Part shown: positions 1 to 64,000 of the stretch, piece after piece
How the letters are laid out: each line of letters opens with the position of its first letter
How positions within the stretch are numbered: the stretch's first letter is position 1
Origin: Bacteroidales bacterium Phil6
GTDB lineage: Bacteria > Bacteroidota > Bacteroidia > Bacteroidales > F082
Direction: 5' to 3'
Assembly: GCA_002633315.1 (NCBI GenBank)
Contig: NWBN01000032.1
Location: forward strand, 4,050-68,049
Length of the DNA stretch: 64,000 nt
Position numbers and translations under genes: made by a program
Notes under the pieces: model-generated
Told to the model about the DNA's origin: nothing
Database searches by the model: none
What the model saw: the letters and a program-made list of their open reading frames with translations, nothing else

Positions 1-1
1 G

Positions 2-55
2 AGAGTTTATAGTGAAGGAAAGGAAGCAGAAGGCGGTAAATGGGTAAAGCAATAG
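2..55 (+). CDS. 3' end of an unidentified gene
   Basis: An open frame entering from the left edge encodes RVYSEGKEAEGGKWVKQ and stops at a TAG at 53-55. A strong terminator hairpin follows about 50 bases later, which supports this being the true end of a plus-strand gene. The fragment is too short and low-complexity to name a family. Confidence 0.45.
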   Translation, partial: RVYSEGKEAEGGKWVKQ

Positions 56-105
56 TAGTTTCAAAAAAATAGTAAAAAAGGAAACATTATATATTAACTG
101 TGAAA

Positions 106-141
106 AGACTGCCTGACAAGTTCAGGCGGTCTCTGTTTTTT
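106..141 (+). terminator. Rho-independent terminator
   Basis: An 11 bp stem (106-116 with 122-132, one G-U pair) and a 5-base loop are followed by a run of six T from 135. It lies just downstream of the partial gene ending at 55 and reads on the plus strand. Confidence 0.75.
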
Positions 142-159
142 ATGTTGTAATCCCTACTG

Positions 160-210
160 TAGAGACGTCATATCATGGCGTCCCAATTACACACTTTTTG
201 AAACATTACC
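160..210. repeat. Orphan IS256-type terminal inverted repeat plus imperfect palindrome
   Basis: Bases 184-210 match the reverse complement of 21021-21047 at 26 of 27 positions. The latter is the left terminal repeat of the IS256-family remnant. Immediately beside it (about 164-182) is an imperfect palindrome of GACGYCAT type. No transposase is visible next to it, so this is either a solo end or a small non-autonomous element. The rest of the gap to the next gene at 464 is AT-rich, and I see no clear promoter in it. Confidence 0.6.
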
Positions 211-463
211 TTGTATGAATCTAAAAAAACACTTGTTCTTATGTTTTTTAAGTTAAATTTTGTTATTTTTACACCAAAATATTTTTGAATCATTCAAAAA
301 ATATAAAATTTGTCGTTATGTTATTTTTTTACAAATAAATGATATGCTATACGGTTGTCATGAAGATGTCGATGATGTTTTTGATGATAAAAAGTGATAT
401 TTACATCTAAAATATGAATACATCAAATTGATTTTTTAGTGTAATTGATAATATATATTAAGA

Positions 464-1714
464 ATGAATGATATTGCATTCCCATTTTCGAGACCTTTAT
501 ATGTAATGGCAAAACCTGTAGGACCACGATGTAATCTTGCATGTGATTATTGTTATTATCTTGAGAAAACGAATCTTTACAATGGACACAGCAAACAAAT
601 GATGAGTGAGACGCTTTTGGAAAGATTTATTCAGGAATATATTGCAAGTCAGACTATGCCTGTGGTGTCGTTTACATGGCATGGAGGGGAACCTCTTTTG
701 CAGTCTCTGCGTTTTTATCAAAAAGCTGTCGAGTTGCAAAAAAAATATGCAGGAGATAGAGCGGTTGACAATTGCATTCAGACTAATGGCACATTGTTGA
801 CTGATGAGTGGTGTCGTTTTTTCAGAGATAACAACTGGCTTGTAGGCATTTCAATCGACGGGCCTCAACGTTTTCACGACGCCTATCGTCATTATGGACA
901 GAACCTGCCTTCTTTTGTCAAAGTCATGCGCGGCATTGAGTTGTTGAACAAATATAATGTCGAATGGAATGCCATGGCAGTGGTGAATAATCTTAATGCA
1001 GATCATCCATTGGAGTTTTATCGTTTTTTTAAAAATATTGGTTGTCATTATTTGCAATTCACACCCGTTGTTGAAAGAATATTGAAACAGCCTGACGGGA
1101 GACATTTGGCATCGCCTCTTCAGGAAAATGGACGTGTGGCGGAATTTTCTGTCACCCCTCAACAGTGGGGTGATTTTCTTTGTGCTATCTTCGATGAATG
1201 GGTACGCAATGATGTCGGGCGTTATTTTGTTCAGATTTTCGATTCAACCCTTGCCAACTGGGTGGGAGAACATCCCGGTGTATGTTCTATGGCACGTACA
1301 TGCGGACATGCCGGTGTCATGGAGTTTAATGGCGATGTATATGCTTGCGACCATTATGTGTTTCCGAAATTTAAACTTGGCAATATTTACAAAAATACTT
1401 TGTTGGAGATGATGTACGGTGATTTTCAGCAAAACTTTGGCGCGGACAAGTATAATTCCTTGCCGCAGCAGTGTAAGAAATGCAAATACCTGTTCGCTTG
1501 TAATGGGGAATGTCCTAAAAATCGTTTTGCAACGACCGACGATGGTGAACCTGGCTTGAATTATTTGTGCCACGGTTATTATCGTTTCTTTGAACATGTG
1601 TCTCCTTGCATGGACTATATGAAACGGGAATGGATGGCAAAACGTGCTCCTGCCAATATCATGAATGCAATCAGAAATCATGAGATGGATATTTCTTCCG
1701 GAAAGATTTATTAA
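464..1714 (+). CDS. Anaerobic sulfatase-maturating enzyme (radical SAM, SPASM)
   Basis: Radical S-adenosylmethionine enzyme that oxidises an active-site Ser or Cys of sulfatases to formylglycine without oxygen, in the cytoplasm before export. The N-terminus carries the CxxxCxxC cluster motif (C23, C27, C30, in GPRCNLACDYCYY). The C-terminal half has the Cys-rich SPASM region that binds two auxiliary clusters, with segments CGHAGVMEFNGDVYACDHY and CKKCKYLFACNGECPKNRF. The length of 416 residues is close to that expected for anSMEs. The next gene is a sulfatase carrying the serine form of the target motif, so the pair is very likely enzyme and substrate. The start at 464 fits the family N-terminus. 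Confidence 0.95.
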   Translation: MNDIAFPFSRPLYVMAKPVGPRCNLACDYCYYLEKTNLYNGHSKQMMSETLLERFIQEYIASQTMPVVSFTWHGGEPLLQSLRFYQKAVELQKKYAGDRAVDNCIQTNGTLLTDEWCRFFRDNNWLVGISIDGPQRFHDAYRHYGQNLPSFVKVMRGIELLNKYNVEWNAMAVVNNLNADHPLEFYRFFKNIGCHYLQFTPVVERILKQPDGRHLASPLQENGRVAEFSVTPQQWGDFLCAIFDEWVRNDVGRYFVQIFDSTLANWVGEHPGVCSMARTCGHAGVMEFNGDVYACDHYVFPKFKLGNIYKNTLLEMMYGDFQQNFGADKYNSLPQQCKKCKYLFACNGECPKNRFATTDDGEPGLNYLCHGYYRFFEHVSPCMDYMKREWMAKRAPANIMNAIRNHEMDISSGKIY

Positions 1715-2106
1715 AACAGGAAAAATATTGTCATGAATGTAAGTATTGGAAATTTTCACTATCTTTGTATGCAATTATGTTTGCTTTATGGAAAATTTGT
1801 TGTCCGTTTTAGAGGCAGTAAATTATGATATGCAGTTCTTTTTTTGATGTTCATTAGTGTCGGAATTTTTCAATACAAAATAAAAAACGTGGTTGCTAAT
1901 ACAATGGCTTAACATGGCGCTTTTTCATATAGTCGTTTATACTTGAAAATGGATTTTTCAGTTATTGGTAAAAGATATGGTGAAGTGGTTTTGTCGTAAG
2001 CAACTATTTGGCACTCGACTGATAATGAAGAGCAAATATTGGTATATATACTGACAGAAATCGGAGATGACGATAATAAACTGTTGAAGAAAAAAAGAAG
2101 AGGAAT
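1715..2106 (+). promoter_or_regulatory. 392-base leader before the sulfatase, with a possible -7 box and a decayed small ORF
   Basis: TATCTTTG at 1760-1767 fits the Bacteroidota -7 element, but no TTTG lies at the right distance upstream. Further on, a frame from ATG 1949 to TGA 2108-2110 overlaps the sulfatase start by four bases and is interrupted by one TAA at 1997-1999. Nothing else is recognisable. The transcription start and any role of the small frame are uncertain. Confidence 0.35.
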
Positions 2107-3657
2107 ATGAAAAAGAACCAATTGCTTTTTATGTGTGGCATGACTGTGGCATCTGCCTTGTCTGCTGCTACCGGCAACGACAAAGATAAACCGAATATAA
2201 TATTTATCCTGTGCGATGATTTGGGATATGGTGATTTGGCATGCTACGGACAGAAATACATACAAACACCGAACATAGATCGATTGGCGCGTGAAGGCAT
2301 GTTGTTTACACAGGCTTATGCCGGCAGTCCCGTCAGTGCTCCTTCTCGTGCTGCCTTAATGACAGGTCAGCATTCAGGACATACACATGTAAGAGGTAAT
2401 AAGGAATATTGGTATGACAGTCCTGTAATGTATTATGGTGATAATGAGGAATATTCTGTAGTGGGGCAGGAACCTTATGATACAGGACATATCATTCTTC
2501 CTGAAATCATGAAGATGAATGGCTATACAACAGGTATGTTCGGTAAATGGGCAGGAGGTTATGAAGGCTCAGGTTCTACACCTGATAAAAGGGGAATAGA
2601 CGAATTTTATGGCTATATATGTCAGTTTCAGGCTCATTTGTATTATCCCAACTTTTTAAATCGCTTCAGTACCGCAAAAGGTGATACTGCCACTATACGT
2701 ATAACTCTTGATGAAAATATACCGTATCCTATGTTTGGAGATGATTATAGAAAACGTACTCAGTATTCGGCAGATCTTATACATAGGGAGGCTTTGGCTT
2801 GGCTTGACAAACAAAGTGACAGTCAACCTTTTTATGGATTTTTTACATATACCTTGCCTCATGCTGAGTTGGTACAACCTAACGATTCTATTTTGAAATA
2901 TTATAAAAACAAGTTTTTTACTGATAAAACATGGGGAGGAAGCGAAGGTTCCAGATATAATGAAGCTGTACATACACATGCAGAGTTCGCCGGAATGATT
3001 ACGCGTTTGGATGCTTACGTGGGTGAGATAATGGATAAACTGAAAGAAAAAGGCTTGGATGAAAATACCATAGTTGTTTTCAGTAGTGACAACGGCCCTC
3101 ATGAAGAAGGCGGTGCAGACCCCGAGTTCTTTGGAAGAGATGGAAAATTGAGGGGATTGAAACGTCAGTGCTACGAGGGCGGCATCAGAATACCTTTTAT
3201 TGTCAGATGGCCTGAAAAAATAGAAGCCGGCAGTGTAAACGACCACCAGTTGGCATTTTATGACTTGATGCCTACTTTCTGTGAAATAATTGGCGACAGG
3301 AGATTCCCTAAAAGATATCTTAACAGAAAAATAAATGACGACTGTTTCGATGGCATTTCCTTTTTGCCTACTTTGTTGGGTGATGACGAGAATCAAAAAA
3401 AACATGATTTCTTGTATTGGGAATTTCATGAAACCGACCAGATAGCTGTTCGTATGGATGACTGGAAGTTGATAATAAAGACAGGTGTTCCACATCTTTA
3501 TGATTTGAAAACTGATCTTCATGAAGATCATGATGTCTCGGAACAATATCCTGATATTGTAAACGAAATGATAAAAATAATCTTCAGAGAACACCGTCCG
3601 AGTGATTTGTTTGAAGTTACTTTGCCTGATGCCGATGTTGGGAAAAATGTTAAGTGA
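2107..3657 (+). CDS. Secreted S-type arylsulfatase (alkaline phosphatase superfamily)
   Basis: Hydrolyses sulfate esters, probably on host or dietary glycans, after export (signal peptide, residues 1 to about 21). The maturation motif is S77-A-P-S-R81, the serine variant of C/S-x-P-S-R, with GQHSGHTHVRGN just after it. Metal ligands are expected at D37-D38 (ILCDDLGYGD) and in the later SSDNGPHEEGG segment. The length of 516 residues is normal. A serine-type sulfatase needs an anaerobic maturase, which is the gene upstream. The substrate cannot be told from sequence alone. Downstream to 4075 there is no other gene. Confidence 0.93.
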   Translation: MKKNQLLFMCGMTVASALSAATGNDKDKPNIIFILCDDLGYGDLACYGQKYIQTPNIDRLAREGMLFTQAYAGSPVSAPSRAALMTGQHSGHTHVRGNKEYWYDSPVMYYGDNEEYSVVGQEPYDTGHIILPEIMKMNGYTTGMFGKWAGGYEGSGSTPDKRGIDEFYGYICQFQAHLYYPNFLNRFSTAKGDTATIRITLDENIPYPMFGDDYRKRTQYSADLIHREALAWLDKQSDSQPFYGFFTYTLPHAELVQPNDSILKYYKNKFFTDKTWGGSEGSRYNEAVHTHAEFAGMITRLDAYVGEIMDKLKEKGLDENTIVVFSSDNGPHEEGGADPEFFGRDGKLRGLKRQCYEGGIRIPFIVRWPEKIEAGSVNDHQLAFYDLMPTFCEIIGDRRFPKRYLNRKINDDCFDGISFLPTLLGDDENQKKHDFLYWEFHETDQIAVRMDDWKLIIKTGVPHLYDLKTDLHEDHDVSEQYPDIVNEMIKIIFREHRPSDLFEVTLPDADVGKNVK

Positions 3658-4075
3658 GTTTGAATGACTAAAACATGATTTTATATGTTTTTGTTACTGT
3701 CAGATAAAATATATTTTATTATCAGATAAATACTTATGATGTTTTAGATAAAAATGAAATGTTGCTTCTTTTTATAAAATAAAAAAGATTAAATTATAAC
3801 AAACAATAAAAAAACTTCTGCCTTACTTTATTGATTTCAAATGGTATCTGTGATTCATGAAAGGGATATTTTACTAATATTCGATAATTTATATGATATA
3901 ACATTGAAACTAAATAAATAATATTAACATAAATGTTTTGAGTGTTGATGATAAAATGTTTGAAGTAAATTCAGTATTAAAAAACGAACCAATGTCCTGT
4001 TTTTTATCATATATATTTATTTTTTTTGTTTTTATGAAAAATTATTTTTATCTTTGTAATTAAAAAAACATTTCT
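3658..4075. other. 418-base AT-rich gap
   Basis: No reading frame looks like a gene here. AGATAAA occurs three times between about 3700 and 3755, and AT-rich partial inverted repeats near 3700-3725 might serve as a weak terminator for the sulfatase. The only convincing element is the promoter at the right end (4025-4056). Confidence 0.5.
4025..4056 (+). promoter_or_regulatory. Bacteroidota-type promoter for the 4076 gene
   Basis: The -33 box TTTG (4025-4028) and the -7 box TATCTTTG (4049-4056) are separated by 20 bases, matching the Bacteroidota housekeeping consensus. It implies that the two following genes form their own transcription unit. Confidence 0.75.
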
Positions 4076-4684
4076 ATGAATGGATATAGTATGAATATTG
4101 ACCCGTATGAGCAGAAAAGGCTTATTTCTTTGATAAATAAATGTTCTACTTTTGATATGTTTGATTATGATAAGAGCAGCATAGATGTATATGGTTGTTC
4201 TTTTTTTGATAATTACTTATATGTTGTCGCTAAATGTTATTCCTGTATTCCGGTAGTTACCATGGGTTATTTGTGGGATGGAAATGATGACGTTATAAAG
4301 TTGGATGGTACCAGGGATTGTATCTTTGACAATCTTCATAAATTGGGGCTTAATGTCGATGCAGATAATATTGCGGATTATTTAAAGTTCGTTCTCGGTA
4401 TAGTTTGTACGGAAGAAGGCTCTCTTCGTCTTGTCCAAAGTATTCATGATGTGGAGTTTTCGGATACTCCGTCGGAAGAACAGTTCGCTTTTCTCGAAAA
4501 TAATATAAAACCGGTGTCAACAACACGCGACAGTGACGGTTATACTGTTGAGGCGAATGTAATATATTCCGATTCTCTTTATCTTGCCAAAATGAAAATG
4601 AAGGAAGATGGTTTTTTCGACATTGTGTCCGAGACTTTGTTATGTGATGGTTATTCTTGTTTAAAACAGATAATGTTATTGTAA
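4076..4684 (+). CDS. Acidic protein of unknown function
   Basis: A 202-residue protein, rich in Asp and Glu, with no signal peptide or membrane segment, so probably cytoplasmic. I do not recognise the family. ATG 4091 is an alternative start. It sits right behind a good promoter and 11 bases ahead of a SUKH/YrhA-like gene, so the two are probably co-transcribed. By context it could be a second immunity-type protein or a partner of the next gene, but no motif shows this. Confidence 0.8.
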   Translation: MNGYSMNIDPYEQKRLISLINKCSTFDMFDYDKSSIDVYGCSFFDNYLYVVAKCYSCIPVVTMGYLWDGNDDVIKLDGTRDCIFDNLHKLGLNVDADNIADYLKFVLGIVCTEEGSLRLVQSIHDVEFSDTPSEEQFAFLENNIKPVSTTRDSDGYTVEANVIYSDSLYLAKMKMKEDGFFDIVSETLLCDGYSCLKQIMLL

Positions 4685-4695
4685 AATATTAAGTT

Positions 4696-5157
4696 ATGAA
4701 AAAAGATATTATTGATAGAATGTATGAAATATTGGGGGATGATAAGGATATGGCATGTATCCCTCCCGGTGCCGATGAGGGTTTTATCTCCGATTGCAAC
4801 GATGATTTGTGCTCAATGAATTGTCCGGTTTTGCCGGATGACTATGCTGATTTTTTGCGTGTCATGGATGGCTTCGCTTTTAACGGAGTGGAATTATTCT
4901 CTTCTGTCGGCTATTTCTGTAGTGATTCGGATTATTGTTTGCCTGATGTGGTATCTTGTAATGAAAATTTTGTCGATTTTTATGACGGTGATGATGAGTT
5001 GTTGTGGATTGGTCGCGATGACTTGGATTATTATTGTTTCAACAATATTACAGGCAAATATGAGACAAGGGATCATGAATGTCTGTCGGATGTGTTCGAT
5101 ACTTATGATGACTTCGAACAACTGTTTGTCGAGATAGTGTTGAAACGTATAATATAA
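4696..5157 (+). CDS. SUKH / YrhA-like (SMI1/KNR4 superfamily) protein
   Basis: A 153-residue very acidic cytoplasmic protein. The stretch LPDDYADFLRVMDGFAFNG (about residues 46-64) resembles the core of SMI1/KNR4 (SUKH) proteins, in which a Pro-x-x-Tyr/Phe helix is followed by xxxNG/DGF. The early IPPGADEG segment resembles YrhA-type members. SUKH proteins often act as immunity proteins against nuclease or deaminase toxins of polymorphic toxin systems. No toxin gene is present in this neighbourhood, so an immunity role is only an inference. It forms a two-gene unit with the upstream gene. Confidence 0.75.
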   Translation: MKKDIIDRMYEILGDDKDMACIPPGADEGFISDCNDDLCSMNCPVLPDDYADFLRVMDGFAFNGVELFSSVGYFCSDSDYCLPDVVSCNENFVDFYDGDDELLWIGRDDLDYYCFNNITGKYETRDHECLSDVFDTYDDFEQLFVEIVLKRII

Positions 5158-5240
5158 ATTTGTTTTTGAAATGAGATTGTAACATGTTTTTTATATTGCC
5201 TTAATATTTAAGTCGTTTTTTTGTATCTCGACAAATAAAA

Positions 5241-5271
5241 TTTGCTTTTTACAATTAATCTTTTATCTTTG
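5241..5271 (+). promoter_or_regulatory. Bacteroidota-type promoter of the glucan operon
   Basis: TTTG at 5241-5244 and TATCTTTG at 5264-5271 with 19 bases between them. The start codon of the debranching enzyme follows 29 bases after the -7 box. Confidence 0.75.
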
Positions 5272-5300
5272 CAGAATGTTATAAAAAATAAAAAACAACT

Positions 5301-7262
5301 ATGTCATATATCTCGTTTAGCAAGCAACAGTTGGTAAATCTCGAGTTTACGATGAGTAAAGAGATTTTGCGTTCCAACAGGTCGGGTGCGTTTTACAACA
5401 CTACCATCATAGGTTGCAACACAAGGAAATATCATGGACTGCTTGTGGTGCCGCAGCCTCAACTCGATAATAACAATCATGTGTTGCTGTCGAGTATTGA
5501 TGAGACTGTTATTGACAATAAGGAAGAGTTTAATCTCGGTGTACATCAATATGTAGATGGAACAGTGTCTCCGCGAGGTCACAAATATCTTCGCAATTTT
5601 ACTACTGAACCTATACCTCGTCTTACTTATCGTATTGGAACTTCGGTCCTTCATAAGGAGTATATCTTTGCCGAGAAGGAGGCACGTATTTTGATACGTT
5701 ATACTCTTGAGGAAGCTGCACTGCCTGTGACATTGCGTCTTCAGCCATTTCTTGCTTTCCGTAACGTGCACATGCTGACACACGAGAATTATCTTGCCAA
5801 CCGCAAATATATGACTGTTAAAAATGGTGTCACATGGAAGATGTATGACAATTATGACAGTCTTTACCTGCAGTTTTCCAAGGCTGTTGAATATACTCAT
5901 GTGCCTCACTGGTATTATAATGTGTTTTATATTCGAGAGTTTGAACGTGGCTATGATGCAGTGGAAGACCTCTATGTGCCAGGTTTTTTTGAATTTACTA
6001 TGAAAAAGGGAGAGTCTGTCGTGGTTTCTGCCGGCATCTGTGAGAGGAATCCTGCTTCATTCAAAAAACAATTTGAGACACAAATAAACAACAGAATACC
6101 ACGTGACAGTTTTAAACATTGCCTTCAAAATTCAGCACAACAGTTTATTATCAGAGATGATAACGGTACACGTATGTTCGCCGGTTTTCCATGGTTCGGC
6201 AGTTGCAGCCGCGACACTTTCCTGTCATTGCCGGGACTGACACTTGCCAGTGGTGACGAAAAGACTTTTAAACAATTGTTGTCATATCTCATCGACAGGA
6301 TGAAAGGTCCTTTCTTTCCGCATAAATATTATCAGAATGACTTGTATTATACTGCCTTGGACTCTCCTCTGTGGTTTATTTACAATATCCAGAAATATGA
6401 GAGCATGCTGAAAAAAAACAAGAGAACTTTGTGGAAGGATTATGGCAATGTGATAACAAAAATATTGAATAGTTTCATCGAAGGCACAGATTTCAATGTC
6501 AAGGTCTGTGAGAATGGGTTGCTGTATGGAGGTAATGAACGTCTCGCCCTGACATGGATGAATGTGTTTTGTGACGGGAAACCCATTACACCGCGTACGG
6601 GATTCGCTATTGAAATAAATGCATTGTGGTATAATGCATTGCGTTATGCAGTGTCGTTACTTCAAACAGTGGACCCAAATAATGAGGATATACAACGCTG
6701 GAGTGATGTTGCTGACAAGGTGCTGGCATCGTTTACTCCATGCTTTTATGATTCGGTTAACGATACTTTCTTTGACTATGTCAACGAAAATGAACGTAAT
6801 GCAATGGTGAGACCCAATATGTTGATAGCTATATCGTTGCCTTATTGCCCTTTTAAAAATGAACTGAAGAAAAAGGTATTCGACATAGCGAGGTCAGAGT
6901 TGCTTACAATAAGAGGGTTACGTTCTTTGTCGCCTCGTTCACCGGAATATAAGGGCGTCACTATTGGAAATCATAGAGAAAGAGAGATTGCATATCACCA
7001 GGGTACTGTCTTTCCTTGGCTTGTGATGCCATACGCCGATGCGTCCGTCATCTTGTACGGCAAAACGGCTCTTCCGTATATTGAAGATTTGTATCATGGC
7101 TTTGAAGACGCTATCAAAGACTGTGGTATAGGCAGTATATCAGAGATTTATGACGGTAATCCACCACACGATGCACGTGGCTGCATCTCTCAGTCCACGA
7201 GTGTGGCGGCTCTGCTGTATCTTGATTATTTAATAGACCAGATGAGAAAGGATGAAATATGA
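5301..7262 (+). CDS. Glycogen debranching enzyme (amylo-alpha-1,6-glucosidase type)
   Basis: A 653-residue cytoplasmic enzyme expected to remove alpha-1,6 branches from glycogen. The N-terminal part (about 1-260) begins with a segment typical of archaeal/bacterial-type debranching enzymes (SNRSGAFYNTTIIGCNTRKY, HGLLVVPQ). The C-terminal part is an (alpha/alpha)6-barrel, with AGFPWFGSCSRDTFLSLPGL near residue 300, GGNERLALTWMN near 420 and a late YHQGTVFPWL segment. It is the first gene of the alpha-glucan operon and overlaps the next gene by four bases (ATGA), which suggests translational coupling. Confidence 0.92.
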   Translation: MSYISFSKQQLVNLEFTMSKEILRSNRSGAFYNTTIIGCNTRKYHGLLVVPQPQLDNNNHVLLSSIDETVIDNKEEFNLGVHQYVDGTVSPRGHKYLRNFTTEPIPRLTYRIGTSVLHKEYIFAEKEARILIRYTLEEAALPVTLRLQPFLAFRNVHMLTHENYLANRKYMTVKNGVTWKMYDNYDSLYLQFSKAVEYTHVPHWYYNVFYIREFERGYDAVEDLYVPGFFEFTMKKGESVVVSAGICERNPASFKKQFETQINNRIPRDSFKHCLQNSAQQFIIRDDNGTRMFAGFPWFGSCSRDTFLSLPGLTLASGDEKTFKQLLSYLIDRMKGPFFPHKYYQNDLYYTALDSPLWFIYNIQKYESMLKKNKRTLWKDYGNVITKILNSFIEGTDFNVKVCENGLLYGGNERLALTWMNVFCDGKPITPRTGFAIEINALWYNALRYAVSLLQTVDPNNEDIQRWSDVADKVLASFTPCFYDSVNDTFFDYVNENERNAMVRPNMLIAISLPYCPFKNELKKKVFDIARSELLTIRGLRSLSPRSPEYKGVTIGNHREREIAYHQGTVFPWLVMPYADASVILYGKTALPYIEDLYHGFEDAIKDCGIGSISEIYDGNPPHDARGCISQSTSVAALLYLDYLIDQMRKDEI

Positions 7263-8542
7263 AAGTCTTGATGTTTGGTTGGGAATTTCCTCCTCATATA
7301 ACAGGCGGACTGGGAACAGCTTGTTACGGCATGACTAAAGGTCTTGCCAAGAATGGGGTGGAAGTGCTATTCGTTGTGCCTAAGGCTTTTGGCGACGAAG
7401 ACCAGTCGTCGGTACGTCTGCTTAATGCCAGCGATGTTACTGTTAACCTTGATAATGAGACTGATAGACGTTATTGGGATAGAGTCCATTATATGGAGGT
7501 CGGATCCAATATAATACCTTATGTTGGACCGGAGGAATATGCTTCGATGGTGACGGATTATCGTGCAACAGATCATTTTAAAAGTTCTGTATTCGCCCCA
7601 CGTTATGAGTTCTCCGGAAAATATGGTGCCAACCTGATGGAAGAGGTGGCGCGTTATGCTTTGATAGGCTCGTCTCTTGCTACGAAATATGATTTCGATA
7701 TCATTCATGCTCACGACTGGCTGACATATTCAGCTGGCATAGCAGCAAAGGAGACTACCGGCAAACCTCTTGTGGTACACATGCACGCCACCGAGTTCGA
7801 CAGATCCGGCGAGAATATCAATACTGATGTCTATGCTATAGAACGTCGCGGTATGGAGATGGCAGACCTCGTAATCACAGTGAGCAATCTGACACGTAAT
7901 ATTGTGATAGAGAAATACGGCATCAATCCGGATAAGGTCATTACTGTGCATAATGCCGTGGAACCTAATTCCAAAAGCCTTTCCGAATACGATAAAAGCG
8001 GCCTCAATGCCAAGATAGTGACATTTCTCGGGCGTATCACTTATCAGAAAGGACCGGAATATTTCGTGGAAGCTGCATATAAAATAATACAACAGACTTC
8101 TGATGTGCATTTCGTAATGGCAGGTACCGGCGATTTGCTTAAAAAAATGATACGCCGTGTCTCTCAGTTGAAAATAGGCTCGCGTTTCCATTTTACCGGC
8201 TTCTTGAAAGGTCAGGATGTTGACAGGATGTTCGCCATGACGGATGTCTTTGTCATGCCTTCCATATCTGAACCTTTTGGCATAGTGCCATTGGAAGCCA
8301 TGCGTCTTAACGTGCCGGTCGTCATCTCTAAACAATCCGGCGTGTCTGAAGTACTTAAACATGCTCTTAAAGTGGACTTCTGGGATATCAACGGCCTGGC
8401 TGATTGCATATATGGATTGTGTAACTATAAGGCAATAAGTGAATTGTTTAAAAAAGAAGGTAAAGATGAGGTTGATACCCTGAGATGGGAAGCTGCATCG
8501 AAAAAAATTATCGAAGTTTATAATTTAGCATTGTCAAAATAA
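7259..8542 (+). CDS. GT4-family glycosyltransferase, glycogen synthase-like
   Basis: A 427-residue cytoplasmic GT-B fold enzyme. The N-terminus FGWEFPPHITGGLGTACYG has the Gly-rich acceptor loop of bacterial starch/glycogen synthases and relatives. The C-terminal half has the ExxxxxxxE donor motif in SEPFGIVPLEAM. It starts inside the stop of the debranching gene and is 12 bases from the GH57 gene. It probably builds or primes alpha-1,4-glucan from an activated glucose. Its exact donor (ADP-, UDP- or GDP-glucose) is not readable from the sequence. It is the first of two different synthase-type enzymes in this operon. Confidence 0.88.
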   Translation: MKVLMFGWEFPPHITGGLGTACYGMTKGLAKNGVEVLFVVPKAFGDEDQSSVRLLNASDVTVNLDNETDRRYWDRVHYMEVGSNIIPYVGPEEYASMVTDYRATDHFKSSVFAPRYEFSGKYGANLMEEVARYALIGSSLATKYDFDIIHAHDWLTYSAGIAAKETTGKPLVVHMHATEFDRSGENINTDVYAIERRGMEMADLVITVSNLTRNIVIEKYGINPDKVITVHNAVEPNSKSLSEYDKSGLNAKIVTFLGRITYQKGPEYFVEAAYKIIQQTSDVHFVMAGTGDLLKKMIRRVSQLKIGSRFHFTGFLKGQDVDRMFAMTDVFVMPSISEPFGIVPLEAMRLNVPVVISKQSGVSEVLKHALKVDFWDINGLADCIYGLCNYKAISELFKKEGKDEVDTLRWEAASKKIIEVYNLALSK

Positions 8543-8554
8543 ATACTATACGTC

Positions 8555-9730
8555 ATGAATAAGTCTATTTGTTTGTGTTTTCAAGTGCATCAGCCTTACA
8601 GGCTGCGTACATATCGTTTCTTTGATATTGGAAAGAGACATTTTTATTATGATGAATATAATAATAGAACAGTCATTCAAAGAGTGTCAGAACGTTGTTA
8701 TCTGCCTATGAATGAACTTGTTATGGATATGATAGCCCGTTATGGCGATAAAGTGAAGTTCGCTTTTTCATTCTCCGGTTCTGTAGTAGAACAACTTGAT
8801 TTGTATGCTCCATCTACTCTCGACAGTTTCAAAAATATCTTGAAAAGTGGTAATGTAGAACTTCTTGCGGAGACATACGGTCATTCTCTTGCGTCTCTCG
8901 CGAATAAAGACGCTTTCAAAAAAGAAGTGCTTGCCCATAAACGCCTTATGCGTGATGTGTTCGGTATGACTCCCAAGACATTCCATAATACCGAACTTAT
9001 ATATTCCAATGACATAGGAGCCGATGTGGCAGATATGGGCTTTGACCTGATATTTACAGAAGGTGCTAAACACGTACTTGGATGGAGAAGCCCTAACTAT
9101 ATGTATTTCAATGCTAAAAATCCTAAACTGAAAGTCCTTCTGCGTAATGACAGACTTAGCGACGATATAGCTCTTAATTTTACTTCCTCTCCTATAACAG
9201 CTCAGGACTATGCATTGAAAATAAAAGCTTTCCCTGAAACAGAAGAGATAGTAAATATATTTGTCAACTATGAGACTTTCGGTGAATGTTATGCTGCTGA
9301 AACAGGTATCTTCGACTTTATGAGATATCTGCCGCAAGCTGTTTTTGACAACACGGACTGTAATTTTATTATGCCTCATCAGGCGGTCAAACTGATGCAG
9401 CCCATGGGGGTATTCGACGCTCCTATACCGCTTTCGTGCTGCGATGAGGAACGTGACTTGTCTCCCTGGATCGGCAACAGTATGCAGGATGATGCGTTCA
9501 ATACTTTGTACGATTGCTATAATATGGTGAAACGTATTAAAAATGAAGAAATTATAAGAGATTGGCACGCTTTGCAGGACGCTGGTGTTTTTCGGAATAT
9601 GTGTACTAAATTTGATGACAATACTCCTTATGATACTTATATCAATTTTATGAATATTTTGACAGATTTTAAGTTGAGACTTGAAAGCGAGATTCATAGC
9701 ATGAAAGCCAAAAAAATTGTCGCACAATGA
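8555..9730 (+). CDS. GH57 alpha-amylase-like protein with altered catalytic motif
   Basis: A 391-residue cytoplasmic member of glycoside hydrolase family 57. It begins with the HQPYRLR motif and has AETYGHSLASL and FHNTELIYSND, whose Glu (E147) is the expected nucleophile. In relatives the acid/base Asp lies in a DYETFGEHQ motif. Here the codon at 9266-9268 is AAC, giving N238 in FVNYETFGECYAAETG, and the His-Gln after it is also changed. GH57 is known to include alpha-amylase-like homologues lacking one or both catalytic residues, so this one may be a non-hydrolytic glucan-binding or regulatory protein, or may have changed chemistry. Third gene of the glucan operon. Confidence 0.9.
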   Translation: MNKSICLCFQVHQPYRLRTYRFFDIGKRHFYYDEYNNRTVIQRVSERCYLPMNELVMDMIARYGDKVKFAFSFSGSVVEQLDLYAPSTLDSFKNILKSGNVELLAETYGHSLASLANKDAFKKEVLAHKRLMRDVFGMTPKTFHNTELIYSNDIGADVADMGFDLIFTEGAKHVLGWRSPNYMYFNAKNPKLKVLLRNDRLSDDIALNFTSSPITAQDYALKIKAFPETEEIVNIFVNYETFGECYAAETGIFDFMRYLPQAVFDNTDCNFIMPHQAVKLMQPMGVFDAPIPLSCCDEERDLSPWIGNSMQDDAFNTLYDCYNMVKRIKNEEIIRDWHALQDAGVFRNMCTKFDDNTPYDTYINFMNILTDFKLRLESEIHSMKAKKIVAQ

Positions 9731-9771
9731 CAATAACATTTAAGATATCATGACGTTGAATATATTAAATC

Positions 9772-9808
9772 GCGGATATATCTTACAAAAATAGTTAGAT
9801 ATGTCCGC
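9772..9808 (+). promoter_or_regulatory. Intra-operon stem-loop
   Basis: An inverted repeat pairs 9772-9783 with 9797-9808 at 11 of 12 positions across a 13-base loop, between the GH57 gene and the synthase-phosphorylase gene. No T-run follows, so it is not a simple terminator. It may be an mRNA processing or stabilising element or an operator. Confidence 0.45.
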
Positions 9809-9833
9809 ATAATTTGTAAACAAAATTTTTATT

Positions 9834-12800
9834 ATGTATAAAACACCTAAATACCTTTTTGAAATTAGTTGGGAAGTCTGTAATATGGTGGGAGGAATAT
9901 ACACCGTGTTATCGACAAAAATGGACGAAATGAAGAAATTGTTCGGCGATAATTATGTTAGCATTGGTCCTGACCTGGTAAAAGAATCACATGAGACTCT
10001 TTATTTTGTTGAAGATAACAGTTTATTCCCAGAATGGCGTGAACGTGCTATTTCTCGGGGACTTAAAATACGCATCGGAAGATGGAAACTGCCAAGTAAA
10101 CCTTTAGCTATCTTGATAGATTTTACAACATTATATCAAAGTAAAAATGATATTCTCGGTCATCTGTGGGAACAGTATAAACTGGATTCCATACAAGGAC
10201 AATGGGACTATATAGAACCTGTGCTTTTCGGCTATGCTGCCGGTCAGGTAATAGAAAGTTTTGTCGATTGGAACATTCCTAATGAAGAGGATATAGTAGC
10301 ACAATTTCATGAATGGATGACGGGTGCCGGCGTCCTGTATCTTAAAGAACATGCTCCTGAGGTGGCTACGGTGTTTACTACTCATGCCACTTATCTCGGA
10401 CGTGCCATCTCAGGTAACGGTCTGCCTCTCTATAATGAATTGTCGTCATATAATCCGACATCAATGGCTAACCGTTTCAATATCGTAGCTCAACAGTCCA
10501 TGGAACAAAAAGCAGTGGAAAATGCCGATGTCTTTACTACTGTGAGTAACATCACCGCTATGGAATGCAAATATTTCCTTAACCGTGAGCCTGATGTGAT
10601 AACGGAAAACGGTATTAGTGATGATTTGGTTCTTGACGAGACAACACGTCTGCAAAAAAGACAATTGGCACGTGAGAAGGTGTTTCATATTGCCGATGTG
10701 ATTACGGGTGTTACAGTGTCTCGCGATAGTATGCTGTTGATAAACAGTGGCCGTTATGAGTTTAAAAATAAAGGTATAGATTTGTATATCAGAGCATTGA
10801 ATAAACTTAACAATGATACTGAACTTGCTCGTGACATACTCGCGGTGATAGCTGTCCCGTCTAATATTGCCGGTCCTTCCAAACAACTTACAAGACGTCT
10901 TAACGGCACGGAACCGATAGAAGGTCATACTGAACATCCTTTGACTCATCATGTCTTTGATATAGAAAATGATGCCATAGTCAATGCTTTGAGAGAAAAC
11001 GGCTTGAATAACAATCCTGAAGACAGAGTTAAAGTGATATTCATTCCTTCATATCTTAATGGCGATGATGGAGTGTTCAATATCAATTACAATGATTTTT
11101 TGTATGCTTTCGATTTGTCGGTTTTTCCATCATATTATGAACCATGGGGTTATACACCATTGGAGAGTATTGCCCACGGTCTTCCTACGGTCACGACAGA
11201 TTTGTCCGGTTTCGGACGTTTTATGAAAGACAAAGATGTCAACAGTGAAGCTGTTACTGTTATCCATAGAGAAGAAGGTAATGGAGATTATGTGGTTTCT
11301 GCCATTGCAAAAGTAGTGGAAAATCTTTCAAAACGTTCAGAAAAACAATGGGAAACTATAACTTCGGAAGCTTTACGCCTCGCTTCTATGCTTTATTGGA
11401 AAGACCTCATTGTTAATTATCTTCATGCATACGACATGGCTTTGAATAAGTTGAAAGGCAGGGAATATATGCGTCAAAGTCGTCTTTATTCCGAAGTGCT
11501 GCGTAACTTCGACTTCAAGAAACAGGATACTCCTAATTGGAAGAAGTTTATGGTAGAGATAAATTACTCGGAAGAGATGCAGAAACTCAATGAGATGGCT
11601 CATAATTTATGGTGGTCATGGAACATAGATGCCATAGATTTGTTCCGTTCTCTCGACCCTGAGGCGTGGCAGAAATATGAACAGAATCCGTTGGCTGTGA
11701 TGGAAAACTTTACCAAATATCAAATTGACAGCCTTGAACAGAATGCGGAGTTTGTATCCAGATTGAATGTTGTTTATCAACGTTTTAAAGATTATATGTC
11801 GGCAAAACCTGACAATGATGATGTTATTGCCTATTTCAGTATGGAATATGGCATTCAAAAAAGTCTGAAGATATATTCCGGAGGACTCGGAATCCTTGCA
11901 GGAGACTACCTGAAACAGGCTTCCGACTCTAATGTCAACATGGTTGGTATAGGACTGTTGTATCGTTACGGTTACTTCAATCAGAGCATGTCGGTCTCAG
12001 GCGAACAGCTGTCTGAATATGTGCCTCAGAAGTTTTCGCAGTTGCCATTGGATCCTGTTCGTGACGCTAATGGCGACTGGGTGACTGTGAGCATTGCTTT
12101 CCCCGGTCGTAGCGTTTATGCCAAAGCATGGCGCGTAAATGTGGGTAGAGTGGGGCTTTATCTCCTTGATACCGACATAGAAGAAAATTCACAGGATGAC
12201 AGAATAATAACAGGCCAACTTTATGGAGGAGACAATGAGATGCGTATAAAACAGGAGATGTTCCTCGGTATCGGAGGTATCCGTCTGCTCGAGAAGTTGG
12301 GTATAAAACCCACTCTGTTCCATTGTAATGAAGGACATGCAGCATTCTGTGGTCTCGAAAGACTGAATATCATGGTCGCCAAACACAATCTCGAATTCGA
12401 TGTCGCTAAGGAATTGGTACGCTCGTCAACATTGTTCACTACACATACCCCCGTGCCGGCAGGGCATGACGCCTTTGAGGAACATCTGATGAGAACTTAT
12501 ATGTCTTATTATCCCTCACATATCAACATTTCTTGGGACAAGTTCATGGGTCTTGGTCGTTTCAGACCAAATGATCCTAACGAGAAATTCTCCATGAGTG
12601 TATTGGCTACCAATCTTAGTGATGAAGTCAATGGCGTAAGTCGCATTCATGGCAGAGTGTCTCGAGAGATGTTCCAACAACTGTGGCCGGGTTATTATGC
12701 AGAAGAAAATCACATTGGATATGTTACTAATGGCGTGCATCTTCCTACTTGGGCTGATGCTAAATGGCAGCGTTTGTTTTCTAAAGTGATGGGAGAGGAT

Positions 12801-14063
12801 TATCTTGATAATCAATCTGATTTTACTGTTTGGGAGAAGATGCAGTATGTGCCGGCTTCAGAGATATGGGATATACGTAAAGAGTTGAAGCATAATCTTA
12901 TGGAGTTTATCAAGGTTAAACTTGCCGAAGATATGCGTAAACGTCAGGAAAGTCCGTCTCTCATTATTAAGACTATCGACAGTCTTGATGAAAATGCTCT
13001 CATTATAGGCTTCGCTCGTCGCTTTGCTACATATAAAAGAGCTCATCTTCTGTTTACCAATCTGGAACGTCTTGCAGAGATTGTCAACAATCCTGAACGT
13101 CCTGTTATTTTCGTGTTTGCCGGCAAGGCTCATCCTAATGACAAGGCAGGTCAAGACTTGATAAAGAATATAATAGAGGTGTCACGAAAGAAAGAGTTTA
13201 TTGGTAAGATATTGTTTATCAGTAACTATGACATAGAGATTGGCAAGATGCTCACAAGTGGTGTGGATATTTGGCTGAATACTCCTACACGTCCGTTGGA
13301 GGCATCGGGAACGAGTGGAGAAAAAGCTGTCATGAACGGTGTCTTGAACTTCTCTGTACTCGACGGCTGGTGGGCGGAGGGCTACCGTCCCGATGCAGGT
13401 TGGGCTATCAAGGAGGAACGCACCTATCAGGACCAGAGATATCAGGATGAGTTGGATGCCGAGACAATATATAACATGTTGGAAGATGAGATAACGCCAT
13501 TGTATTTTACACGTAATGCCGATGGTGTCCCTGAGACTTGGGTGCAGTATATAAAAAATAACTTTATGGAGATAGCTCCTTTCTACACCATGAAACGTAT
13601 GCTCGACGATTATTTCAGTCAGTATTATGACAAACTTATCAAAAGAGCGAAATTCATGAGAGCTGACCGTTACAGTAAAGCTTTTGAGTTGACGGCATGG
13701 AGGAAAAAGATAGAATCGCATTGGGATACCATAGAAGTGTCTTCCATAAAGGTTCCGGACCCAAATATTAGGGCTTTGAATCTCGGCGATGTCTTTATCG
13801 CTGAGATTACATTGAAGATCCCGGGATTGGACAAGAATGACATAGGTATAGAACTGATGTTCGCTGAGAAAGAAAACGATGTCATAACAAAGATATTGAG
13901 AGTCGAACAGATGACCATGGTGGATTATGGCGATGACTGGGTGCGCTTTTATATCAGTCTGCCGGTATTCAAGGCTGGCGTTTATAATTATACTTTCAGA
14001 ATTTATCCTACCAACAAGATGCTGGCTCACCGTCAGGACTTGCCTCTTGTCAAATGGATATGA
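9834..14063 (+). CDS. Glycogen synthase - alpha-glucan phosphorylase fusion
   Basis: A 1409-residue cytoplasmic protein with two enzyme modules in one frame. Residues 1 to about 545 are a GT3-type glycogen synthase, starting KYLFEISWEVCNMVGGIYT, with the donor-site motif YYEPWGYTPLESIAHGLP. Residues about 556-1290 are a GT35 phosphorylase of the archaeal/bacterial alpha-glucan type. This part has a DUF3417-like start (NLWWSWNIDAIDLF), the segment YSGGLGILAGDYLKQASDS and the pyridoxal-phosphate lysine K1164 in ASGTSGEKAVMNG. About 110 further residues form a beta-rich tail. One polypeptide therefore carries both chain extension and phosphorolysis. No frameshift or internal stop is visible. Last gene of the glucan operon, ended by a strong terminator. 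Confidence 0.93.
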   Translation: MYKTPKYLFEISWEVCNMVGGIYTVLSTKMDEMKKLFGDNYVSIGPDLVKESHETLYFVEDNSLFPEWRERAISRGLKIRIGRWKLPSKPLAILIDFTTLYQSKNDILGHLWEQYKLDSIQGQWDYIEPVLFGYAAGQVIESFVDWNIPNEEDIVAQFHEWMTGAGVLYLKEHAPEVATVFTTHATYLGRAISGNGLPLYNELSSYNPTSMANRFNIVAQQSMEQKAVENADVFTTVSNITAMECKYFLNREPDVITENGISDDLVLDETTRLQKRQLAREKVFHIADVITGVTVSRDSMLLINSGRYEFKNKGIDLYIRALNKLNNDTELARDILAVIAVPSNIAGPSKQLTRRLNGTEPIEGHTEHPLTHHVFDIENDAIVNALRENGLNNNPEDRVKVIFIPSYLNGDDGVFNINYNDFLYAFDLSVFPSYYEPWGYTPLESIAHGLPTVTTDLSGFGRFMKDKDVNSEAVTVIHREEGNGDYVVSAIAKVVENLSKRSEKQWETITSEALRLASMLYWKDLIVNYLHAYDMALNKLKGREYMRQSRLYSEVLRNFDFKKQDTPNWKKFMVEINYSEEMQKLNEMAHNLWWSWNIDAIDLFRSLDPEAWQKYEQNPLAVMENFTKYQIDSLEQNAEFVSRLNVVYQRFKDYMSAKPDNDDVIAYFSMEYGIQKSLKIYSGGLGILAGDYLKQASDSNVNMVGIGLLYRYGYFNQSMSVSGEQLSEYVPQKFSQLPLDPVRDANGDWVTVSIAFPGRSVYAKAWRVNVGRVGLYLLDTDIEENSQDDRIITGQLYGGDNEMRIKQEMFLGIGGIRLLEKLGIKPTLFHCNEGHAAFCGLERLNIMVAKHNLEFDVAKELVRSSTLFTTHTPVPAGHDAFEEHLMRTYMSYYPSHINISWDKFMGLGRFRPNDPNEKFSMSVLATNLSDEVNGVSRIHGRVSREMFQQLWPGYYAEENHIGYVTNGVHLPTWADAKWQRLFSKVMGEDYLDNQSDFTVWEKMQYVPASEIWDIRKELKHNLMEFIKVKLAEDMRKRQESPSLIIKTIDSLDENALIIGFARRFATYKRAHLLFTNLERLAEIVNNPERPVIFVFAGKAHPNDKAGQDLIKNIIEVSRKKEFIGKILFISNYDIEIGKMLTSGVDIWLNTPTRPLEASGTSGEKAVMNGVLNFSVLDGWWAEGYRPDAGWAIKEERTYQDQRYQDELDAETIYNMLEDEITPLYFTRNADGVPETWVQYIKNNFMEIAPFYTMKRMLDDYFSQYYDKLIKRAKFMRADRYSKAFELTAWRKKIESHWDTIEVSSIKVPDPNIRALNLGDVFIAEITLKIPGLDKNDIGIELMFAEKENDVITKILRVEQMTMVDYGDDWVRFYISLPVFKAGVYNYTFRIYPTNKMLAHRQDLPLVKWI

Positions 14064-14072
14064 TTGAATGTA

Positions 14073-14112
14073 ATGCAGTCGCATCCATGGATGCGACTGC
14101 ATAATGTTTTTT
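14073..14112 (+). terminator. Terminator with perfect 30-base palindrome
   Basis: Bases 14073-14102 form a perfect palindrome, and six T follow at 14107-14112. It closes the glucan operon and separates it from the next glycosyltransferase gene. Confidence 0.85.
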
Positions 14113-14213
14113 GTTCATGGTTTGGTAATGATTTGATTTATATCGGTAAAATGTATTTGTTATATCATTGAATTTGCAAATATGTTTCTTGTTTTATTTA
14201 AATAAAAATAATC

Positions 14214-15359
14214 ATGATAATAGGTTTCGATGCGAAAAGAGCAGCCCAAAACCGTACCGGATTGGGTAATTACAGTCGTTTTGTTATTAGGTTGCTTTCA
14301 CAACAACATCCTGAGAATGAATATTATCTTTATGTACCGAAACAAGATAAAATGCCTTATATCACCGAGATTCCTACCTTGGCTAAATTAAAATTGCATT
14401 TTCCGTTGTCTTCATTATGGCGCAGATTCAGTTCCTTGTGGAGAGTGTGGGGGATAACGGGAGATATAAAAAATGATGATGTAAATATCTTTCATGGTCT
14501 TAGCAATGAACTGCCACTGAATATTACCCGGGCAAAATGTAAAACTGTTGTGACTGTGCATGACTTGATATTTTTGCATTGTCCTCAATATTATCATCTT
14601 GTTGACAGATGGATTTACAGATACAAGTTTAGAAAATCATGTCGTCAGGCAGACAAGATTATTGCTGTCAGCGAGTTTACCAAAAAAGAGATAATACGTT
14701 ATTTTGACATTCAGGAATCTAAGATAGAAGTTGTTTATCAAGGTTGTGACCCTGTTTTTGGAGAACCTGTTTCAAAGACGAAACTTGAAGAAATAATGGT
14801 GAAATATAATCTGCCGTCTAAGTTTCTGTTATATGTAGGTAGTATTGAAGAACGGAAAAATCTCATGCTTGTGGCAAAGGCATTGAAGGTGATTCGGGAT
14901 AATAATATGATGGAAGATTTGCCCAAGGTGGTGGTTGTAGGTAAAGGCACTTCGTATCTTGAACAGGTAAAGTCCTATATAAATGACAATGACTTGTCGG
15001 ATTGTTTTTTCTTCTTTCATAATGTATCATTTCATGATTTGCCTTCATTTTACAAGTTGGCAACGGCTTTTGTCTATCCTTCGCGCATTGAAGGCTTCGG
15101 CATACCGCTTCTCGAGGCGTTGACGTCAGGGGTGCCTTCCATCGGTTGTTCCGGTTCTTGTCTTGAAGAGGCAGGAGGTCCGGGGTCTGTCTATGTAAAA
15201 CCGGATGATGCCCAATCTATGGCAAAGGCTGTCTTTTCTGTATATAATGATGAGAAACTACGCGATGATATGATAGTACAAGGATTGAAATATGCCAAAG
15301 ACAATTTTTCCGATAAGAAACTCTGTGACGACCTGATGAGAGTTTATGAAATGTTATAA
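14214..15359 (+). CDS. GT4-family glycosyltransferase (mannosyltransferase-like)
   Basis: A 381-residue GT-B enzyme. The N-terminus GFDAKRAAQNRTGLGNYSR is typical of GT4 mannosyl- or related transferases of polysaccharide synthesis. The C-terminal half contains the SRIEGFGIPLLEALTSGVP segment with the two conserved Glu. It lies 150 bases after the glucan operon, behind a terminator, so it is transcribed separately. The acceptor is unknown. It is followed by the left copy of the island-flanking repeat. Confidence 0.88.
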   Translation: MIIGFDAKRAAQNRTGLGNYSRFVIRLLSQQHPENEYYLYVPKQDKMPYITEIPTLAKLKLHFPLSSLWRRFSSLWRVWGITGDIKNDDVNIFHGLSNELPLNITRAKCKTVVTVHDLIFLHCPQYYHLVDRWIYRYKFRKSCRQADKIIAVSEFTKKEIIRYFDIQESKIEVVYQGCDPVFGEPVSKTKLEEIMVKYNLPSKFLLYVGSIEERKNLMLVAKALKVIRDNNMMEDLPKVVVVGKGTSYLEQVKSYINDNDLSDCFFFFHNVSFHDLPSFYKLATAFVYPSRIEGFGIPLLEALTSGVPSIGCSGSCLEEAGGPGSVYVKPDDAQSMAKAVFSVYNDEKLRDDMIVQGLKYAKDNFSDKKLCDDLMRVYEML

Positions 15360-15448
15360 TTATTTCATTGATATTCGTTTTTTACTCTTTATAAATAATG
15401 CCTTTAAAATCAACTTTTGTAGGTTTGCAATCAAATATAGGACTTGTA

Positions 15449-15561
15449 TTTTTTTAATTACTGTTCTGTAATAAATATATCTATTAGATGGTTTGTTTGT
15501 ATTTTTATTTGAAGATAAAGCCATTTTGTTGCAAGAACAAAATGGCTTTGTTTTTAATGTC
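15449..15561 (+). repeat. Left copy of ~112 bp direct repeat flanking the island
   Basis: The 113-base segment recurs at 21994-22104 with one substitution, one 2-base gap and a flipped hairpin loop. It contains the terminator at 15517-15556. It starts 89 bases after the glycosyltransferase stop, and the sequence diverges right after 15561. Confidence 0.9.
15517..15556 (+). terminator. Terminator in left repeat copy
   Basis: A perfect 14 bp stem (15517-15530 with 15536-15549) and loop GCAAG (15531-15535) are followed by GTTTTT. It probably ends the glycosyltransferase transcript. Confidence 0.85.
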
Positions 15562-15618
15562 CTGACTTCGTCACTCAAAAAAACTCAATATTATAATTGG
15601 TTGATAAATAATATTTTG

Positions 15619-15649
15619 TAATTTTGTGTCACCCATTTTAGGGTGACAC
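15619..15649 (+). promoter_or_regulatory. Transposase promoter -7 box and leader hairpin
   Basis: TAATTTTG (15619-15626) fits the -7 consensus. A perfect 9 bp hairpin (15626-15634 with 15641-15649) begins at its last base, upstream of the transposase ATG at 15662. Such hairpins near insertion-sequence ends can limit expression from outside transcripts. That role here is an inference. Confidence 0.5.
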
Positions 15650-15661
15650 GGTGCAAAAAAC

Positions 15662-16933
15662 ATGTTTATACGTAAGAAGAAATACCGATCAGGCAATGTA
15701 GGTGTCATAATCGTTGAAAAGGTCAACGGCAAGATGAAAGAGCTTACCACTATAGGTATAGCGCGTCATCAAGAAGAGATAGATTCTCTCATAATGAAAG
15801 GACGTAAATGGATAGATGAGGAACAGGAACGCCGCCATCCACGGCTGGATCTTTTCGGTGAGGAACGTAAGAAGTGTGAGGCAGAACTTCTGAGTGCCGA
15901 ACAGATGCTTTCGTGCATAACCAACATCTCCATCAATGGAGCTGACCTGATACTTGACCGCGTCTTTGACAACGTGGGATTCAACAGGATAGATAATGAG
16001 GTGTTCCGCCAACTTGTAAAAGCCCGCTTGTATTATCCTGTAAGCAAAGCTGCCACAGTGGAGTATCTGAAGAATCATTTTGACGAAGATGTCAGCCTGT
16101 CGAAGATCTATCGTTATTTGGACAAACTGAGCGATAATCAACATAAGATAGTTCAGGACATAAGCGTCCTTCACACAAAGAAGATCTTAGACGGTCATAT
16201 CGGTGTGCTGTTTTATGATGTCACTACACTATATTTTGAAGCGGACTATGAGGATGAGCTTCGCAAAACCGGTTTCTCCAAGGAAGGGCGTCATCAGAAC
16301 CCTCAGATTATATTGGGACTGTTGGTCAGCATTGGCGGCTATCCGCTTGCGTATTGCATCCATGAGGGCAACAAGTACGAGGGACACACGATGCTTCCTG
16401 TAGTGACGGAATTTGTCCGAAAATATGAGTTGGAAGATTTTATCGTGGTGGCTGACTCAGGGTTGATGAACAACGATAATATAGCCGACCTTGAAGCAAA
16501 CGGTTACAAGTATATCATCGGTGCTAAAATCAGGAACGAGAGCAGGAAGATACAGGAATGGATACTGGAGCAGCCTAAAACAGACTGCCAAATGGTTGAA
16601 TACGATAAAGGCAACGGACAGAGGTTGTTGGTCGGATATACAGAAGAGCGTGCCCGAAAGGATGCTTATAACCGTGAGAAAGGGATACGCCGTCTGGAGA
16701 AGGCATACCACAGAGGTACGCTTACCAAAGACAACATCAACAAGCGCGGATACAACAAGTTCCTGAAAATGGAAGGGGATGTAAAAGTGACCATCAATTA
16801 CGAGAAACTGGAGAAAGATGCGAAATGGGATGGTCTCAAAGGATACCTTACAAATACGAATATACCAGTAAATGACGTGTATGCAGCCTACCTAAACTTT
16901 CTTTTCCAGTTAAATTGTTTCTGCGTTCACTAA
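15662..16933 (+). pseudogene. IS1634-family transposase, C-terminally truncated
   Basis: 423 residues remain of a DDE transposase that is usually about 550-600 residues long. The first catalytic Asp lies in VLFYDVTTLYFEAD and the second in FIVVADSGLMNND. The region with the third (Glu) is missing: after NIPVNDVYAAY the frame runs into unrelated sequence and ends LFQLNCFCVH. The left end of the element is near 15562-15620, and its right end is gone. It is therefore inactive by itself. Confidence 0.88.
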
Positions 16934-17161
16934 ATTCAAAGTGGTCTAAAGGTAAGCAGCAACGTTTTGATTAAGCGGAATACCGGGATATGTTCAATAA
17001 GTACCTTTATGCCGGATAACAAATATCAATTTATATTGCGCTGAAATCCAGTACGTTGTAGAGGCAGTGCCGGATTTCTTGCTTTTTGGTCGCGATTTTT
17101 GCCAATATTATTCATGTGCGCATACCGAAAACAGAGTGTAAAATTTCAAAATTGACAGGAC
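16934..17161. other. Junction sequence without gene
   Basis: 228 bases between the broken transposase and the rteC remnant. I see no gene or recognisable element. The frame upstream of the rteC remnant is closed by TGA at 17153-17155. It probably holds the rearrangement joint. Confidence 0.4.
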
Positions 17162-17778
17162 ATGAATTATTTTTTATTGGCAGAAACCGATTTCTTCCGC
17201 CGGATAAACGAAGCCGGGGACTGCAATATGGAAAAAGCATACACGGCTTTCGCCACCCAAGTGATTGAACTGTGTATCGGCAGCCCGGACACGAACCAGA
17301 CCATCATCGCGTTGGCTTATATCGAAATCGAATTACGGCATCATCCCGTGCGTAACCTTCCCGAAGAAAAGAAGGAAATAGCCAACTATGTCAGCAAGGC
17401 TCTCTCTTTCGTAAGGAAGATGCAGAAGTTTCTTGCCGCACCCCAAGTGCCGCCACTAATCCCCATCCAAACATCCACCGACAACACAAACGAAAATACC
17501 GCCTCACCCTTGCAATGGACGGGCAACGCCATCGACCTCGTTGAACTGATTTACGGCATCAACGAGATGGCTGTATCAACAACGGCAATATGCCGCTCAA
17601 ACAGCTTGCCCCACTCCTGTACAAGATATTCGGTGTGGAATCAAAGGACTGCTACCGTTTTTATATCGATATCAAACGCCGGAAGAACGAGAGCCGCACC
17701 TACTTCCTTGACAAAATGCAGGAAAAACTAAACGAGAAGATGCTCCGTGACGAAGAGATGGAGCATATGAGAAGATAG
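17162..17778 (+). pseudogene. rteC: rteC-like regulator of conjugative transposon excision, frameshifted
   Basis: Two overlapping frames together give an RteC-like protein of about 205 residues. The first frame contains LQWTGNAIDLVELIYGINEM, the hallmark near the start of the RteC C-terminal domain. The second resumes with NMPLKQLAPLLYKIFGVE and ends at 17778. Adding one G after ATGG near 17564-17568 would restore a continuous frame (INEMGCINNGNMPLKQL), so a single-base deletion explains the break. RteC promotes excision of CTnDOT-type elements. This is a fossil of such an element. Its base composition is richer in GC than the chromosomal flanks. Confidence 0.82.
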
Positions 17779-18080
17779 CAAGTATACATATACGAAAAGA
17801 CAGGATGGAGCATTCCTGTCTTTTTAGTTTACATTTGATTACATGTTAATTAGTTCGATATGAAACCTTTCAACCTGATAATGATATATTGTAAAGTTAA
17901 AGTATTATGTCTGGTAAATAATAGAACCATTCGTGCTATCAAAATTAATAATTACTACGAACGGTGAAAGAATTGCTTTAAGATTTAATCTGTAAAAATC
18001 GCCATTTCACATTCTGATTTTTGTATAAAAATCGCCAATTAAAAAAATATGATTATCTTTGCACTATAATTTATCAAGGT
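17779..18080 (+). terminator. Gap with terminator (17795-17825) and ATPase leader
   Basis: An 11 bp stem (17795-17805 with 17814-17824, loop 8) merges into a T-run at 17821-17825, a good terminator after rteC. Further on, two copies of TAAAAATCGCCA-like sequence occur near 17992-18040. TATCTTTG at 18054-18061 is a likely -7 box for the ATPase gene at 18081. No TTTG lies at the standard distance from it. Confidence 0.65.
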
Positions 18081-19211
18081 ATGGAAACAGTAAATAGAAT
18101 ACTTCAAGAGAAGATTACAGCACGAATCGCGCCCAATAAAGCAGTATTGATTTTTGGTGCTCGCCGTGTTGGTAAAACGGTAATGATGCGTAAAATTGTG
18201 GACAACTATTCAGGTAGGACGATGATGCTCAACGGCGAAGACTACGATACATTAGCACTATTGGAGAATCGCTCAATTGCAAATTACCGGCATTTATTGG
18301 ATGGTATTGATTTGCTGGCTATTGATGAGGCACAGAATATACCACAAATCGGTAGTATTCTGAAGTTGATAGTTGATGAAATACCGGGAATAAGCGTCTT
18401 GGCAAGTGGTTCTTCGTCATTCGATTTACTGAATAAGACTGGTGAACCGTTGGTTGGTCGCAGTACGCAATTTTTACTTGCCCCTTTTTCGCAACGGGAA
18501 ATAGCGCAAATAGAAACTCCATTTGAAACTCGTCAGAATCTCGAAGCCCGTTTAATTTACGGTTCATATCCTGAAGTAGTAATGATGGAGAACTATGAAC
18601 GTAAAACAGACTACCTACGCGATATTGTCGGTGCATACCTGCTTAAAGATATCTTAGCAATTGACGGTCTAAAAAATTCGAGTAAGATGCGCGATTTGCT
18701 GCGATTGATAGCTTTTCAGTTGGGCAGCGAAGTTTCTTACGATGAGTTAGGTAAACAGCTCGGTATGAGCAAAACAACGGTTGAAAAATATCTTGACCTC
18801 TTGGAGAAAGTATTCGTTATATATCGTCTTGGGGCTTACTCGCGCAATCTTCGCAAGGAGGTGACGAAAGCCGGGAAGTGGTATTTCTATGATAATGGCA
18901 TTCGAAATGCGATTATAGGGGCTTTTTCACCATTGGCTATTCGACAGGATGTCGGTGCATTGTGGGAGAACTACATCATTGGAGAGCGTCGTAAGGCGAA
19001 TTTCAACGAAGGACTGCATAAGGAGTTCTATTTCTGGCGCACTTACGATAAGCAAGAAATCGACTTGATCGAAGAGAGTGCAGACAGTTTGACGGCTATG
19101 GAGTTCAAATGGGGCAATAAGATACCTAATATACCGAAAGTGTTTCAAGAAGCATATCCACATGCTGAGTTTCATGTGGTGAACAGGGATAACTATTTGG
19201 AGTTCGTATAA
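18081..19211 (+). CDS. AAA family ATPase with DUF4143-like C-terminus
   Basis: A 376-residue cytoplasmic ATPase of the AAA_14/DUF4143 type. The P-loop is GARRVGKT (about residues 27-34) and the Walker B is LLAIDEAQ near 80. An arginine-rich sensor region and a winged-helix segment (YDELGKQLGMSKTTVEKYLD) follow. The C-terminal DUF4143 part contains EIDLIEES and EFKWG, which resemble a PD-(D/E)XK-like core. The ATG at 18081 is preferred over the upstream TTG because the TATCTTTG box lies between them. Such proteins are very common in Bacteroidota and their function is not settled. This is the only apparently intact plus-strand gene of the island. Confidence 0.87.
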   Translation: METVNRILQEKITARIAPNKAVLIFGARRVGKTVMMRKIVDNYSGRTMMLNGEDYDTLALLENRSIANYRHLLDGIDLLAIDEAQNIPQIGSILKLIVDEIPGISVLASGSSSFDLLNKTGEPLVGRSTQFLLAPFSQREIAQIETPFETRQNLEARLIYGSYPEVVMMENYERKTDYLRDIVGAYLLKDILAIDGLKNSSKMRDLLRLIAFQLGSEVSYDELGKQLGMSKTTVEKYLDLLEKVFVIYRLGAYSRNLRKEVTKAGKWYFYDNGIRNAIIGAFSPLAIRQDVGALWENYIIGERRKANFNEGLHKEFYFWRTYDKQEIDLIEESADSLTAMEFKWGNKIPNIPKVFQEAYPHAEFHVVNRDNYLEFV

Positions 19212-19231
19212 GAAGAAAGGATTATAGAAAT

Positions 19232-19813
19232 ATGTATTTAAGTCGATTGCATATCAGTAAGCTCAGGGTGTTCGATGATATCACTTTGTATTTCAAGAAT
19301 GGTATAAACATCCTGATTGGAGAAAATAATTCGGGGAAAACCGCTATTATAGATGCTTTACGTATATGTCTCGGCTGTGGCAAACCAGACAATTATATTT
19401 ACGTACAAGAAAGCGATTTACATGTCAATCCGGAAAATCCTTCAGAAATCAATACAGTCATACAATTTGACTTGATATTTGAATTTGGAGATGCCCCGAT
19501 TGAAAGAGAGTGCTTTTATGATTTTATATCGCAAGATAAAGAAAATCCGGCCAAGCAAACCATAGTTCGGGATATGAAGAAAGAATCGGGAAAATATCCT
19601 CGTAACGGCGGTTTAGTAACTCAATGGCGTGGGGAAACCTGCAATACTTACCACCCTGTATCAACCGCCCGGAAGTGGAGCAAGGCGGAAGAACTGGAAC
19701 GCTTGAAACAGGAATGCAAGGACTTGCAGCAGCGGATTGACGAGGCACTCAAGGAAGCCGAGCGTCCGCAGTCCGAAGTTTCCGAAGAAGAAAATACTGT
19801 CAGGGCAGCCTGA
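19232..19813 (+). pseudogene. OLD-family ATPase N-terminus fused to unrelated mobile-element tail
   Basis: Residues 1 to about 118 are the start of an OLD/RecF-type ATPase: MYLSRLHISKLRVFDDITL, then the P-loop GENNSGKT (about residues 31-38). Full-length proteins of this type have several hundred more residues with a TOPRIM nuclease. From about residue 120 the composition becomes GC-rich and the sequence changes to a charged coiled-coil-like tail (ARKWSKAEELERLKQECKD) that I cannot place. It is probably the end of a conjugative-transposon gene. The join lies near 19560-19600. The ATPase remnant lacks its nuclease and is not expected to work. Confidence 0.7.
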
Positions 19814-19839
19814 CCATGATTCATTGATTTAACCTTTTA

Positions 19840-20005
19840 CCTGTCCGGGCGTGATGATCGGGCAGGTTTTCCTATGTTCCGACTTACCGGGGCCCGGCTG
19901 GCTTTTATAGCCTGGCATCTGCCTTTTTTATCCTCCTTTTCCCTCTCTCCGCAATAAAGCAATAAAGGGTGTAAATCAAGCATTTGAAAGATTTACACCC
20001 TTTTT
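19840..20005 (+). terminator. Two terminator hairpins in the 318-base gap
   Basis: The first has an 8 bp stem (19840-19847 with 19859-19866, one G-U) followed by TTTT. The second has a perfect 14 bp stem (19964-19977 with 19990-20003) continuing into T, and it could work from either side, also ending the minus-strand gene at 20132. The rest of 19814-20131 shows no gene and looks like the 3' end of an integrated element. Confidence 0.7.
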
Positions 20006-20131
20006 CCACCCAATAATATAAAGTTGGAGGATATAAAATAGGTCAAGTGACTTTATATTTTCCAATAAGCCGCTATCTCTTTTATAATGACATTAAACTA
20101 GCAAAAAAAGATCAATAGGATTATAATATGT

Positions 20132-20950
20132 TTAATTTTGTCTTTTATGTTCTATATAACTTGTATTCTCAAGATAGTATATTGCCTCCCCTCTATCTCC
20201 ATTTTCCAAATCAGTTAATTCGATCTTAAATATTTTATAGGGTAGTGTTGTCGTTTTTTTAGGTTCACTTACTGTTATATAGTAAGCTATTCCGTATTCA
20301 GTTTCTTCATAATATTCTTTTATTTGCTGTTTCATCAAAACATCCACGCTTTCTCCATCAATCCATACTTTTATGCCTACCTTATCAATTGTTGGAGCTA
20401 TGTTATCACATTTGGCCGCATCTGCAGATGACTTTTGAGCAATATTTGACAAATCCTCATTATGTTGAGCGTTTTTTATGCCTCTATTTGTAAGAAATCT
20501 TGTTAAGCTCATAGGACGGACATAGATCTGATAGGCTGGTACACCTCCGGGGATTTGAAAAGCGTGCATTCCGTATGCTTCCATTCGGTTATATTGTATA
20601 TTTAAAGTTGTATCTCTGTCTGCAATAAAATTCCAACCCCAAAACTCCAGTCTCAGATCCTCACTATTTGTTCCCACTTTCATTGTATGAGGATAAGTAT
20701 CCATATCTATAGCACCTATGTTGCTATATTTGCCTTTTGGTATATTTATTTGATATTTCCCTTTTTCGTCAGTTTTAGTCTCAAAGAGAACATCAAAATT
20801 TGAATTTTGGAACATAACAGAACAATTATCAATAGGATTCCCGTTATAGTCAGAAACTTTTCCTGTTATTGTTACCAGGTCTTTTTGCTTTTGTGCATTA
20901 ATTGTTGAATTCAAACCGAAAAACAGAAGTAAAATACTTAATAATTTCAT
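20132..20950 (-). CDS. Secreted protein with carboxypeptidase-like regulatory domain
   Basis: A 272-residue protein with a signal peptide (MKLLSILLLFFGLNSTINAQ) and then a beta-sandwich of the carboxypeptidase-regulatory type at about residues 27-85 (ITGKVSDYNGNPIDNCSV, DEKGKYQINIPKGKY). The remaining 180 residues are not recognised. It is probably periplasmic or surface-associated. It lies inside the island as cargo between the conjugative-transposon fossil and the IS256-type remnant, and appears intact. It lacks a TonB plug or barrel, so it is not a truncated receptor of normal type. Confidence 0.75.
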   Translation of the reverse strand: MKLLSILLLFFGLNSTINAQKQKDLVTITGKVSDYNGNPIDNCSVMFQNSNFDVLFETKTDEKGKYQINIPKGKYSNIGAIDMDTYPHTMKVGTNSEDLRLEFWGWNFIADRDTTLNIQYNRMEAYGMHAFQIPGGVPAYQIYVRPMSLTRFLTNRGIKNAQHNEDLSNIAQKSSADAAKCDNIAPTIDKVGIKVWIDGESVDVLMKQQIKEYYEETEYGIAYYITVSEPKKTTTLPYKIFKIELTDLENGDRGEAIYYLENTSYIEHKRQN

Positions 20951-21020
20951 TGCGTTTATTATTTTAGGTTATAAGCAGTTATTTAATTCATGATTTCAAT
21001 CGTTTAGACTGAAGGAAAAT

Positions 21021-21993
21021 GGTAGTGTTTCAAAAAGTGTGTAATTGAGATTCATATTTAGACTGCAAATATATACATTTTTTTAATTTGTCAAATAATT
21101 GTCAGAGCAGATCGCAAAGACTTGCCGAAGCGGGCTGCTCTGACAATAACTTTTTATTCCTCCCATCTGAATTTCTTATCTTCCATCTTGAACAATGGTA
21201 TCTTGTATTCATAACTTTTTCTCGTCATCGCCACATGTCCCAACAACAATATCGTTGATTCCGGATCAGGTAACGCCCCTCTCATTTTCGTTGTCCTTTT
21301 ATAATCTCTGTTTAGTCTCTCTATCCAATTGGTCGTGTATATCATACTTCTTATTTTATAATGATAATCCAAATATGTGAAATAATAAACATTCCTCTCA
21401 TTGTTCATCTTATTTCCAAAAACAGGATAATATTCTTTCCATTTCATGCAGAACTCTTTCCATCTTTCCATTCCTGCTGCTTTCGTATCATTTTTATCAT
21501 CCCAGCTGAATACTTCTTCTCTTGCATATTCAAACATTCGGCTCACCTGACTCTTGCTATATCTCTCTCCATATATTTCTCCGAATAATTCTCCTACCTG
21601 CTCCGTCGTTAATCCGGCTCCATATAATCTAAATGCTATCTGCTTGGCTTCTTCTTACTGGTCTTTCAGTAATCCTAATATTACAGGATAAAAGTTTCCG
21701 TTTCGTGTTCGTGGAACTTTCAACACCAACATCCTGCCTCGTCCATACGTCTTTCGATACCTGTATCCATTACTCATGTCTTTGCTTGTGAGATTATGTC
21801 CTTCCCTTTCCGCCTTCATCAGTATCTCAAGACTTATTTTCAGTATTTCTTCTATTCCTTTTCCTTCTTTGATTATCTTTTCAATAATTTCGTATCTGTG
21901 CTCCTGTGTAAAATTCTTGTTTTGTTTTTTAAAAAAATTTAACTACTATAAAAATATTAAACTTTGAATTTTACACACTTTTTGGACAGTATC
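21021..21993 (-). mobile_element. IS256-family (mutator) element, internally deleted
   Basis: The left end GGTAGTGTTTCAAAAAGTG and the right end (reverse strand GATACTGTCCAAAAAGTG) form terminal inverted repeats of about 24 bases with a few mismatches. The length of 973 bases compares with about 1.3 kb for complete elements. No matching 8-9 base target duplication is seen at the ends. The left inverted repeat recurs in opposite orientation at 184-210. The right end touches the right copy of the flanking repeat at 21994. Confidence 0.75.
21154..21945 (-). pseudogene. Mutator-type transposase remnant with stop and lost DDE core
   Basis: One frame gives an N-terminal part ending GNFYPVILGLLKDQ, an in-frame TAA near 21658-21660, then EEAKQIAFRLYGAGLTTEQ and SQVSRMFEYAREEVFSW. 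It then jumps directly to the C-terminal block YTTNWIERLNRDYKRTTKMR. The roughly 150 residues in between, which hold the catalytic DDE centre in this family, are absent although the frame continues. No in-frame ATG is present at the N-terminus. It is inactive, but a related transposase could move the element in trans. Confidence 0.82.
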
Positions 21994-22104
21994 TTTTTTT
22001 AATTACTGTCCTAATAAATATATCTATTAGATGGTTTGTTTGTATTTTTATTTGAAGATAAAGCCATTTTGTTCTTGCGACAAAATGGCTTTGTTTTTAA
22101 TGTC
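21994..22104 (+). repeat. Right copy of ~112 bp direct repeat
   Basis: 111 bases matching 15449-15561. The hairpin arms are conserved, but the loop (22074-22078) is CTTGC, the reverse complement of GCAAG in the left copy. One base of the right arm also differs. It lies between the IS256-type end and the stop codon of the minus-strand lipoprotein gene, where it can act as a terminator. Confidence 0.9.
22060..22098. terminator. Terminator in right repeat copy
   Basis: Arms 22060-22073 and 22079-22092, loop CTTGC, followed by GTTTTT on the plus strand. The minus strand has a shorter T tract, and the hairpin could also end the lipoprotein transcript. Confidence 0.7.
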
Positions 22105-22135
22105 AAATAATAATGATGATTGACATCAAATAGTA

Positions 22136-23359
22136 TTATTTTAATGTCCATCCGTTAGTCCAATCGTTATCGGAAGGTACTGCGCCCTGATAGGCGGCGT
22201 TGTCAAAAAAGTCGTCGGACAGTGTTTTGCCGTTGCCTAATGTGCCTACATAGCAATTGCTGAGAGTGATGTCGGCATTTATACTGTTAGTTCCGTCGGC
22301 AAGGAACATCGCCTCAGAATAACCGTTGTCTTCGCTTGTAATGGTGTTCTCAAGAGTGATATATTCAAGTTTGGAGATGCCGTTGATAAGGCTCGTCTCC
22401 GTTTCATTGGTTTCTGTAGTGATACACATCGGTTTGCCTTTTACGATAGTGTTATAAATCTCAGCTTCTGTCCCGGCACGAAGACGTATGCCTCTTTTCC
22501 CGTCAGCAGAATTGTTTCCTACAAGAGTGAGGTTGGACAAGACAGGGTGGGAGACAGGTGTGGCTGAGAAGTTGTCGCTGCTGTTGTCAGCTTCTATCAA
22601 GGCATCGCAGTCATAACCCAAGATGTCTTTTGTCGGCTGGTATGCTACAAGATATTGTCCTTTGCCGCACCATCCCTGAGTCCAGTCGAAAGAGTCGTCG
22701 CTGTTGCCGAAAGAGACGAGATATTTGACATTTACAGTACCGCCGAACCATTCGAAACCGTCGTCGGAACCCATGTAAGCCTGCAGATATTCCACTGTAG
22801 TGCCATTGCCGACTCCGTAAAAGGTGAATCCGTTGGCTTCTTTTTCTTCCGAGAAGTTATATCCCGCATATTCTATCCTTATATATCGCAATATTCCGGA
22901 AATGTCATCGACAATGTTTCCTCCGTATGTGGCATCACCGATTTCGGAAATAGCTGTACCACTGACATTGACAGGCGCCTTGCCGCATATATGCAAACCT
23001 CCCCATGCTCCGTATTCTTTCTTCTCCGATGTCATGATGATAGGGTTTTCTGCTGTGCCAGTAGCTTCAATTTTAGCTCCTTGCTCAACCAAAATATAAT
23101 CTACAATGTTGTCGTCTATGGCTTCAATTGTGACACCTTCTTCTATGGTAAGTGTAACGCCGCTTTTTACATGATACCCGCCTGACAGCTTATAAATATT
23201 GCCGCTTTTTAATGTCTTGTTGACTGTTAATTCTCCACTGAGAGTTTTCTCTTCGGGAACTACAGGTGTCGGATCGTCTTTTTTGTTGTTGCATGAACTT
23301 AACATTGTCATACCTAAAGCGATGATTATTGTCGCTACATTGAATAATCTTTTTTTCAT
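22136..23359 (-). CDS. Beta-helix lipoprotein partnered with TonB receptor
   Basis: A 407-residue lipoprotein (lipobox LSSC, Cys 23). After a short linker it has repeated short beta-strands typical of a right-handed parallel beta-helix, with phrases such as VKSGVTLTIEEGVTIEA, DDGFEWFGGTVNVKYLV and DDSFDWTQGWCGKGQYLV. No enzymatic motif is clear. It follows the TonB-dependent receptor gene by 35 bases and is surely co-transcribed. By analogy with other receptor-lipoprotein pairs it may sit on the cell surface and help capture the ligand. The ligand is unknown. Confidence 0.85.
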   Translation of the reverse strand: MKKRLFNVATIIIALGMTMLSSCNNKKDDPTPVVPEEKTLSGELTVNKTLKSGNIYKLSGGYHVKSGVTLTIEEGVTIEAIDDNIVDYILVEQGAKIEATGTAENPIIMTSEKKEYGAWGGLHICGKAPVNVSGTAISEIGDATYGGNIVDDISGILRYIRIEYAGYNFSEEKEANGFTFYGVGNGTTVEYLQAYMGSDDGFEWFGGTVNVKYLVSFGNSDDSFDWTQGWCGKGQYLVAYQPTKDILGYDCDALIEADNSSDNFSATPVSHPVLSNLTLVGNNSADGKRGIRLRAGTEAEIYNTIVKGKPMCITTETNETETSLINGISKLEYITLENTITSEDNGYSEAMFLADGTNSINADITLSNCYVGTLGNGKTLSDDFFDNAAYQGAVPSDNDWTNGWTLK

Positions 23360-23394
23360 AAGTTTAATGATTTAAATGAGTCAATGATTTTTTA

Positions 23395-26094
23395 TTAAAT
23401 GTTTATTCCTATTCCTATTTCAAATTTTGTCTTGTATTGATAACTTTCCACTTCTTTTATCTCTCCGCTGCCTTTGATTCTTTGTGTAAATCTGATGTTG
23501 GTGTTAAACAAATCTTTTATTTTCAATTTTATGGAACAATATTTGTTTATTCTCAGGTTGCCATTGAAATCTATTGTACTTACTGCTTCCTGCATCACAT
23601 TTTCAATTCCGTTTATGCCGACAGTATGTATCCTTGGTCCCTGTAGGTTGTACATAAGGCTCATTTGTAGAATCTTGTTTTCCGAGAATTGTTTGTTGTA
23701 TGAAATGTCGGCATTGAGAAGGTATGGCGATGCACCTTGAAGAAATCTGCTGTAATCAGTATAGACACCGTTTTCAGGCAATATGACATTGGTATATATC
23801 AATGAGGCATTGATACCTAATGAGAGTGCGGTTAAGATACTCTTTCTCAAATCTATTTCCACACCTGCTGCAATACCGTCATCAGCATTGAGGAAAGTGT
23901 TTACAGCCGAACCGCCGGCAAGTTCCTGGACTCTTTCTATGGGATTTTCAAGCCATTTGAAATATCCGGTGATGGAAAACATGTTTTTGTTGTCGGCAGA
24001 ATATATGTCGTATCGTAAGTCTATATTGTAATTGTAGCCGTTTTCGATGTTTTCATTACCCCTTATCTCATCGCTGCCAAAAGATTCTTTGTAAAGAAAC
24101 GGTGCCATCTCGATAAATCCTGGACGTGTCACAGTACGTGAGAAAGAAAATCTTATGTTACTGTTGTTGAATATATTGTACTTTATGTTGAAACATGGGA
24201 AAAAGTCGTTGCTGCCAAGATTTGACATTTTCTCAACGGAAGCATCGTTCCAATATCTTACCCATTGTTCTGAATGCTCGAAACGAATGCCGGCAGATAA
24301 TTGCCATTGTATGTTTATGTCGTAAACGGCTTCACCAAATGCAGCCATTACGTCAGAACCGGCAAAATAATCGAATCGAGGCTGATAGTCTTTGGTGATA
24401 ATAATGTTGCCGTTTGCTATGTTCTCATGATTGAGAAAGGCATCAGTATTGTATAGTTCGTTTATGTCATGCAATGTGACATTCAAATTGTTGGTGTTAT
24501 AGTAAAATCTTGTCGAAGTGTAATCACGTTTTTTGATTTTGTAACTTACACCGGCATTTGTTTTGATTTTATGTGTTCCTTTATCGTTGATTCTGAGGTC
24601 GGCTACGGCTTCATGTTCATCCAATTCTCCGAAATATCGCATAGTCTCCTGTTGGTTTAAAGAAAACAACGTGAAGATACTGTCGTAATCTCTGTACATC
24701 ACCTGTCGTCTGTCAGGCTCATCGCTGCCGGTGCTGCTGAAAGCACCGCTCCAGTTTATTTCATAACGGTTGTTTAACGAATGTGTCCCACGTATTTGGT
24801 TTGTTAACAATTTGTTAACATGCAATACGCTGTTGCTTCCGATCAACCTGTTTCCTTCATCGTCTGTTCCTCTTCTGAATTTATAATTATCACTTGCGTT
24901 TCTTGCATAAAATAATGTGTAGTTGATATTGTTGTCGTCGTTTCTTGCAAAACCTGCATTAAATAATGATGCTATGTTGAGTTCCTGAGTGTAACTGTCT
25001 GATGTAAACTCATTCATCAATGCTCCTTGGGCATTATATGTGGCTTTGTAAACCTGAGGAGTGGTGTTGTATTCGTTTCCGATACTTGCAGATGCAACAA
25101 TACCTAATTTACCTGACTTTATTTTGAACTCTCTTCCGGCACTTATCGACCCTCCGAATTCCGAGAGTAATGCTCCGGTATGTTTAATGTTGAATATCGT
25201 GCCAAAAGGGTCTTCTTCTTTTACATATTCTCCAAACTGTTGATATGTCATGTCTTTTATTTCTTGAGACAAGTTGTTTGTTTTCCATAATCCCATTATT
25301 TTGTCGCTTTGATAAAACTCGTTGAAGACTGTATTTATCCTTCCTCCAATATTGAAAGATAGATTTATGAACGGTTCTTCTGCAAAATCTTTGGTGTTGA
25401 TGTCTATGTAGGCGCCGGAATAATCTGCAAAATTACCGGCTTCAAATACTTTTACTACAGTGATATTTTGGATGGTCGATGAATGAAAGAGGTCTAATGG
25501 AATAAGTTTGTTGTCCGGATTAGGGGATGCTATTGGCATTCCGTTTAATGCAGTAAGACTGTAACGATCGCCTAATCCTCTAACTATCAGTTGACTCGAC
25601 TGTGCGATGGATATTCCCGGCAGTTTTTTTACGCCGTCGGCAACAGTAGAGATGCCTTTTCTGCTCATCTCTTTGGCTCCCATGTTTTCAATAGCAACAT
25701 TGGACTCCTGTCTGCTCTTTAACAAAGTTATCTCACTCTCATTATCTCTTCTCGCAACAATTACAACTTCTGATAAGAGTTTTTCATCTTCTTCCATCTC
25801 AATGTCCATTGTGATGTCACCTGTAATATTTACGTCTTCCTTTCTTACGGTTTTATACGACACATAACGTATTATTAAGGTGTAAATCCCTGATTCCAGG
25901 TTTTTTAATTCATAATTGCCGTCCAAATCAGTGACAGTGCCGATATTACTGCCTTCTATCTGTATAGTTACACCTATTAAGGCTTCTTTACTGTTTTTAT
26001 CTTTGACAGTTCCTTTTATTGATGCTGCCTTAATCGTACAGAGGTAAAGCATTAAAGCAATAAGAAAAGTTGTTTTGATGTAAATCGCTCGCAT
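23395..26094 (-). CDS. TonB-dependent outer-membrane receptor
   Basis: 899 residues with a signal peptide (1 to about 24), then a carboxypeptidase-regulatory-like domain (about 25-105, SIKGTVKDKNSKEALIGVT), a plug domain (about 125-230, with LIVRGLGDRYSLTALNGMP) and a long beta-barrel ending in alternating aromatic residues (YQYKTKFEIGIGINI). It imports a ligand across the outer membrane using TonB energy. It is the first gene of a two-gene operon with the beta-helix lipoprotein. It is not paired with a SusD homologue, so it is not a classical glycan locus. The substrate cannot be assigned. Confidence 0.93.
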   Translation of the reverse strand: MRAIYIKTTFLIALMLYLCTIKAASIKGTVKDKNSKEALIGVTIQIEGSNIGTVTDLDGNYELKNLESGIYTLIIRYVSYKTVRKEDVNITGDITMDIEMEEDEKLLSEVVIVARRDNESEITLLKSRQESNVAIENMGAKEMSRKGISTVADGVKKLPGISIAQSSQLIVRGLGDRYSLTALNGMPIASPNPDNKLIPLDLFHSSTIQNITVVKVFEAGNFADYSGAYIDINTKDFAEEPFINLSFNIGGRINTVFNEFYQSDKIMGLWKTNNLSQEIKDMTYQQFGEYVKEEDPFGTIFNIKHTGALLSEFGGSISAGREFKIKSGKLGIVASASIGNEYNTTPQVYKATYNAQGALMNEFTSDSYTQELNIASLFNAGFARNDDNNINYTLFYARNASDNYKFRRGTDDEGNRLIGSNSVLHVNKLLTNQIRGTHSLNNRYEINWSGAFSSTGSDEPDRRQVMYRDYDSIFTLFSLNQQETMRYFGELDEHEAVADLRINDKGTHKIKTNAGVSYKIKKRDYTSTRFYYNTNNLNVTLHDINELYNTDAFLNHENIANGNIIITKDYQPRFDYFAGSDVMAAFGEAVYDINIQWQLSAGIRFEHSEQWVRYWNDASVEKMSNLGSNDFFPCFNIKYNIFNNSNIRFSFSRTVTRPGFIEMAPFLYKESFGSDEIRGNENIENGYNYNIDLRYDIYSADNKNMFSITGYFKWLENPIERVQELAGGSAVNTFLNADDGIAAGVEIDLRKSILTALSLGINASLIYTNVILPENGVYTDYSRFLQGASPYLLNADISYNKQFSENKILQMSLMYNLQGPRIHTVGINGIENVMQEAVSTIDFNGNLRINKYCSIKLKIKDLFNTNIRFTQRIKGSGEIKEVESYQYKTKFEIGIGINI

Positions 26095-26442
26095 TTCATA
26101 TCTTTGTTTGACAGTGCAAAAAAAGATAAACGATGTTACGTTTATGATACGGTTAATAGAAGATGATGTTAAAGAATGATTAAAAATTGTTAAGAATTTA
26201 CACTTATATCATTGATAAATAATTGATTTGATGTGTTTTTATGTAAAAATCCATCAAAACCATGTAAGTATTTTTGTTCGAACTGAAAAAGATAGCATTT
26301 TTGATTAGTTTTTTCATGTCATGGCTCGAAGTTGAATATTTAATGATTAGTCTCGTTTGTTGTATTTCAGTTAGCATCATTTTAACTCTTATTCTATATT
26401 CTAAAAAAATTAAAAAATCATAAATCATATCTATAAAAAATG

Positions 26443-26450
26443 TAACTTTG
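26443..26450 (+). promoter_or_regulatory. Likely -7 box for typA
   Basis: TAACTTTG fits the Bacteroidota -7 element, 74 bases before the typA start. No TTTG box stands at the standard distance, so only half of the promoter is seen. Confidence 0.45.
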
Positions 26451-26523
26451 CACCCGTTTTCGGAAGAATGGGACAAGTTCTTTTAAATGGTGATAAAATA
26501 TTGAAAATCAAAATAATACTAAT

Positions 26524-28335
26524 ATGCAAAGTATTCGTAATGTTGCTATAATCGCTCATGTTGACCATGGTAAAACGACTTTGGTGGACAGGATTCTTTA
26601 CCAGTCGAAGTTGTTTAGAGATAATCAAAATGTAGGAGAATTGATATTGGATAACAATGACCTGGAACGGGAGCGAGGTATCACCATATTGTCAAAGAAT
26701 GTATCGGTACGATATAAAGGAATAAAAATCAATATAATAGATACTCCGGGACACTCTGATTTCGGTGGTGAAGTGGAACGTGTGCTTAATATGGCAGATG
26801 GTGTTATTTTGCTTGTAGATGCATTTGAAGGACCTATGCCACAGACTCGTTTTGTGTTGGAGAAGGCTATACAGTTAGGACTTAAACCCATAGTAGTGGT
26901 TAATAAGGTTGATAAACCCAACTGTTCTCCGGAAGAGACTCAGGAAGCGGTATTCGACCTTATGTTTAACCTCGGCGCTAATGATGACCAGTTGGATTTT
27001 CCTACAGTTTACGGCTCTTCAAAACAAGGTTGGATGTCTGACCATTGGACTCATGTTACCAATGATGTTTCTTATCTTCTCGATGTGATTCTCGAGACCA
27101 TACCGGAAGCTAAGTTTGAAGAAGGAACTCCTCAGATGCTGATTACTTCTTTGGATTACAGTTCGTATGTTGGTCGTATTGCTGTTGGCAGATTGAAACG
27201 TGGTGTATTGCAGGCCGGTATGAATGTGTCGCTCGTAAAACGAGACGGGACTGTCAAAAAATCTCAAATCAAGGAATTATATACTTTTGAAGGTCTTGGT
27301 AAGGAAAGGACGAAAAAGCCTGTCAATGCTGGCGATATTGTAGCAATTATGGGACTTGACGACTTTGAGATCGGTGATACTGTATGCGATTATGAGAATC
27401 CGGAAGCTTTGCCTACCATTCAAGTGGATGAGCCGACTATGAGTATGTTATTTACTATCAATAATTCTCCTTTTTTTGGTAAAGAAGGCAAGTTCGTTAC
27501 TTCCCGACATCTTCGTGACCGTCTTTACAGAGAGACAGAGAAAAATCTTGCTTTGCGCGTAGAAGAAACAGATTCACCGGATTCTTTTATGGTTTTCGGA
27601 AGAGGTATCCTGCATCTCAGTATTCTCATTGAAACGATGCGCCGTGAAGGTTATGAATTTCAAATCGGACAGCCTCGCGTCATAATCAAAGAGATTGACG
27701 GAAGAAAATGTGAACCTGTTGAGATGCTTACAGTTCAGGTGCCGGAAGATTTTGCAGGTCGTGTCATTGAATTGGTCTCCTCCCGTAAAGGTGAGATGAT
27801 TAATATGCAACCCAAAGGTGACCGCATGAACCTCGATTTTGAAATTCCTTCTCGTGGTCTCATTGGTCTCAGAAGCAATATGTTGACGGCAACAGAAGGC
27901 GAAGCTGTCATGTCTCACCGTTTTAAAGATTTTGAGCCATGGAAAGGTGAGATGCAAACGCGTAACAACGGTGCTCTCATAGCCATGGAAACAGGACAGG
28001 CTGTTCCTTATGCCTTGTGGAAACTTCAGGACAGAGGAACTTTTTTTGTCATGCCTAATGAAGATGTTTATGCAGGAGAGGTAATAGGTGAGAATACTCG
28101 TTCTAATGATATTGTTCTCAATGTCAATAAAACGAAGCATCTTACCAATGTGCGTGCCTCAGGTTCGGACGAGAAAATAGTATTGACACCACCATTGCGT
28201 TTTTCATTGGAGGAATATATGGAATATATTCGTGATGATGAATATCTTGAGGTTACTCCTAAGAGCTTGCGTCTGAGAAAGATCATCCTTGATGAGATAG
28301 AACGCAAGAGGGCTAATAAACGTATTGAAGAATGA
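26524..28335 (+). CDS. typA: Ribosome-associated GTPase TypA/BipA
   Basis: A 603-residue translational GTPase acting on 50S assembly and stress adaptation. The G1 motif is AHVDHGKTT (residues about 10-18), the switch region contains RERGIT, G3 is DTPGHSDFGGE and G4 is NKVDK. Domains II, III and V follow as in EF-G, and the C-terminal part has the BipA-specific RGLIGLRSNMLTATEGEAVM and KPWKGEMQTRNNGAL-like segment (here EPWKGEMQTRNNGALI). The length matches the family. Its stop lies two bases from the convergent stop of the histidine-kinase gene. Confidence 0.97.
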   Translation: MQSIRNVAIIAHVDHGKTTLVDRILYQSKLFRDNQNVGELILDNNDLERERGITILSKNVSVRYKGIKINIIDTPGHSDFGGEVERVLNMADGVILLVDAFEGPMPQTRFVLEKAIQLGLKPIVVVNKVDKPNCSPEETQEAVFDLMFNLGANDDQLDFPTVYGSSKQGWMSDHWTHVTNDVSYLLDVILETIPEAKFEEGTPQMLITSLDYSSYVGRIAVGRLKRGVLQAGMNVSLVKRDGTVKKSQIKELYTFEGLGKERTKKPVNAGDIVAIMGLDDFEIGDTVCDYENPEALPTIQVDEPTMSMLFTINNSPFFGKEGKFVTSRHLRDRLYRETEKNLALRVEETDSPDSFMVFGRGILHLSILIETMRREGYEFQIGQPRVIIKEIDGRKCEPVEMLTVQVPEDFAGRVIELVSSRKGEMINMQPKGDRMNLDFEIPSRGLIGLRSNMLTATEGEAVMSHRFKDFEPWKGEMQTRNNGALIAMETGQAVPYALWKLQDRGTFFVMPNEDVYAGEVIGENTRSNDIVLNVNKTKHLTNVRASGSDEKIVLTPPLRFSLEEYMEYIRDDEYLEVTPKSLRLRKIILDEIERKRANKRIEE

Positions 28336-28337
28336 TT

Positions 28338-30794
28338 CTATGTGATGCCGTACTTCTCATAAAGATGATTTAAGAAGTCATCGGCTTGGTTTATAAATTC
28401 CAAAGAACGTGATTTCCAGTCGGGCAGGGGATCACGTTTTTCTTTTCCTGCAATATCCATTTCGTTAAGAAATGCAGCCATATCTTTTTTCTCCAGTTGT
28501 ACGAACATTGGACACATCCTGTGACATAAGCTACAAGCAGCTATATAGTCGTCATTGTTAACTGCTGTGTTAAATGTTATTAGGTTATCTGCCGTTGTAT
28601 CGGTGAAAACCTGTAAAATGTTTCGTATTGACTCGTCATCACCGAAAATGGAGTATAATTCAGGGAACTCATCGGTGAAAACAGAAGGCTGTTTTTCCTC
28701 TTCAGTTACAGGACAATTTAGAATGGTGGCTATGTCATTGATAGAAAAAGGTTTCTCTAAATATCCGTCAAAGCCTTCTGCCAATGTCTTGCGATGATTG
28801 TATTCAGAACGTGCCGTCATTAAAATAACCTTCTTGTCAGGGTTAATGTTTTTGATGATATTAAGAACGTCATTGCCACTGTATGTGCCCATTTCCCTGT
28901 CTGTCAATATTACATCATATATATCAAGTTTGTCCAAATATTTGTTGAACTCCACTGATGTCAGACATATATCGGAATGATGTCCAAGTTTGTCCAACAT
29001 TGCCTTGGTGACAGTGAGCAAACTATTGTCATCATCTATTATAAGTATGTTCAAATGTTTTTTGTCACATACAACAACAGTAGTTTCCTCCCTGTTGTGT
29101 GAGCCATCCGAAATCTTGACCGGTATCTGAACTTCTATATGTGTTCCGTAGTTGACTTTGGACTTAACGGATATTTTCCCATTCAGTAACTCTATCATGC
29201 CTTTCACAACATATAATCCGAAACCGGAGCCTTCGCTTAATTCGCTATTCTTTTCTATCCTGCTGAAAGGTTTGAAAATATCATCCATTCTCTCCTCAGG
29301 TATTCCAACACCTTGGTCTATAATGCTGAAAATCATTTTGTTGTCAGTATTGTAAACACCAAAGTGTATTTCTCCCTCTATTGTGTATTTGGTGGCGTTG
29401 GATAATATGTTGCATAATATTTGCTTTATTTTTAATGCATCTGAAATGACATACATATCGTCTGCTATCTTTTTATGATAGTGAAGCGACAAATTTTTGC
29501 TTTCGGTTATTGGCATAAACATGTTTTTTATGTCATCGCACATTTTTGAGATATTAAACTCGGTTCGGGATATAACTTGTTTTCCTTGGTCGAGACTTGA
29601 ATAGTTGAGAAGATTGGACAATAGCTCAAGAATATGCTCAGATGAACGTTTTATGGAGATAATTCGTTGATTATTATTAAGTTCGTTGTTGTCCATTTGT
29701 AATAATTCGATATTGCCCATTATGGAAGATAATGGAGTTTTTATGTCATGTGATACTGATAATAGCAATTTATGACGGCTTTCCATTATTTCTTCTGTTT
29801 TTTTCTTTGCTTCTTCGGTTGCTTTTTGGGCTTTTGATACTTTTTCTACATCATTGAATATGAAAAATATGAATGTCAATATCAGAATCAGTGCCATCAC
29901 GCCTCCGATTATGGCGTAGTTTATATTTCTATCGATAAGAGCCTCGCTTTTCTGGACTTCTTCCAAAATTGAATATAACGTCTGCCGATGAAGTATTATT
30001 AAAATGTCCGCAAGTTCTTCCGCTATTTTTTGATCTGCAGCCATTAGCTCATCATATTGTTTCTCAATATTCTGTACCATTGCAATATATTCAGACTTTC
30101 CTTTCTCCGTATATAACTTGATGTCTTGCAGTATATCTATGGTATTATCTTTTTCGATATTTTCAATGGTGTCTATCGTGGTTTTAGATACCAATACCAA
30201 GCTGTCCAATGAATTGTCAGGTGAAAAAACATCTCCTATTCTTTGAAAAAAGTTTTTTTTCTGTGGTTTGTATATAATTGTATCTTGCTCTTGTATGCTT
30301 ATGTTTTTTTGAGTCTTGACTTCCGGTTGGTAGTTGTTGACTAAGTTGAAAATCTCATTGTAAGGATTGAAACTGTTATATTGGTTCGACATCTCAATAA
30401 TTATCACCTTTTTCATATTAAGCAACTCAATGATGTCTGACAACAGAATCTGGTTTACAGTACTGTCGTTGTAATAATATTTGATTGAATCATTAATGCT
30501 TTTTATTTTTTCTATGCTTTGGTTGAAATCCTCGAGATGCTGTTTGTTGTCCGTTATGGTGAATAAATTTGCTGCGGATTGCGCTTCATTGACTTCGCTT
30601 ATAAGTTCATTTGTAAATTCGAGTACTTTGTCGTTGCGTTGTATGTTTTCTCTCTGTGATTTGATACTGTCTTTCAGACTGTTGATATACAAAACACCGG
30701 CAACGCATGAAAAGGCACAAAAAATATATATGGCGATAGCATTCCACCTGAATCTGACTCTGTAATTCTTGTTCTTTGTACCCTTTTTATCCAT
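28338..30794 (-). CDS. Hybrid sensor histidine kinase with receiver and Hpt domains
   Basis: An 818-residue inner-membrane sensor. TM1 is near residues 12-32, a periplasmic or sensor region of about 255 residues is predicted rich in helices, and TM2 is near 290-312. The kinase core has H349 in SVSHDIKTPLSSI, the N-box ILCNILSNATKY, and G-boxes DQGVGIPE and GSGFGLYVVKGM. The receiver domain has D632 in DVILTDREMG. The C-terminal Hpt-like domain has H758 in LCHRMCPMF. No separate DNA-binding output domain is present, so the phosphoryl group must go to another protein. It lies 11 bases after the SLC13 transporter gene, suggesting that it senses the transported anion or the transporter state. Confidence 0.92.
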   Translation of the reverse strand: MDKKGTKNKNYRVRFRWNAIAIYIFCAFSCVAGVLYINSLKDSIKSQRENIQRNDKVLEFTNELISEVNEAQSAANLFTITDNKQHLEDFNQSIEKIKSINDSIKYYYNDSTVNQILLSDIIELLNMKKVIIIEMSNQYNSFNPYNEIFNLVNNYQPEVKTQKNISIQEQDTIIYKPQKKNFFQRIGDVFSPDNSLDSLVLVSKTTIDTIENIEKDNTIDILQDIKLYTEKGKSEYIAMVQNIEKQYDELMAADQKIAEELADILIILHRQTLYSILEEVQKSEALIDRNINYAIIGGVMALILILTFIFFIFNDVEKVSKAQKATEEAKKKTEEIMESRHKLLLSVSHDIKTPLSSIMGNIELLQMDNNELNNNQRIISIKRSSEHILELLSNLLNYSSLDQGKQVISRTEFNISKMCDDIKNMFMPITESKNLSLHYHKKIADDMYVISDALKIKQILCNILSNATKYTIEGEIHFGVYNTDNKMIFSIIDQGVGIPEERMDDIFKPFSRIEKNSELSEGSGFGLYVVKGMIELLNGKISVKSKVNYGTHIEVQIPVKISDGSHNREETTVVVCDKKHLNILIIDDDNSLLTVTKAMLDKLGHHSDICLTSVEFNKYLDKLDIYDVILTDREMGTYSGNDVLNIIKNINPDKKVILMTARSEYNHRKTLAEGFDGYLEKPFSINDIATILNCPVTEEEKQPSVFTDEFPELYSIFGDDESIRNILQVFTDTTADNLITFNTAVNNDDYIAACSLCHRMCPMFVQLEKKDMAAFLNEMDIAGKEKRDPLPDWKSRSLEFINQADDFLNHLYEKYGIT

Positions 30795-30805
30795 ACATTA
30801 AACTA

Positions 30806-32272
30806 TTAAAACAACCCGGCTTTTCCTAATGTTATTAGCATAAGATATGCTAATGCCAATCCCACGACCCCAATGATGACACCTGTTATCTCCATGTGAC
30901 GCACCTTGATAAAACCTGTACCGTAAGCAAGGGCATTGGGAGGGGTACTGATTGGCAATATCATGCCGAGTGATGATGCTAAAGTGACACCTATAAGTAA
31001 GGTCCGTATTCCGCCAAATCCAACCAAGATATCTTGCATCCCGATTCCAACAGCCACCATGACGGGCAATAACAGTGTAGCTGTTGCAGTGTGTGATATT
31101 ATGTTGGAAACTATCCAGCACAACACACCGGTACCTATAATGATAAAGATGGGAGACCATGTGTCAAATGGAATTGCTTTTACGAGGTCATTTGCTAATC
31201 CTGTTTTATAAAGTGCAACTCCTAAAGCAAATCCTCCGGCAACAAGCCATAACACGCTCCAATTGATGGTTTTTAAGTCGTCTTTGGTGAATATGCCTGT
31301 CACACAGAATACCGCTATAGGTATCATTGCAACTACATTGGAGTTGATACCTGTCAATTTGTCTAATACCCATAATAATATTGTTATTACTAAAGTTATA
31401 TATACTATTATGGTGTCTTTGCCTTTTTTTGCACCACCTTCTATGGTGAGGTCTATGGTTTTCTGTTTGAACGGAAATAGTTTTATCAATAATATCCAAG
31501 CAAAAAACAGCATTATAAGAGTATATGGCAACATCACGCCAACCCATTCTCCAAAGCCTATGTTCATGTTAAGACCTTCAGGGTCATTGAGATATTTCAA
31601 AGCTATGGCATTGGGCGGGGTGCCAATTGGAGTTGCAATGCCTCCTATGTTGGCTCCTATAGGTATTGCCAATGCTATGCCTATACGTCCTTTGCCGTCT
31701 TCAGGCAATTGTTTCAATACAGGTGCCATGAATGTCAGCATCATGGCAGCAGTGGCCGTGTTGCTGATAAACATTGAGAAGAGACCGGTGATTAAAAGAA
31801 ATCCTAACAGTACGAATTCGGACTTCTTTCCAAATGGCTTGAAAAACAATCTCGCAAGTTGCACGTCTATACCCAGTTTCGATGCAGCTGAAGCCAAAAT
31901 GAATCCTCCTAAAAACAACATTATTATAGGGTCGGAAAAACAGGCCATGATACTTGCGTATGGTATGGTCTCGCCTAAGGTCTTACCTGGAGCTACATCG
32001 TAGAACATTGATATGGAACTGTTTGAACATGTCAATAGTAATATTACCACTATTAACACCGAAGTGGTCCAAGAAGGTATGGCTTCAGTCAGCCACATGA
32101 TAAATGCAAACCCGAAAATTGCTATTACTCTATGCTCTATGACACTTATATCGGGTAATCCAATTAGACTTGACGGGATGTTCCATAACACTAAAAATAC
32201 AGTGACAGCAATAAGTATCTTTATAATCTTTCCGTAATCAATAGTTGTGTTTTTATTAGAAGTCATATCCAT
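30806..32272 (-). CDS. SLC13/DASS-family anion:sodium symporter
   Basis: A 488-residue integral membrane protein with about 11-13 hydrophobic segments. Two repeats carry the family signatures ISNTATAAMML and IGGIATPIGTPPNAIAL in the first half, and HTATATLLLPV and LPISTPPNALAYGTG in the second. These SNT and TPPN loops bind sodium and carboxylate or sulfate in DASS transporters. Likely substrates are succinate or related dicarboxylates, or sulfate. First gene of an operon with the hybrid histidine kinase and driven by a consensus promoter. Confidence 0.93.
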   Translation of the reverse strand: MDMTSNKNTTIDYGKIIKILIAVTVFLVLWNIPSSLIGLPDISVIEHRVIAIFGFAFIMWLTEAIPSWTTSVLIVVILLLTCSNSSISMFYDVAPGKTLGETIPYASIMACFSDPIIMLFLGGFILASAASKLGIDVQLARLFFKPFGKKSEFVLLGFLLITGLFSMFISNTATAAMMLTFMAPVLKQLPEDGKGRIGIALAIPIGANIGGIATPIGTPPNAIALKYLNDPEGLNMNIGFGEWVGVMLPYTLIMLFFAWILLIKLFPFKQKTIDLTIEGGAKKGKDTIIVYITLVITILLWVLDKLTGINSNVVAMIPIAVFCVTGIFTKDDLKTINWSVLWLVAGGFALGVALYKTGLANDLVKAIPFDTWSPIFIIIGTGVLCWIVSNIISHTATATLLLPVMVAVGIGMQDILVGFGGIRTLLIGVTLASSLGMILPISTPPNALAYGTGFIKVRHMEITGVIIGVVGLALAYLMLITLGKAGLF

Positions 32273-32305
32273 TATCCTATAATTATATATGTCTGTATTT
32301 TATCG

Positions 32306-32337
32306 CAAAATTAATTTATTTTGTCAAAAATAGCAAA
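32306..32337 (-). promoter_or_regulatory. Bacteroidota-type promoter of transporter-kinase operon
   Basis: On the minus strand, TTTG (plus 32334-32337) and TAATTTTG (plus 32306-32313) are 20 bases apart. The transporter start codon at 32272 follows about 34 bases after the -7 box. Confidence 0.75.
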
Positions 32338-32456
32338 AATAATCTTGTATTTGTATCTAATGTCGATTATTTGTGAGATTAAACATATAATTGTATGAAT
32401 TTGTTAATTTGAAGTACAGTATATTTATGTTAAAAGATAAAGATGTAATGTTTAGT

Positions 32457-32497
32457 AAAAAAAATAAAGGATTTCTTACAAAAAAGAAATCCTTTAT
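32457..32497 (-). terminator. Terminator of the efflux operon
   Basis: A 14 bp stem (32464-32477 with 32484-32497, loop 6) is followed on the minus strand by a long T-run (plus 32457-32464). It lies 45 bases beyond the stop of the P-II-like gene. Confidence 0.8.
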
Positions 32498-32541
32498 AAA
32501 TAAAATGTATGAGAAAAATTTTTATCAATTTAAGATGTTTT

Positions 32542-32835
32542 TCAAACGGTTTTGTCTATTTTCCAGGCAAACGCTCTCAATCCTAGTTCCTCTGAGATAC
32601 AGTCCAATTTATGAAGACTGTCCATGATGGCATCGACATTGTCGTCTTCTACAAATGTAATAAGTGCATCATTAAACGTAGGCCATGTATGTGTTCCAAG
32701 ATGGGGTTCTCCCTTGTCGCTTCCACGGCCGGAGATTTCTGTCCAGCATGTATATCCTCTTGTGCCATGTTTTTCAAGCAATAAGATAATCTCATCGTAA
32801 TATGCTTGGTTATATGCTACAAATATTCCTGTCAT
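32542..32835 (-). CDS. Small P-II/CutA-like protein of the RND operon
   Basis: 97 residues with the alternating pattern of a ferredoxin-like P-II fold (beta start MTGIFVAYNQAYYDEIILLL, middle TFNDALITFVEDDNVDAIMD). There is no signal peptide, so it is cytoplasmic. It begins one base after the RND transporter stop and is the last gene of the efflux operon. Small P-II-like or DUF3240-like proteins accompany RND transporters elsewhere. A sensor or regulator of pump activity is a plausible inference. It lacks the classical uridylylation T-loop Tyr motif. Confidence 0.75.
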   Translation of the reverse strand: MTGIFVAYNQAYYDEIILLLEKHGTRGYTCWTEISGRGSDKGEPHLGTHTWPTFNDALITFVEDDNVDAIMDSLHKLDCISEELGLRAFAWKIDKTV

Positions 32836-32836
32836 T

Positions 32837-35800
32837 TTATAATTGTTTTGATTGTTCTAATTGTTTTAATGCTAAACGTTTTGCTTTCCTTGCTTCCCTT
32901 TTCTTTTTTCTTGAAACGAAAATTGCATAAAGGGTAGGGATGAGGACCAATGTTATCAATGTTGACATCGAAAGTCCCCATGCCACAGTGATACCGAGTC
33001 CGTTCCACATTTCAGCACCTTCACCATCGCCTATCGCCAAAGGTATCATACCTAATACTGTTGTCAATGTGGTCATTAAAATAGGACGTAAACGCTGTCT
33101 TGAAGCAGTTACTATGGCGGTGTTGACATCCATACCTCTGTCTAAACATAAGATGGAGTAGTCTATAAGCACAATACCGTTTTTCACCACTATACCGGCT
33201 AATATCAATACACCTATCAAAGCCATTATATCCAATGCCATGGAATGAACGGTTAAACCAATCAATACGCCGGTGATGGCAAAAGGTATTGAGAACATGA
33301 TGACAAATGGGTCAGTCAAAGATTCGAACTGAGCTGCCATCACAACGTAAACGAGTATTATTATAAGGAACAACAGAGTAAACAAATCGCTGAAAGAATC
33401 CTGTTGATCTTCATAACTACCTGCTATTTTTACCATGAATTCTGTAGGTATGTCTGCCTGTTTAATGAATGACTCGGCTTTTTGCACACCTTCACTAAGT
33501 GCATATCCTTTAGTAACAATACCGGTAATGGTGACGATACGTTCACGGTCTTTACGTTCAATGGTAGGCGGCGTCGCTCCTTCAATTACATTGGCTACTT
33601 CACTTACTTTTATGGCTTGTCCCTGTGAATTGTATAGTACAATATTTTCGATATCTTCTACACTTGTACGGAATTCAGGTGCATAACGCACTCTGATGTT
33701 ATATTCATCACCATCTTCACGGAAATATGACATGATAGAACCATTGATGCGGTTTCTGACAAATGATGATGCTGTAGTGAGGTCTATGCCGTTGAGCATC
33801 AGTTTCTCTCTGTCAAAATCAACGTGGTATTCAGGTGTATATTCGTCACGGCTGATAAGTACCTGTGAAAATTCTTCGGTATTGTTCATCATATCAGCAA
33901 GTTCTTTTGCCAATCTGTCTGATGTATCGAAATCATAACCGTAGATTTCCAACTCGACACTTGAGCTGCCGGCAAATCCTCTTCCTTCAGAAACATCGTA
34001 TTTTTTTATCTCAGGATTGTTTTTCAGGTCTTTTCTTATCCATTCCGCGATTTCCTGAGTGCTTCGTGTTCTGTCCATCTTGCTTCCGACGCTGATATTC
34101 ATGGATATTATATGCGTTCCATTGTCTTGCATGGATGCAAAAGCATTATCTTCATCGGCAACGCCGTAACGATAGTTCAAAAACTCTATCTCCGGTATTG
34201 AATCCATGTATTTTCTTGATAATTCTGCTGCCAACTCATCAGTTACATTTTCGCCTGTACCGATGGGAAGTTCAATGCTGATAGACAGACGACCTTGGTC
34301 CATTGTCGGCATGAAACCTGTCTTTAGATTGGGTAATGTCAGGAACAATGTGCCGGCGAAAATGCCTATGGCCAATAATATTACTGCAAGACGATGCGTG
34401 ACAGCCCAGTTGATGAGATGTCCATATCCTCTGTTAATGGCATCCAGACCTTTGTTGATGGGCCTGAATACTATGTCATGCCATGAGTGGTTGTTGGCAT
34501 TTTGTTTCAACATGCGGGAACACATCATAGGTACAAGGGTCAAAGCTGCCGATGTGGATACTATCATGATGATACTTACAATCCATCCCAATTGATTGAA
34601 GAATACACCAACAGTTCCCTTTATCATAGTCAGAGGCAAGAAAACCGCCAACATTGTCAGGGTAGAAGCAATGACGGAGATAGAAACTTCTTGTGTGGCA
34701 TGTACTGCAGCTTCTTTGGGTTTGACGCCTCTGTCTATATGTGTGGTGATATTCTCCAAAACCACAATGGCATCGTCCACAACCATACCAATGGCAATAC
34801 TCAATGCACTCATGGATATTATATTCAGAGTATTACCGGAGGCAAACAGATATATTACAGATGCCACCAGTGAAATGGGGATTGACAATACGATGATGAT
34901 AGTGGCTCTCCATCTGCCAAGGAATACAAATACCACCAACATCACAAGTATGAACGTTGTAAAGATAGTCTCTTCTAATGAGTTGATTGTGTTGATAATA
35001 TTAGTCGAGGTGTCGTTAATGATATTTATCTTGATGTCGGAAGGCAAGGAACTCTCTATCTTTTTCAATTCCTTTTTGACACCTTTGATGACTTGAACAG
35101 CATTGGCGTCGGTCTGTTTTTGAATGGTAATACTAGCACCACGTTCGCCATTGGTATAAACTTTTTGCAGACGCTCCTGTTCCCCGTCTTTTACTTTGGC
35201 GACATCGCGAAGATATATCGGCCTTCCATTATAACTGCCTATCACAATATCCAACATCTCTTTTGCAGCGTCAAATTCTTTCTCAATACGTACCGAATAA
35301 GTATTGGAACCTATGTCGATTGTTCCGGCCGGGGTGTTACGGTTCTCATTGGCTATTGCCGATGAGATGGCTTCCACTGTCAAATTGTATGCTTCCAACT
35401 TGTTGGGGTCAACAAATACTTGAATCTCACGTTTGGGCGCACCGGCAACAGAAACAGTACCTACACCGTTTACACGTGCTAACGGCGTCGCAAGTTTGTC
35501 ATCCAATATCTTGTCCAAACCGCTAAGACTTTCCTCTGCACTTGCAGAAAGCATCATAACAGGCATGTCTTCAATACTAAACTTGAATATTGTGGGATTT
35601 CCTACATTGTCAGGAAGGTCTGTCCTTACCATGTCCAATTTGTCTCGAACATCATTGGTGGCTTTGTCAATGTCTATACCATAGTTGAATTCAAGATATA
35701 TTATTGAAACATTTTCTTTAGATGATGAAGTGATGTGTTTAAGGTCACTAACACTGTTTAACACGTTTTCCAAAGGCTTGGAAACATTGGTCTCGATATC

Positions 35801-35971
35801 TGCAGCACTCGCACCGGAATATGTTGTCATTACCATAATGGTGTTTTCACCCATGTCAGGTAAAAGATTTATAGCAAGTTGCCTAAGAGAAAAGATACCA
35901 AGTATCGCTATGGTGACAAATACCAAAGATACTGTCACCGGATGATTTACTGATGATCTGTATAAACTCAT
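32837..35971 (-). CDS. RND multidrug efflux transporter (AcrB/HAE1 type)
   Basis: A 1044-residue inner-membrane proton antiporter forming the pump of a tripartite system. TM1 is at the start (PVTVSLVFVTIAILGIF), large periplasmic loops occur in both halves, and TM4 carries the proton-relay pair in AIGMVVDDAIVVLENI. A second block of TMs ends near residue 1020 with the basic tail RKKKREARKAKR. The length matches HAE1-family members. It sits between the adaptor gene (32 bases upstream) and the P-II-like gene. Confidence 0.95.
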   Translation of the reverse strand: MSLYRSSVNHPVTVSLVFVTIAILGIFSLRQLAINLLPDMGENTIMVMTTYSGASAADIETNVSKPLENVLNSVSDLKHITSSSKENVSIIYLEFNYGIDIDKATNDVRDKLDMVRTDLPDNVGNPTIFKFSIEDMPVMMLSASAEESLSGLDKILDDKLATPLARVNGVGTVSVAGAPKREIQVFVDPNKLEAYNLTVEAISSAIANENRNTPAGTIDIGSNTYSVRIEKEFDAAKEMLDIVIGSYNGRPIYLRDVAKVKDGEQERLQKVYTNGERGASITIQKQTDANAVQVIKGVKKELKKIESSLPSDIKINIINDTSTNIINTINSLEETIFTTFILVMLVVFVFLGRWRATIIIVLSIPISLVASVIYLFASGNTLNIISMSALSIAIGMVVDDAIVVLENITTHIDRGVKPKEAAVHATQEVSISVIASTLTMLAVFLPLTMIKGTVGVFFNQLGWIVSIIMIVSTSAALTLVPMMCSRMLKQNANNHSWHDIVFRPINKGLDAINRGYGHLINWAVTHRLAVILLAIGIFAGTLFLTLPNLKTGFMPTMDQGRLSISIELPIGTGENVTDELAAELSRKYMDSIPEIEFLNYRYGVADEDNAFASMQDNGTHIISMNISVGSKMDRTRSTQEIAEWIRKDLKNNPEIKKYDVSEGRGFAGSSSVELEIYGYDFDTSDRLAKELADMMNNTEEFSQVLISRDEYTPEYHVDFDREKLMLNGIDLTTASSFVRNRINGSIMSYFREDGDEYNIRVRYAPEFRTSVEDIENIVLYNSQGQAIKVSEVANVIEGATPPTIERKDRERIVTITGIVTKGYALSEGVQKAESFIKQADIPTEFMVKIAGSYEDQQDSFSDLFTLLFLIIILVYVVMAAQFESLTDPFVIMFSIPFAITGVLIGLTVHSMALDIMALIGVLILAGIVVKNGIVLIDYSILCLDRGMDVNTAIVTASRQRLRPILMTTLTTVLGMIPLAIGDGEGAEMWNGLGITVAWGLSMSTLITLVLIPTLYAIFVSRKKKREARKAKRLALKQLEQSKQL

Positions 35972-36003
35972 TGTTAAATTCTTTTACTTGTACTTTTGAA
36001 ATG

Positions 36004-37023
36004 TTATTTAACTTCTACAGTAATGCCGTTTCTTAGTCTGGATTGCCCGGTGGTGACGACGATATCTCCATCGTTAAGTCCTTTTAAGATTTCATATTTG
36101 TCACCCAAACGACGTCCGACTTCTACATTGGTGAATGTCACAGTGTTGTCACTGTTCAATACATAAACATATTGGTCTCCTGCACCTACTTGTTTCTGCA
36201 AGGCTCTGTCCGGTATCACCACATTATGGGCATCTCCGTAATTTACAGATACTCTCGCAAACATTCCGGGACGTAAACGTTCATCCTTGTTTTCTACAAT
36301 GACCTCAACAGTAAAAGTATGTGTATTAGGATCTATTGTCGGATATATGAGATTAACCTTGCCTTCAAAGACGACATCGCCATATACTTCTGATGTGATA
36401 TCCACACTCATACCTTCCTTTATCTGGGTAAATTTGCTCTCAGGTATGCTTATTAACATCTTTACGGGCTTTATTTGTTGCACTACAAAAATCGGCTCTG
36501 CCATAGAATACATGTCATCTACATCGTAATTTCGTGCAGTGACTATTCCTGTTATGGGACTGTTCAATCTGGTGTTTTCCAACAGATTGTCGTAACTTTT
36601 ACGTGAAACGTTGTACGACAAGGTGATAAGGTCAAAATCCGATTGTGACGAAGCTCCTATCTCAAACAATTCCTTGGTACGTCCATATTCAAGAGAGTCG
36701 TTGACGACTTGTAATCGTGCTTTCTCGAGATTTGCATCATCCATATTTGCCAAACGTTGTCCGGCTTTGACATGATCCCCGACTTCGACAAAAATATCCT
36801 TTATTCTTGCCGATGTCTGTGGCGCTATGTTGTTTACTATTTCTGCCTCAATAGTTGTGGGATATAATACCGTTTGTGCTATGTTTTCTTTATGTACCTT
36901 GACAGCAGTGACTACAGGTACTTCCTCTTCATCAGCAACAGATTGATTAGTGGTATTGGTTTGTCCGCATGATGTTATCAATAATGCCATCGATGCGATT
37001 AAAAATAAATTGAAACGTCTCAT
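36004..37023 (-). CDS. RND periplasmic adaptor lipoprotein
   Basis: 339 residues with lipobox ITSC (Cys 19), a lipoyl/hairpin segment (VGDHVKAGQRLANMDDANL) and beta-barrel and membrane-proximal domains. It is short because the coiled-coil hairpin is small. It links the RND pump to the TolC-like channel. Middle gene of the tolC-adaptor-RND-P-II operon. Confidence 0.93.
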   Translation of the reverse strand: MRRFNLFLIASMALLITSCGQTNTTNQSVADEEEVPVVTAVKVHKENIAQTVLYPTTIEAEIVNNIAPQTSARIKDIFVEVGDHVKAGQRLANMDDANLEKARLQVVNDSLEYGRTKELFEIGASSQSDFDLITLSYNVSRKSYDNLLENTRLNSPITGIVTARNYDVDDMYSMAEPIFVVQQIKPVKMLISIPESKFTQIKEGMSVDITSEVYGDVVFEGKVNLIYPTIDPNTHTFTVEVIVENKDERLRPGMFARVSVNYGDAHNVVIPDRALQKQVGAGDQYVYVLNSDNTVTFTNVEVGRRLGDKYEILKGLNDGDIVVTTGQSRLRNGITVEVK

Positions 37024-37049
37024 TTTAATATATGTTTAATTTTTTTTAT

Positions 37050-38390
37050 TTATTCTTCATTTGGTATATAATCTACACCTGTCAGTTCATCTAATGATGC
37101 CTTGGCGACCATAAAGTCATAAATTGCCTGATTGAGAGTAAGTTGTGCTTGCGTTAATGCCAATTGTGCATCGTTAAGTTCCAATAATGTGGCTTTCCCG
37201 CATTCGTACATTTTTTCTGCAATGTCATAACTTTTCTGTGCCACAGCCAATGTCGACTCTGCAGCAGTATAGTTCTTGATATATGTACCCATCTGGTCGT
37301 TGTAGTTTTTCAGTGCAATATTGAGATTACGTCTTGTATCTTCAATGGTGAGGTTCAAGATATTCTTTTCCATCTTATATTGCTTGATGCTGTTGTGTTT
37401 GGAAAAACCATCGAAAATGGGAATATTGAGACTTATCCCAATTACGGAGTAGGGATTCCATTTTATGTTGAAATCGTCGCCCATTGCCATGAAATTATAC
37501 GCAAAAGAACCGGATAGAGTCGGAATGTATTGATACTTAGTCATCTTGATTGTTTCATCTATCATTGACTGTTGTATATCCAACTGTTTAAGTTCACTGT
37601 TGTTTTCAATGCTGAGACTGTCATAAACGAGACTGCTCGACAACATTTCTTCCGTAAATTCGTCCAAACTGCCTATTACGTCAATCTCAGTGGCAAGGTC
37701 TATGCCCATAACGGCTTTTAATTGCCATATTGCAAGTTCTACAGCACATTCTGAACTGTAAACGTTAGGTTCAGCATTTTTGTATGTTACTTGGGATCTG
37801 AGATAATCATATTCAGATACTTCTCCGACTTTATATTTTTTTTCGGTATCTTCGAAATTTTTGGCAGCGTTGTCGTAAACCTCCTTATATACATAATATA
37901 CTTCTTTAGAAAGCAAAACAGCGTAAAACGATTGTTTAACTTGCGATACCATGGAGATACGCGACGAACGAGCCTGTTCAACGGCAACTTCTACATCAAG
38001 TGCCGACAGTTTGAGACTTTTCCACAATTGTGCATTGACAAGTGGCATGGAAGCAGATAATCCTGCCGATATATTGTTCGCCTTTCCAACCTCAATATCC
38101 ATGGCTTGTCCTCCAAAATCCATCGCCATAACTTGTTTTTTGATAGTCCTTTGATAATCTCCGGACAGATTGATGTTTGGATAAAGAGAGGCGTATGCGC
38201 CTTTTTTAGCATAACCTGTTTTTTCTATCGTATAATCAGCCATCTTGATGCTGTTGCTTTCGCTAAGTGCTATTTCTATGGCATCTGATAACGTTAGTTC
38301 GACTTTTTCGTTTTGAGCGTTGATATTGCTGTGTTTTAACGCTAAAAGTACAAACAGAACAATTAAAATAAATCTATTGTGTCTAAACAT
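37050..38390 (-). CDS. TolC-family outer-membrane efflux channel
   Basis: 446 residues with a signal peptide (1 to about 25) and two homologous helical-barrel repeats typical of TolC/OprM, with the late ALLELNDAQLALTQAQLTL segment. First gene of the efflux operon. Confidence 0.93.
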   Translation of the reverse strand: MFRHNRFILIVLFVLLALKHSNINAQNEKVELTLSDAIEIALSESNSIKMADYTIEKTGYAKKGAYASLYPNINLSGDYQRTIKKQVMAMDFGGQAMDIEVGKANNISAGLSASMPLVNAQLWKSLKLSALDVEVAVEQARSSRISMVSQVKQSFYAVLLSKEVYYVYKEVYDNAAKNFEDTEKKYKVGEVSEYDYLRSQVTYKNAEPNVYSSECAVELAIWQLKAVMGIDLATEIDVIGSLDEFTEEMLSSSLVYDSLSIENNSELKQLDIQQSMIDETIKMTKYQYIPTLSGSFAYNFMAMGDDFNIKWNPYSVIGISLNIPIFDGFSKHNSIKQYKMEKNILNLTIEDTRRNLNIALKNYNDQMGTYIKNYTAAESTLAVAQKSYDIAEKMYECGKATLLELNDAQLALTQAQLTLNQAIYDFMVAKASLDELTGVDYIPNEE

Positions 38391-38699
38391 TTTTGTGTTG
38401 TTTGAATATTTTTAAAATTATTTCTACTAAAAGTATTTTCTGCAAAAGTATAAAAAAAACCTTGTCGTTAAATACCTATAACTCAACATTTCAACAAAAT
38501 AAAAAGTTGTCTCAACTTACTTTTGCTTCACTTCAATTTTCATGTAACTTAAATTAACTTCCGGTACCTTCTTTAGATAAGAAATGGAGGTAAAAATAAA
38601 AAAAGACCATGTCATTTTGTATGGGATACTTCGCTTGTTAACTCTTTAGTATCTTACAAATTGAATGGTCTTTCAAATAAATGTATAATAGATTTGTTA
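38391..38699 (-). promoter_or_regulatory. Efflux operon leader and lipocalin terminator
   Basis: On the minus strand, TACTTTTG (plus 38443-38450) is a fair -7 box for the tolC gene; no -33 box is clear. Between 38602 and 38673 a long imperfect hairpin (outer arms 38602-38610 and 38665-38673, inner arms 38614-38620 and 38655-38661) is followed on the minus strand by a T-rich run. It acts as terminator for the lipocalin gene. Confidence 0.6.
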
Positions 38700-39191
38700 T
38701 TATTGATGAACCATGATGATATCTTCGGTATTATAACCTCTTTCTTTCGCGTTTTCGACCAAAGAGGCAATTATTTCCTTCGACAGTTGAGGTTTGCGTG
38801 AAAGTATCCATAAATAACGTGGCGAACTTCCTCCTACAAGTACATATTCATAATTCTCATCAATATATAATACACGATAGTCGGAATATATGTTCATGAA
38901 AAATGACACTCTCAACAGTCCGGGTGTGTTCGTGGTTTTTGCCTTTCCTTCAGCAACTTTATGTTTACCTTTTCTGTATCCGCTGTTGATAACTTTGATG
39001 CTTCCGTCATGTTGCAAAATATATTCTGCAGTTACCTTTTCCATGTTCTTTTCAAAAGGATGATCCAATCTCGCTATCTCATACCACTTTCCGAGATATT
39101 TGGCAATATCAATATATGTAGTGCTGTCATTAAATATAATCTCTTGTGTGCCAATAAAATTTGATAAAATCATAATAATTAAAGTTTTCAT
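38700..39191 (-). CDS. Bacterial lipocalin (Blc-like)
   Basis: A 163-residue lipocalin. The family motif GKWYEIARLDHPFEKNM is near residues 31-47. The later YVLVGGSSPRYLWILSRKP matches the second conserved block of Blc-like proteins. The N-terminus (MKTLIIMILSNFIG) looks like a short signal segment without a clear lipobox. It binds small lipophilic molecules at the envelope. Monocistronic. The 271 bases upstream are very AT-rich, and I see no clear promoter or gene there. Confidence 0.9.
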   Translation of the reverse strand: MKTLIIMILSNFIGTQEIIFNDSTTYIDIAKYLGKWYEIARLDHPFEKNMEKVTAEYILQHDGSIKVINSGYRKGKHKVAEGKAKTTNTPGLLRVSFFMNIYSDYRVLYIDENYEYVLVGGSSPRYLWILSRKPQLSKEIIASLVENAKERGYNTEDIIMVHQ

Positions 39192-39462
39192 GTTTTTTTT
39201 AAATTAAAACATAAAATATAATCTTTTGTTCATGAATATTTCTTTTTAACAAATACTCTAAAATATTATGAATAAATGATTTTTATATAATATTTATTAA
39301 CACTTCTTATGATAAAAATTATTGATTTATTAATAAAATAAAAACCATTTGTTGTAAATTTATTGATAATCAATTGTTTTAATAATATTTGTGAATAGAT
39401 GAATCTTTTTTTAACGATATGACAAAAATATTGTACTTTTACCGCACAAAAGATGCTGGAAT
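39192..39462. other. AT-rich divergent region
   Basis: 271 bases between the divergent lipocalin and trkH genes. No gene is visible. TACTTTTA at 39434-39441 is a weak -7-like match ahead of trkH. Confidence 0.35.
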
Positions 39463-40980
39463 ATGAAGGCAAAGATTTATGGTGTTTTTTTGCTGTTTGA
39501 GGCTTTTTTTATGTTTCTGACCTCTGTGGTGGCATTTTATTATCATTATAAGTTCGGAGAGACAGATGTCGCTGCATTTTTGGCTTCTACAATGGTGACC
39601 GGTATCTTTGGTTTCATTTTACTTTCTGCCGGCAGAGACAGACAAGACAAACAAAGAGGCAGAGTTAATCTTTCAAATCTTACGATGAAAGACTCTTTCA
39701 TTATTGTGACGATGACATGGATTTTGTTTTCAATATTCGGGATGCTGCCGCTTTTAATGACTGGAACTATCACAAATATCACCGATGCCTTTTTTGAGTC
39801 TATTTCCGGTTTTACAACGACCGGTATCACCGTGATTAAAGATATTGACAACCTTTCTCATGGAATTCTGTTTTGGAGGAGTATGATACAATGGCTTGGT
39901 GGATTGGGTATCATAGTGCTTTTTCTTGCCATAATACCGGCTATCAATCGCAGTTCAAACAATGTAATGCTTTTTTCGGCAGAAATGTCAGGCATCGGTG
40001 TCAAAAAATTACATCCTAAAATGATGATGACCGCACGAAGATTATGGGGAATATATATCATGCTTACTTTGATATGTGCCTTTTTTTATTATATGGGACC
40101 AATGAATTTTTTTGATGCGGTATGTCATGCCATGTCAACAATAGCCACAGGCGGAATTAGTACTCACAATGAGAGTTTTGGCTATTGGAATTCTCCATAT
40201 CTCGAATATGTCGGCAGTTTCTTTATGATAATATCCGGCGTTAACTTCTCGTTGTATTACCTTCTTATCACAGGACATTTTGGGGAAGTGGCTAAAAACG
40301 AAGAGTTACGTTGGTATCTTGGTATTTTCGTGTTATGTGTCGCTTTGTTTGTTTGTCTTTTCTATGTAGCACCGGATGTTCATACCGTATATACAGATGT
40401 GTCAGCATATCCGAAAGATTTCGAAAGTCGTTTCAGAACATCACTGTTTTATGTTTCCTCCGTTATATCTTCAACAAGTTTTCAGTCGAGTTGTCACGAC
40501 TTCAACGCCTGGGGCGGACTGTTTATGATTCCCACCTTATTAATAATGTTAAGCGGGGCATGTGCAGGCTCTTCAAGTGGAGGTATCAAGATAATTCGTG
40601 TCGCAATATGTCTGAAATCTGTCAATAACGCAATAAAGAAAATGTTGCATCCTAATGCGGTTTTTACAGTGAGAATGTCAAAGGAAGTTATTATGGACGA
40701 TCAACTTGCAAGAGTGCTTAACTTCTTGTTTTTCTATTTGTTTCTATGTATCGTTAGCGTAATAATACTTATATTGACAGGATGTGACTTTGATGAAAGT
40801 ATTTTCAATACCATAACAGCATTGAGCAATATGGGTCCCAGCATCGGCAGATTTGCAATTGGATTCGATGAACTATCATCTGTGGCAAAATGGTTTATGT
40901 CATTTCTGATGCTCGTGGGGCGTCTTGAGATTTTTACTGTATTGATTCTCTTTACTCCTGCTTTCTGGAAAAATAAATAA
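39463..40980 (+). CDS. trkH: Potassium uptake protein TrkH/KtrB family
   Basis: A 505-residue membrane protein with four M1-P-M2 repeats. Selectivity filter regions include SISGFTTTGITVI, AMSTIATGGIST, SSTSFQSSCHDF and ALSNMGPSIGRF. It moves K+ (or Na+) across the inner membrane and normally works with a cytoplasmic TrkA ring. No trkA is in the window. The next gene pair, a LytS/LytTR system, starts 99 bases later with its own promoter. Confidence 0.93.
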   Translation: MKAKIYGVFLLFEAFFMFLTSVVAFYYHYKFGETDVAAFLASTMVTGIFGFILLSAGRDRQDKQRGRVNLSNLTMKDSFIIVTMTWILFSIFGMLPLLMTGTITNITDAFFESISGFTTTGITVIKDIDNLSHGILFWRSMIQWLGGLGIIVLFLAIIPAINRSSNNVMLFSAEMSGIGVKKLHPKMMMTARRLWGIYIMLTLICAFFYYMGPMNFFDAVCHAMSTIATGGISTHNESFGYWNSPYLEYVGSFFMIISGVNFSLYYLLITGHFGEVAKNEELRWYLGIFVLCVALFVCLFYVAPDVHTVYTDVSAYPKDFESRFRTSLFYVSSVISSTSFQSSCHDFNAWGGLFMIPTLLIMLSGACAGSSSGGIKIIRVAICLKSVNNAIKKMLHPNAVFTVRMSKEVIMDDQLARVLNFLFFYLFLCIVSVIILILTGCDFDESIFNTITALSNMGPSIGRFAIGFDELSSVAKWFMSFLMLVGRLEIFTVLILFTPAFWKNK

Positions 40981-41025
40981 CAATAACGATGTTTGGGTGA
41001 TTTTATTTTTGTATTTGTTGAATTG

Positions 41026-41058
41026 TTTGCCCTTATATGATTCCTTATTTTATCTTTG
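41026..41058 (+). promoter_or_regulatory. Bacteroidota-type promoter of the LytS/LytTR operon
   Basis: TTTG at 41026-41029 and TATCTTTG at 41051-41058 with 21 bases between. The kinase start codon follows 21 bases after the -7 box. Confidence 0.75.
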
Positions 41059-41079
41059 CATTGAAATACAAAGATCGCC

Positions 41080-42159
41080 ATGTTTAAGTTAAAAAAAATC
41101 AAAATAAATGTTAGTAACATCAAAGTCAATATTATTATTGCCTGGTGCGTGGTGTTTTTGTTTTTTTTATTGCTTTTATGGGGTGAAGGACTGCTGTTTT
41201 CCATCATTCATGCTTCTTTTGTCACTGCTACACTTATTTTGATGAGTTTTATAGAATCAAAAATATTGGTAAGATATTTCTTGGAAAGAAAGAAGGTGGC
41301 AATGTTTTATTTTTTGAATTTCATTTTGGTACTTGGTACTGCATGGATTAGTGTTTTTTTCGAGTTTAATATGGTTTCTATAATGAAGAATTTCTTGCCA
41401 TACGAGTTGCCTCAACCTAAAAATGCTCCTGAAAGATTTGTTGTACCATATCTTATAAGGTTGATTCTTTTTACGGCAGTTGTGGCAGTTAGTGTTATTA
41501 CTAATCTTCAAATAGCCGACAGAGAAAAAAGCCGTATCATGAATGAATTGAAAAGCGAGAAATTAGATATGGAACTACGTTATCTTAAATCTCAGATAAA
41601 TCCACATTTTTTATTTAACGCTTTGAATAACATATATTCTTTGGCATATACTCACGATGACAGTGCTCCGGCAAGCGTTTTAAAATTGTCTGAAATGTTA
41701 CGTTATGTCATGGTGGATTGTCAGGCAGATAATATTTCTATAGAAAAAGAAGTGAAATATATTGAAAATTATATTGATTTCCAACTGCTTAGAATAGAAG
41801 GAGACGCCAATGTGAAATTTGACAAGAAAATAGAAAATTATGGCTTTAAAATGCCACCAATGATACTTCAACCTATTATTGAAAATAGTTTTAAACATAG
41901 TAGATTGGAAAATGACCCGGATGGATATGTCTGTTTTTCATTGGAACAGACCGGTTGTTATCTTACTTTTGTGGCAGAAAATTCAGTGAAATCCAATTTT
42001 ATCGTACCTTCTGGTGTCCAAGTTAAAAAAGTTGACAGCAATATAGGTTTGCAAAATGTAAAACGTCGTCTTAATTTGTATTATGGAAATGATTATTCTT
42101 TTGAAATAAAAACTAATGATAATAAATATAAAGTTACTATTGTGATAGGAGGTAAATGA
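41080..42159 (+). CDS. LytS/YehU-type sensor histidine kinase
   Basis: 359 residues. Four hydrophobic segments occupy the first ~150 residues, followed by the His_kinase domain with H176 in KSQINPHFLFNALNN and an ATPase region with MPPMILQPIIENSFKHS and DSNIGLQNVKRRLNLYYG. It phosphorylates the LytTR regulator encoded next, whose start overlaps its stop (ATGA). The signal is unknown. The membrane part has no recognised ligand domain. Confidence 0.93.
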   Translation: MFKLKKIKINVSNIKVNIIIAWCVVFLFFLLLLWGEGLLFSIIHASFVTATLILMSFIESKILVRYFLERKKVAMFYFLNFILVLGTAWISVFFEFNMVSIMKNFLPYELPQPKNAPERFVVPYLIRLILFTAVVAVSVITNLQIADREKSRIMNELKSEKLDMELRYLKSQINPHFLFNALNNIYSLAYTHDDSAPASVLKLSEMLRYVMVDCQADNISIEKEVKYIENYIDFQLLRIEGDANVKFDKKIENYGFKMPPMILQPIIENSFKHSRLENDPDGYVCFSLEQTGCYLTFVAENSVKSNFIVPSGVQVKKVDSNIGLQNVKRRLNLYYGNDYSFEIKTNDNKYKVTIVIGGK

Positions 42160-42854
42160 TTATGAAAAAATATAATGTCTTAATAGTTGATGATGAATTT
42201 CTTGCAAGAAAATTACTGCAGGAATATGTTTCAAAGGTAGAGTCCCTGTATCTTGTAGATACATGTTCTGATGCAATTAAGGCAATGGAAGTTCTGCATA
42301 ATGAGAAAGTAGATATCTTACTTCTTGATATTCAGATGCCGGATCTCACCGGTATGGAAATGTTGAAGTCATTGAAGAATCCGCCGGCTGTGATTCTTAC
42401 TACAGCTTATTCTGAATATGCAGTCGATGCTTTCTCTCTCGGTGTCGTCGATTATCTGCTTAAACCTTTCGATTTCCCGCGTTTCTTGCAGGCTGTTACT
42501 AAGGCTATGGATTATTGTCACAATGAAGATAATCAAGTTTCTGAAATGTCGGATTATATTATGGTGAAAGCCGATTATAAACTTTACAAGGTTAATCTTG
42601 CAGACTTGTATTTTATTGAAGGTCAGCATGAATATGTGACTTTCCATACTGTTACAAGAAGAATTACGGCTTTATATTCTTTGAAAAACCTTCAGGATAC
42701 CTTGCCTAAGGATATGTTTATTCGTGTCCATAAGTCATACATAGTATCTTTAAAATATATAGAGGATATAGATAAAACTACAGTAACGGTGGCTGGCAAC
42801 AAAATACCGATAGGAGCAAGTTATAGAGATGAACTTATCGAACGACTTTCTTGA
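42156..42854 (+). CDS. LytTR-family response regulator
   Basis: 232 residues. The receiver domain has D58 in DILLLDIQMPD and the Lys in LLKPFDFPRF. The LytTR DNA-binding domain spans about 125-230, with LADLYFIEGQHEYVTF and FIRVHKSYIVSL. ATG 42162 is an alternative start. It is coupled to the kinase gene. Its stop codon is directly followed by the stop codon of the convergent channel gene at 42855. Confidence 0.94.
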   Translation: MIMKKYNVLIVDDEFLARKLLQEYVSKVESLYLVDTCSDAIKAMEVLHNEKVDILLLDIQMPDLTGMEMLKSLKNPPAVILTTAYSEYAVDAFSLGVVDYLLKPFDFPRFLQAVTKAMDYCHNEDNQVSEMSDYIMVKADYKLYKVNLADLYFIEGQHEYVTFHTVTRRITALYSLKNLQDTLPKDMFIRVHKSYIVSLKYIEDIDKTTVTVAGNKIPIGASYRDELIERLS

Positions 42855-44138
42855 TTATCGATGTTTTAGATTATCTATTGCTTCTTCGCCTAAACTTGTG
42901 ATTGTATTGCTCGACGGTTTTTGATATACTCTAAGGTCAAACATAGGCACTACAGCATAAATGTGGTCAAATATATCGCTCTGTATGTTTTCGTATGCTT
43001 TCCATTCTTTGTTTGCACTGAAAGCATAAACTTGAATAGGTATTCCGTATTCTGTCGGTGTCAGTTGTCTTACCATAAGTGTCATGTTATGGTTGAGGTT
43101 GGGATTTGACATGAGATATTCTCTTAGATATGCTCTGAAGATACCAATATTGGTTTGCCTGCGTCCGTTAACAAGATTGCTGGTATCTATATCGTTTTCT
43201 TTATTATAGTATGTTATCTCTGCTTCCTTGTCAGAGATATAGCGTTCCACAAGTTGATATTTCTTGAAACGTTCCAACATTTCTGGAGTGCAAAATTTCA
43301 CTGTATCTGCGTCAATAGTTATGGAACGTGCTATTCGTCTTCCTCCTGATTCAGACATTCCTCTCCAGTTGGTGAACGACTCCGAAATAAGTGAATATGT
43401 GGGTATCGTCGTGATGGTGTTGTCCCAATTCTGTACCTTAACAGTAGTAAGTCCTATGTCTATCACCTCTCCGTCAGCATTGTTCTTTGTCATTACTATC
43501 CAATCGCCAATACGAAGCATATCATTGATAGTCAATTGAATACTACCAACAAATCCTAAAATGGGATCCTTGAATACCAGCATGAGTACTGCAGAGAGTG
43601 TTCCCAATCCTATCAAGATGTTTGATAATTGTTTGTTTGTCAACACTGCTAAAATAAGTAACACACATATAATATATGCAATAAACTTCAGTACCTGAAT
43701 CAAACCTTTTATCGGCTTGCTTTTCGACATCTCATAGCTGTTGTAAACCCCGTGTATTACATTTAATATGGAATCGATAATTCTGGTATATACGAAAACT
43801 TCATATATCCTTGTCAATATTATGACGAAATGTTGCAGTCTTGTCAGGGTGGGCATCGCATCTATGGCAGTCTCTCTGATGATATAAGTGGGTATTAAGA
43901 GACATAATCGGGTGAATACCTTGTTACTTACTACCAATCTTATAAAGATGTTATCTGTCTTTCTGTTTAGAAAGGTGACACCCTTGTTGATAATCAGTTT
44001 TCCCAAGAAAAATATAAGTATGGATAATGCTAATATGGTTAAAAAAGCGATAAGTTCAGCTATGATGGTAGCAGTCTCCGTTGAATACTTGAATTCTTCT
44101 CCGACTTTGACAAGAAATTGTATGTATTTGTTTATCAT
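42855..44138 (-). CDS. Mechanosensitive channel, YbdG-like (MscS superfamily)
   Basis: 427 residues with about five N-terminal membrane segments. The pore and beta domain of MscS type has the segments LSNILIGLGTLSAVLMLVF, MLRIGDWIVM and TTIPTYSLISESFTNW. The large C-terminal domain is typical of YbdG-like channels. It releases solutes on hypo-osmotic stress. Last gene of the three-gene operon with the lipid kinase and the LtaS-like transferase, one base after the kinase gene. Confidence 0.92.
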   Translation of the reverse strand: MINKYIQFLVKVGEEFKYSTETATIIAELIAFLTILALSILIFFLGKLIINKGVTFLNRKTDNIFIRLVVSNKVFTRLCLLIPTYIIRETAIDAMPTLTRLQHFVIILTRIYEVFVYTRIIDSILNVIHGVYNSYEMSKSKPIKGLIQVLKFIAYIICVLLILAVLTNKQLSNILIGLGTLSAVLMLVFKDPILGFVGSIQLTINDMLRIGDWIVMTKNNADGEVIDIGLTTVKVQNWDNTITTIPTYSLISESFTNWRGMSESGGRRIARSITIDADTVKFCTPEMLERFKKYQLVERYISDKEAEITYYNKENDIDTSNLVNGRRQTNIGIFRAYLREYLMSNPNLNHNMTLMVRQLTPTEYGIPIQVYAFSANKEWKAYENIQSDIFDHIYAVVPMFDLRVYQKPSSNTITSLGEEAIDNLKHR

Positions 44139-44139
44139 A

Positions 44140-45030
44140 TTAAAATATTCTAGGAATTAAAACATTTAAACTTAGTTCTTTTATTTTTACTTCTATATCC
44201 TTTTCCATTTCAACGACTTCACCATCTACATTGGCTATGCCGTTTTTTTCACGTATGACGTTTATTTTTTTAACCTTATAAATATCGACATGGTTACTTT
44301 TATCTATCATTTGCGTCATCATCATGCCGGCAACAAATGGTACTTCGATGAGATATGGCTTGCGAAATACACAGACATCCAAGAATCCGTCGTTCAATGA
44401 TGCTTTGGGACTGACGGCGGCATTGAATCCGAATTGGTTTGCATTGGCAAACGAGATAAACAGCGGAGTACATTCTATGGTTATATCATCGTCGAATGTC
44501 AGTTTGTAATGTTCCGGCTCAAAATAAGGATATTCTTCCGTGATGATTTTGAGGTATGTCTTCAATCCTCTGTTTGGATCTTTGGCGAAGGAGTCGGCAA
44601 TGAGAGCATCGAATCCTATTCCTGCTATGCTTACGAAAGAATTTCCATTGATGGTGGCTGTGTCTATCTTGGTGACAAAACCATTGTTGATGACTTCTTT
44701 TATGGCTTTCTCAATATTTAGAGGCAGTCGCAGATGATGCGCTAATCCATTGCCTGAGCCGAAAGGTATAATGCCTAATGCTACTTCGGTGTCTATCAGA
44801 CATCTGGCAATCTCATTGATGGTGCCGTCTCCTCCAACAGCAGCAACAATGTCTATGCCGTCGGAAACCGACTTTTTTGCAAGTTCTTCACCATGACCGG
44901 GATGTTCGGTGTAAGTGATATAATAATCAAATAACTCCTTATTGATTAGCTTGGAAACTTTATCGGGAAATGTTTCCTTGTTGTGACGACCGGATATTGG
45001 ATTGACAATAAAATGTATCTTCTTTTTCAT
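44140..45030 (-). CDS. Diacylglycerol kinase-family lipid kinase (DagK/YegS)
   Basis: 296 residues of the DAGK catalytic fold. The nucleotide-binding motif is AAVGGDGTINEIAR near residues 63-76, followed by IIPFGSGNGLAHHLRLP. The C-terminal beta-domain ends with VDGEVVEMEKDIEVK. It phosphorylates diacylglycerol or a related lipid at the inner membrane. Its start overlaps the stop of the LtaS-like gene by four bases. That fits recycling of diacylglycerol released when phosphatidylglycerol donates its glycerol-phosphate head group. Confidence 0.93.
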   Translation of the reverse strand: MKKKIHFIVNPISGRHNKETFPDKVSKLINKELFDYYITYTEHPGHGEELAKKSVSDGIDIVAAVGGDGTINEIARCLIDTEVALGIIPFGSGNGLAHHLRLPLNIEKAIKEVINNGFVTKIDTATINGNSFVSIAGIGFDALIADSFAKDPNRGLKTYLKIITEEYPYFEPEHYKLTFDDDITIECTPLFISFANANQFGFNAAVSPKASLNDGFLDVCVFRKPYLIEVPFVAGMMMTQMIDKSNHVDIYKVKKINVIREKNGIANVDGEVVEMEKDIEVKIKELSLNVLIPRIF

Positions 45031-46958
45031 CTTTTGATATATAATTTATTGTTAATCATTCTGTTATTATATTGTTGCAAACGAAGTTTAAAACATTTGT
45101 CAAGTTGTTGCCACTTGATGTTGTCAGTATCATCATATATGTTATTCTCTAACAACGGGTCTTCAATAATGTTGTATATGGCTTTGATATTGTCTCCATC
45201 GGATTGCATCAGATATTGCCCATCAGAATATTGATAAATGTTGTTAAGATAGCTTATAAATGAAGGTCCTTCTATAGTATCGAATACATTCCTCCCAAAA
45301 CTGAAAATGGAATCATTTAGATTCAAAAGTCCTGCTATGGAGATGTTTATGTCTGCTTGCTGCATTATCTCATTGCTTACAAATGATTTTATATGGCAAG
45401 GATTGTAAAATGCCAATGGTATTCTGTAAATGCAATGGGGGTTTATGTAATTATCATAAAGATGTTCTGGGTTGACATGATCTGCGGTAATGATGAAAAC
45501 AGTACTGTCGAACCATTCTTGCTGTTTTGCAGTTTCAAAAAAGGCTCTCAATGCATCATCGGTATAGCGTACCGTTTTTTCAAAATCTGTTTCTATGGAT
45601 TTGTCTGTGATGTCATAATTTTTCGGCAGTTTGAATGGATGGTGTGACGACAGTGTAAATATGGCAGAAATAAAAGGCTTGCTGAGAGTGTCTAATTGCT
45701 TGACCGTATATTGTAGGAACGGCATATCAAAAATGCCCCATGTGCCGTCAAAATCATTGTCGTTGTTGTATTCGGTTCTTCCGTAATAATAATCGAATCC
45801 GGCGGCTGCCGCTGTGGCATCAAAACTCATGGTTCCGTTGTTGCCTCCATGAAAGAATGCTGAGGAATAACCCTGACGTTTTAGCAAGAATCCTATGCCT
45901 TCTACATGATTGGCTGAATAACGGGAAGATGGATAATCTATTCCTATAAGTGATGGAATCCCGCAAAATATTGATGGCAAGGCTTCTATGGATTTTCTCC
46001 CGTTCGCCATGCCGTCGAAAACCAAACTATTGCTCAATATGCTGTCTAAAAACGGTGTGAGGTTGTTATCCATCTCTTTGTTGTAAAACCCAATAACTTC
46101 CTGTCCAAAACTTTCCAATATGATTATTACGAAATTTGGTCTTATCTCAAAATCTTCTGCAAATCTGTTGCGCATTGGATTCTCATGCTTGGGAGTGTAC
46201 ATGGATTCTATCTCTTCATCTGAGAAGAAAGTAATCTTTTTCAGGATGTTACCTGAATTGCCCTTTATGATGGAAAAGGGTGTGTTTATCACCAATGGCA
46301 CGTTCTCGATACTTGTATGCCGTGCAGCAGCAAGGATATTGATGGGTTTCAACTGGAAACCGCCTCTAATACCAATAACCGAACAGAAAACTAATATTAA
46401 AAAACTAATGCTGTTGCTGATATACCATGTTATATTGTTTATTAAATATGGCTTTTTTAATTGTGTCTTGCGTGTCAATAAAATGATTGATAGGGTAAAT
46501 ATTATGAAAATAAATAACATATACCAAAAGTCAATGGCAAATTGCATAACAAGACTGCCTTGGTTTTCGCCATTATCGGTCATGAAAGTGAATAACTCCG
46601 ATGTCATTCTTTTGTCTATATAACGAAAATATATTACATCGATGAGGTTTAGTCCTACGGCAATGGAATTTCCGATAATATACATTATGTCAACGACTTT
46701 TTTGTAAACTTTGTTATATTTCAGTTTTAATGGTAATCCATAAAATATTATAATGGGGATATTGAATATTACTAAGGTACTTATATCGAATCGTAATCCG
46801 ATAAAAAATAGTCTTAATAATTCTATAAAAGATAAGTTGTTGAAATTTTGGTTGTTAAATATATACAGCAGCCATCGACTGATTGCCAATATCAGCAACA
46901 TTATGCTTAATCTCAAAGCAAAAAGCTTAAACAGAGATACTTCTTTTTTCTTCATCAC
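45027..46958 (-). CDS. LTA synthase-family phosphoglycerol transferase
   Basis: 643 residues. Five N-terminal membrane helices (about residues 1-190) are followed by an extracytoplasmic alkaline-phosphatase-superfamily domain (about 250-590). Visible elements are VIILESFGQE (metal Glu), NGRKSIEALPSIF with the probable nucleophile Ser, FHGGNNGTMSFD, and ITADHVNPEHLYD (metal Asp/His). Relatives transfer glycerol-phosphate from phosphatidylglycerol to polymers or to periplasmic glucans (LtaS, OpgB). A Gram-negative has no classical lipoteichoic acid, so the acceptor here is unknown. First gene of the operon with the lipid kinase and mechanosensitive channel. Confidence 0.92.
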   Translation of the reverse strand: MMKKKEVSLFKLFALRLSIMLLILAISRWLLYIFNNQNFNNLSFIELLRLFFIGLRFDISTLVIFNIPIIIFYGLPLKLKYNKVYKKVVDIMYIIGNSIAVGLNLIDVIYFRYIDKRMTSELFTFMTDNGENQGSLVMQFAIDFWYMLFIFIIFTLSIILLTRKTQLKKPYLINNITWYISNSISFLILVFCSVIGIRGGFQLKPINILAAARHTSIENVPLVINTPFSIIKGNSGNILKKITFFSDEEIESMYTPKHENPMRNRFAEDFEIRPNFVIIILESFGQEVIGFYNKEMDNNLTPFLDSILSNSLVFDGMANGRKSIEALPSIFCGIPSLIGIDYPSSRYSANHVEGIGFLLKRQGYSSAFFHGGNNGTMSFDATAAAAGFDYYYGRTEYNNDNDFDGTWGIFDMPFLQYTVKQLDTLSKPFISAIFTLSSHHPFKLPKNYDITDKSIETDFEKTVRYTDDALRAFFETAKQQEWFDSTVFIITADHVNPEHLYDNYINPHCIYRIPLAFYNPCHIKSFVSNEIMQQADINISIAGLLNLNDSIFSFGRNVFDTIEGPSFISYLNNIYQYSDGQYLMQSDGDNIKAIYNIIEDPLLENNIYDDTDNIKWQQLDKCFKLRLQQYNNRMINNKLYIKR

Positions 46959-46976
46959 AAATTCGAAATTGATTTA

Positions 46977-47007
46977 CAAAAATATAAAAAAGGTTTTACC
47001 AAACAAT
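46977..47007 (-). promoter_or_regulatory. Possible promoter of the LtaS-like operon
   Basis: On the minus strand, TATTTTTG (plus 46977-46984) follows an ATTG (plus 47004-47007) at 19 bases, one base away from the consensus -33 box. Confidence 0.4.
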
Positions 47008-47091
47008 GTCATTTGGGATATTATTGTTGAAAAAAGGTAATTTGCGTTTTGATTTTAATCTGTTTTGAAATAATCGAAGCGATATTATCGT

Positions 47092-47099
47092 TAACTTTG
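47092..47099 (+). promoter_or_regulatory. Likely -7 box for the M23 peptidase gene
   Basis: TAACTTTG, 16 bases before the start codon. The nearest TTTG (47064-47067) is 24 bases away, longer than usual. Confidence 0.45.
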
Positions 47100-47115
47100 C
47101 AAAAAAAAGTTTTTT

Positions 47116-48819
47116 ATGAAATATGTATTGTTGACTTTTTTGTTGTGTGTGATGTTGGTTGTCAATGCTCAGGAAAATAATGAATTTCCACAATATCCGT
47201 CGCCTTTACGCATACCGGTGTATTTGTCGGCTACTTTCGGCGAGTTACGCAGCAATGCTTTTCATGCAGGTGTCGATATTAAAACCGGAGGAGTGGAAGG
47301 GAAGGAGGTTTTTGCTGTCGCCGATGGGTATGTCAGTCGTGTATCAGTGTCGCCATACGGTTATGGCAAGGCAATTTATGTCACACATAACGACGGTTTT
47401 ATGTCTGTTTATGCTCACTTGCAGCGTTTTAATGATGAGATAGGAGAGTATGTGCGAGAAAAACAATATGAAACACAGTCATTTAGACAAAATATTATAT
47501 TGAAAGAAAATGAGATTGTAATAAAAAAAGGTGATTATCTTGGTCGTAGCGGTAATAGCGGCAGTTCCGGAGGTCCTCATCTTCATTATGAGTTGCGTTA
47601 TGCAAAGACAGAGGAACCTGTCAATCCACTTTTTTTTGGTCTTAAAGTGAAAGATGATATCAAACCTGTTTTGTCTTCTTTGGCTGTATATCCTTTGAAT
47701 GATGCATTGGTAAATGGGAGAGATACTGTTTGCTTTTTTGATGTTATGAGAAAAAATGGGAAATTGTCATTGAAAAACGATGTTATTACAGCGCAAGGTA
47801 CCATTGCATTCGGCATCTCTGCATTCGACAGGGCAAATGATACACCCAACAAGAACGGAGTTTACAGCATAGAGCTTTTTGCCGATGACGAACTGCTCTT
47901 TTCTTTTTATGCAGATACTTATTCATACGATGAAACACGTTATATAAACAGTCTTACTGATTATTCCCATTACATAAAAAATAAAGTGTATTATGTGAGA
48001 ACTGAACGTGATCCGTTTAATATATTGAGAATGAGTAGTGAGAAAAATGGATCTATTTATGTCGAAGAAGGTGATATGATAAATATGCATCTTGTGGTGA
48101 AAGATTATCATGGCAATGCTTCAATACTTGATTTTGTGGTTAAAGGCGCAGAATATGAAAAAGTTAAACCCAAACCACAGCCTGATAGAAGTTATTATCG
48201 TGTTTTTGACGGTTGTAAGATGACTGTATCTCTCGATGGCTTTAATGCTGAAATACCCGAAAAATGTTTTTATCGGAATGAATACATAAAAGCCAAACAG
48301 ATTGATTCCATAGGTAATATCGTTTCCGATTATGCTTATCTTATTGGTTCGGAATATATTCCTGTTCATAAATACATCAAGTTGAGACTGCGTCCGAAAA
48401 AAGAATATGTAGGAAATAAGAATCTGTATGTCGTAAAGATTGACAAAACAGGTAAATTCATTCCTTGCGGCGGTGTCATGAAAAATGAAGAGATGCAATG
48501 CTCGGTCAATAGTTTGGGAATATATGCACTGTCCGTCGATACTGTCGCTCCTACATTGCGATTAATTAACTTCGGTGAAAAATGGGACGTCTCCAAACAT
48601 ACATCATTGTATATGGAAATCCTTGATAAAGAATCGGGTATAAAGTCTTATAACATGTACGTAAACGACCATTGGGTGCTTGCTGACTATGATGCAAAAA
48701 AGGATTTTTTGTCCTATAAAATAGACGAATATACCAGGAAAGGTGCTAACAAAATTAAAATTGTTATCACAGACAATGTCGGAAATGAGACTGTTACCGA
48801 GTTGACGGTTCTTCGGTAG
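47116..48819 (+). CDS. M23-family peptidase, secreted
   Basis: 567 residues with a signal peptide (1 to about 18). A LytM-type domain lies near residues 45-175, with zinc ligands H50 and D54 (AFHAGVDIKTG) and H155-L-H157 (GGPHLHYELR). About 390 more residues of beta-rich sequence follow, with no recognised catalytic role. All zinc ligands are present, so it could cleave peptidoglycan cross-bridges. Its last 26 bases overlap the convergent lipoprotein gene. Confidence 0.9.
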   Translation: MKYVLLTFLLCVMLVVNAQENNEFPQYPSPLRIPVYLSATFGELRSNAFHAGVDIKTGGVEGKEVFAVADGYVSRVSVSPYGYGKAIYVTHNDGFMSVYAHLQRFNDEIGEYVREKQYETQSFRQNIILKENEIVIKKGDYLGRSGNSGSSGGPHLHYELRYAKTEEPVNPLFFGLKVKDDIKPVLSSLAVYPLNDALVNGRDTVCFFDVMRKNGKLSLKNDVITAQGTIAFGISAFDRANDTPNKNGVYSIELFADDELLFSFYADTYSYDETRYINSLTDYSHYIKNKVYYVRTERDPFNILRMSSEKNGSIYVEEGDMINMHLVVKDYHGNASILDFVVKGAEYEKVKPKPQPDRSYYRVFDGCKMTVSLDGFNAEIPEKCFYRNEYIKAKQIDSIGNIVSDYAYLIGSEYIPVHKYIKLRLRPKKEYVGNKNLYVVKIDKTGKFIPCGGVMKNEEMQCSVNSLGIYALSVDTVAPTLRLINFGEKWDVSKHTSLYMEILDKESGIKSYNMYVNDHWVLADYDAKKDFLSYKIDEYTRKGANKIKIVITDNVGNETVTELTVLR

Positions 48820-50260
48820 GAACATATTGATAAGCTCCTGCATCAGGAGAATTGCCTCTTGATATGCCGTCAAGATCCAATTGCAGCATTCCGGTGGAAT
48901 ACAAAGGATTGCCAAGTCCGATAGCCGGTGATAATGTGTCTAAATGATAGTCGTAATTTTCGTAGTCCAGAATTTTGGGGTCTTTGTTCAACAGACAATT
49001 GTTGAAGACATTGCTTTTCCATTGTGTTCTGACAAGACTGTTGTTGAAAGTATATATGCTGTCTGTTCCCGGATAAAAATCAGTATTGAATTCCTCTTCC
49101 TTGCTGCCGTACATTATGCTGTTGTTCATTTTCATCTCGAATCCGTATGCATACAGATTCCCGGTCATGGGATCTGTATAAATATTTGATAGATAGACAT
49201 TGGGGGTAGTTCTTGTGGAGGCATTCCAATAGTTCAGGAAAGATCCGTGTGTAAATTCATACCAGCCTCCGCCTGTCAATGCCAAGCCGTAATTTCCACA
49301 ATTCGCCACAACGATATTGGAGGCACTGATATGATAATTATGGCTGTAAATACCCATGCCGGTATGATTGGTTATGATGGTGTTGGTGATTGTCAAAGGC
49401 GCTTTGTTGTCTTTAAGAAAACGTTCAGCCTGTATGCCGATGAAACCGTTCTTTATTATGGCGTAGTTGATATAATGACCGCCGCCTTCTCTTGCCTCCA
49501 TGAGCCAGATCCTGTCCCATTGTCCGGCTTTGTCCTGATAGAAAGACTCCAATCTGTCACCCTGAAATACTACAGGATTGTCAATGGTGCCGTTTACTAT
49601 AAGTTGTCCTTCGCTCCAAGCCCACAACCCGCTGCCGTCATGAAAATATACTCTCGTCCCGGGTTCGATGACAAGTGTTCCGTATGAATTGATAAGTGCA
49701 TGACCGTAAACGACATACGGCTTCTCAGCTGTCCAATATGCAGTTTCAAGACTGTCAGCTACAACTTTGTACTTGGGAAATCCTTGAAGTGTCCTGTCGG
49801 CAATGATATAATGGGCATCCTGTCCGTATGCCGTGAGATGTACAGTATCGATATTGCCATTTGTGTTGAAAACCAAAAAATCTTCAATGAAAAGAGGATT
49901 GTTCTGATTGACAGGGTCAATGGTTACTTTGATGAAAATATATAAACTGTCACCGGCATATATCTCCTTGTCAAAGAAACTTGTACCGGGTTCTCCGTCA
50001 ACATTAATGCTGAAAAATGATGAACTGCCATTCCCAAGTTTTATGGAATTGATTTTGATGTTTTCTTTATTATTGTTATAAACCATCAATTGTCTCGTAG
50101 AAGACCCTAATGTTGTAAATACAGTGTCGAATGATATTGTATCGGTTGACAAGTTTATTCTCAAGGCACTGTTCTCACTGAATGATAATTCTTTTCTACA
50201 AGAACTTATTCCAATGGCAATTATAAACATTGCTAATAATATCCTGAAACGTACTGTCAT
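48794..50260 (-). CDS. Right-handed beta-helix lipoprotein
   Basis: 488 residues with lipobox ISSC (Cys 21). An immunoglobulin-like N-terminal part (about 35-150, SFDTVFTTLGSSTRQLMVY) is followed by a parallel beta-helix (about 180-450, INSYGTLVIEPGTRVYF) and a C-terminal segment typical of choice-of-anchor beta-helix proteins (DLDGISRGNSPDAGAYQ). Probably an outer-membrane surface or periplasmic lipoprotein of unknown ligand. It follows the thioredoxin-like and smpB genes in the same direction. Its 3' end overlaps the M23 peptidase gene by 26 bases. Confidence 0.85.
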   Translation of the reverse strand: MTVRFRILLAMFIIAIGISSCRKELSFSENSALRINLSTDTISFDTVFTTLGSSTRQLMVYNNNKENIKINSIKLGNGSSSFFSINVDGEPGTSFFDKEIYAGDSLYIFIKVTIDPVNQNNPLFIEDFLVFNTNGNIDTVHLTAYGQDAHYIIADRTLQGFPKYKVVADSLETAYWTAEKPYVVYGHALINSYGTLVIEPGTRVYFHDGSGLWAWSEGQLIVNGTIDNPVVFQGDRLESFYQDKAGQWDRIWLMEAREGGGHYINYAIIKNGFIGIQAERFLKDNKAPLTITNTIITNHTGMGIYSHNYHISASNIVVANCGNYGLALTGGGWYEFTHGSFLNYWNASTRTTPNVYLSNIYTDPMTGNLYAYGFEMKMNNSIMYGSKEEEFNTDFYPGTDSIYTFNNSLVRTQWKSNVFNNCLLNKDPKILDYENYDYHLDTLSPAIGLGNPLYSTGMLQLDLDGISRGNSPDAGAYQYVPTEEPSTR

Positions 50261-50288
50261 GTATCTTATTTATAAGATTACGGGATAC

Positions 50289-50822
50289 TTATTGTTTTAT
50301 TGTATCCGTATTTTTATTTTTGAACTCTTCGAAAGGCATTGAAAGGAATGAATCTGAGCCAATAAACTCCAATATTGTGATAAATTCAGGGGCTTTCACG
50401 TAACCAGGCAATATGGTTATCAGTTTTTCTTCTTCATTCATGAAAACGTAAGATGGATACGACATCTTGCCCTGTAAAAGTGATGATGCAAGCTGGTGTG
50501 CACCTCTACGTCCTTGAGGAATGAACTTGAATGTATATCCGTTGTATTCAATAGGTTCCTGTTGTTCAGCGTTAAGTTTTACGGGATAAAAATTTTCGTT
50601 CATATATTCCACGACTTCAGAATCCGTAAATGTGGTCTGATCCATCTTGGTACACCATCCGCACCAGTCTGTATATACGTCTATGAAAATCTTTTTTGGA
50701 TTTGCCTTGTTGAGTTCTATAGCCTCTTCAAATGTCAGCCAATTGATTTTCTGAGCATTGACATTAAATGGTAAAATTATACACATTAATGTTAATATTG
50801 ACAATATTTTATTCATAATCAA
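50289..50822 (-). CDS. Thioredoxin-like periplasmic protein
   Basis: 177 residues with a signal peptide (about 1-23, ending NVNAQ), then a thioredoxin fold with the redox motif C54-G-W-C57 in [12 protein letters not shown] and the cis-Pro region MSYPSYVFM. Probably a periplasmic thiol-disulfide oxidoreductase. Its start overlaps the end of smpB by four bases. Confidence 0.88.
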
Positions 50823-51289
50823 TTATATTTATAACGTATTTTTTCTATTTCCTTTTTATTGTCTTTATCTTTCAATGACTCTCTTTTGTCATAAAAATGC
50901 TTTCCTTTTGCCAAAGCTATATCCAATTTGGCAAGACCATTGTCATTGATAAACAGATCTATGGGTATTATAGTATAACCTTTCTCATTGGCTTTGGCTT
51001 TCAGTTTGCGCAGTTCTCTTTGAGTAAGAAGCAGTTTTCTGTCTCTTTTCGGGAAATGGTTATTGTATGTACCATAAGAATATTCTGCTATGTGCATGCC
51101 GATGACATATAATTCATCTTTTATAAAGGTACAATATGCATCAGTAATGTTGGCTTTTCCCGCTCTGATACTTTTAATCTCTGTTCCTGTCAACACAATA
51201 CCGGCAACGAGTCTGTCTATGAGGAAATACTCGAACGAAGCTCGTTTGTTTTTTATGTGAATATTCGGTTGTGTCTTATTCTTACTCAT
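50819..51289 (-). CDS. smpB: SsrA-binding protein SmpB
   Basis: A 156-residue RNA-binding protein that escorts tmRNA to stalled ribosomes. Conserved blocks: [20 protein letters not shown] at the start, [16 protein letters not shown], and the C-terminal [15 protein letters not shown] with a basic tail ending in KIRYKYN. The length is normal. No ssrA (tmRNA) gene was found nearby. Confidence 0.97.
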
Positions 51290-51303
51290 GATAAACTGTT
51301 TAA

Positions 51304-51329
51304 AAGCCGTGTTTTATATTTCACGGCTT
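51304..51329 (-). terminator. Terminator after the SPFH gene
   Basis: An 8 bp stem (51304-51311 with 51322-51329) is followed on the minus strand by a short T-run. It separates the SPFH gene from smpB. Confidence 0.55.
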
Positions 51330-51340
51330 CGTTGTGTGTT

Positions 51341-52186
51341 TTATTTTATATCTCCTAAAATCAACGGCATGCCGTCATTGCTGTTTCCTATGATTACAAT
51401 TTTTGCATTAGGTGATTCAGCAAGTTTTAATGTGGCTTCTATGCCTTTGTCACGTAATATCTTGTCGTTGATACTTGCACTTACTATATTGTTGGCTGCA
51501 GCTTTTCCTTCAGCCTCAACACGCTGGCGTTCAGCCTCTTGAGCGGCTTTATCTAACTTGAATTCGTATTCTAAAGCCTCCTGTTCCTGTTTCAACTTGC
51601 TTTCGATAGCTGATTTTATAGTAGTAGGCAAGGTAACGGAACGTATAAGAACCTGATTCAACTGAACGTATTTTTCGTCCAAAAGTTTTTTTGTCTCTAC
51701 AAAGATTTCTTCCTGTATGGCGTCACGTTTGGTGGAATATATCTGTTCCGGTGTATAACGTCCTACTACACTTCTTGCTGCTGAACGCATGGATGGAACA
51801 ACGACTCTAGACAGATAATCTGTTCCTATTTTGGCATGTAATACTCCAAGATCTTCCCACTGCGGCTGATACCATGTCGAAAATTCTATCTTGATTTCCA
51901 ATCCATTGGATGATAACGCACTCATCTCTTCGGATATCTCCTGTTGTCTTGTCTCATAAATGTACATGGTGTTCCATGGTGCTTTGAAATGGAATCCCTC
52001 TTCGTATGTACGGCTCGTGTCAACACCACCGCCAAATAATCTGAACAACACTCCTCCGTGTCCGGCCGGTATTGTTACCGTGATGCGGCTCCAAAAGATA
52101 ATTAACAATAATATAACTCCTGCAATAATAATGACAGGAGTGTATTTCTTTAACGGATTTTCCTGATTTTGCTGTTGATATTGCAT
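51341..52186 (-). CDS. Prohibitin/SPFH-family membrane protein
   Basis: 281 residues from the preferred start at 52186 (MQYQQQNQENP). An upstream in-frame ATG at 52240 is possible but less likely. One membrane segment lies near residues 17-35 (VIIIAGVILLLIIFWS), followed by the SPFH domain (TIPAGHGGVLFRLFGGG through about 200) and a helical coiled-coil (LEYEFKLDKAAQEAERQRVE). Prohibitin homologues form large membrane-attached rings that modulate proteases such as FtsH. Divergent from the M49 gene. Confidence 0.9.
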   Translation of the reverse strand: MQYQQQNQENPLKKYTPVIIIAGVILLLIIFWSRITVTIPAGHGGVLFRLFGGGVDTSRTYEEGFHFKAPWNTMYIYETRQQEISEEMSALSSNGLEIKIEFSTWYQPQWEDLGVLHAKIGTDYLSRVVVPSMRSAARSVVGRYTPEQIYSTKRDAIQEEIFVETKKLLDEKYVQLNQVLIRSVTLPTTIKSAIESKLKQEQEALEYEFKLDKAAQEAERQRVEAEGKAAANNIVSASINDKILRDKGIEATLKLAESPNAKIVIIGNSNDGMPLILGDIK

Positions 52187-52289
52187 ATTTTTGTCTCGTT
52201 GTTGGTTAATAATTGTTTTCTCTGTTCTTTCAAAGTACAAAAATACTAATCTTTTTTCAAATATGCGTAAAAACTTTAATATTTCTAAC

Positions 52290-52297
52290 TATTTTTG
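52290..52297 (+). promoter_or_regulatory. Likely -7 box for the DPP III-nicotinamidase gene
   Basis: TATTTTTG fits the -7 consensus, 24 bases before the preferred start codon at 52321. No -33 box is clear. Confidence 0.4.
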
Positions 52298-52320
52298 CAA
52301 TCTGTAACAACATTAAAAAA

Positions 52321-54927
52321 ATGAAAAAAATAATCATGTGTTTATCTGTTTTTGGAATGCTAACTGCTTGTTCTAATCCCAAGAAACAAGCTGATAGTTG
52401 TCAAAATCAAGATTTTAAGTATCTTGTCGATGAGTTCGCAGATATTAAAATCATGCGTTATCAAATTCCTGAATGGGACGGTTTGACGCTTCAGCAAAAA
52501 GAATACCTGTACTATTTGGGTGAGGCGGCAAAATGCGGTCGTGATATCATCGCTGACCAGAATTTTAAGTATAACCTTACAATTCGTAAGACTTTGGAGG
52601 CAATACTTGAATCTTATAACGGTAACCGCGCTTGCGAAGATTACAATAACTTCGTCGTTTATGCCAAGCGCGTATTCTTTAGCAACGGGATTCATCATCA
52701 TTATGCGGAGGATAAATTCTTTCCGGAAATTTCTCAGGAATATTTTGCAGAACTTGTGAAAAATTCCGATACATCTTTACTGCCTCTTGCTAAAAATGAG
52801 ACGGTAGATGATTTCCTGGCATTTATTACTCCTGTTATTTTTGATAAAGATTTGTACAAAACAAGAAGAAGCAATGAAGATGACATCATTGTAAATTCTT
52901 CTGTCAATATGTATAAGGGCTTTATTACCAAACAGGAGGTGGAAAAGTTTTATGATGAACAAAGGAATCCTGCCGATGCACAACCAATTTCCTATGGTTT
53001 GAACAGTCGGCTTGTTAAAGAAAACGGTGTATTGAAAGAGGAGGTTTACAAGGTGGACGGTCTTTACGGTCCTGCTTTGCAAAAGATAGTGTATTGGCTC
53101 GAAAAAGCTAACGCAGTGGCGGAAAATGATGCTCAAAAAAAATATACCGAGCTTTTGATTGACTATTATAAAACAGGAGATCTTAAGACATGGGACGAAT
53201 ATAATATCGCATGGGTGTTGGATTCTGTTTCAAGAATAGATTTTGTCAACGGTTTTATTGAGGATTATGGTGATCCGATGGGAATGAAGGCAACTTGGGA
53301 AGCTGTAGTTAACTTTAAAGATCTTGACGCTACAAAACGTTCTTCGGTTATAAGTCAGAATGCTCAATGGTTTGAGGATAATTCTCCTGTTGATGAGCGC
53401 TTTAAGAAAAAAGAATGTAAAGGGGTGAGTGCCAAAGGTATCATAGTGACGACTTTGGCCGGTGATTGTTTCCCTTCTCCTCCCATAGGAATAAATTTGC
53501 CTAATGCCGATTGGATTCGTCGTGACTATGGCTCTAAATCGGTGACAATAACCAATCTGATGGACGCTTACGACAAGGCAGCCAACGAATCTCCCAAGAG
53601 TGTGCTCTCTGAATTTGCTTATTCTCAGGAAGAAATAGATATTTGTAAAAAATATGGAGCCCATTCAGATGTGGTTCATACCGACTTGCATGAATGTCTC
53701 GGACATGGCTCCGGCCAACTGCTGCCAACTACATTGCCTAATTCTTTGAAAGAATACAGCTCTACTCTCGAAGAGGCTCGTGCCGACTTGTTCGGTCTTT
53801 ATTATTGTGCCGACCCAAAACTTGTGGAACTTGGCATCATGCCTGACTCAGAATGTTATAAGGCTGAATACTACGGCTTTATACGCAATGGCTTGTTGAG
53901 TCAACTCGCCCGTATCGAACTTGGAAAGAATGTCACGGAATCTCACATGCAAGACCGTAAACTCATTTCTGAATGGTGCTACGAACACGGAAAGAAAGAT
54001 AATGTCATCGAGAAAAAAGTCAAAGACGGAAAGACATATTTCGTCATTAACGATTTTGAAAAGTTACGTGGTTTATTTGGCGAACTTCTTGCCGAGATTC
54101 AACGTATCAAGTCGGAAGGCGATTATGAGGCTGGTAAAAATCTTGTGGAGACTTATGCTGTTAAAATCGATCCGGTGCTTCATAAGGAAGTGAAAGAACG
54201 TTATGATGCTCTCAACCTTAAACCTTATGGAGGCTTTATCAATCCTGACATAGTACCTGTTGTCAAAAATGATAAAGTCGTGGATTATAAAGTGGAATAT
54301 CCTGATGACTTTTTGCAACAACATCTCGATTATGGCGAGAAGTATTCTTTCCTTAAAGAAAATCATCAGGCTCCTGTCCATATTGTGGTTGACATGCTTT
54401 ATGACTTTATCGACGGCTCCATGGCATGCGGCAATGCTGAAAATGCCGTGGCGGAAGTGATTGAATATATCAATGCTCATCCTGATGAGAAAGTCGTTTA
54501 TGTATGTGATTCTCACCCTTCAGACCATTCTTCCTTTATTAATGAAGGAGGCATTTGGCCGTCTCATTGTGTTCAAGGTACACGAGGTGCTGAAATACAT
54601 AAAAGTTTTTATACAGATGTCATCAATCCATCAAACCGTCCTGACGAAAATAGGAATATTTTTAGAAAAGGACGTACCCGCAACGAAGAACAATACTCCG
54701 GTTTCGAATCAGTTGACATAAATGAAGTGTTACTTAAAGATTGTGTAGGCAAAGATTTGATAATAAGCGGTATAGCAACAGAGTATTGTGTTAAGAATAC
54801 ATTGTTGGAGTTCTTAAATGCCGGATCTAATATTGAATTGCTCGTTAATGGTTTGGGTTATGTTGACAAAAATGGTCATGTGGAGACTTTAAAAGAGTTG
54901 GAAAATAAAGTTACCTTTATAGAATAA
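52321..54927 (+). CDS. Lipoprotein fusing dipeptidyl peptidase III (M49) to a nicotinamidase domain
   Basis: 868 residues from ATG 52321, where a lipoprotein signal (MKKIIMCLSVFGMLTAC, Cys 17) begins; the longer upstream frame is not favoured. Residues to about 670 are an M49 peptidase. H457-E-C-L-G-H462 and E485 (in EEARAD) provide zinc binding with the same 28-residue spacing I recall for Bacteroides DPP III. Residues about 685-868 are an isochorismatase-fold nicotinamidase with its expected centre intact: triad D691, K783, C823 (GIATEYCVKN), metal ligands D730, H732, H749, plus H736. Expected activities are release of dipeptides from oligopeptides and deamidation of nicotinamide to nicotinate, here outside the cytoplasm. 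No frameshift is seen in the join. Monocistronic, with a strong terminator downstream. Confidence 0.93.
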   Translation: MKKIIMCLSVFGMLTACSNPKKQADSCQNQDFKYLVDEFADIKIMRYQIPEWDGLTLQQKEYLYYLGEAAKCGRDIIADQNFKYNLTIRKTLEAILESYNGNRACEDYNNFVVYAKRVFFSNGIHHHYAEDKFFPEISQEYFAELVKNSDTSLLPLAKNETVDDFLAFITPVIFDKDLYKTRRSNEDDIIVNSSVNMYKGFITKQEVEKFYDEQRNPADAQPISYGLNSRLVKENGVLKEEVYKVDGLYGPALQKIVYWLEKANAVAENDAQKKYTELLIDYYKTGDLKTWDEYNIAWVLDSVSRIDFVNGFIEDYGDPMGMKATWEAVVNFKDLDATKRSSVISQNAQWFEDNSPVDERFKKKECKGVSAKGIIVTTLAGDCFPSPPIGINLPNADWIRRDYGSKSVTITNLMDAYDKAANESPKSVLSEFAYSQEEIDICKKYGAHSDVVHTDLHECLGHGSGQLLPTTLPNSLKEYSSTLEEARADLFGLYYCADPKLVELGIMPDSECYKAEYYGFIRNGLLSQLARIELGKNVTESHMQDRKLISEWCYEHGKKDNVIEKKVKDGKTYFVINDFEKLRGLFGELLAEIQRIKSEGDYEAGKNLVETYAVKIDPVLHKEVKERYDALNLKPYGGFINPDIVPVVKNDKVVDYKVEYPDDFLQQHLDYGEKYSFLKENHQAPVHIVVDMLYDFIDGSMACGNAENAVAEVIEYINAHPDEKVVYVCDSHPSDHSSFINEGGIWPSHCVQGTRGAEIHKSFYTDVINPSNRPDENRNIFRKGRTRNEEQYSGFESVDINEVLLKDCVGKDLIISGIATEYCVKNTLLEFLNAGSNIELLVNGLGYVDKNGHVETLKELENKVTFIE

Positions 54928-54964
54928 GTTTTTGTAGTCTGTCTATTTTGACATTGCATATTTT

Positions 54965-55006
54965 AATGCCTCCAATTGTCGGGAATAACAATTGGAGGCA
55001 TTTTTA
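54965..55006. terminator. Bidirectional terminator
   Basis: A perfect 15 bp stem (54965-54979 with 54988-55002, loop 8) with T-run on the plus strand. A second weaker hairpin lies near 55019-55063 and may serve the minus-strand gene ending at 55079. Confidence 0.8.
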
Positions 55007-55078
55007 TTGTATTGATATGAAATTACTCCAATTGTCTGACTGAGGCTTTTGGGGTAATTTTAATTCATGTTGTCACTA

Positions 55079-55558
55079 TCAGTCTTTGGCAAGATTTTTT
55101 AATGGTTCTCCATCGAGCCTGTAAATGGTCCATTCATCCATAGGTTTGGCTCCTAAAGACTTGTAAAACTTAATAGAAGGCTCGTTCCAGTCGAGGCATA
55201 CCCATTCAAAACGCCCGCAATTCCGTTCTACTGCAATTTTTGCTAAATGTTTCAGTAGTGCCTTGCCATATCCGAGTCCTCTTTTCTCCGGAAGTATGAA
55301 CAAATCTTCAAGATAGAGCCCGCTGCGTCCGACAAATGTCGAGAAATTGTGAAAAAACAGGGCGAAGCCTATAACTTCGTTATCTTCACAGGCAAATATT
55401 ACTTCAGCATTTTTCTTGACAAAAACAGAGTCATAAATCAATGCCTCGTCTCCAACGACTTCATCTAACATCTTTTCGTATGTGGCGAGTTTTTTAATAA
55501 AATCCAGAACTAATCCTGCTTCAGATGGCTGCGCAAAACGTATCGAGAAATTTTTCAT
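55079..55558 (-). CDS. GNAT-family N-acetyltransferase
   Basis: 159 residues of the GNAT fold. The acetyl-CoA loop is seen in LPEKRGLGYGKALLKHLAK, followed by NRCGRFEWVCLDWNEPSIKF-like text (here NCGRFEWVCLDWNEPSIKF) and FYKSLGAKPMDEW. It acetylates a small amine or peptide substrate, identity unknown; diamine-type acetyltransferases share these motifs. It follows the GH20 gene by 10 bases and is co-transcribed with it. Confidence 0.9.
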   Translation of the reverse strand: MKNFSIRFAQPSEAGLVLDFIKKLATYEKMLDEVVGDEALIYDSVFVKKNAEVIFACEDNEVIGFALFFHNFSTFVGRSGLYLEDLFILPEKRGLGYGKALLKHLAKIAVERNCGRFEWVCLDWNEPSIKFYKSLGAKPMDEWTIYRLDGEPLKNLAKD

Positions 55559-55568
55559 GACATAAAAA

Positions 55569-57887
55569 TTAATAAATTGCTAATTCATCTATGAAAATCC
55601 ATGCCGGATAACCGAATCCGGAATGTTCTTCAGGTAATTGGAAAGGTTCAATGATAATGTTGACATAACGTGTATCAACAGCATCGAAATCTATTTCTAT
55701 TGGCAATATTCCCGGCTGATAACTTAATGGAAGAATATCAAAATCTTTGTTTACAATCTCTCTGAAATTGACTCCATCATCGGAAACACGTATAGTAACA
55801 TTTTTGGCATTGTAAATCCAATCTCCTACATTGATGTTGCAGTTGAATTTCAACTTGCTGATAGTCATTTTACTTTCCAAGTCTATAGTGGCATCTGTTG
55901 TTTCGCCGAAAAATCCCAACCATCTGCCGCTTTTGTAGTTCATACTGCCTCTCAACCCGTCGATAAGTACATTGGGACCGTCGAAAGTATATGATTTGTG
56001 CGGCATGGTTTTCAGTGTGATAGGTTTCATTGAGGATAAACTGAAGTCGAAATTGGTATGAAAAAGGTTGCCGTTGCTGTTTTCTCTTATCAGAATGGCT
56101 TTGAAGTCACAATTTTTGTCTATGTAAACAGTATCAGTGTATTTTGTGCTGTTGACAGTAGGTGTCTTGCCGTCAAGAGTATAATAAATGTCTCCATCGC
56201 CGTATTTTGTCAAGATTACGGCAATACGTTTCTCATCAAATTGAGGTACTATCTGTGCATCGATGTCGAACACGAATGTAGAGTAGTTCCATCCATACAA
56301 GTCATATAATTTCGAGAGACGATAAAGACGTGATACATAATCATAGTAATCTTTTTGCTCCGGTAAGCACCATTGTACCTCAGAAAGTGCACTCAGACGA
56401 GGCAGTATTCTGTACAACAACAAACTGTAGTTGTTGGTATATTCCGTCCAAACATTGGCCTGGGCACCGAGGATATGTTTTGCCTCTTCGGGGGTAAGTT
56501 CTTCAGGTATTGGTTCATAATCATAAACTTTTCTTATTGGATTGTAGCCTCCTATTGACAAAGGTTCTACTTCCGGCATGAGTGTCTGATAATAATCAAA
56601 ATAAAGCCTGTCGTTAGGTGTCATGATGACGTCATGGTGCATCTTGGCTGCTTCCATGCCTCCAATACTTCCTCTCCAACTCATGACTGTGGCGTTTGGA
56701 GCTATTTCTCCTTCAAGAATCTCGTCCCAACCTATTATCCTGCGACCGTGATTTTCGATAAATGATTCCATCCTTTTGGTGACATAACTCTGTAAATAAT
56801 CTTCAGCGGTGTGATTGTCATCGTCTTTCAATCCCAATTCTTTGATTTTGTTTTGGCATTTTGGACATTCTTCCCATCTTGTACGAGGACATTCATCACC
56901 GCCAATATGAATAAACTCGCTTGGAAATATTTCCATCACTTCTTCAAGTACATCTTCTAAGAATATCATGGCATTTTCGTTGCCCGGACATATCACTTCT
57001 TCAGTGATGCCCCATTCTTTCCATACTTCATAAGGACCTCCTGTGCAGCCGAACTCCGGGTAGGCGGCGAGTGCCGACAAGGTGTGTCCCGGAAGGTCTA
57101 TCTCAGGTATTATGTCAATGTGTCTGGATTCAGCATATTTTACAAGATCTTTCAACTCTTCTTTGGTATAAAATCCACCATGTGGGATGGTATCGAATTT
57201 ATCAGTCTTGCCTATTTTGGTACCTGATCGCATGCTGCCAATCTCTGTCAATTTTGGATATTTATCTATTTCAATCCGCCATCCTTGATCATCGGTAAGA
57301 TGAAAATGAAACTTGTTCAGATTGTGCAAAGCCATAATGTCTATAATTTCTTTTATGGAATCGATAGGGAAGAAGTGACGACTGACATCCACATGAAGAC
57401 CTCTGTACCCGAATCGAGGATAATCGTAAATTTCTCCACAAGGCAATGCTATGTCTTGCTTCTCATAGCCGACGGGTAAGCTCTTTCTGATAGTCTGAAT
57501 GGCATGAAAAGCGGCTTCTGCATCACTTGCTTCTATATTTATTGATTCATAAGTAACAGTTATTTTGTATGCTTCCTTATCCTTAAAACCATTGTAGAGT
57601 CTTATATTGATTGCATTATTTACAATATTTTCATTATCAACGACATTCAACTCAAAGCCCGTAATGTCTTCAATATAATTCATTAAAAAAGTTGCTTCAT
57701 TTTTAAGTTCAGGTCTTGAACTTTGATATGAAATTATGGTTTTCCCGTTTAAAACAAATTGTCCTTCATTGTTTTTTATCTCTTTTGGTAACGGAACAAC
57801 CTCATAATCGGCTTGAGGAATGGGATTCTTGCAGGCATATAATGATAAAAATATCATTGCCGATAAAATTATGGTTCTGATTTTCAT
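55569..57887 (-). CDS. GH20 beta-N-acetylhexosaminidase lipoprotein
   Basis: 772 residues with lipobox LYAC (Cys 19). A GH20b-type N-terminal domain (about 30-150) is followed by the catalytic barrel (about 155-500), with the catalytic pair D331-E332 in FIHIGGDECPRTRW and GLHVDVSRHFFP near its start. Then come a chitobiase-type small domain (IYYTLDGKTPT) and a C-terminal discoidin-like domain. It removes terminal GlcNAc or GalNAc from glycans in the periplasm or on the surface, probably host mucin or dietary glycans. First gene of an operon with the GNAT gene. On the minus strand, TAAATTTG (plus 57908-57915) is a possible -7 box. Confidence 0.95.
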   Translation of the reverse strand: MKIRTIILSAMIFLSLYACKNPIPQADYEVVPLPKEIKNNEGQFVLNGKTIISYQSSRPELKNEATFLMNYIEDITGFELNVVDNENIVNNAINIRLYNGFKDKEAYKITVTYESINIEASDAEAAFHAIQTIRKSLPVGYEKQDIALPCGEIYDYPRFGYRGLHVDVSRHFFPIDSIKEIIDIMALHNLNKFHFHLTDDQGWRIEIDKYPKLTEIGSMRSGTKIGKTDKFDTIPHGGFYTKEELKDLVKYAESRHIDIIPEIDLPGHTLSALAAYPEFGCTGGPYEVWKEWGITEEVICPGNENAMIFLEDVLEEVMEIFPSEFIHIGGDECPRTRWEECPKCQNKIKELGLKDDDNHTAEDYLQSYVTKRMESFIENHGRRIIGWDEILEGEIAPNATVMSWRGSIGGMEAAKMHHDVIMTPNDRLYFDYYQTLMPEVEPLSIGGYNPIRKVYDYEPIPEELTPEEAKHILGAQANVWTEYTNNYSLLLYRILPRLSALSEVQWCLPEQKDYYDYVSRLYRLSKLYDLYGWNYSTFVFDIDAQIVPQFDEKRIAVILTKYGDGDIYYTLDGKTPTVNSTKYTDTVYIDKNCDFKAILIRENSNGNLFHTNFDFSLSSMKPITLKTMPHKSYTFDGPNVLIDGLRGSMNYKSGRWLGFFGETTDATIDLESKMTISKLKFNCNINVGDWIYNAKNVTIRVSDDGVNFREIVNKDFDILPLSYQPGILPIEIDFDAVDTRYVNIIIEPFQLPEEHSGFGYPAWIFIDELAIY

Positions 57888-57968
57888 GATATATAATTTT
57901 GTTTGGGCAAATTTAATTATTTTCTTGACATATTGACATTTTTTTTGTAAATTTACAACAAAAACCGT

Positions 57969-59573
57969 ATGATACGAATTACTATGATATACAAGAAATT
58001 ATATCTTATTTTAATATTCTTTCTTTTTGTTTTTGTGTCTTGTGACAGACAAATCGATGTTCCAATAGAAAAAGGAGATTATGTTTTTACAGATCAGTCT
58101 TACGGAATTCGTTATTATTTAAAGGTTGATACAATATTTGGTCCTAATCTCGATGGGAGACTTTATGAAATTGATGATGAACCTGTTATGGAAATGGTGC
58201 CTTTTGAATTGAATTTGCACAGGAGAAATATGTATGTAAAATTACCGGATAATAATAAAAATGTCAAATTGAAATATGAATATGACAAACGGAAAAATAT
58301 ATTCATGGGTTGGTATGTTCCAAACGGGAAGAATAAAAAAGAGCAATACCAGATATACAGATATATTGAACCAGAATTTGTCGTATATGATGACAGCAGA
58401 TACAAACGTCCCTGTTTTGATGTCAATGTCAAAGAAAATGTGATATATGGTAATGTTCGAGGATATTGGGATTCTATGAATGATGAAACTGTCAATATTG
58501 GAGATGTGTTGAAACGAGGTATCTTTGATGCAATAAATAAAAAATCAATAGATTTGAAGATGGATATTTATATGCCTGATGATGATACTCTTAGAAACAG
58601 ACCTCTTTTGATGCTTGTTCACGGAGGTGCTTTTTTTATTGGAGACAAGGCTTCATTGCCTATGAAAAAATGGTGTAATTATTTTGCATCATTGGGTTAT
58701 GTATGCGCTTCCATAAATTACAGGATGGGATTTAAAGCTAATGCCATCTCTATAGAACGTACTGCTTATGAGGCAACACAAGATGGACATGCAGCCATGC
58801 GTTATTTGGTACATCAGGCTGATATTTACGGAATAGATACCTCTTTGCTCTTTGTAGGTGGTAGTAGCGCAGGCTCGATAATAGCTCTTAATATTGCTTT
58901 CATGCGTAACGAGAATCGTCCGAGATCTTCGTATAAGGTAATGCTTGGTCCCGATTTGGGAGACATCGAGTCTTCCGGTAATAATTTGCATGTTGACTTT
59001 AAAATCAAAGGCGTCGCCAATATGTGGGGCGGCGTAAATGACATAAATCAAATTTCTAATGCTGACGCTTCAATAATTTCTTTCCATGGCGATGCGGATT
59101 CTGTCTTGCCTATAAATCATGATTATCCTTTTAATCTGATAGGTAAAATGAACAGACTCTTCTTTAATATGATTTATGGTTCTGAGTGTATCAATGATAT
59201 GGCTGAGACTATTGGATTGAGACATAAACTTAATGTGTTCCATGACCGCGGACATGCTTTGCATCTTGATTACAATAGAAAACTTAATGACGACTTCTAC
59301 TTGATACAAAATGAGATACGCGATTTCTTTTATGATGACATAGTGGATAACCCGGCTGCCATTATGAATGTTTCCGATAAACGGTTTTATATTGATATGA
59401 CAGATGTGGTGATGGTTGACTGGAAAGTCGATGGCGGTTTCATTGTGAAAAATGATGATGATGGCGTGATAGTGTCCTGGTTCTCCGATGATGATAAATA
59501 TAAGATTAAAGCATCCGGCTATTATGCGACAGGTGCTTCTTTTTATGATTCCTTGATTGTAAAACATAATTGA
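57969..59573 (+). CDS. Alpha/beta-hydrolase lipoprotein (esterase-like)
   Basis: 534 residues (or 529 from ATG 57984), with a lipoprotein signal ending VSC. The N-terminal ~190 residues are not recognised. The hydrolase domain has the oxyanion motif LVHGGAFFIGD, the nucleophile Ser in GGSSAGSIIAL, the acid in FHGDADSVLP and the His in HDRGHALHLD. Probably an esterase on the cell envelope. It ends two bases before the sbcD start codon (TGATAATG), so it is co-transcribed with sbcDC. Confidence 0.85.
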   Translation: MIRITMIYKKLYLILIFFLFVFVSCDRQIDVPIEKGDYVFTDQSYGIRYYLKVDTIFGPNLDGRLYEIDDEPVMEMVPFELNLHRRNMYVKLPDNNKNVKLKYEYDKRKNIFMGWYVPNGKNKKEQYQIYRYIEPEFVVYDDSRYKRPCFDVNVKENVIYGNVRGYWDSMNDETVNIGDVLKRGIFDAINKKSIDLKMDIYMPDDDTLRNRPLLMLVHGGAFFIGDKASLPMKKWCNYFASLGYVCASINYRMGFKANAISIERTAYEATQDGHAAMRYLVHQADIYGIDTSLLFVGGSSAGSIIALNIAFMRNENRPRSSYKVMLGPDLGDIESSGNNLHVDFKIKGVANMWGGVNDINQISNADASIISFHGDADSVLPINHDYPFNLIGKMNRLFFNMIYGSECINDMAETIGLRHKLNVFHDRGHALHLDYNRKLNDDFYLIQNEIRDFFYDDIVDNPAAIMNVSDKRFYIDMTDVVMVDWKVDGGFIVKNDDDGVIVSWFSDDDKYKIKASGYYATGASFYDSLIVKHN

Positions 59574-59575
59574 TA

Positions 59576-60820
59576 ATGAAGATAATACATACTGCGGACT
59601 GGCATATTGGTCAAGTGTTTTATAACTATCACAGAGATGATGAGCATAAATATTTTTTTGAACAGCTTAAATCTTTGATAAAGATTGAGAAACCTGATGT
59701 TCTTATCGTTTCCGGTGACATTTTTCATAACCCAATGCCTTCTCTCGCAGCACAACGGCTTTATTATGAAACATTAGTGGATTTGTCACATGTAGATGAC
59801 GACTTGCAGATTGTTGTCACTGCAGGCAATCATGATTCTCCTTCCCGTATTGAGATTCCCAAAGTGTTGTTCGAAGCTTTTAATGTTCATGTAGTCGGTT
59901 TTGTGGATTTTATTCCTGATGGCGATATTCCTTTCAATGCTTCAAAATTGATAGTTCCCATACATAGAGACAATAATCTTGTCGGCCTGGTCCTGGCTGT
60001 ACCTTTTATTAATTCCGGCAATTATCCTCAACATGGCAACAATACCGCTTATTCTGAACGTGTTGCATCATTTTATTCAAATATATTGAATTTTTTAAGA
60101 AATCATGAGCAATATAATGACGAGCAACCTGTTGTGGCTATGGGGCATCTTCCTTTGTTTGGAGCTGATATTCAAGGACATGACAATGGCGTCATTGGTG
60201 GGCAGGAAGTCATTGATGCAACTTGTCTTAATGAGATTAAAAATGTAGATTATTGGGCGTTCGGTCATATTCATCGCCCACAATATATTAAAGGTCTGAA
60301 AAATGCTCGCTATGCAGGCTCTCCTTTCAACATGTCTTTCGATGAGAATTACAAGCATTCCGTATCCGTAGTTGATATCTCAAATAATACAACCAAAATA
60401 TCAGAGCATTACCTCGAAAGTCTTGTTCCAACTATAGATTTTCCAAATAAACCTGCTACTTTCGCAGAGGCACATTCTTATCAGGAGGTAATGTCACAAC
60501 TTGATGATATTTTGGATAAAAAATGTTATGTCAGACTTCATGTCGCTACAGAAATGCCTCTTAATCAATATCAGACATATGAATTGTTGAAAAGATTCGA
60601 TGGACGAAATGCTATGTTTTGTCTTATCAAAACATATTTTGAAGACCTGGTTGATAATGAAAGTGATATGAAAATTCGCAGTCTGGAAGAATTTAAGGCA
60701 TTGTCTCCTTTTGATATTGGTTGTGAGTATTATGAGAAGAAAAATAATACTCCTATGCCTGATGCTATGAAAAAGATTTTTAAAGAGATATGTGAAAGAG
60801 TGGAAAAATTAGAGAAATAA
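59576..60820 (+). CDS. sbcD: SbcD exonuclease subunit
   Basis: 414 residues from ATG 59576 (MKIIHTADWHIGQ); a TTG six bases upstream is not a likely start. Mre11-type metallophosphoesterase motifs in order: DWHIG, SGDIFHN, GNHDSP, GHLPLF, FGHIHRPQ. With SbcC it forms an ATP-dependent nuclease that opens hairpins and processes blocked DNA ends. Its stop and the sbcC start overlap by one base. Confidence 0.96.
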   Translation: MKIIHTADWHIGQVFYNYHRDDEHKYFFEQLKSLIKIEKPDVLIVSGDIFHNPMPSLAAQRLYYETLVDLSHVDDDLQIVVTAGNHDSPSRIEIPKVLFEAFNVHVVGFVDFIPDGDIPFNASKLIVPIHRDNNLVGLVLAVPFINSGNYPQHGNNTAYSERVASFYSNILNFLRNHEQYNDEQPVVAMGHLPLFGADIQGHDNGVIGGQEVIDATCLNEIKNVDYWAFGHIHRPQYIKGLKNARYAGSPFNMSFDENYKHSVSVVDISNNTTKISEHYLESLVPTIDFPNKPATFAEAHSYQEVMSQLDDILDKKCYVRLHVATEMPLNQYQTYELLKRFDGRNAMFCLIKTYFEDLVDNESDMKIRSLEEFKALSPFDIGCEYYEKKNNTPMPDAMKKIFKEICERVEKLEK

Positions 60821-63800
60821 TGAAGATAGAAAAGGTAACGATAGAAAATCTTAACTCTATAGAAAAAGCGGAGATTTGTTTTAATGAAGGTATCCTTGCT
60901 CATGAACCTTTGTTCTTGATTTGTGGTGAAACAGGTACCGGGAAAAGTACTATCTTGGATGCCATAACTCTTGCATTGTTTGATAAATCGCCTCGTTATG
61001 AAAATACAGCAAGCACCGAATATATTGAAAATGGCCAGTCGAAAGTCAACAGTACGGCTAATATCTTGAGAAAAGGAACTTCGGAATGTAAGGCGGAACT
61101 GACATTTACTGTGGCAAATCAGACTTATGTGGCGCTGTGGAGAATTAGAAAAACTCGCAACGATAAATATAGTATGAATAACAGACGTCTGCTTTCTAAA
61201 ATTGATGGAGAAGTGATAGCTGATAACATAAATTCTGTTAATGATACCATCAAAAGTATTATTGGCTTGAATTATGAACAGTTTTTGCGTTCTGTCCTTT
61301 TGGCTCAGGGGCAGTTCAGCACATTTCTTAATTCTGAAAAAAATAAACAGACGGAAATATTGGAACTTCTGACAGGAACAGAAATATATTCCCATATCGC
61401 TACAGCCATTAAGGAAGAGAGAAGAAAAGCCGAGATGGAGAGAAATAATGCCAAGATAAGTCTTGATACCATCGATGCTCGAATTATCACAGAGGAAGAA
61501 GAAAACAATTTGGTGGTCAAACTGAATCAACTCGAAGTGATGCTGCAAGAATTGTCTGTTAAAATCAAAGAAAATGATTCAGCTTTGAAGTGGATGGCTG
61601 ACTTCCTGAAATTGCAGCATGAACTGTCGGAATATAAATCTCAATATGAAAAGGCACGGAATTGTCTGAATAGTGACGAGACAATTAAGACACGCGACAT
61701 TATTCGGGATTACAAGGCTACTGAATATTTCAGAGAACTTAAAAGACGCTCTGAAGAAGTGGAAAATGAAATCCTTGATTGTGAAAAGAAGATAAACATG
61801 TTAAAGTCTCGTTTCTTGAAACAGTTGTCTTCTTTTAATGCTTTTAAAATTCAAAAAAACAGTCTCTCGCTTGAATCGGAAAAATTGAAAGTTTATATAA
61901 AGGAACATGAAACTGATGAGTCTCTTTGTAATAATATCAAACTTGTAATTGCTCTGTTGAATGATGCATCTGCTGCCAAAAAAAGTATCATGGAATTGAG
62001 TAAACAAATATCTGACAATGCGAATGACAAAAATGACAAGATTGGATTGAGAGTTTCTAAGGAGGAAGAGAAACGTAAATCTTCAGATGAATACGATTTA
62101 TTGAATGATAATTTGAAACAAAAGGAAACTGAACTCTTTTCTTTTAATATTGACTCTCTGAATAATGAGTATAAAAATATTAATGATACAATAAGACAGA
62201 AGAATGAAAGAATTGCCAAACTTGAAAAGATCTGCGATATACTGACTCAATATTTTACTCTTAAAAATGTAATATCTGATAAAGAGAAAGAATTACTTAA
62301 TTGTGAATCTGTTTTTCCGGATGTTTGCAGCAAATTTGTTCAGGCTGAAGACAAATTTAAAAATGTCGATAATATTTTTAACAACATGCGGGTGCTGGCA
62401 GAAGATTGGATGAAAGAATACAGGGCTAAACTTAAAGATGGTGAGCCATGTCCTCTTTGCGGAAGTCTCGAACATAAGTATAAAGATGAACGCATTGTGG
62501 ATTCTTTACTTGATACCATAGAAAAACAAAGAAATGATGCAAGAAATATTTATTTGGCCGCTCTTAAGGAAAAGAACGGAATGGAGGCTGAATTGAAATC
62601 TTTGCAAGATACCTTAAAAATTAATAAAAAGAATCTTTCGGAATTTGAAAAAAGACTTGATGATTTATGCGACAATAAACCTGTTTATGATATCGAAAAG
62701 ATAAAAAATGTGATAAACAGTCACAGGGTAGAGGTGGATAAATATAAGCTCAAGTCTGAAAATGTTTTTAATAAATTATCTTTAGCTCGGAATTTACAGA
62801 ACGATATTAATTCTCTTCGTGTTAAACTTGATGAAAAAAAACATGCAGTCAACAATATCGAAATGGAAATCCTCAACATTAATAAGAATATCGAGATTCT
62901 TTCCAACAAGACCGATGCTCTAAAAAAAGACATGGTGAATAAAGAGAGTTTGTTTGATAGCAAGATTCTGGAAGCCGGAAAATATCTGACACACGATAAC
63001 TGGTTAGATGAATGGATGAGAGATGAGTCCGAATATGTTCATGTTTTGTCTGATAATGCAGATAATTGGATCAAGGTTAAAGAGAAATATGATGTTGTCA
63101 GTAATAAAATCGAAGAATATGAATCTATCAACAGACAGTGTGTCGATTATATTGAAAAGATAACTTCTTTAATGTCTGAATGGCCTGTAAATGTTGCTGA
63201 TAAGGCATCGTTTGATACAGGAAATCTTGTTTCTGATTTTTCGACTTTGTATTATGAAACGAAATCATCTGTCGATTTTATTGGCGAAAAGAAAAGACAA
63301 TATGAATCGAGCATTTCTTTGATTATGGATTTTATAAACAATAATACATTGAATATCAATGTTGAAAGACTTGATTTTCTGTATAATATCAGCAATATCA
63401 GTGAATATGAGAGATATTTGCGAGATAAGGAAGATGCATTCAATAGGGCTGAAAATTCTTATAAATTGAAATACAATGAATTACAAAAACATCATAAATT
63501 GATGACATTGCCCGATGATATGTCTGTTGATTTTCTTAAAAATGAAAGTGAACGTCTTCAAAAGGAGAATACCGATATTGTGGAAGAAAAGATGAGAATT
63601 AAATCGGAACTCGACAATAATGACAAAAATAAAAATGAAGTACGGAAATTCAGGGAATTGTATAAGGTTAAAGAGGATGAGTACACACTTTGGCGCAATC
63701 TTGCTGATACAATAGGCACAACTGAATCCAACAACTTCCGCCAGGTGGCACAGTTATATACTCTGAAAATCTTGCTTGAGCGTTCCAACTTTTTTTTGAA

Positions 63801-64000
63801 ACAAATCAGCAGTCGCTATGAGTTTTCTTATTCTTTGGATACATGGGCTATTATGGTGATTGACAAGAATATGGGTGGTATTGAGCGTGTCGCGAGTTCA
63901 TTGTCTGGCGGTGAAACATTTATTGTTTCTCTCGCTCTCGCTTTGGGGTTGGCTGCATTGAATGATACCTCTTTCAGCGTCAACATGTTGTTTATTGATG
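60820..64000 (+). CDS. sbcC: SbcC ATPase subunit, 3' end beyond the window
   Basis: 1060 codons, open to the right edge. The N-terminal half-site has Walker A G36-ETGTGK-S (CGETGTGKST). Long coiled coils flank a zinc hook C544-P-L-C547 (EPCPLCGS). The C-terminal part has the ABC signature SSLSGGETF (near residue 1029) and the window ends at the Walker B (NMLFID). The D-loop and the last tens of residues are missing only because the window ends. Partner of SbcD. Confidence 0.95.
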   Translation, partial: MKIEKVTIENLNSIEKAEICFNEGILAHEPLFLICGETGTGKSTILDAITLALFDKSPRYENTASTEYIENGQSKVNSTANILRKGTSECKAELTFTVANQTYVALWRIRKTRNDKYSMNNRRLLSKIDGEVIADNINSVNDTIKSIIGLNYEQFLRSVLLAQGQFSTFLNSEKNKQTEILELLTGTEIYSHIATAIKEERRKAEMERNNAKISLDTIDARIITEEEENNLVVKLNQLEVMLQELSVKIKENDSALKWMADFLKLQHELSEYKSQYEKARNCLNSDETIKTRDIIRDYKATEYFRELKRRSEEVENEILDCEKKINMLKSRFLKQLSSFNAFKIQKNSLSLESEKLKVYIKEHETDESLCNNIKLVIALLNDASAAKKSIMELSKQISDNANDKNDKIGLRVSKEEEKRKSSDEYDLLNDNLKQKETELFSFNIDSLNNEYKNINDTIRQKNERIAKLEKICDILTQYFTLKNVISDKEKELLNCESVFPDVCSKFVQAEDKFKNVDNIFNNMRVLAEDWMKEYRAKLKDGEPCPLCGSLEHKYKDERIVDSLLDTIEKQRNDARNIYLAALKEKNGMEAELKSLQDTLKINKKNLSEFEKRLDDLCDNKPVYDIEKIKNVINSHRVEVDKYKLKSENVFNKLSLARNLQNDINSLRVKLDEKKHAVNNIEMEILNINKNIEILSNKTDALKKDMVNKESLFDSKILEAGKYLTHDNWLDEWMRDESEYVHVLSDNADNWIKVKEKYDVVSNKIEEYESINRQCVDYIEKITSLMSEWPVNVADKASFDTGNLVSDFSTLYYETKSSVDFIGEKKRQYESSISLIMDFINNNTLNINVERLDFLYNISNISEYERYLRDKEDAFNRAENSYKLKYNELQKHHKLMTLPDDMSVDFLKNESERLQKENTDIVEEKMRIKSELDNNDKNKNEVRKFRELYKVKEDEYTLWRNLADTIGTTESNNFRQVAQLYTLKILLERSNFFLKQISSRYEFSYSLDTWAIMVIDKNMGGIERVASSLSGGETFIVSLALALGLAALNDTSFSVNMLFID

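Follow-up and report, generated by a model that had tools for sequence, protein, structure and literature searches.

A GH57 protein with a largely lost catalytic site, retained in the glycogen operon of a Candidatus Limimorpha clade

What does a GH57 protein do in a glycogen operon when the Asp of its catalytic pair reads Asn? The question is raised by a 391-residue protein encoded at positions 8555-9730 of a 64,000-nucleotide stretch of Bacteroidales bacterium Phil6, an uncultured gut bacterium (contig NWBN01000032.1; this whole stretch is hereafter the window, and the glycogen genes and codons placed below lie on its forward strand), identified from its ORF, Pfam match, predicted fold and alignment as a GH57 protein whose catalytic site is largely lost. 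The genome (2.59 Mb, 34 contigs, a single GH57 gene) is of the Candidatus Limimorpha type, in a genus group that takes in Candidatus Limimorpha caballi and L. equi (identical proteins).

Fold and catalytic residues of the window protein

The assignment to GH57 made in the initial annotation is supported by a PF03065 match of 229.2 bits (cut-off 21.2) and by an AlphaFold2 model (pLDDT 93.9, pTM 0.91) with the incomplete TIM-barrel of GH57, whose top matches among solved structures are GH57 crystal structures: Aquifex amylopullulanase ranks first (Z 34.6), and branching enzymes (Z about 29-30) and a glucanotransferase (29.2) also match. A profile built from 56 cassette GH57 proteins matches the 4-alpha-glucanotransferase 1k1w (E 4e-5), with whose Glu E147 of the window protein aligns.

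E147 (8993-8995), in the context FHNTELIYSN, aligns with the conserved catalytic Glu at strand 4, and the nucleophile is thus intact as first described. Likewise borne out is the reported exchange of the proton-donor Asp at strand 7, position 238 being Asn (AAC, 9266-9268) in the context NYETFGECY. The accompanying statement that the other motifs remain proved wrong, since, of the 115 positions at which 62 outgroup Bacteroidota proteins agree to at least 97%, the protein is changed at 19: Y8C, A45S, L95I, R144H, F207L, R208N, D238N, H245C, Q246Y, V289A, W295C, A296C, A304P, S343A, D344G, H345V, Y347R, Y348N and A361T. These include the first residue of CSR-3 (R144H, 8984-8986), the pair H245-Q246, now Cys-Tyr (9287-9292), W295, now Cys (9437-9439), and the Tyr-Tyr pair ending CSR-5, now Arg-Asn (Y347-Y348, 9593-9598), an alpha-amylase hallmark according to the accessible text of PMC6037648. 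D152 (9008-9010) is also Asn, and H12 of the HQP motif in CSR-1 (8588-8590) is kept. Alpha-amylase specificity is defined in the same text by a CSR-3 that begins with Arg or Glu together with the Tyr-Tyr pair, in place of which the window protein has H144, R347 and N348.

GH57 alpha-amylase homologues without a full catalytic pair are known, as the initial annotation stated: PMC6037648 (2018), in its accessible part, describes GH57 "like" proteins in which one catalytic residue or both are missing, 126 of them alpha-amylase-like, and defers their detailed analysis. Set against the definition given there, the window protein has E147 and lacks D238; it shares with that group the GH57 fold, the alpha-amylase-type regions and the missing catalytic residue or residues. 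The group is presented in that text without operon context or mechanism, whereas the loss described here maps to one clade, in which the neighbours of the Asp went first, and to a glycogen operon. We found no published account of a Bacteroidales cassette GH57 that has lost catalysis in a literature search that was thin on subscription journals; GH57 proteins without catalytic residues being already known, what looks new is that the active site is lost throughout a clade and that such loss recurs in a conserved glycogen operon. The founding paper on the alpha-amylase-like proteins is reportedly that of Janecek and Blesak in 2011.

An engineered counterpart exists in Aquifex aeolicus amylopullulanase D352N (PDB 8zyi, 9jlt, 9jlu), where, as in the window, Asp is replaced by Asn, D352 being equated with position 238 from entry titles and family logic rather than superposed coordinates. 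To judge from their titles, several of the Aquifex structures show D352N or E256 mutants with bound glucans; crystallisation of the D352N enzyme with glucans indicates that an Asp-to-Asn site can still bind. D352N is a single change in a site otherwise intact, in contrast to the widely altered site of the window protein.

Erosion of the active site in one Limimorpha clade

Among 99 genomes of the genus, 75 have a strong GH57 match, and the gene was taken from all 75; together with 62 distinct outgroup proteins this gave an alignment of 134 distinct full-length proteins. Four sequences that were too short or cut (L022, L065, L074 and L075) were left out of the alignment and trees, of which L075 reads as the eroded type and is included as such in the genome counts. 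The distinct genus proteins comprise 36 canonical and 35 eroded ones (the window's included), plus L076 (1-1173, genome G056), a GH57 fragment that has neither catalytic residue and comes from a short contig in a Limimorpha assembly. L076 is 77% identical to the protein of Prevotella sp. oral taxon 299, probably lies on a stray, Prevotella-like contig and was excluded from the counts.

All 98 canonical and outgroup rows have R144, D238, H245, Q246 and W295. In the eroded set, R144, H245, Q246 and W295 are gone and D152 is Asn in 35/35, Y347 and Y348 are gone in most, and E106 is Gly in nine of the 35. E147 and H12 are kept in all 35, E147 being present in 133 of the 134 distinct proteins (the exception is L076), and D238 is kept in 29, the other six having Asn. 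Counted over the 115 outgroup-conserved positions, an eroded protein has on average 21.0 changes and a canonical one 3.3 (maximum 6), and the five conserved regions are not significantly richer in changes than the remaining positions (7/30 versus 13/85, p 0.40). Other Limimorpha and Bacteroidota have in their GH133-GT4-GH57 cassette a canonical GH57 that is orthologous to the window gene by synteny and tree; it keeps RNTELIYSD, DYETFGEHQ, W295 and the Tyr-Tyr pair, all lost in the window's clade, and is about 400 residues or more in length, against about 374-391 in that clade.

In a tree built without the eroded-residue columns, the 35 eroded proteins form a single clade (SH-aLRT 100), sister to canonical Limimorpha (82), in which the window protein has no close relative and sits on a long branch (0.5). 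The carriers of Asn238 in the genus (the window, L064, L068/L069/L072 and L070) correspond, on a reading of the tree by eye, to three or four changes; an assembly error at 9266 is ruled out by this independent recurrence in other genomes. An alignment of orthologues, proposed in the initial annotation as a check on whether Asn is fixed in a clade, indicates that it is not, 29 of the 35 relatives keeping Asp despite the loss of the residues around it, and a single Asp-to-Asn step in an otherwise intact site is contradicted by that clade-wide loss. The restriction of Asn238 to six of 35 proteins marks it instead as a late, repeated step within a wider loss, in which Asp238 is usually the last residue to go. 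His245 is also lost in 16 of 17 Asp-lost rows, the independent pairs being too few for significance.

Rates were compared on a topology shared by three neighbour genes, over 54 loci (30 eroded, 10 canonical and 14 outgroup; four other loci without the full gene were excluded). Measured from the genus root, GH57 has a mean depth of 0.679 in the eroded clade and 0.196 in the canonical one, a 3.47-fold difference, as against ratios of 1.17 for GH133, 1.23 for GT4 and 1.27 for the synthase-phosphorylase; the GH57 stem of the eroded clade measures 0.277 versus 0.070 for the canonical stem, whereas in all three neighbour genes the eroded-clade stem is the shorter. Within the eroded clade, dN/dS is 0.023-0.144 (15 pairs chosen for closeness, which share sequences and are not independent), compared with 0.019-0.085 among canonical Limimorpha (nine pairs), and 130 of 391 positions are invariant across the 35 eroded proteins. 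The GH57 genes of the window's relatives are under strong purifying selection, the window gene itself lying on a long branch. Branch depths and dN/dS together point to a burst of fast evolution that was confined, among the operon genes compared, to GH57 and was followed by constraint.

Recurrent loss of Asp238 in other Bacteroidales

Asp238 is kept in all 62 proteins of the original outgroup set. A DNA pattern for N-Y-E-T-F-G, run over 393 Bacteroidales genomes, matched at 36 places, many of them by chance; 14 are GH57 genes, namely the window's and 13 in seven other families, of which 12 adjoin a GT4 gene and most retain most of the other motifs. The gene is present in 350 Bacteroidales genomes. 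The 30 sequences that match L076 best, a sample skewed towards Asp-lost forms (with L241 and L200 being one and the same place), all lack Asp238: Asn is found in 16, Thr in seven, Glu in six and Ser in one, and six also have Ser in place of E147. A tree of 93 rows requires at least nine changes between Asp and non-Asp at position 238, five of them forced by well-supported branches, and places 35 non-Asp rows in one clade (SH-aLRT 100) apart from Limimorpha. Recurrence of Asn238 in independent lineages suggests more than chance.

Named examples are the cassette GH57 of Parabacteroides distasonis (N238; annotated as an alpha-amylase or a GH57 protein) and the proteins of Bacteroides finegoldii (annotated as an alpha-amylase) and Prevotella sp. 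oral taxon 299, which have S147 and E238 and hence neither catalytic residue. All three share the loss of catalytic residues with the window protein, and those of B. finegoldii and P. distasonis adjoin, as it does, a debrancher and a glycosyltransferase; the losses of the three are separate from that of Limimorpha on the tree of relatives, and the three proteins carry a coiled-coil-like, Lys-rich C-terminal tail that Limimorpha lacks. Many proteins of the wider set (L181-L189, L199-L202 and L214-L246) have a coiled-coil-like stretch at the C-terminal end and a histone-like tail rich in Lys, Ala and Pro; outside Limimorpha the median tail is about 60-74 residues past the conserved end, compared with almost none in Limimorpha. 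One genome (G205) has two cassette GH57 genes (L199 and L216), each adjoining GT4, one with N238 and the other with S147 and E238, and in two related genomes of family f4 (L205 and L206) the GH57 has Glu238, in one case with Gln147, and adjoins GH133 and GT4.

Operon context and possible roles

The place of the gene in a glycogen operon, given in the initial annotation, is confirmed: a GH133-type glycogen debranching enzyme (GDE_N, GDE_C; 5301-7262) and a GT4 glycosyltransferase (7259-8542), whose stop lies 12 bases upstream of the GH57 start, precede it (both from ORF, profiles and synteny), and a 1409-residue fusion of GT3 glycogen synthase and alpha-glucan phosphorylase (9834-14063; from ORF and profiles) follows. 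A GT3 synthase is present in 73 genomes of the genus, all 73 of which have GH57; GH57 without a synthase match occurs in two (G003, 71% complete with GH57 at a contig end, and G010). The order GH133-GT4-GH57 is kept in most sufficiently long stretches, whether eroded, canonical or outgroup, with start distances from GT4 to GH57 mostly of about 1290-1340 bases and larger gaps in several Limimorpha. The fused synthase-phosphorylase is absent from the fetched stretch in many outgroup Bacteroidota loci, those of Parabacteroides and Bacteroides having only a separate glycogen/starch synthase gene in it, which makes GT4 the more constant neighbour of GH57. GT4 and GH57 modelled as one AlphaFold2 chain gave no confident complex (pTM 0.55, pLDDT 83.9), with a mostly unpaired alignment and no control pair. 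Some loci carry additional DNA: about 2.4 kb between GH57 and the synthase-phosphorylase in L061 and L089, and 1-3 kb between GT4 and GH57 in several other Limimorpha.

Purifying selection in relatives, presence in 73/73 synthase-bearing genomes and the constant operon place uphold the suggestion that the protein still has a role despite its broken site, for which the initial annotation named glucan binding, chain-length sensing and allosteric partnership with the fused enzyme as candidates. In the reading that we favour, with a probability of roughly 0.55 on the sequence evidence, the window GH57 is a retired enzyme that would now act as a non-catalytic, glucan-binding component of glycogen synthesis. 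The ancestor of the eroded clade lost His245, Gln246, Arg144, Trp295 and, for the most part, the CSR-5 Tyr pair; Asp238 then disappeared on several occasions, one of them in the window's lineage, while the fold, E147 and the operon place were retained and the relatives remained under purifying selection. Deprived of the acid/base Asp and its surroundings, the protein would be unable to perform GH57 double displacement fast enough to be useful. Most likely it binds alpha-glucan chains but leaves them uncut, and it may help GT4 or the synthases by holding or presenting chains or by shaping the glycogen particle. Such a role would be analogous to that proposed for plant isoamylase ISA2, a conserved non-catalytic homologue of a glucan hydrolase in glucan metabolism (PMC12510319, accessible text). 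ISA2 differs in coming from an unrelated family and in having a catalytic partner, ISA1, whereas the window genome has no second GH57, which also rules out redundancy with another GH57. A further background is offered by the accessible text of the 2024 review PMC11046441, which reports a GT4-GH133-GH57 cluster in Picrophilus and a strongly reduced, very low glycogen content in GH57-null Sulfolobus, and asks whether such GH57 "amylases" are the missing branching enzymes. As a stand-in for a missing GH13 branching enzyme the eroded GH57 is unsupported, a TIGR01515-type match being found in 34/36 eroded-type and 38/38 canonical-type genomes, with all such matches in the genus below the model cut-off. 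Plant ISA2 itself belongs to GH13.

A purely structural scaffold would not need E147, invariant in 35/35, or D238, kept in 29/35, and both count against the favoured reading, as do the lack of a confident GT4-GH57 complex, the absence of significant enrichment of changes in the conserved regions, and the fact that purifying selection is seen in relatives of a window protein that itself sits on a long branch. These two residues, together with the invariant H12 and the phosphorylase domain encoded by the adjoining gene, are what speaks for an enzyme of changed chemistry, in which E147 would form a glucosyl-enzyme and the acid/base would be replaced either by another residue or by a substrate that brings its own good leaving group, such as glucose 1-phosphate made by the phosphorylase next door; we regard it as distinctly unlikely, since His245, Gln246, Arg144 and Trp295 are absent from all 35 proteins, no candidate replacement acid was found, and the loss of the nucleophile in Bacteroides finegoldii and Prevotella sp. 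oral taxon 299 argues that it is not needed family-wide. An ordinary amylase or branching-type enzyme, with Asn238 tolerated or mis-assembled, would fit the intact E147 and fold, and is very unlikely given the recurrence of Asn in independent genomes, which speaks against an assembly slip, and the many further active-site residues gone.

Unlikely, too, is a partner that regulates the fused synthase-phosphorylase, perhaps allosterically as the initial annotation suggested, and for which glucan binding would be secondary: the fusion gene directly follows GH57, and no genome of the genus that has the synthase lacks GH57, but many Bacteroidota GH133-GT4-GH57 trios have no synthase-phosphorylase in the fetched stretch and the constant neighbour is GT4. 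As for a decaying pseudogene retained by chance, the GH57-specific acceleration in the clade is what one would expect of it, yet the window frame is open, GH57 is never missing where a genus genome has the synthase, and dN/dS far below 1 in relatives together with 130 of 391 invariant positions leads us to reject such decay; this explanation is close to refuted.

Returning to the non-catalytic, glucan-binding component that we favour, it is possible, and we put it forward tentatively, that what makes the cassette GH57 indispensable is a non-catalytic job, also in proteins whose catalytic pair is intact; this would account for repeated loss of catalysis with the gene kept. In Bacteroidales cassette proteins Asp238 is seen replaced by Asn, Thr, Ser or Glu, and E147 by Ser. 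If the idea were true, GH57 would serve bacterial glycogen synthesis as a subunit that organises glucan, and would be misannotated as an amylase in common gut bacteria; in gut Bacteroidales such genes are indeed annotated as amylases (as in the Bacteroides finegoldii record). Lineages that have lost catalysis and kept the gene would be natural separation-of-function mutants, making a catalytic versus another role in glycogen metabolism testable.

Elsewhere in the window, adjoining ORFs at 464-1714 and 2107-3657 resemble, by eye, a radical-SAM maturase and a sulfatase, and an ORF at 15662-16933, directly downstream of a second GT4 gene, resembles a transposase.

Follow-up and report, generated by a model that had tools for sequence, protein, structure and literature searches.

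The window, a 64,000-nucleotide stretch of DNA from Bacteroidales bacterium Phil6, carries at positions 52321–54927 a gene that appears to join a peptidase to a nicotinamidase behind an export signal. Nicotinamidase is usually regarded as intracellular. The questions at this locus are whether the fusion is real, what its second domain does and on which side of the inner membrane it acts. ORF reading gave a single plus-strand frame of 868 residues with no interruption, organized as follows.

52321–54927, + strand: CDS, lipoprotein signal, M49 dipeptidyl peptidase III (DPP III) and nicotinamidase, 868 aa (ORF, Pfam, phmmer)
52321–52371, + strand: lipoprotein signal peptide, with lipobox LTAC (C17) at its end (sequence; C17 unchanged across 30 fused relatives)
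52411–54300, + strand: M49 DPP III domain, about residues 31–660, up to ~680 (Pfam, phmmer; dN/dS 0.054)
53689–53706, + strand: zinc motif HECLGH, residues 457–462 (sequence; invariant in the alignment of 30)
53770–53787, + strand: second zinc motif EEARAD, residues 484–489, ligand E485 (sequence, alignment)
54301–54372, + strand: junction, residues 661–684 (DPP III similarity stops at ~679; dN/dS 0.071)
54373–54924, + strand: predicted nicotinamidase domain, about residues 685–868 (Pfam, phmmer, AF2 pLDDT 97.1, Z 25.1 to 1ilw)
54391–54393, + strand: catalytic Asp D691 (residue position, alignment)
54508–54528, + strand: metal site D730, H732, H736 (residue position, alignment)
54565–54567, + strand: metal ligand H749 (residue position, alignment)
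54667–54669, + strand: catalytic Lys K783 (residue position, alignment)
54772–54789, + strand: motif IATEYC with nucleophile C823, residues 818–823 (residue position, alignment)

Within the 868-aa protein, Pfam matched Peptidase_M49 (E 2.9e-48) and Isochorismatase PF00857 (E 4.2e-13). A phmmer search against solved structures aligned Bacteroides thetaiotaomicron DPP III (5na7) with residues 13–679 (816 bits) and matched the Pyrococcus horikoshii nicotinamidase 1ilw (5e-21), with the nicotinamidase matches spanning residues 687–862. ORF, Pfam and phmmer thus bear out the preliminary description of an M49 peptidase and a nicotinamidase in one frame; the lipoprotein signal that it placed in front has a lipobox, LTAC17, and the residues that it named (H457, E458, H462, E485, D691, D730, H732, H736, H749, K783 and C823) all lie where it placed them. 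The peptidase half carries the M49 hallmarks HEXXGH, as HECLGH, and EE-x-R-A-(E/D), as EEARAD, together with full-length similarity to a characterised family member (5na7). A longer frame of 904 aa, with a TTG start at 52213, is less likely because the ATG-start M1 and K2 are invariant in 30 relatives.

Both enzyme families are already known, and the peptidase half has close counterparts. The whole of it aligns with B. thetaiotaomicron DPP III (5na6, 5na7; PMC5667867), which shares HECLGH and a lipobox-like N-terminus but lacks a nicotinamidase domain and stops at ~680 residues. In Porphyromonas gingivalis, DPP III (886 aa; PMC5708649) likewise combines M49 with an extra C-terminal domain, which, consistent with the different extension mentioned in the preliminary description, is an ARM-repeat AlkD-like fold unrelated to nicotinamidase, with no repair activity detected (PMC5708649). 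Three longer DPP III frames (982 aa in G213, 849 in G108 and 1148 in G420) were rejected as other fusions, DPP III ending at ~680 residues in the regions read; the 982-aa frame of G213 is an in-frame extension upstream of DPP III.

A genus-wide search recovered the fusion in 37 of 99 Candidatus Limimorpha genomes, as 35 intact copies and two contig fragments, the other copies being 72–80% identical to the query. According to the sequence titles, the genus comes from the rumen, the hindgut of ruminants and horse faeces. Outside the genus, samples of 295 Bacteroidales and 395 Bacteroidota genomes yielded no copy. An alignment of 30 fused proteins shows no variation in the zinc ligands, the nicotinamidase triad, its metal site or lipobox C17, and the gene order flanking the fusion is common to relatives. 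Median dN/dS was 0.054 for M49 and 0.069 for the nicotinamidase, with 0.071 at the junction between them; the low values in both domains indicate strong purifying selection on each. Although most genomes examined are MAGs, an assembly or annotation artefact, which the preliminary description had named as a possible undoing of its claim, is virtually excluded: the same junction recurs in 37 genomes that were assembled independently, in different studies and from different hosts, and every full-length copy has an intact frame.

The C-terminal domain shares its predicted fold, catalytic triad and metal site with archaeal 1ilw and mycobacterial 3pl1, nicotinamidases that are cytosolic and consist of a single domain. 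Its AF2 model, built from 58 diverse relatives, reached a pLDDT of 97.1, and structural comparison was made with this domain model only: 1ilw gave Z 25.1 (rmsd 1.6 over 170), Leishmania PnC1 and Mycobacterium tuberculosis PncA (3pl1) each gave Z 24.0, and maleamate amidase, biuret hydrolase and RutB (Z about 19–21), as well as N-carbamoylsarcosine amidase, ranked below the nicotinamidases. For the whole protein, AlphaFold gave a poor model (pLDDT 52) because its alignment contained near relatives only. The Asp-Lys-Cys triad of PncA is present and invariant (D691, K783, C823), as is the Asp-His-(His)-His metal site (D730, H732, H736, H749), and the ring-pocket residues of M. tuberculosis PncA, F13 and W68, have F696 and W746 as their aligned counterparts. 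The Gln of the DxQxDF motif, typical of PncA and not known to be required, is replaced by Leu (DMLYDF, L693) here and throughout the subfamily. When the C-terminal residues were compared with PncA and isochorismatase profiles, as had been proposed, PF00857 matched at 4.2e-13, and the NCBIfam nicotinamidase/pyrazinamidase equivalog NF008623 scored 59.3 bits (E 4.5e-16), below its cut-off of 174. Judged by these sequence features, the domain is a divergent subfamily of nicotinamidase.

The nearest non-fusion relatives of this domain, found in many Bacteroidales MAGs, are of two types. The first is the C-terminal domain of ~690-aa proteins whose N-terminal part is nicotinate phosphoribosyltransferase (PncB; NF006695 and TIGR01513 both above cut-off). 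The second comprises ~200-aa genes without a signal, which have pncB directly upstream at 16 of 17 loci; the 17th ends at a contig edge. In the PncA tree, the DPP III-fused domains form one clade (support 100) within the PncB-linked subfamily (99), and the PncBs of the fused lineage likewise form one clade (100) among such PncBs in the PncB tree. Computation thus shows that the DPP III-fused domain and the PncB-linked nicotinamidases share common descent. The C-terminal nicotinamidase of the PncB-PncA fusions is homologous and about 48–54% identical to the fused domain, but its partner is nicotinate phosphoribosyltransferase and it has no signal peptide; direct descent from such a fusion was unsupported, since the tree puts the fused domain closer to the operon form that stands alone (support 89). 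The PncB-PncA fusions themselves, seen at L125:3504-5543 and ~29 similar loci (L124-L164) of rumen and anaerobic Bacteroidales, let a single protein cover two successive steps of NAD salvage.

Within the genus, the fusion and the genes of niacin salvage are distributed reciprocally. A stand-alone nicotinamidase was present in 0 of 37 fused versus 50 of 52 unfused genomes, a TIGR01513-type PncB in 34 of 37 fused versus 0 of 52 unfused genomes, and an E. coli-type PncB in 47 of 52 unfused versus 0 of 37 fused genomes. The two mutually exclusive PncB types differ in length (L171-L176 and L187-L216; ~400 aa for the E. coli-like and ~490 aa for the TIGR01513-like form), and the latter, in fused genomes, stops where a nicotinamidase would start. 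The stand-alone nicotinamidases of the unfused lineage (L068-L088, e.g. L075:1372-2067) bear lipoprotein signals of their own where read. They resemble the fused domain in being predicted exported nicotinamidases and are mutually exclusive with it, but they are single-domain proteins of a separate clade (99), 24–29% identical, with a DPQ motif. On sequence comparison, the own-signal and the peptidase-fused nicotinamidase are two distantly related arrangements. G410 encodes an additional 167-aa isochorismatase-like hydrolase; its similarity to RutB, biuret hydrolase and PncA is only distant, and it was left out of the nicotinamidase counts.

Fused and unfused states track the tree, which requires about one change between them; they represent one evolutionary contrast and not 89 independent data points. 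Because the co-occurrence follows two clades, its Fisher p of 5e-23 is not a real probability and was set aside as evidence. One switch in evolution may underlie both Limimorpha branches. In the DPP III tree, plain DPP III nests inside fused DPP III (95/88), and a single clade of fused DPP III was not rejected (AU p = 0.28), which makes the tree compatible with gain or with later loss of the fusion.

Together, sequence, fold, PncB linkage and the replacement of the stand-alone nicotinamidase point to nicotinamide as the substrate. The preliminary description had also suggested that the substrate of the second domain might be an amide produced by the peptidase. That the domain acts on another amide, for instance one that the DPP III half frees from peptides, is compatible with its divergence, the Q-to-L change in DxQ, the low score to the PncA equivalog and the many substrates of the isochorismatase-like superfamily. 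We nevertheless regard it as very unlikely: the domain retains the residues aligned with F13 and W68 as well as its metal site and triad, the best solved matches are nicotinamidases ahead of N-carbamoylsarcosine amidase, maleamate amidase, biuret hydrolase and RutB, members of the subfamily adjoin pncB or are fused to it, the fusion and a stand-alone nicotinamidase exclude each other, and nothing was found that links the two activities.

NadA was absent from all 99 Limimorpha genomes, with controls positive in 12 of 14; the genus thus appears unable to make NAD de novo and obliged to scavenge niacin. The window's own genome, with a listed completeness of 100% and contamination of 0.21%, contains one PF00857 protein, the fusion, and no other nicotinamidase was detected in it. 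Throughout the fused branch, too, no route from nicotinamide to NAD was detected other than the fusion. PnuC had no match there either; about 90% of relatives have one. Among the routes searched, niacin salvage through the fused domain and PncB was the only NAD route detected, and no nicotinate importer was identified.

We consider it probable that the protein is a bifunctional exported lipoprotein, combining DPP III with a periplasmic nicotinamidase that feeds PncB and was moved away from a PncB partner. In the scheme that we infer, as regards enzymatic activity, periplasmic location, nicotinate uptake and the history of the move alike, nicotinamide would enter the periplasm, where the C-terminal half of the lipoprotein would hydrolyse it to nicotinate and ammonia. 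The nicotinate would then cross the inner membrane into the cytosol, where a separate PncB would convert it into NaMN, while the N-terminal DPP III half would trim dipeptides off oligopeptides independently of the nicotinamidase. A PncB-linked nicotinamidase would have moved onto DPP III, which would have supplied the export signal; the sister lineage would instead use a nicotinamidase that bears its own lipoprotein signal.

This reading does not require the two activities to be coupled, and localization is the simplest advantage of the fusion. True coupling, in which the fusion brings the scavenging of peptides and of niacin to one place or either domain regulates its partner, would agree with the retention of the join across the lineage and with the constrained junction (dN/dS 0.071), but nothing was found linking the substrates and the two enzymes run apart in related lineages, so we hold it to be improbable. 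The coupling of nicotinamide deamidation to peptide uptake in the earlier interpretation accordingly found no support; its other part, a complete, selectively constrained and extracytoplasmic nicotinamidase acting in NAD salvage, is one that we likewise infer. A second, more distant M49 protein with a 552-aa frame (G000:C22:60317-60991, L002) is also encoded in the window's genome.

The extracytoplasmic location is predicted from the N-terminus of the fused protein, MKKIIMCLSVFGMLTAC, a lipoprotein signal. A lipobox was found in every fused protein read, and loss of the signal in none. Surface-exposed lipoproteins of Bacteroidota carry K-(D/E)2 or QA-(D/E)2 soon after the Cys (PMC5080379); this motif was found after the Cys in 0 of 30 fused proteins, which favors the periplasmic face over the cell surface. 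Since the stand-alone nicotinamidases read also have lipoprotein signals, both Limimorpha lineages would be predicted to deamidate outside the inner membrane.

The main reason for doubt is that Bacteroidota DPP III has been described as cytosolic (PMC5667867, PMC5708649), although B. thetaiotaomicron DPP III likewise has a lipobox-like N-terminus. A real fusion with an active nicotinamidase could then be a largely cytosolic protein, in effect an ordinary cytosolic PncA tethered to a peptidase. Besides these reports, the absence of a signal from PncB, the next enzyme, and the loss of the signal in an unfused DPP III subclade (L230, L231, L232 and L233), whose members start directly at the M49 domain, speak for this possibility. 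We think it unlikely, however, given the invariant lipobox Cys of the fused proteins and the lipoboxes of the sister-lineage stand-alone nicotinamidases read. The view that PncA is normally a cytoplasmic single-domain enzyme needs correcting for Bacteroidales, where PncB-PncA fusions and stand-alone lipoprotein forms also occur.

For the genus as a whole, we lean towards a nicotinamidase step outside the inner membrane, carried out either by a nicotinamidase with its own signal or by a PncB-linked cytosolic one relocated onto an exported peptidase. If so, a vitamin-conversion step would have moved lineage-wide to an exposed compartment in apparent NAD auxotrophs, and a metabolic domain would have changed cell compartment by leaving its pathway partner for an unrelated exported protein. 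Nicotinamide of the rumen and gut would then be deamidated in that exposed compartment, and the nicotinate could be shared with the host or neighbors. Microbial nicotinamidase controls the share of oral nicotinamide that reaches host NAD by the deamidated route (PMC7762504).

In the open-licence literature searched, no paper named DPP III and nicotinamidase together, none on an exported nicotinamidase was found under the phrases tried, and nothing specific was found on rumen deamidation or PncB-PncA fusions. Nor did that literature yield the combination, its lineage-wide fixation, the predicted export of a nicotinamidase or its proposed relocation from PncB. Signal-bearing nicotinamidases similar to those of the unfused lineage were also observed in two other Bacteroidales families (L252, L271).
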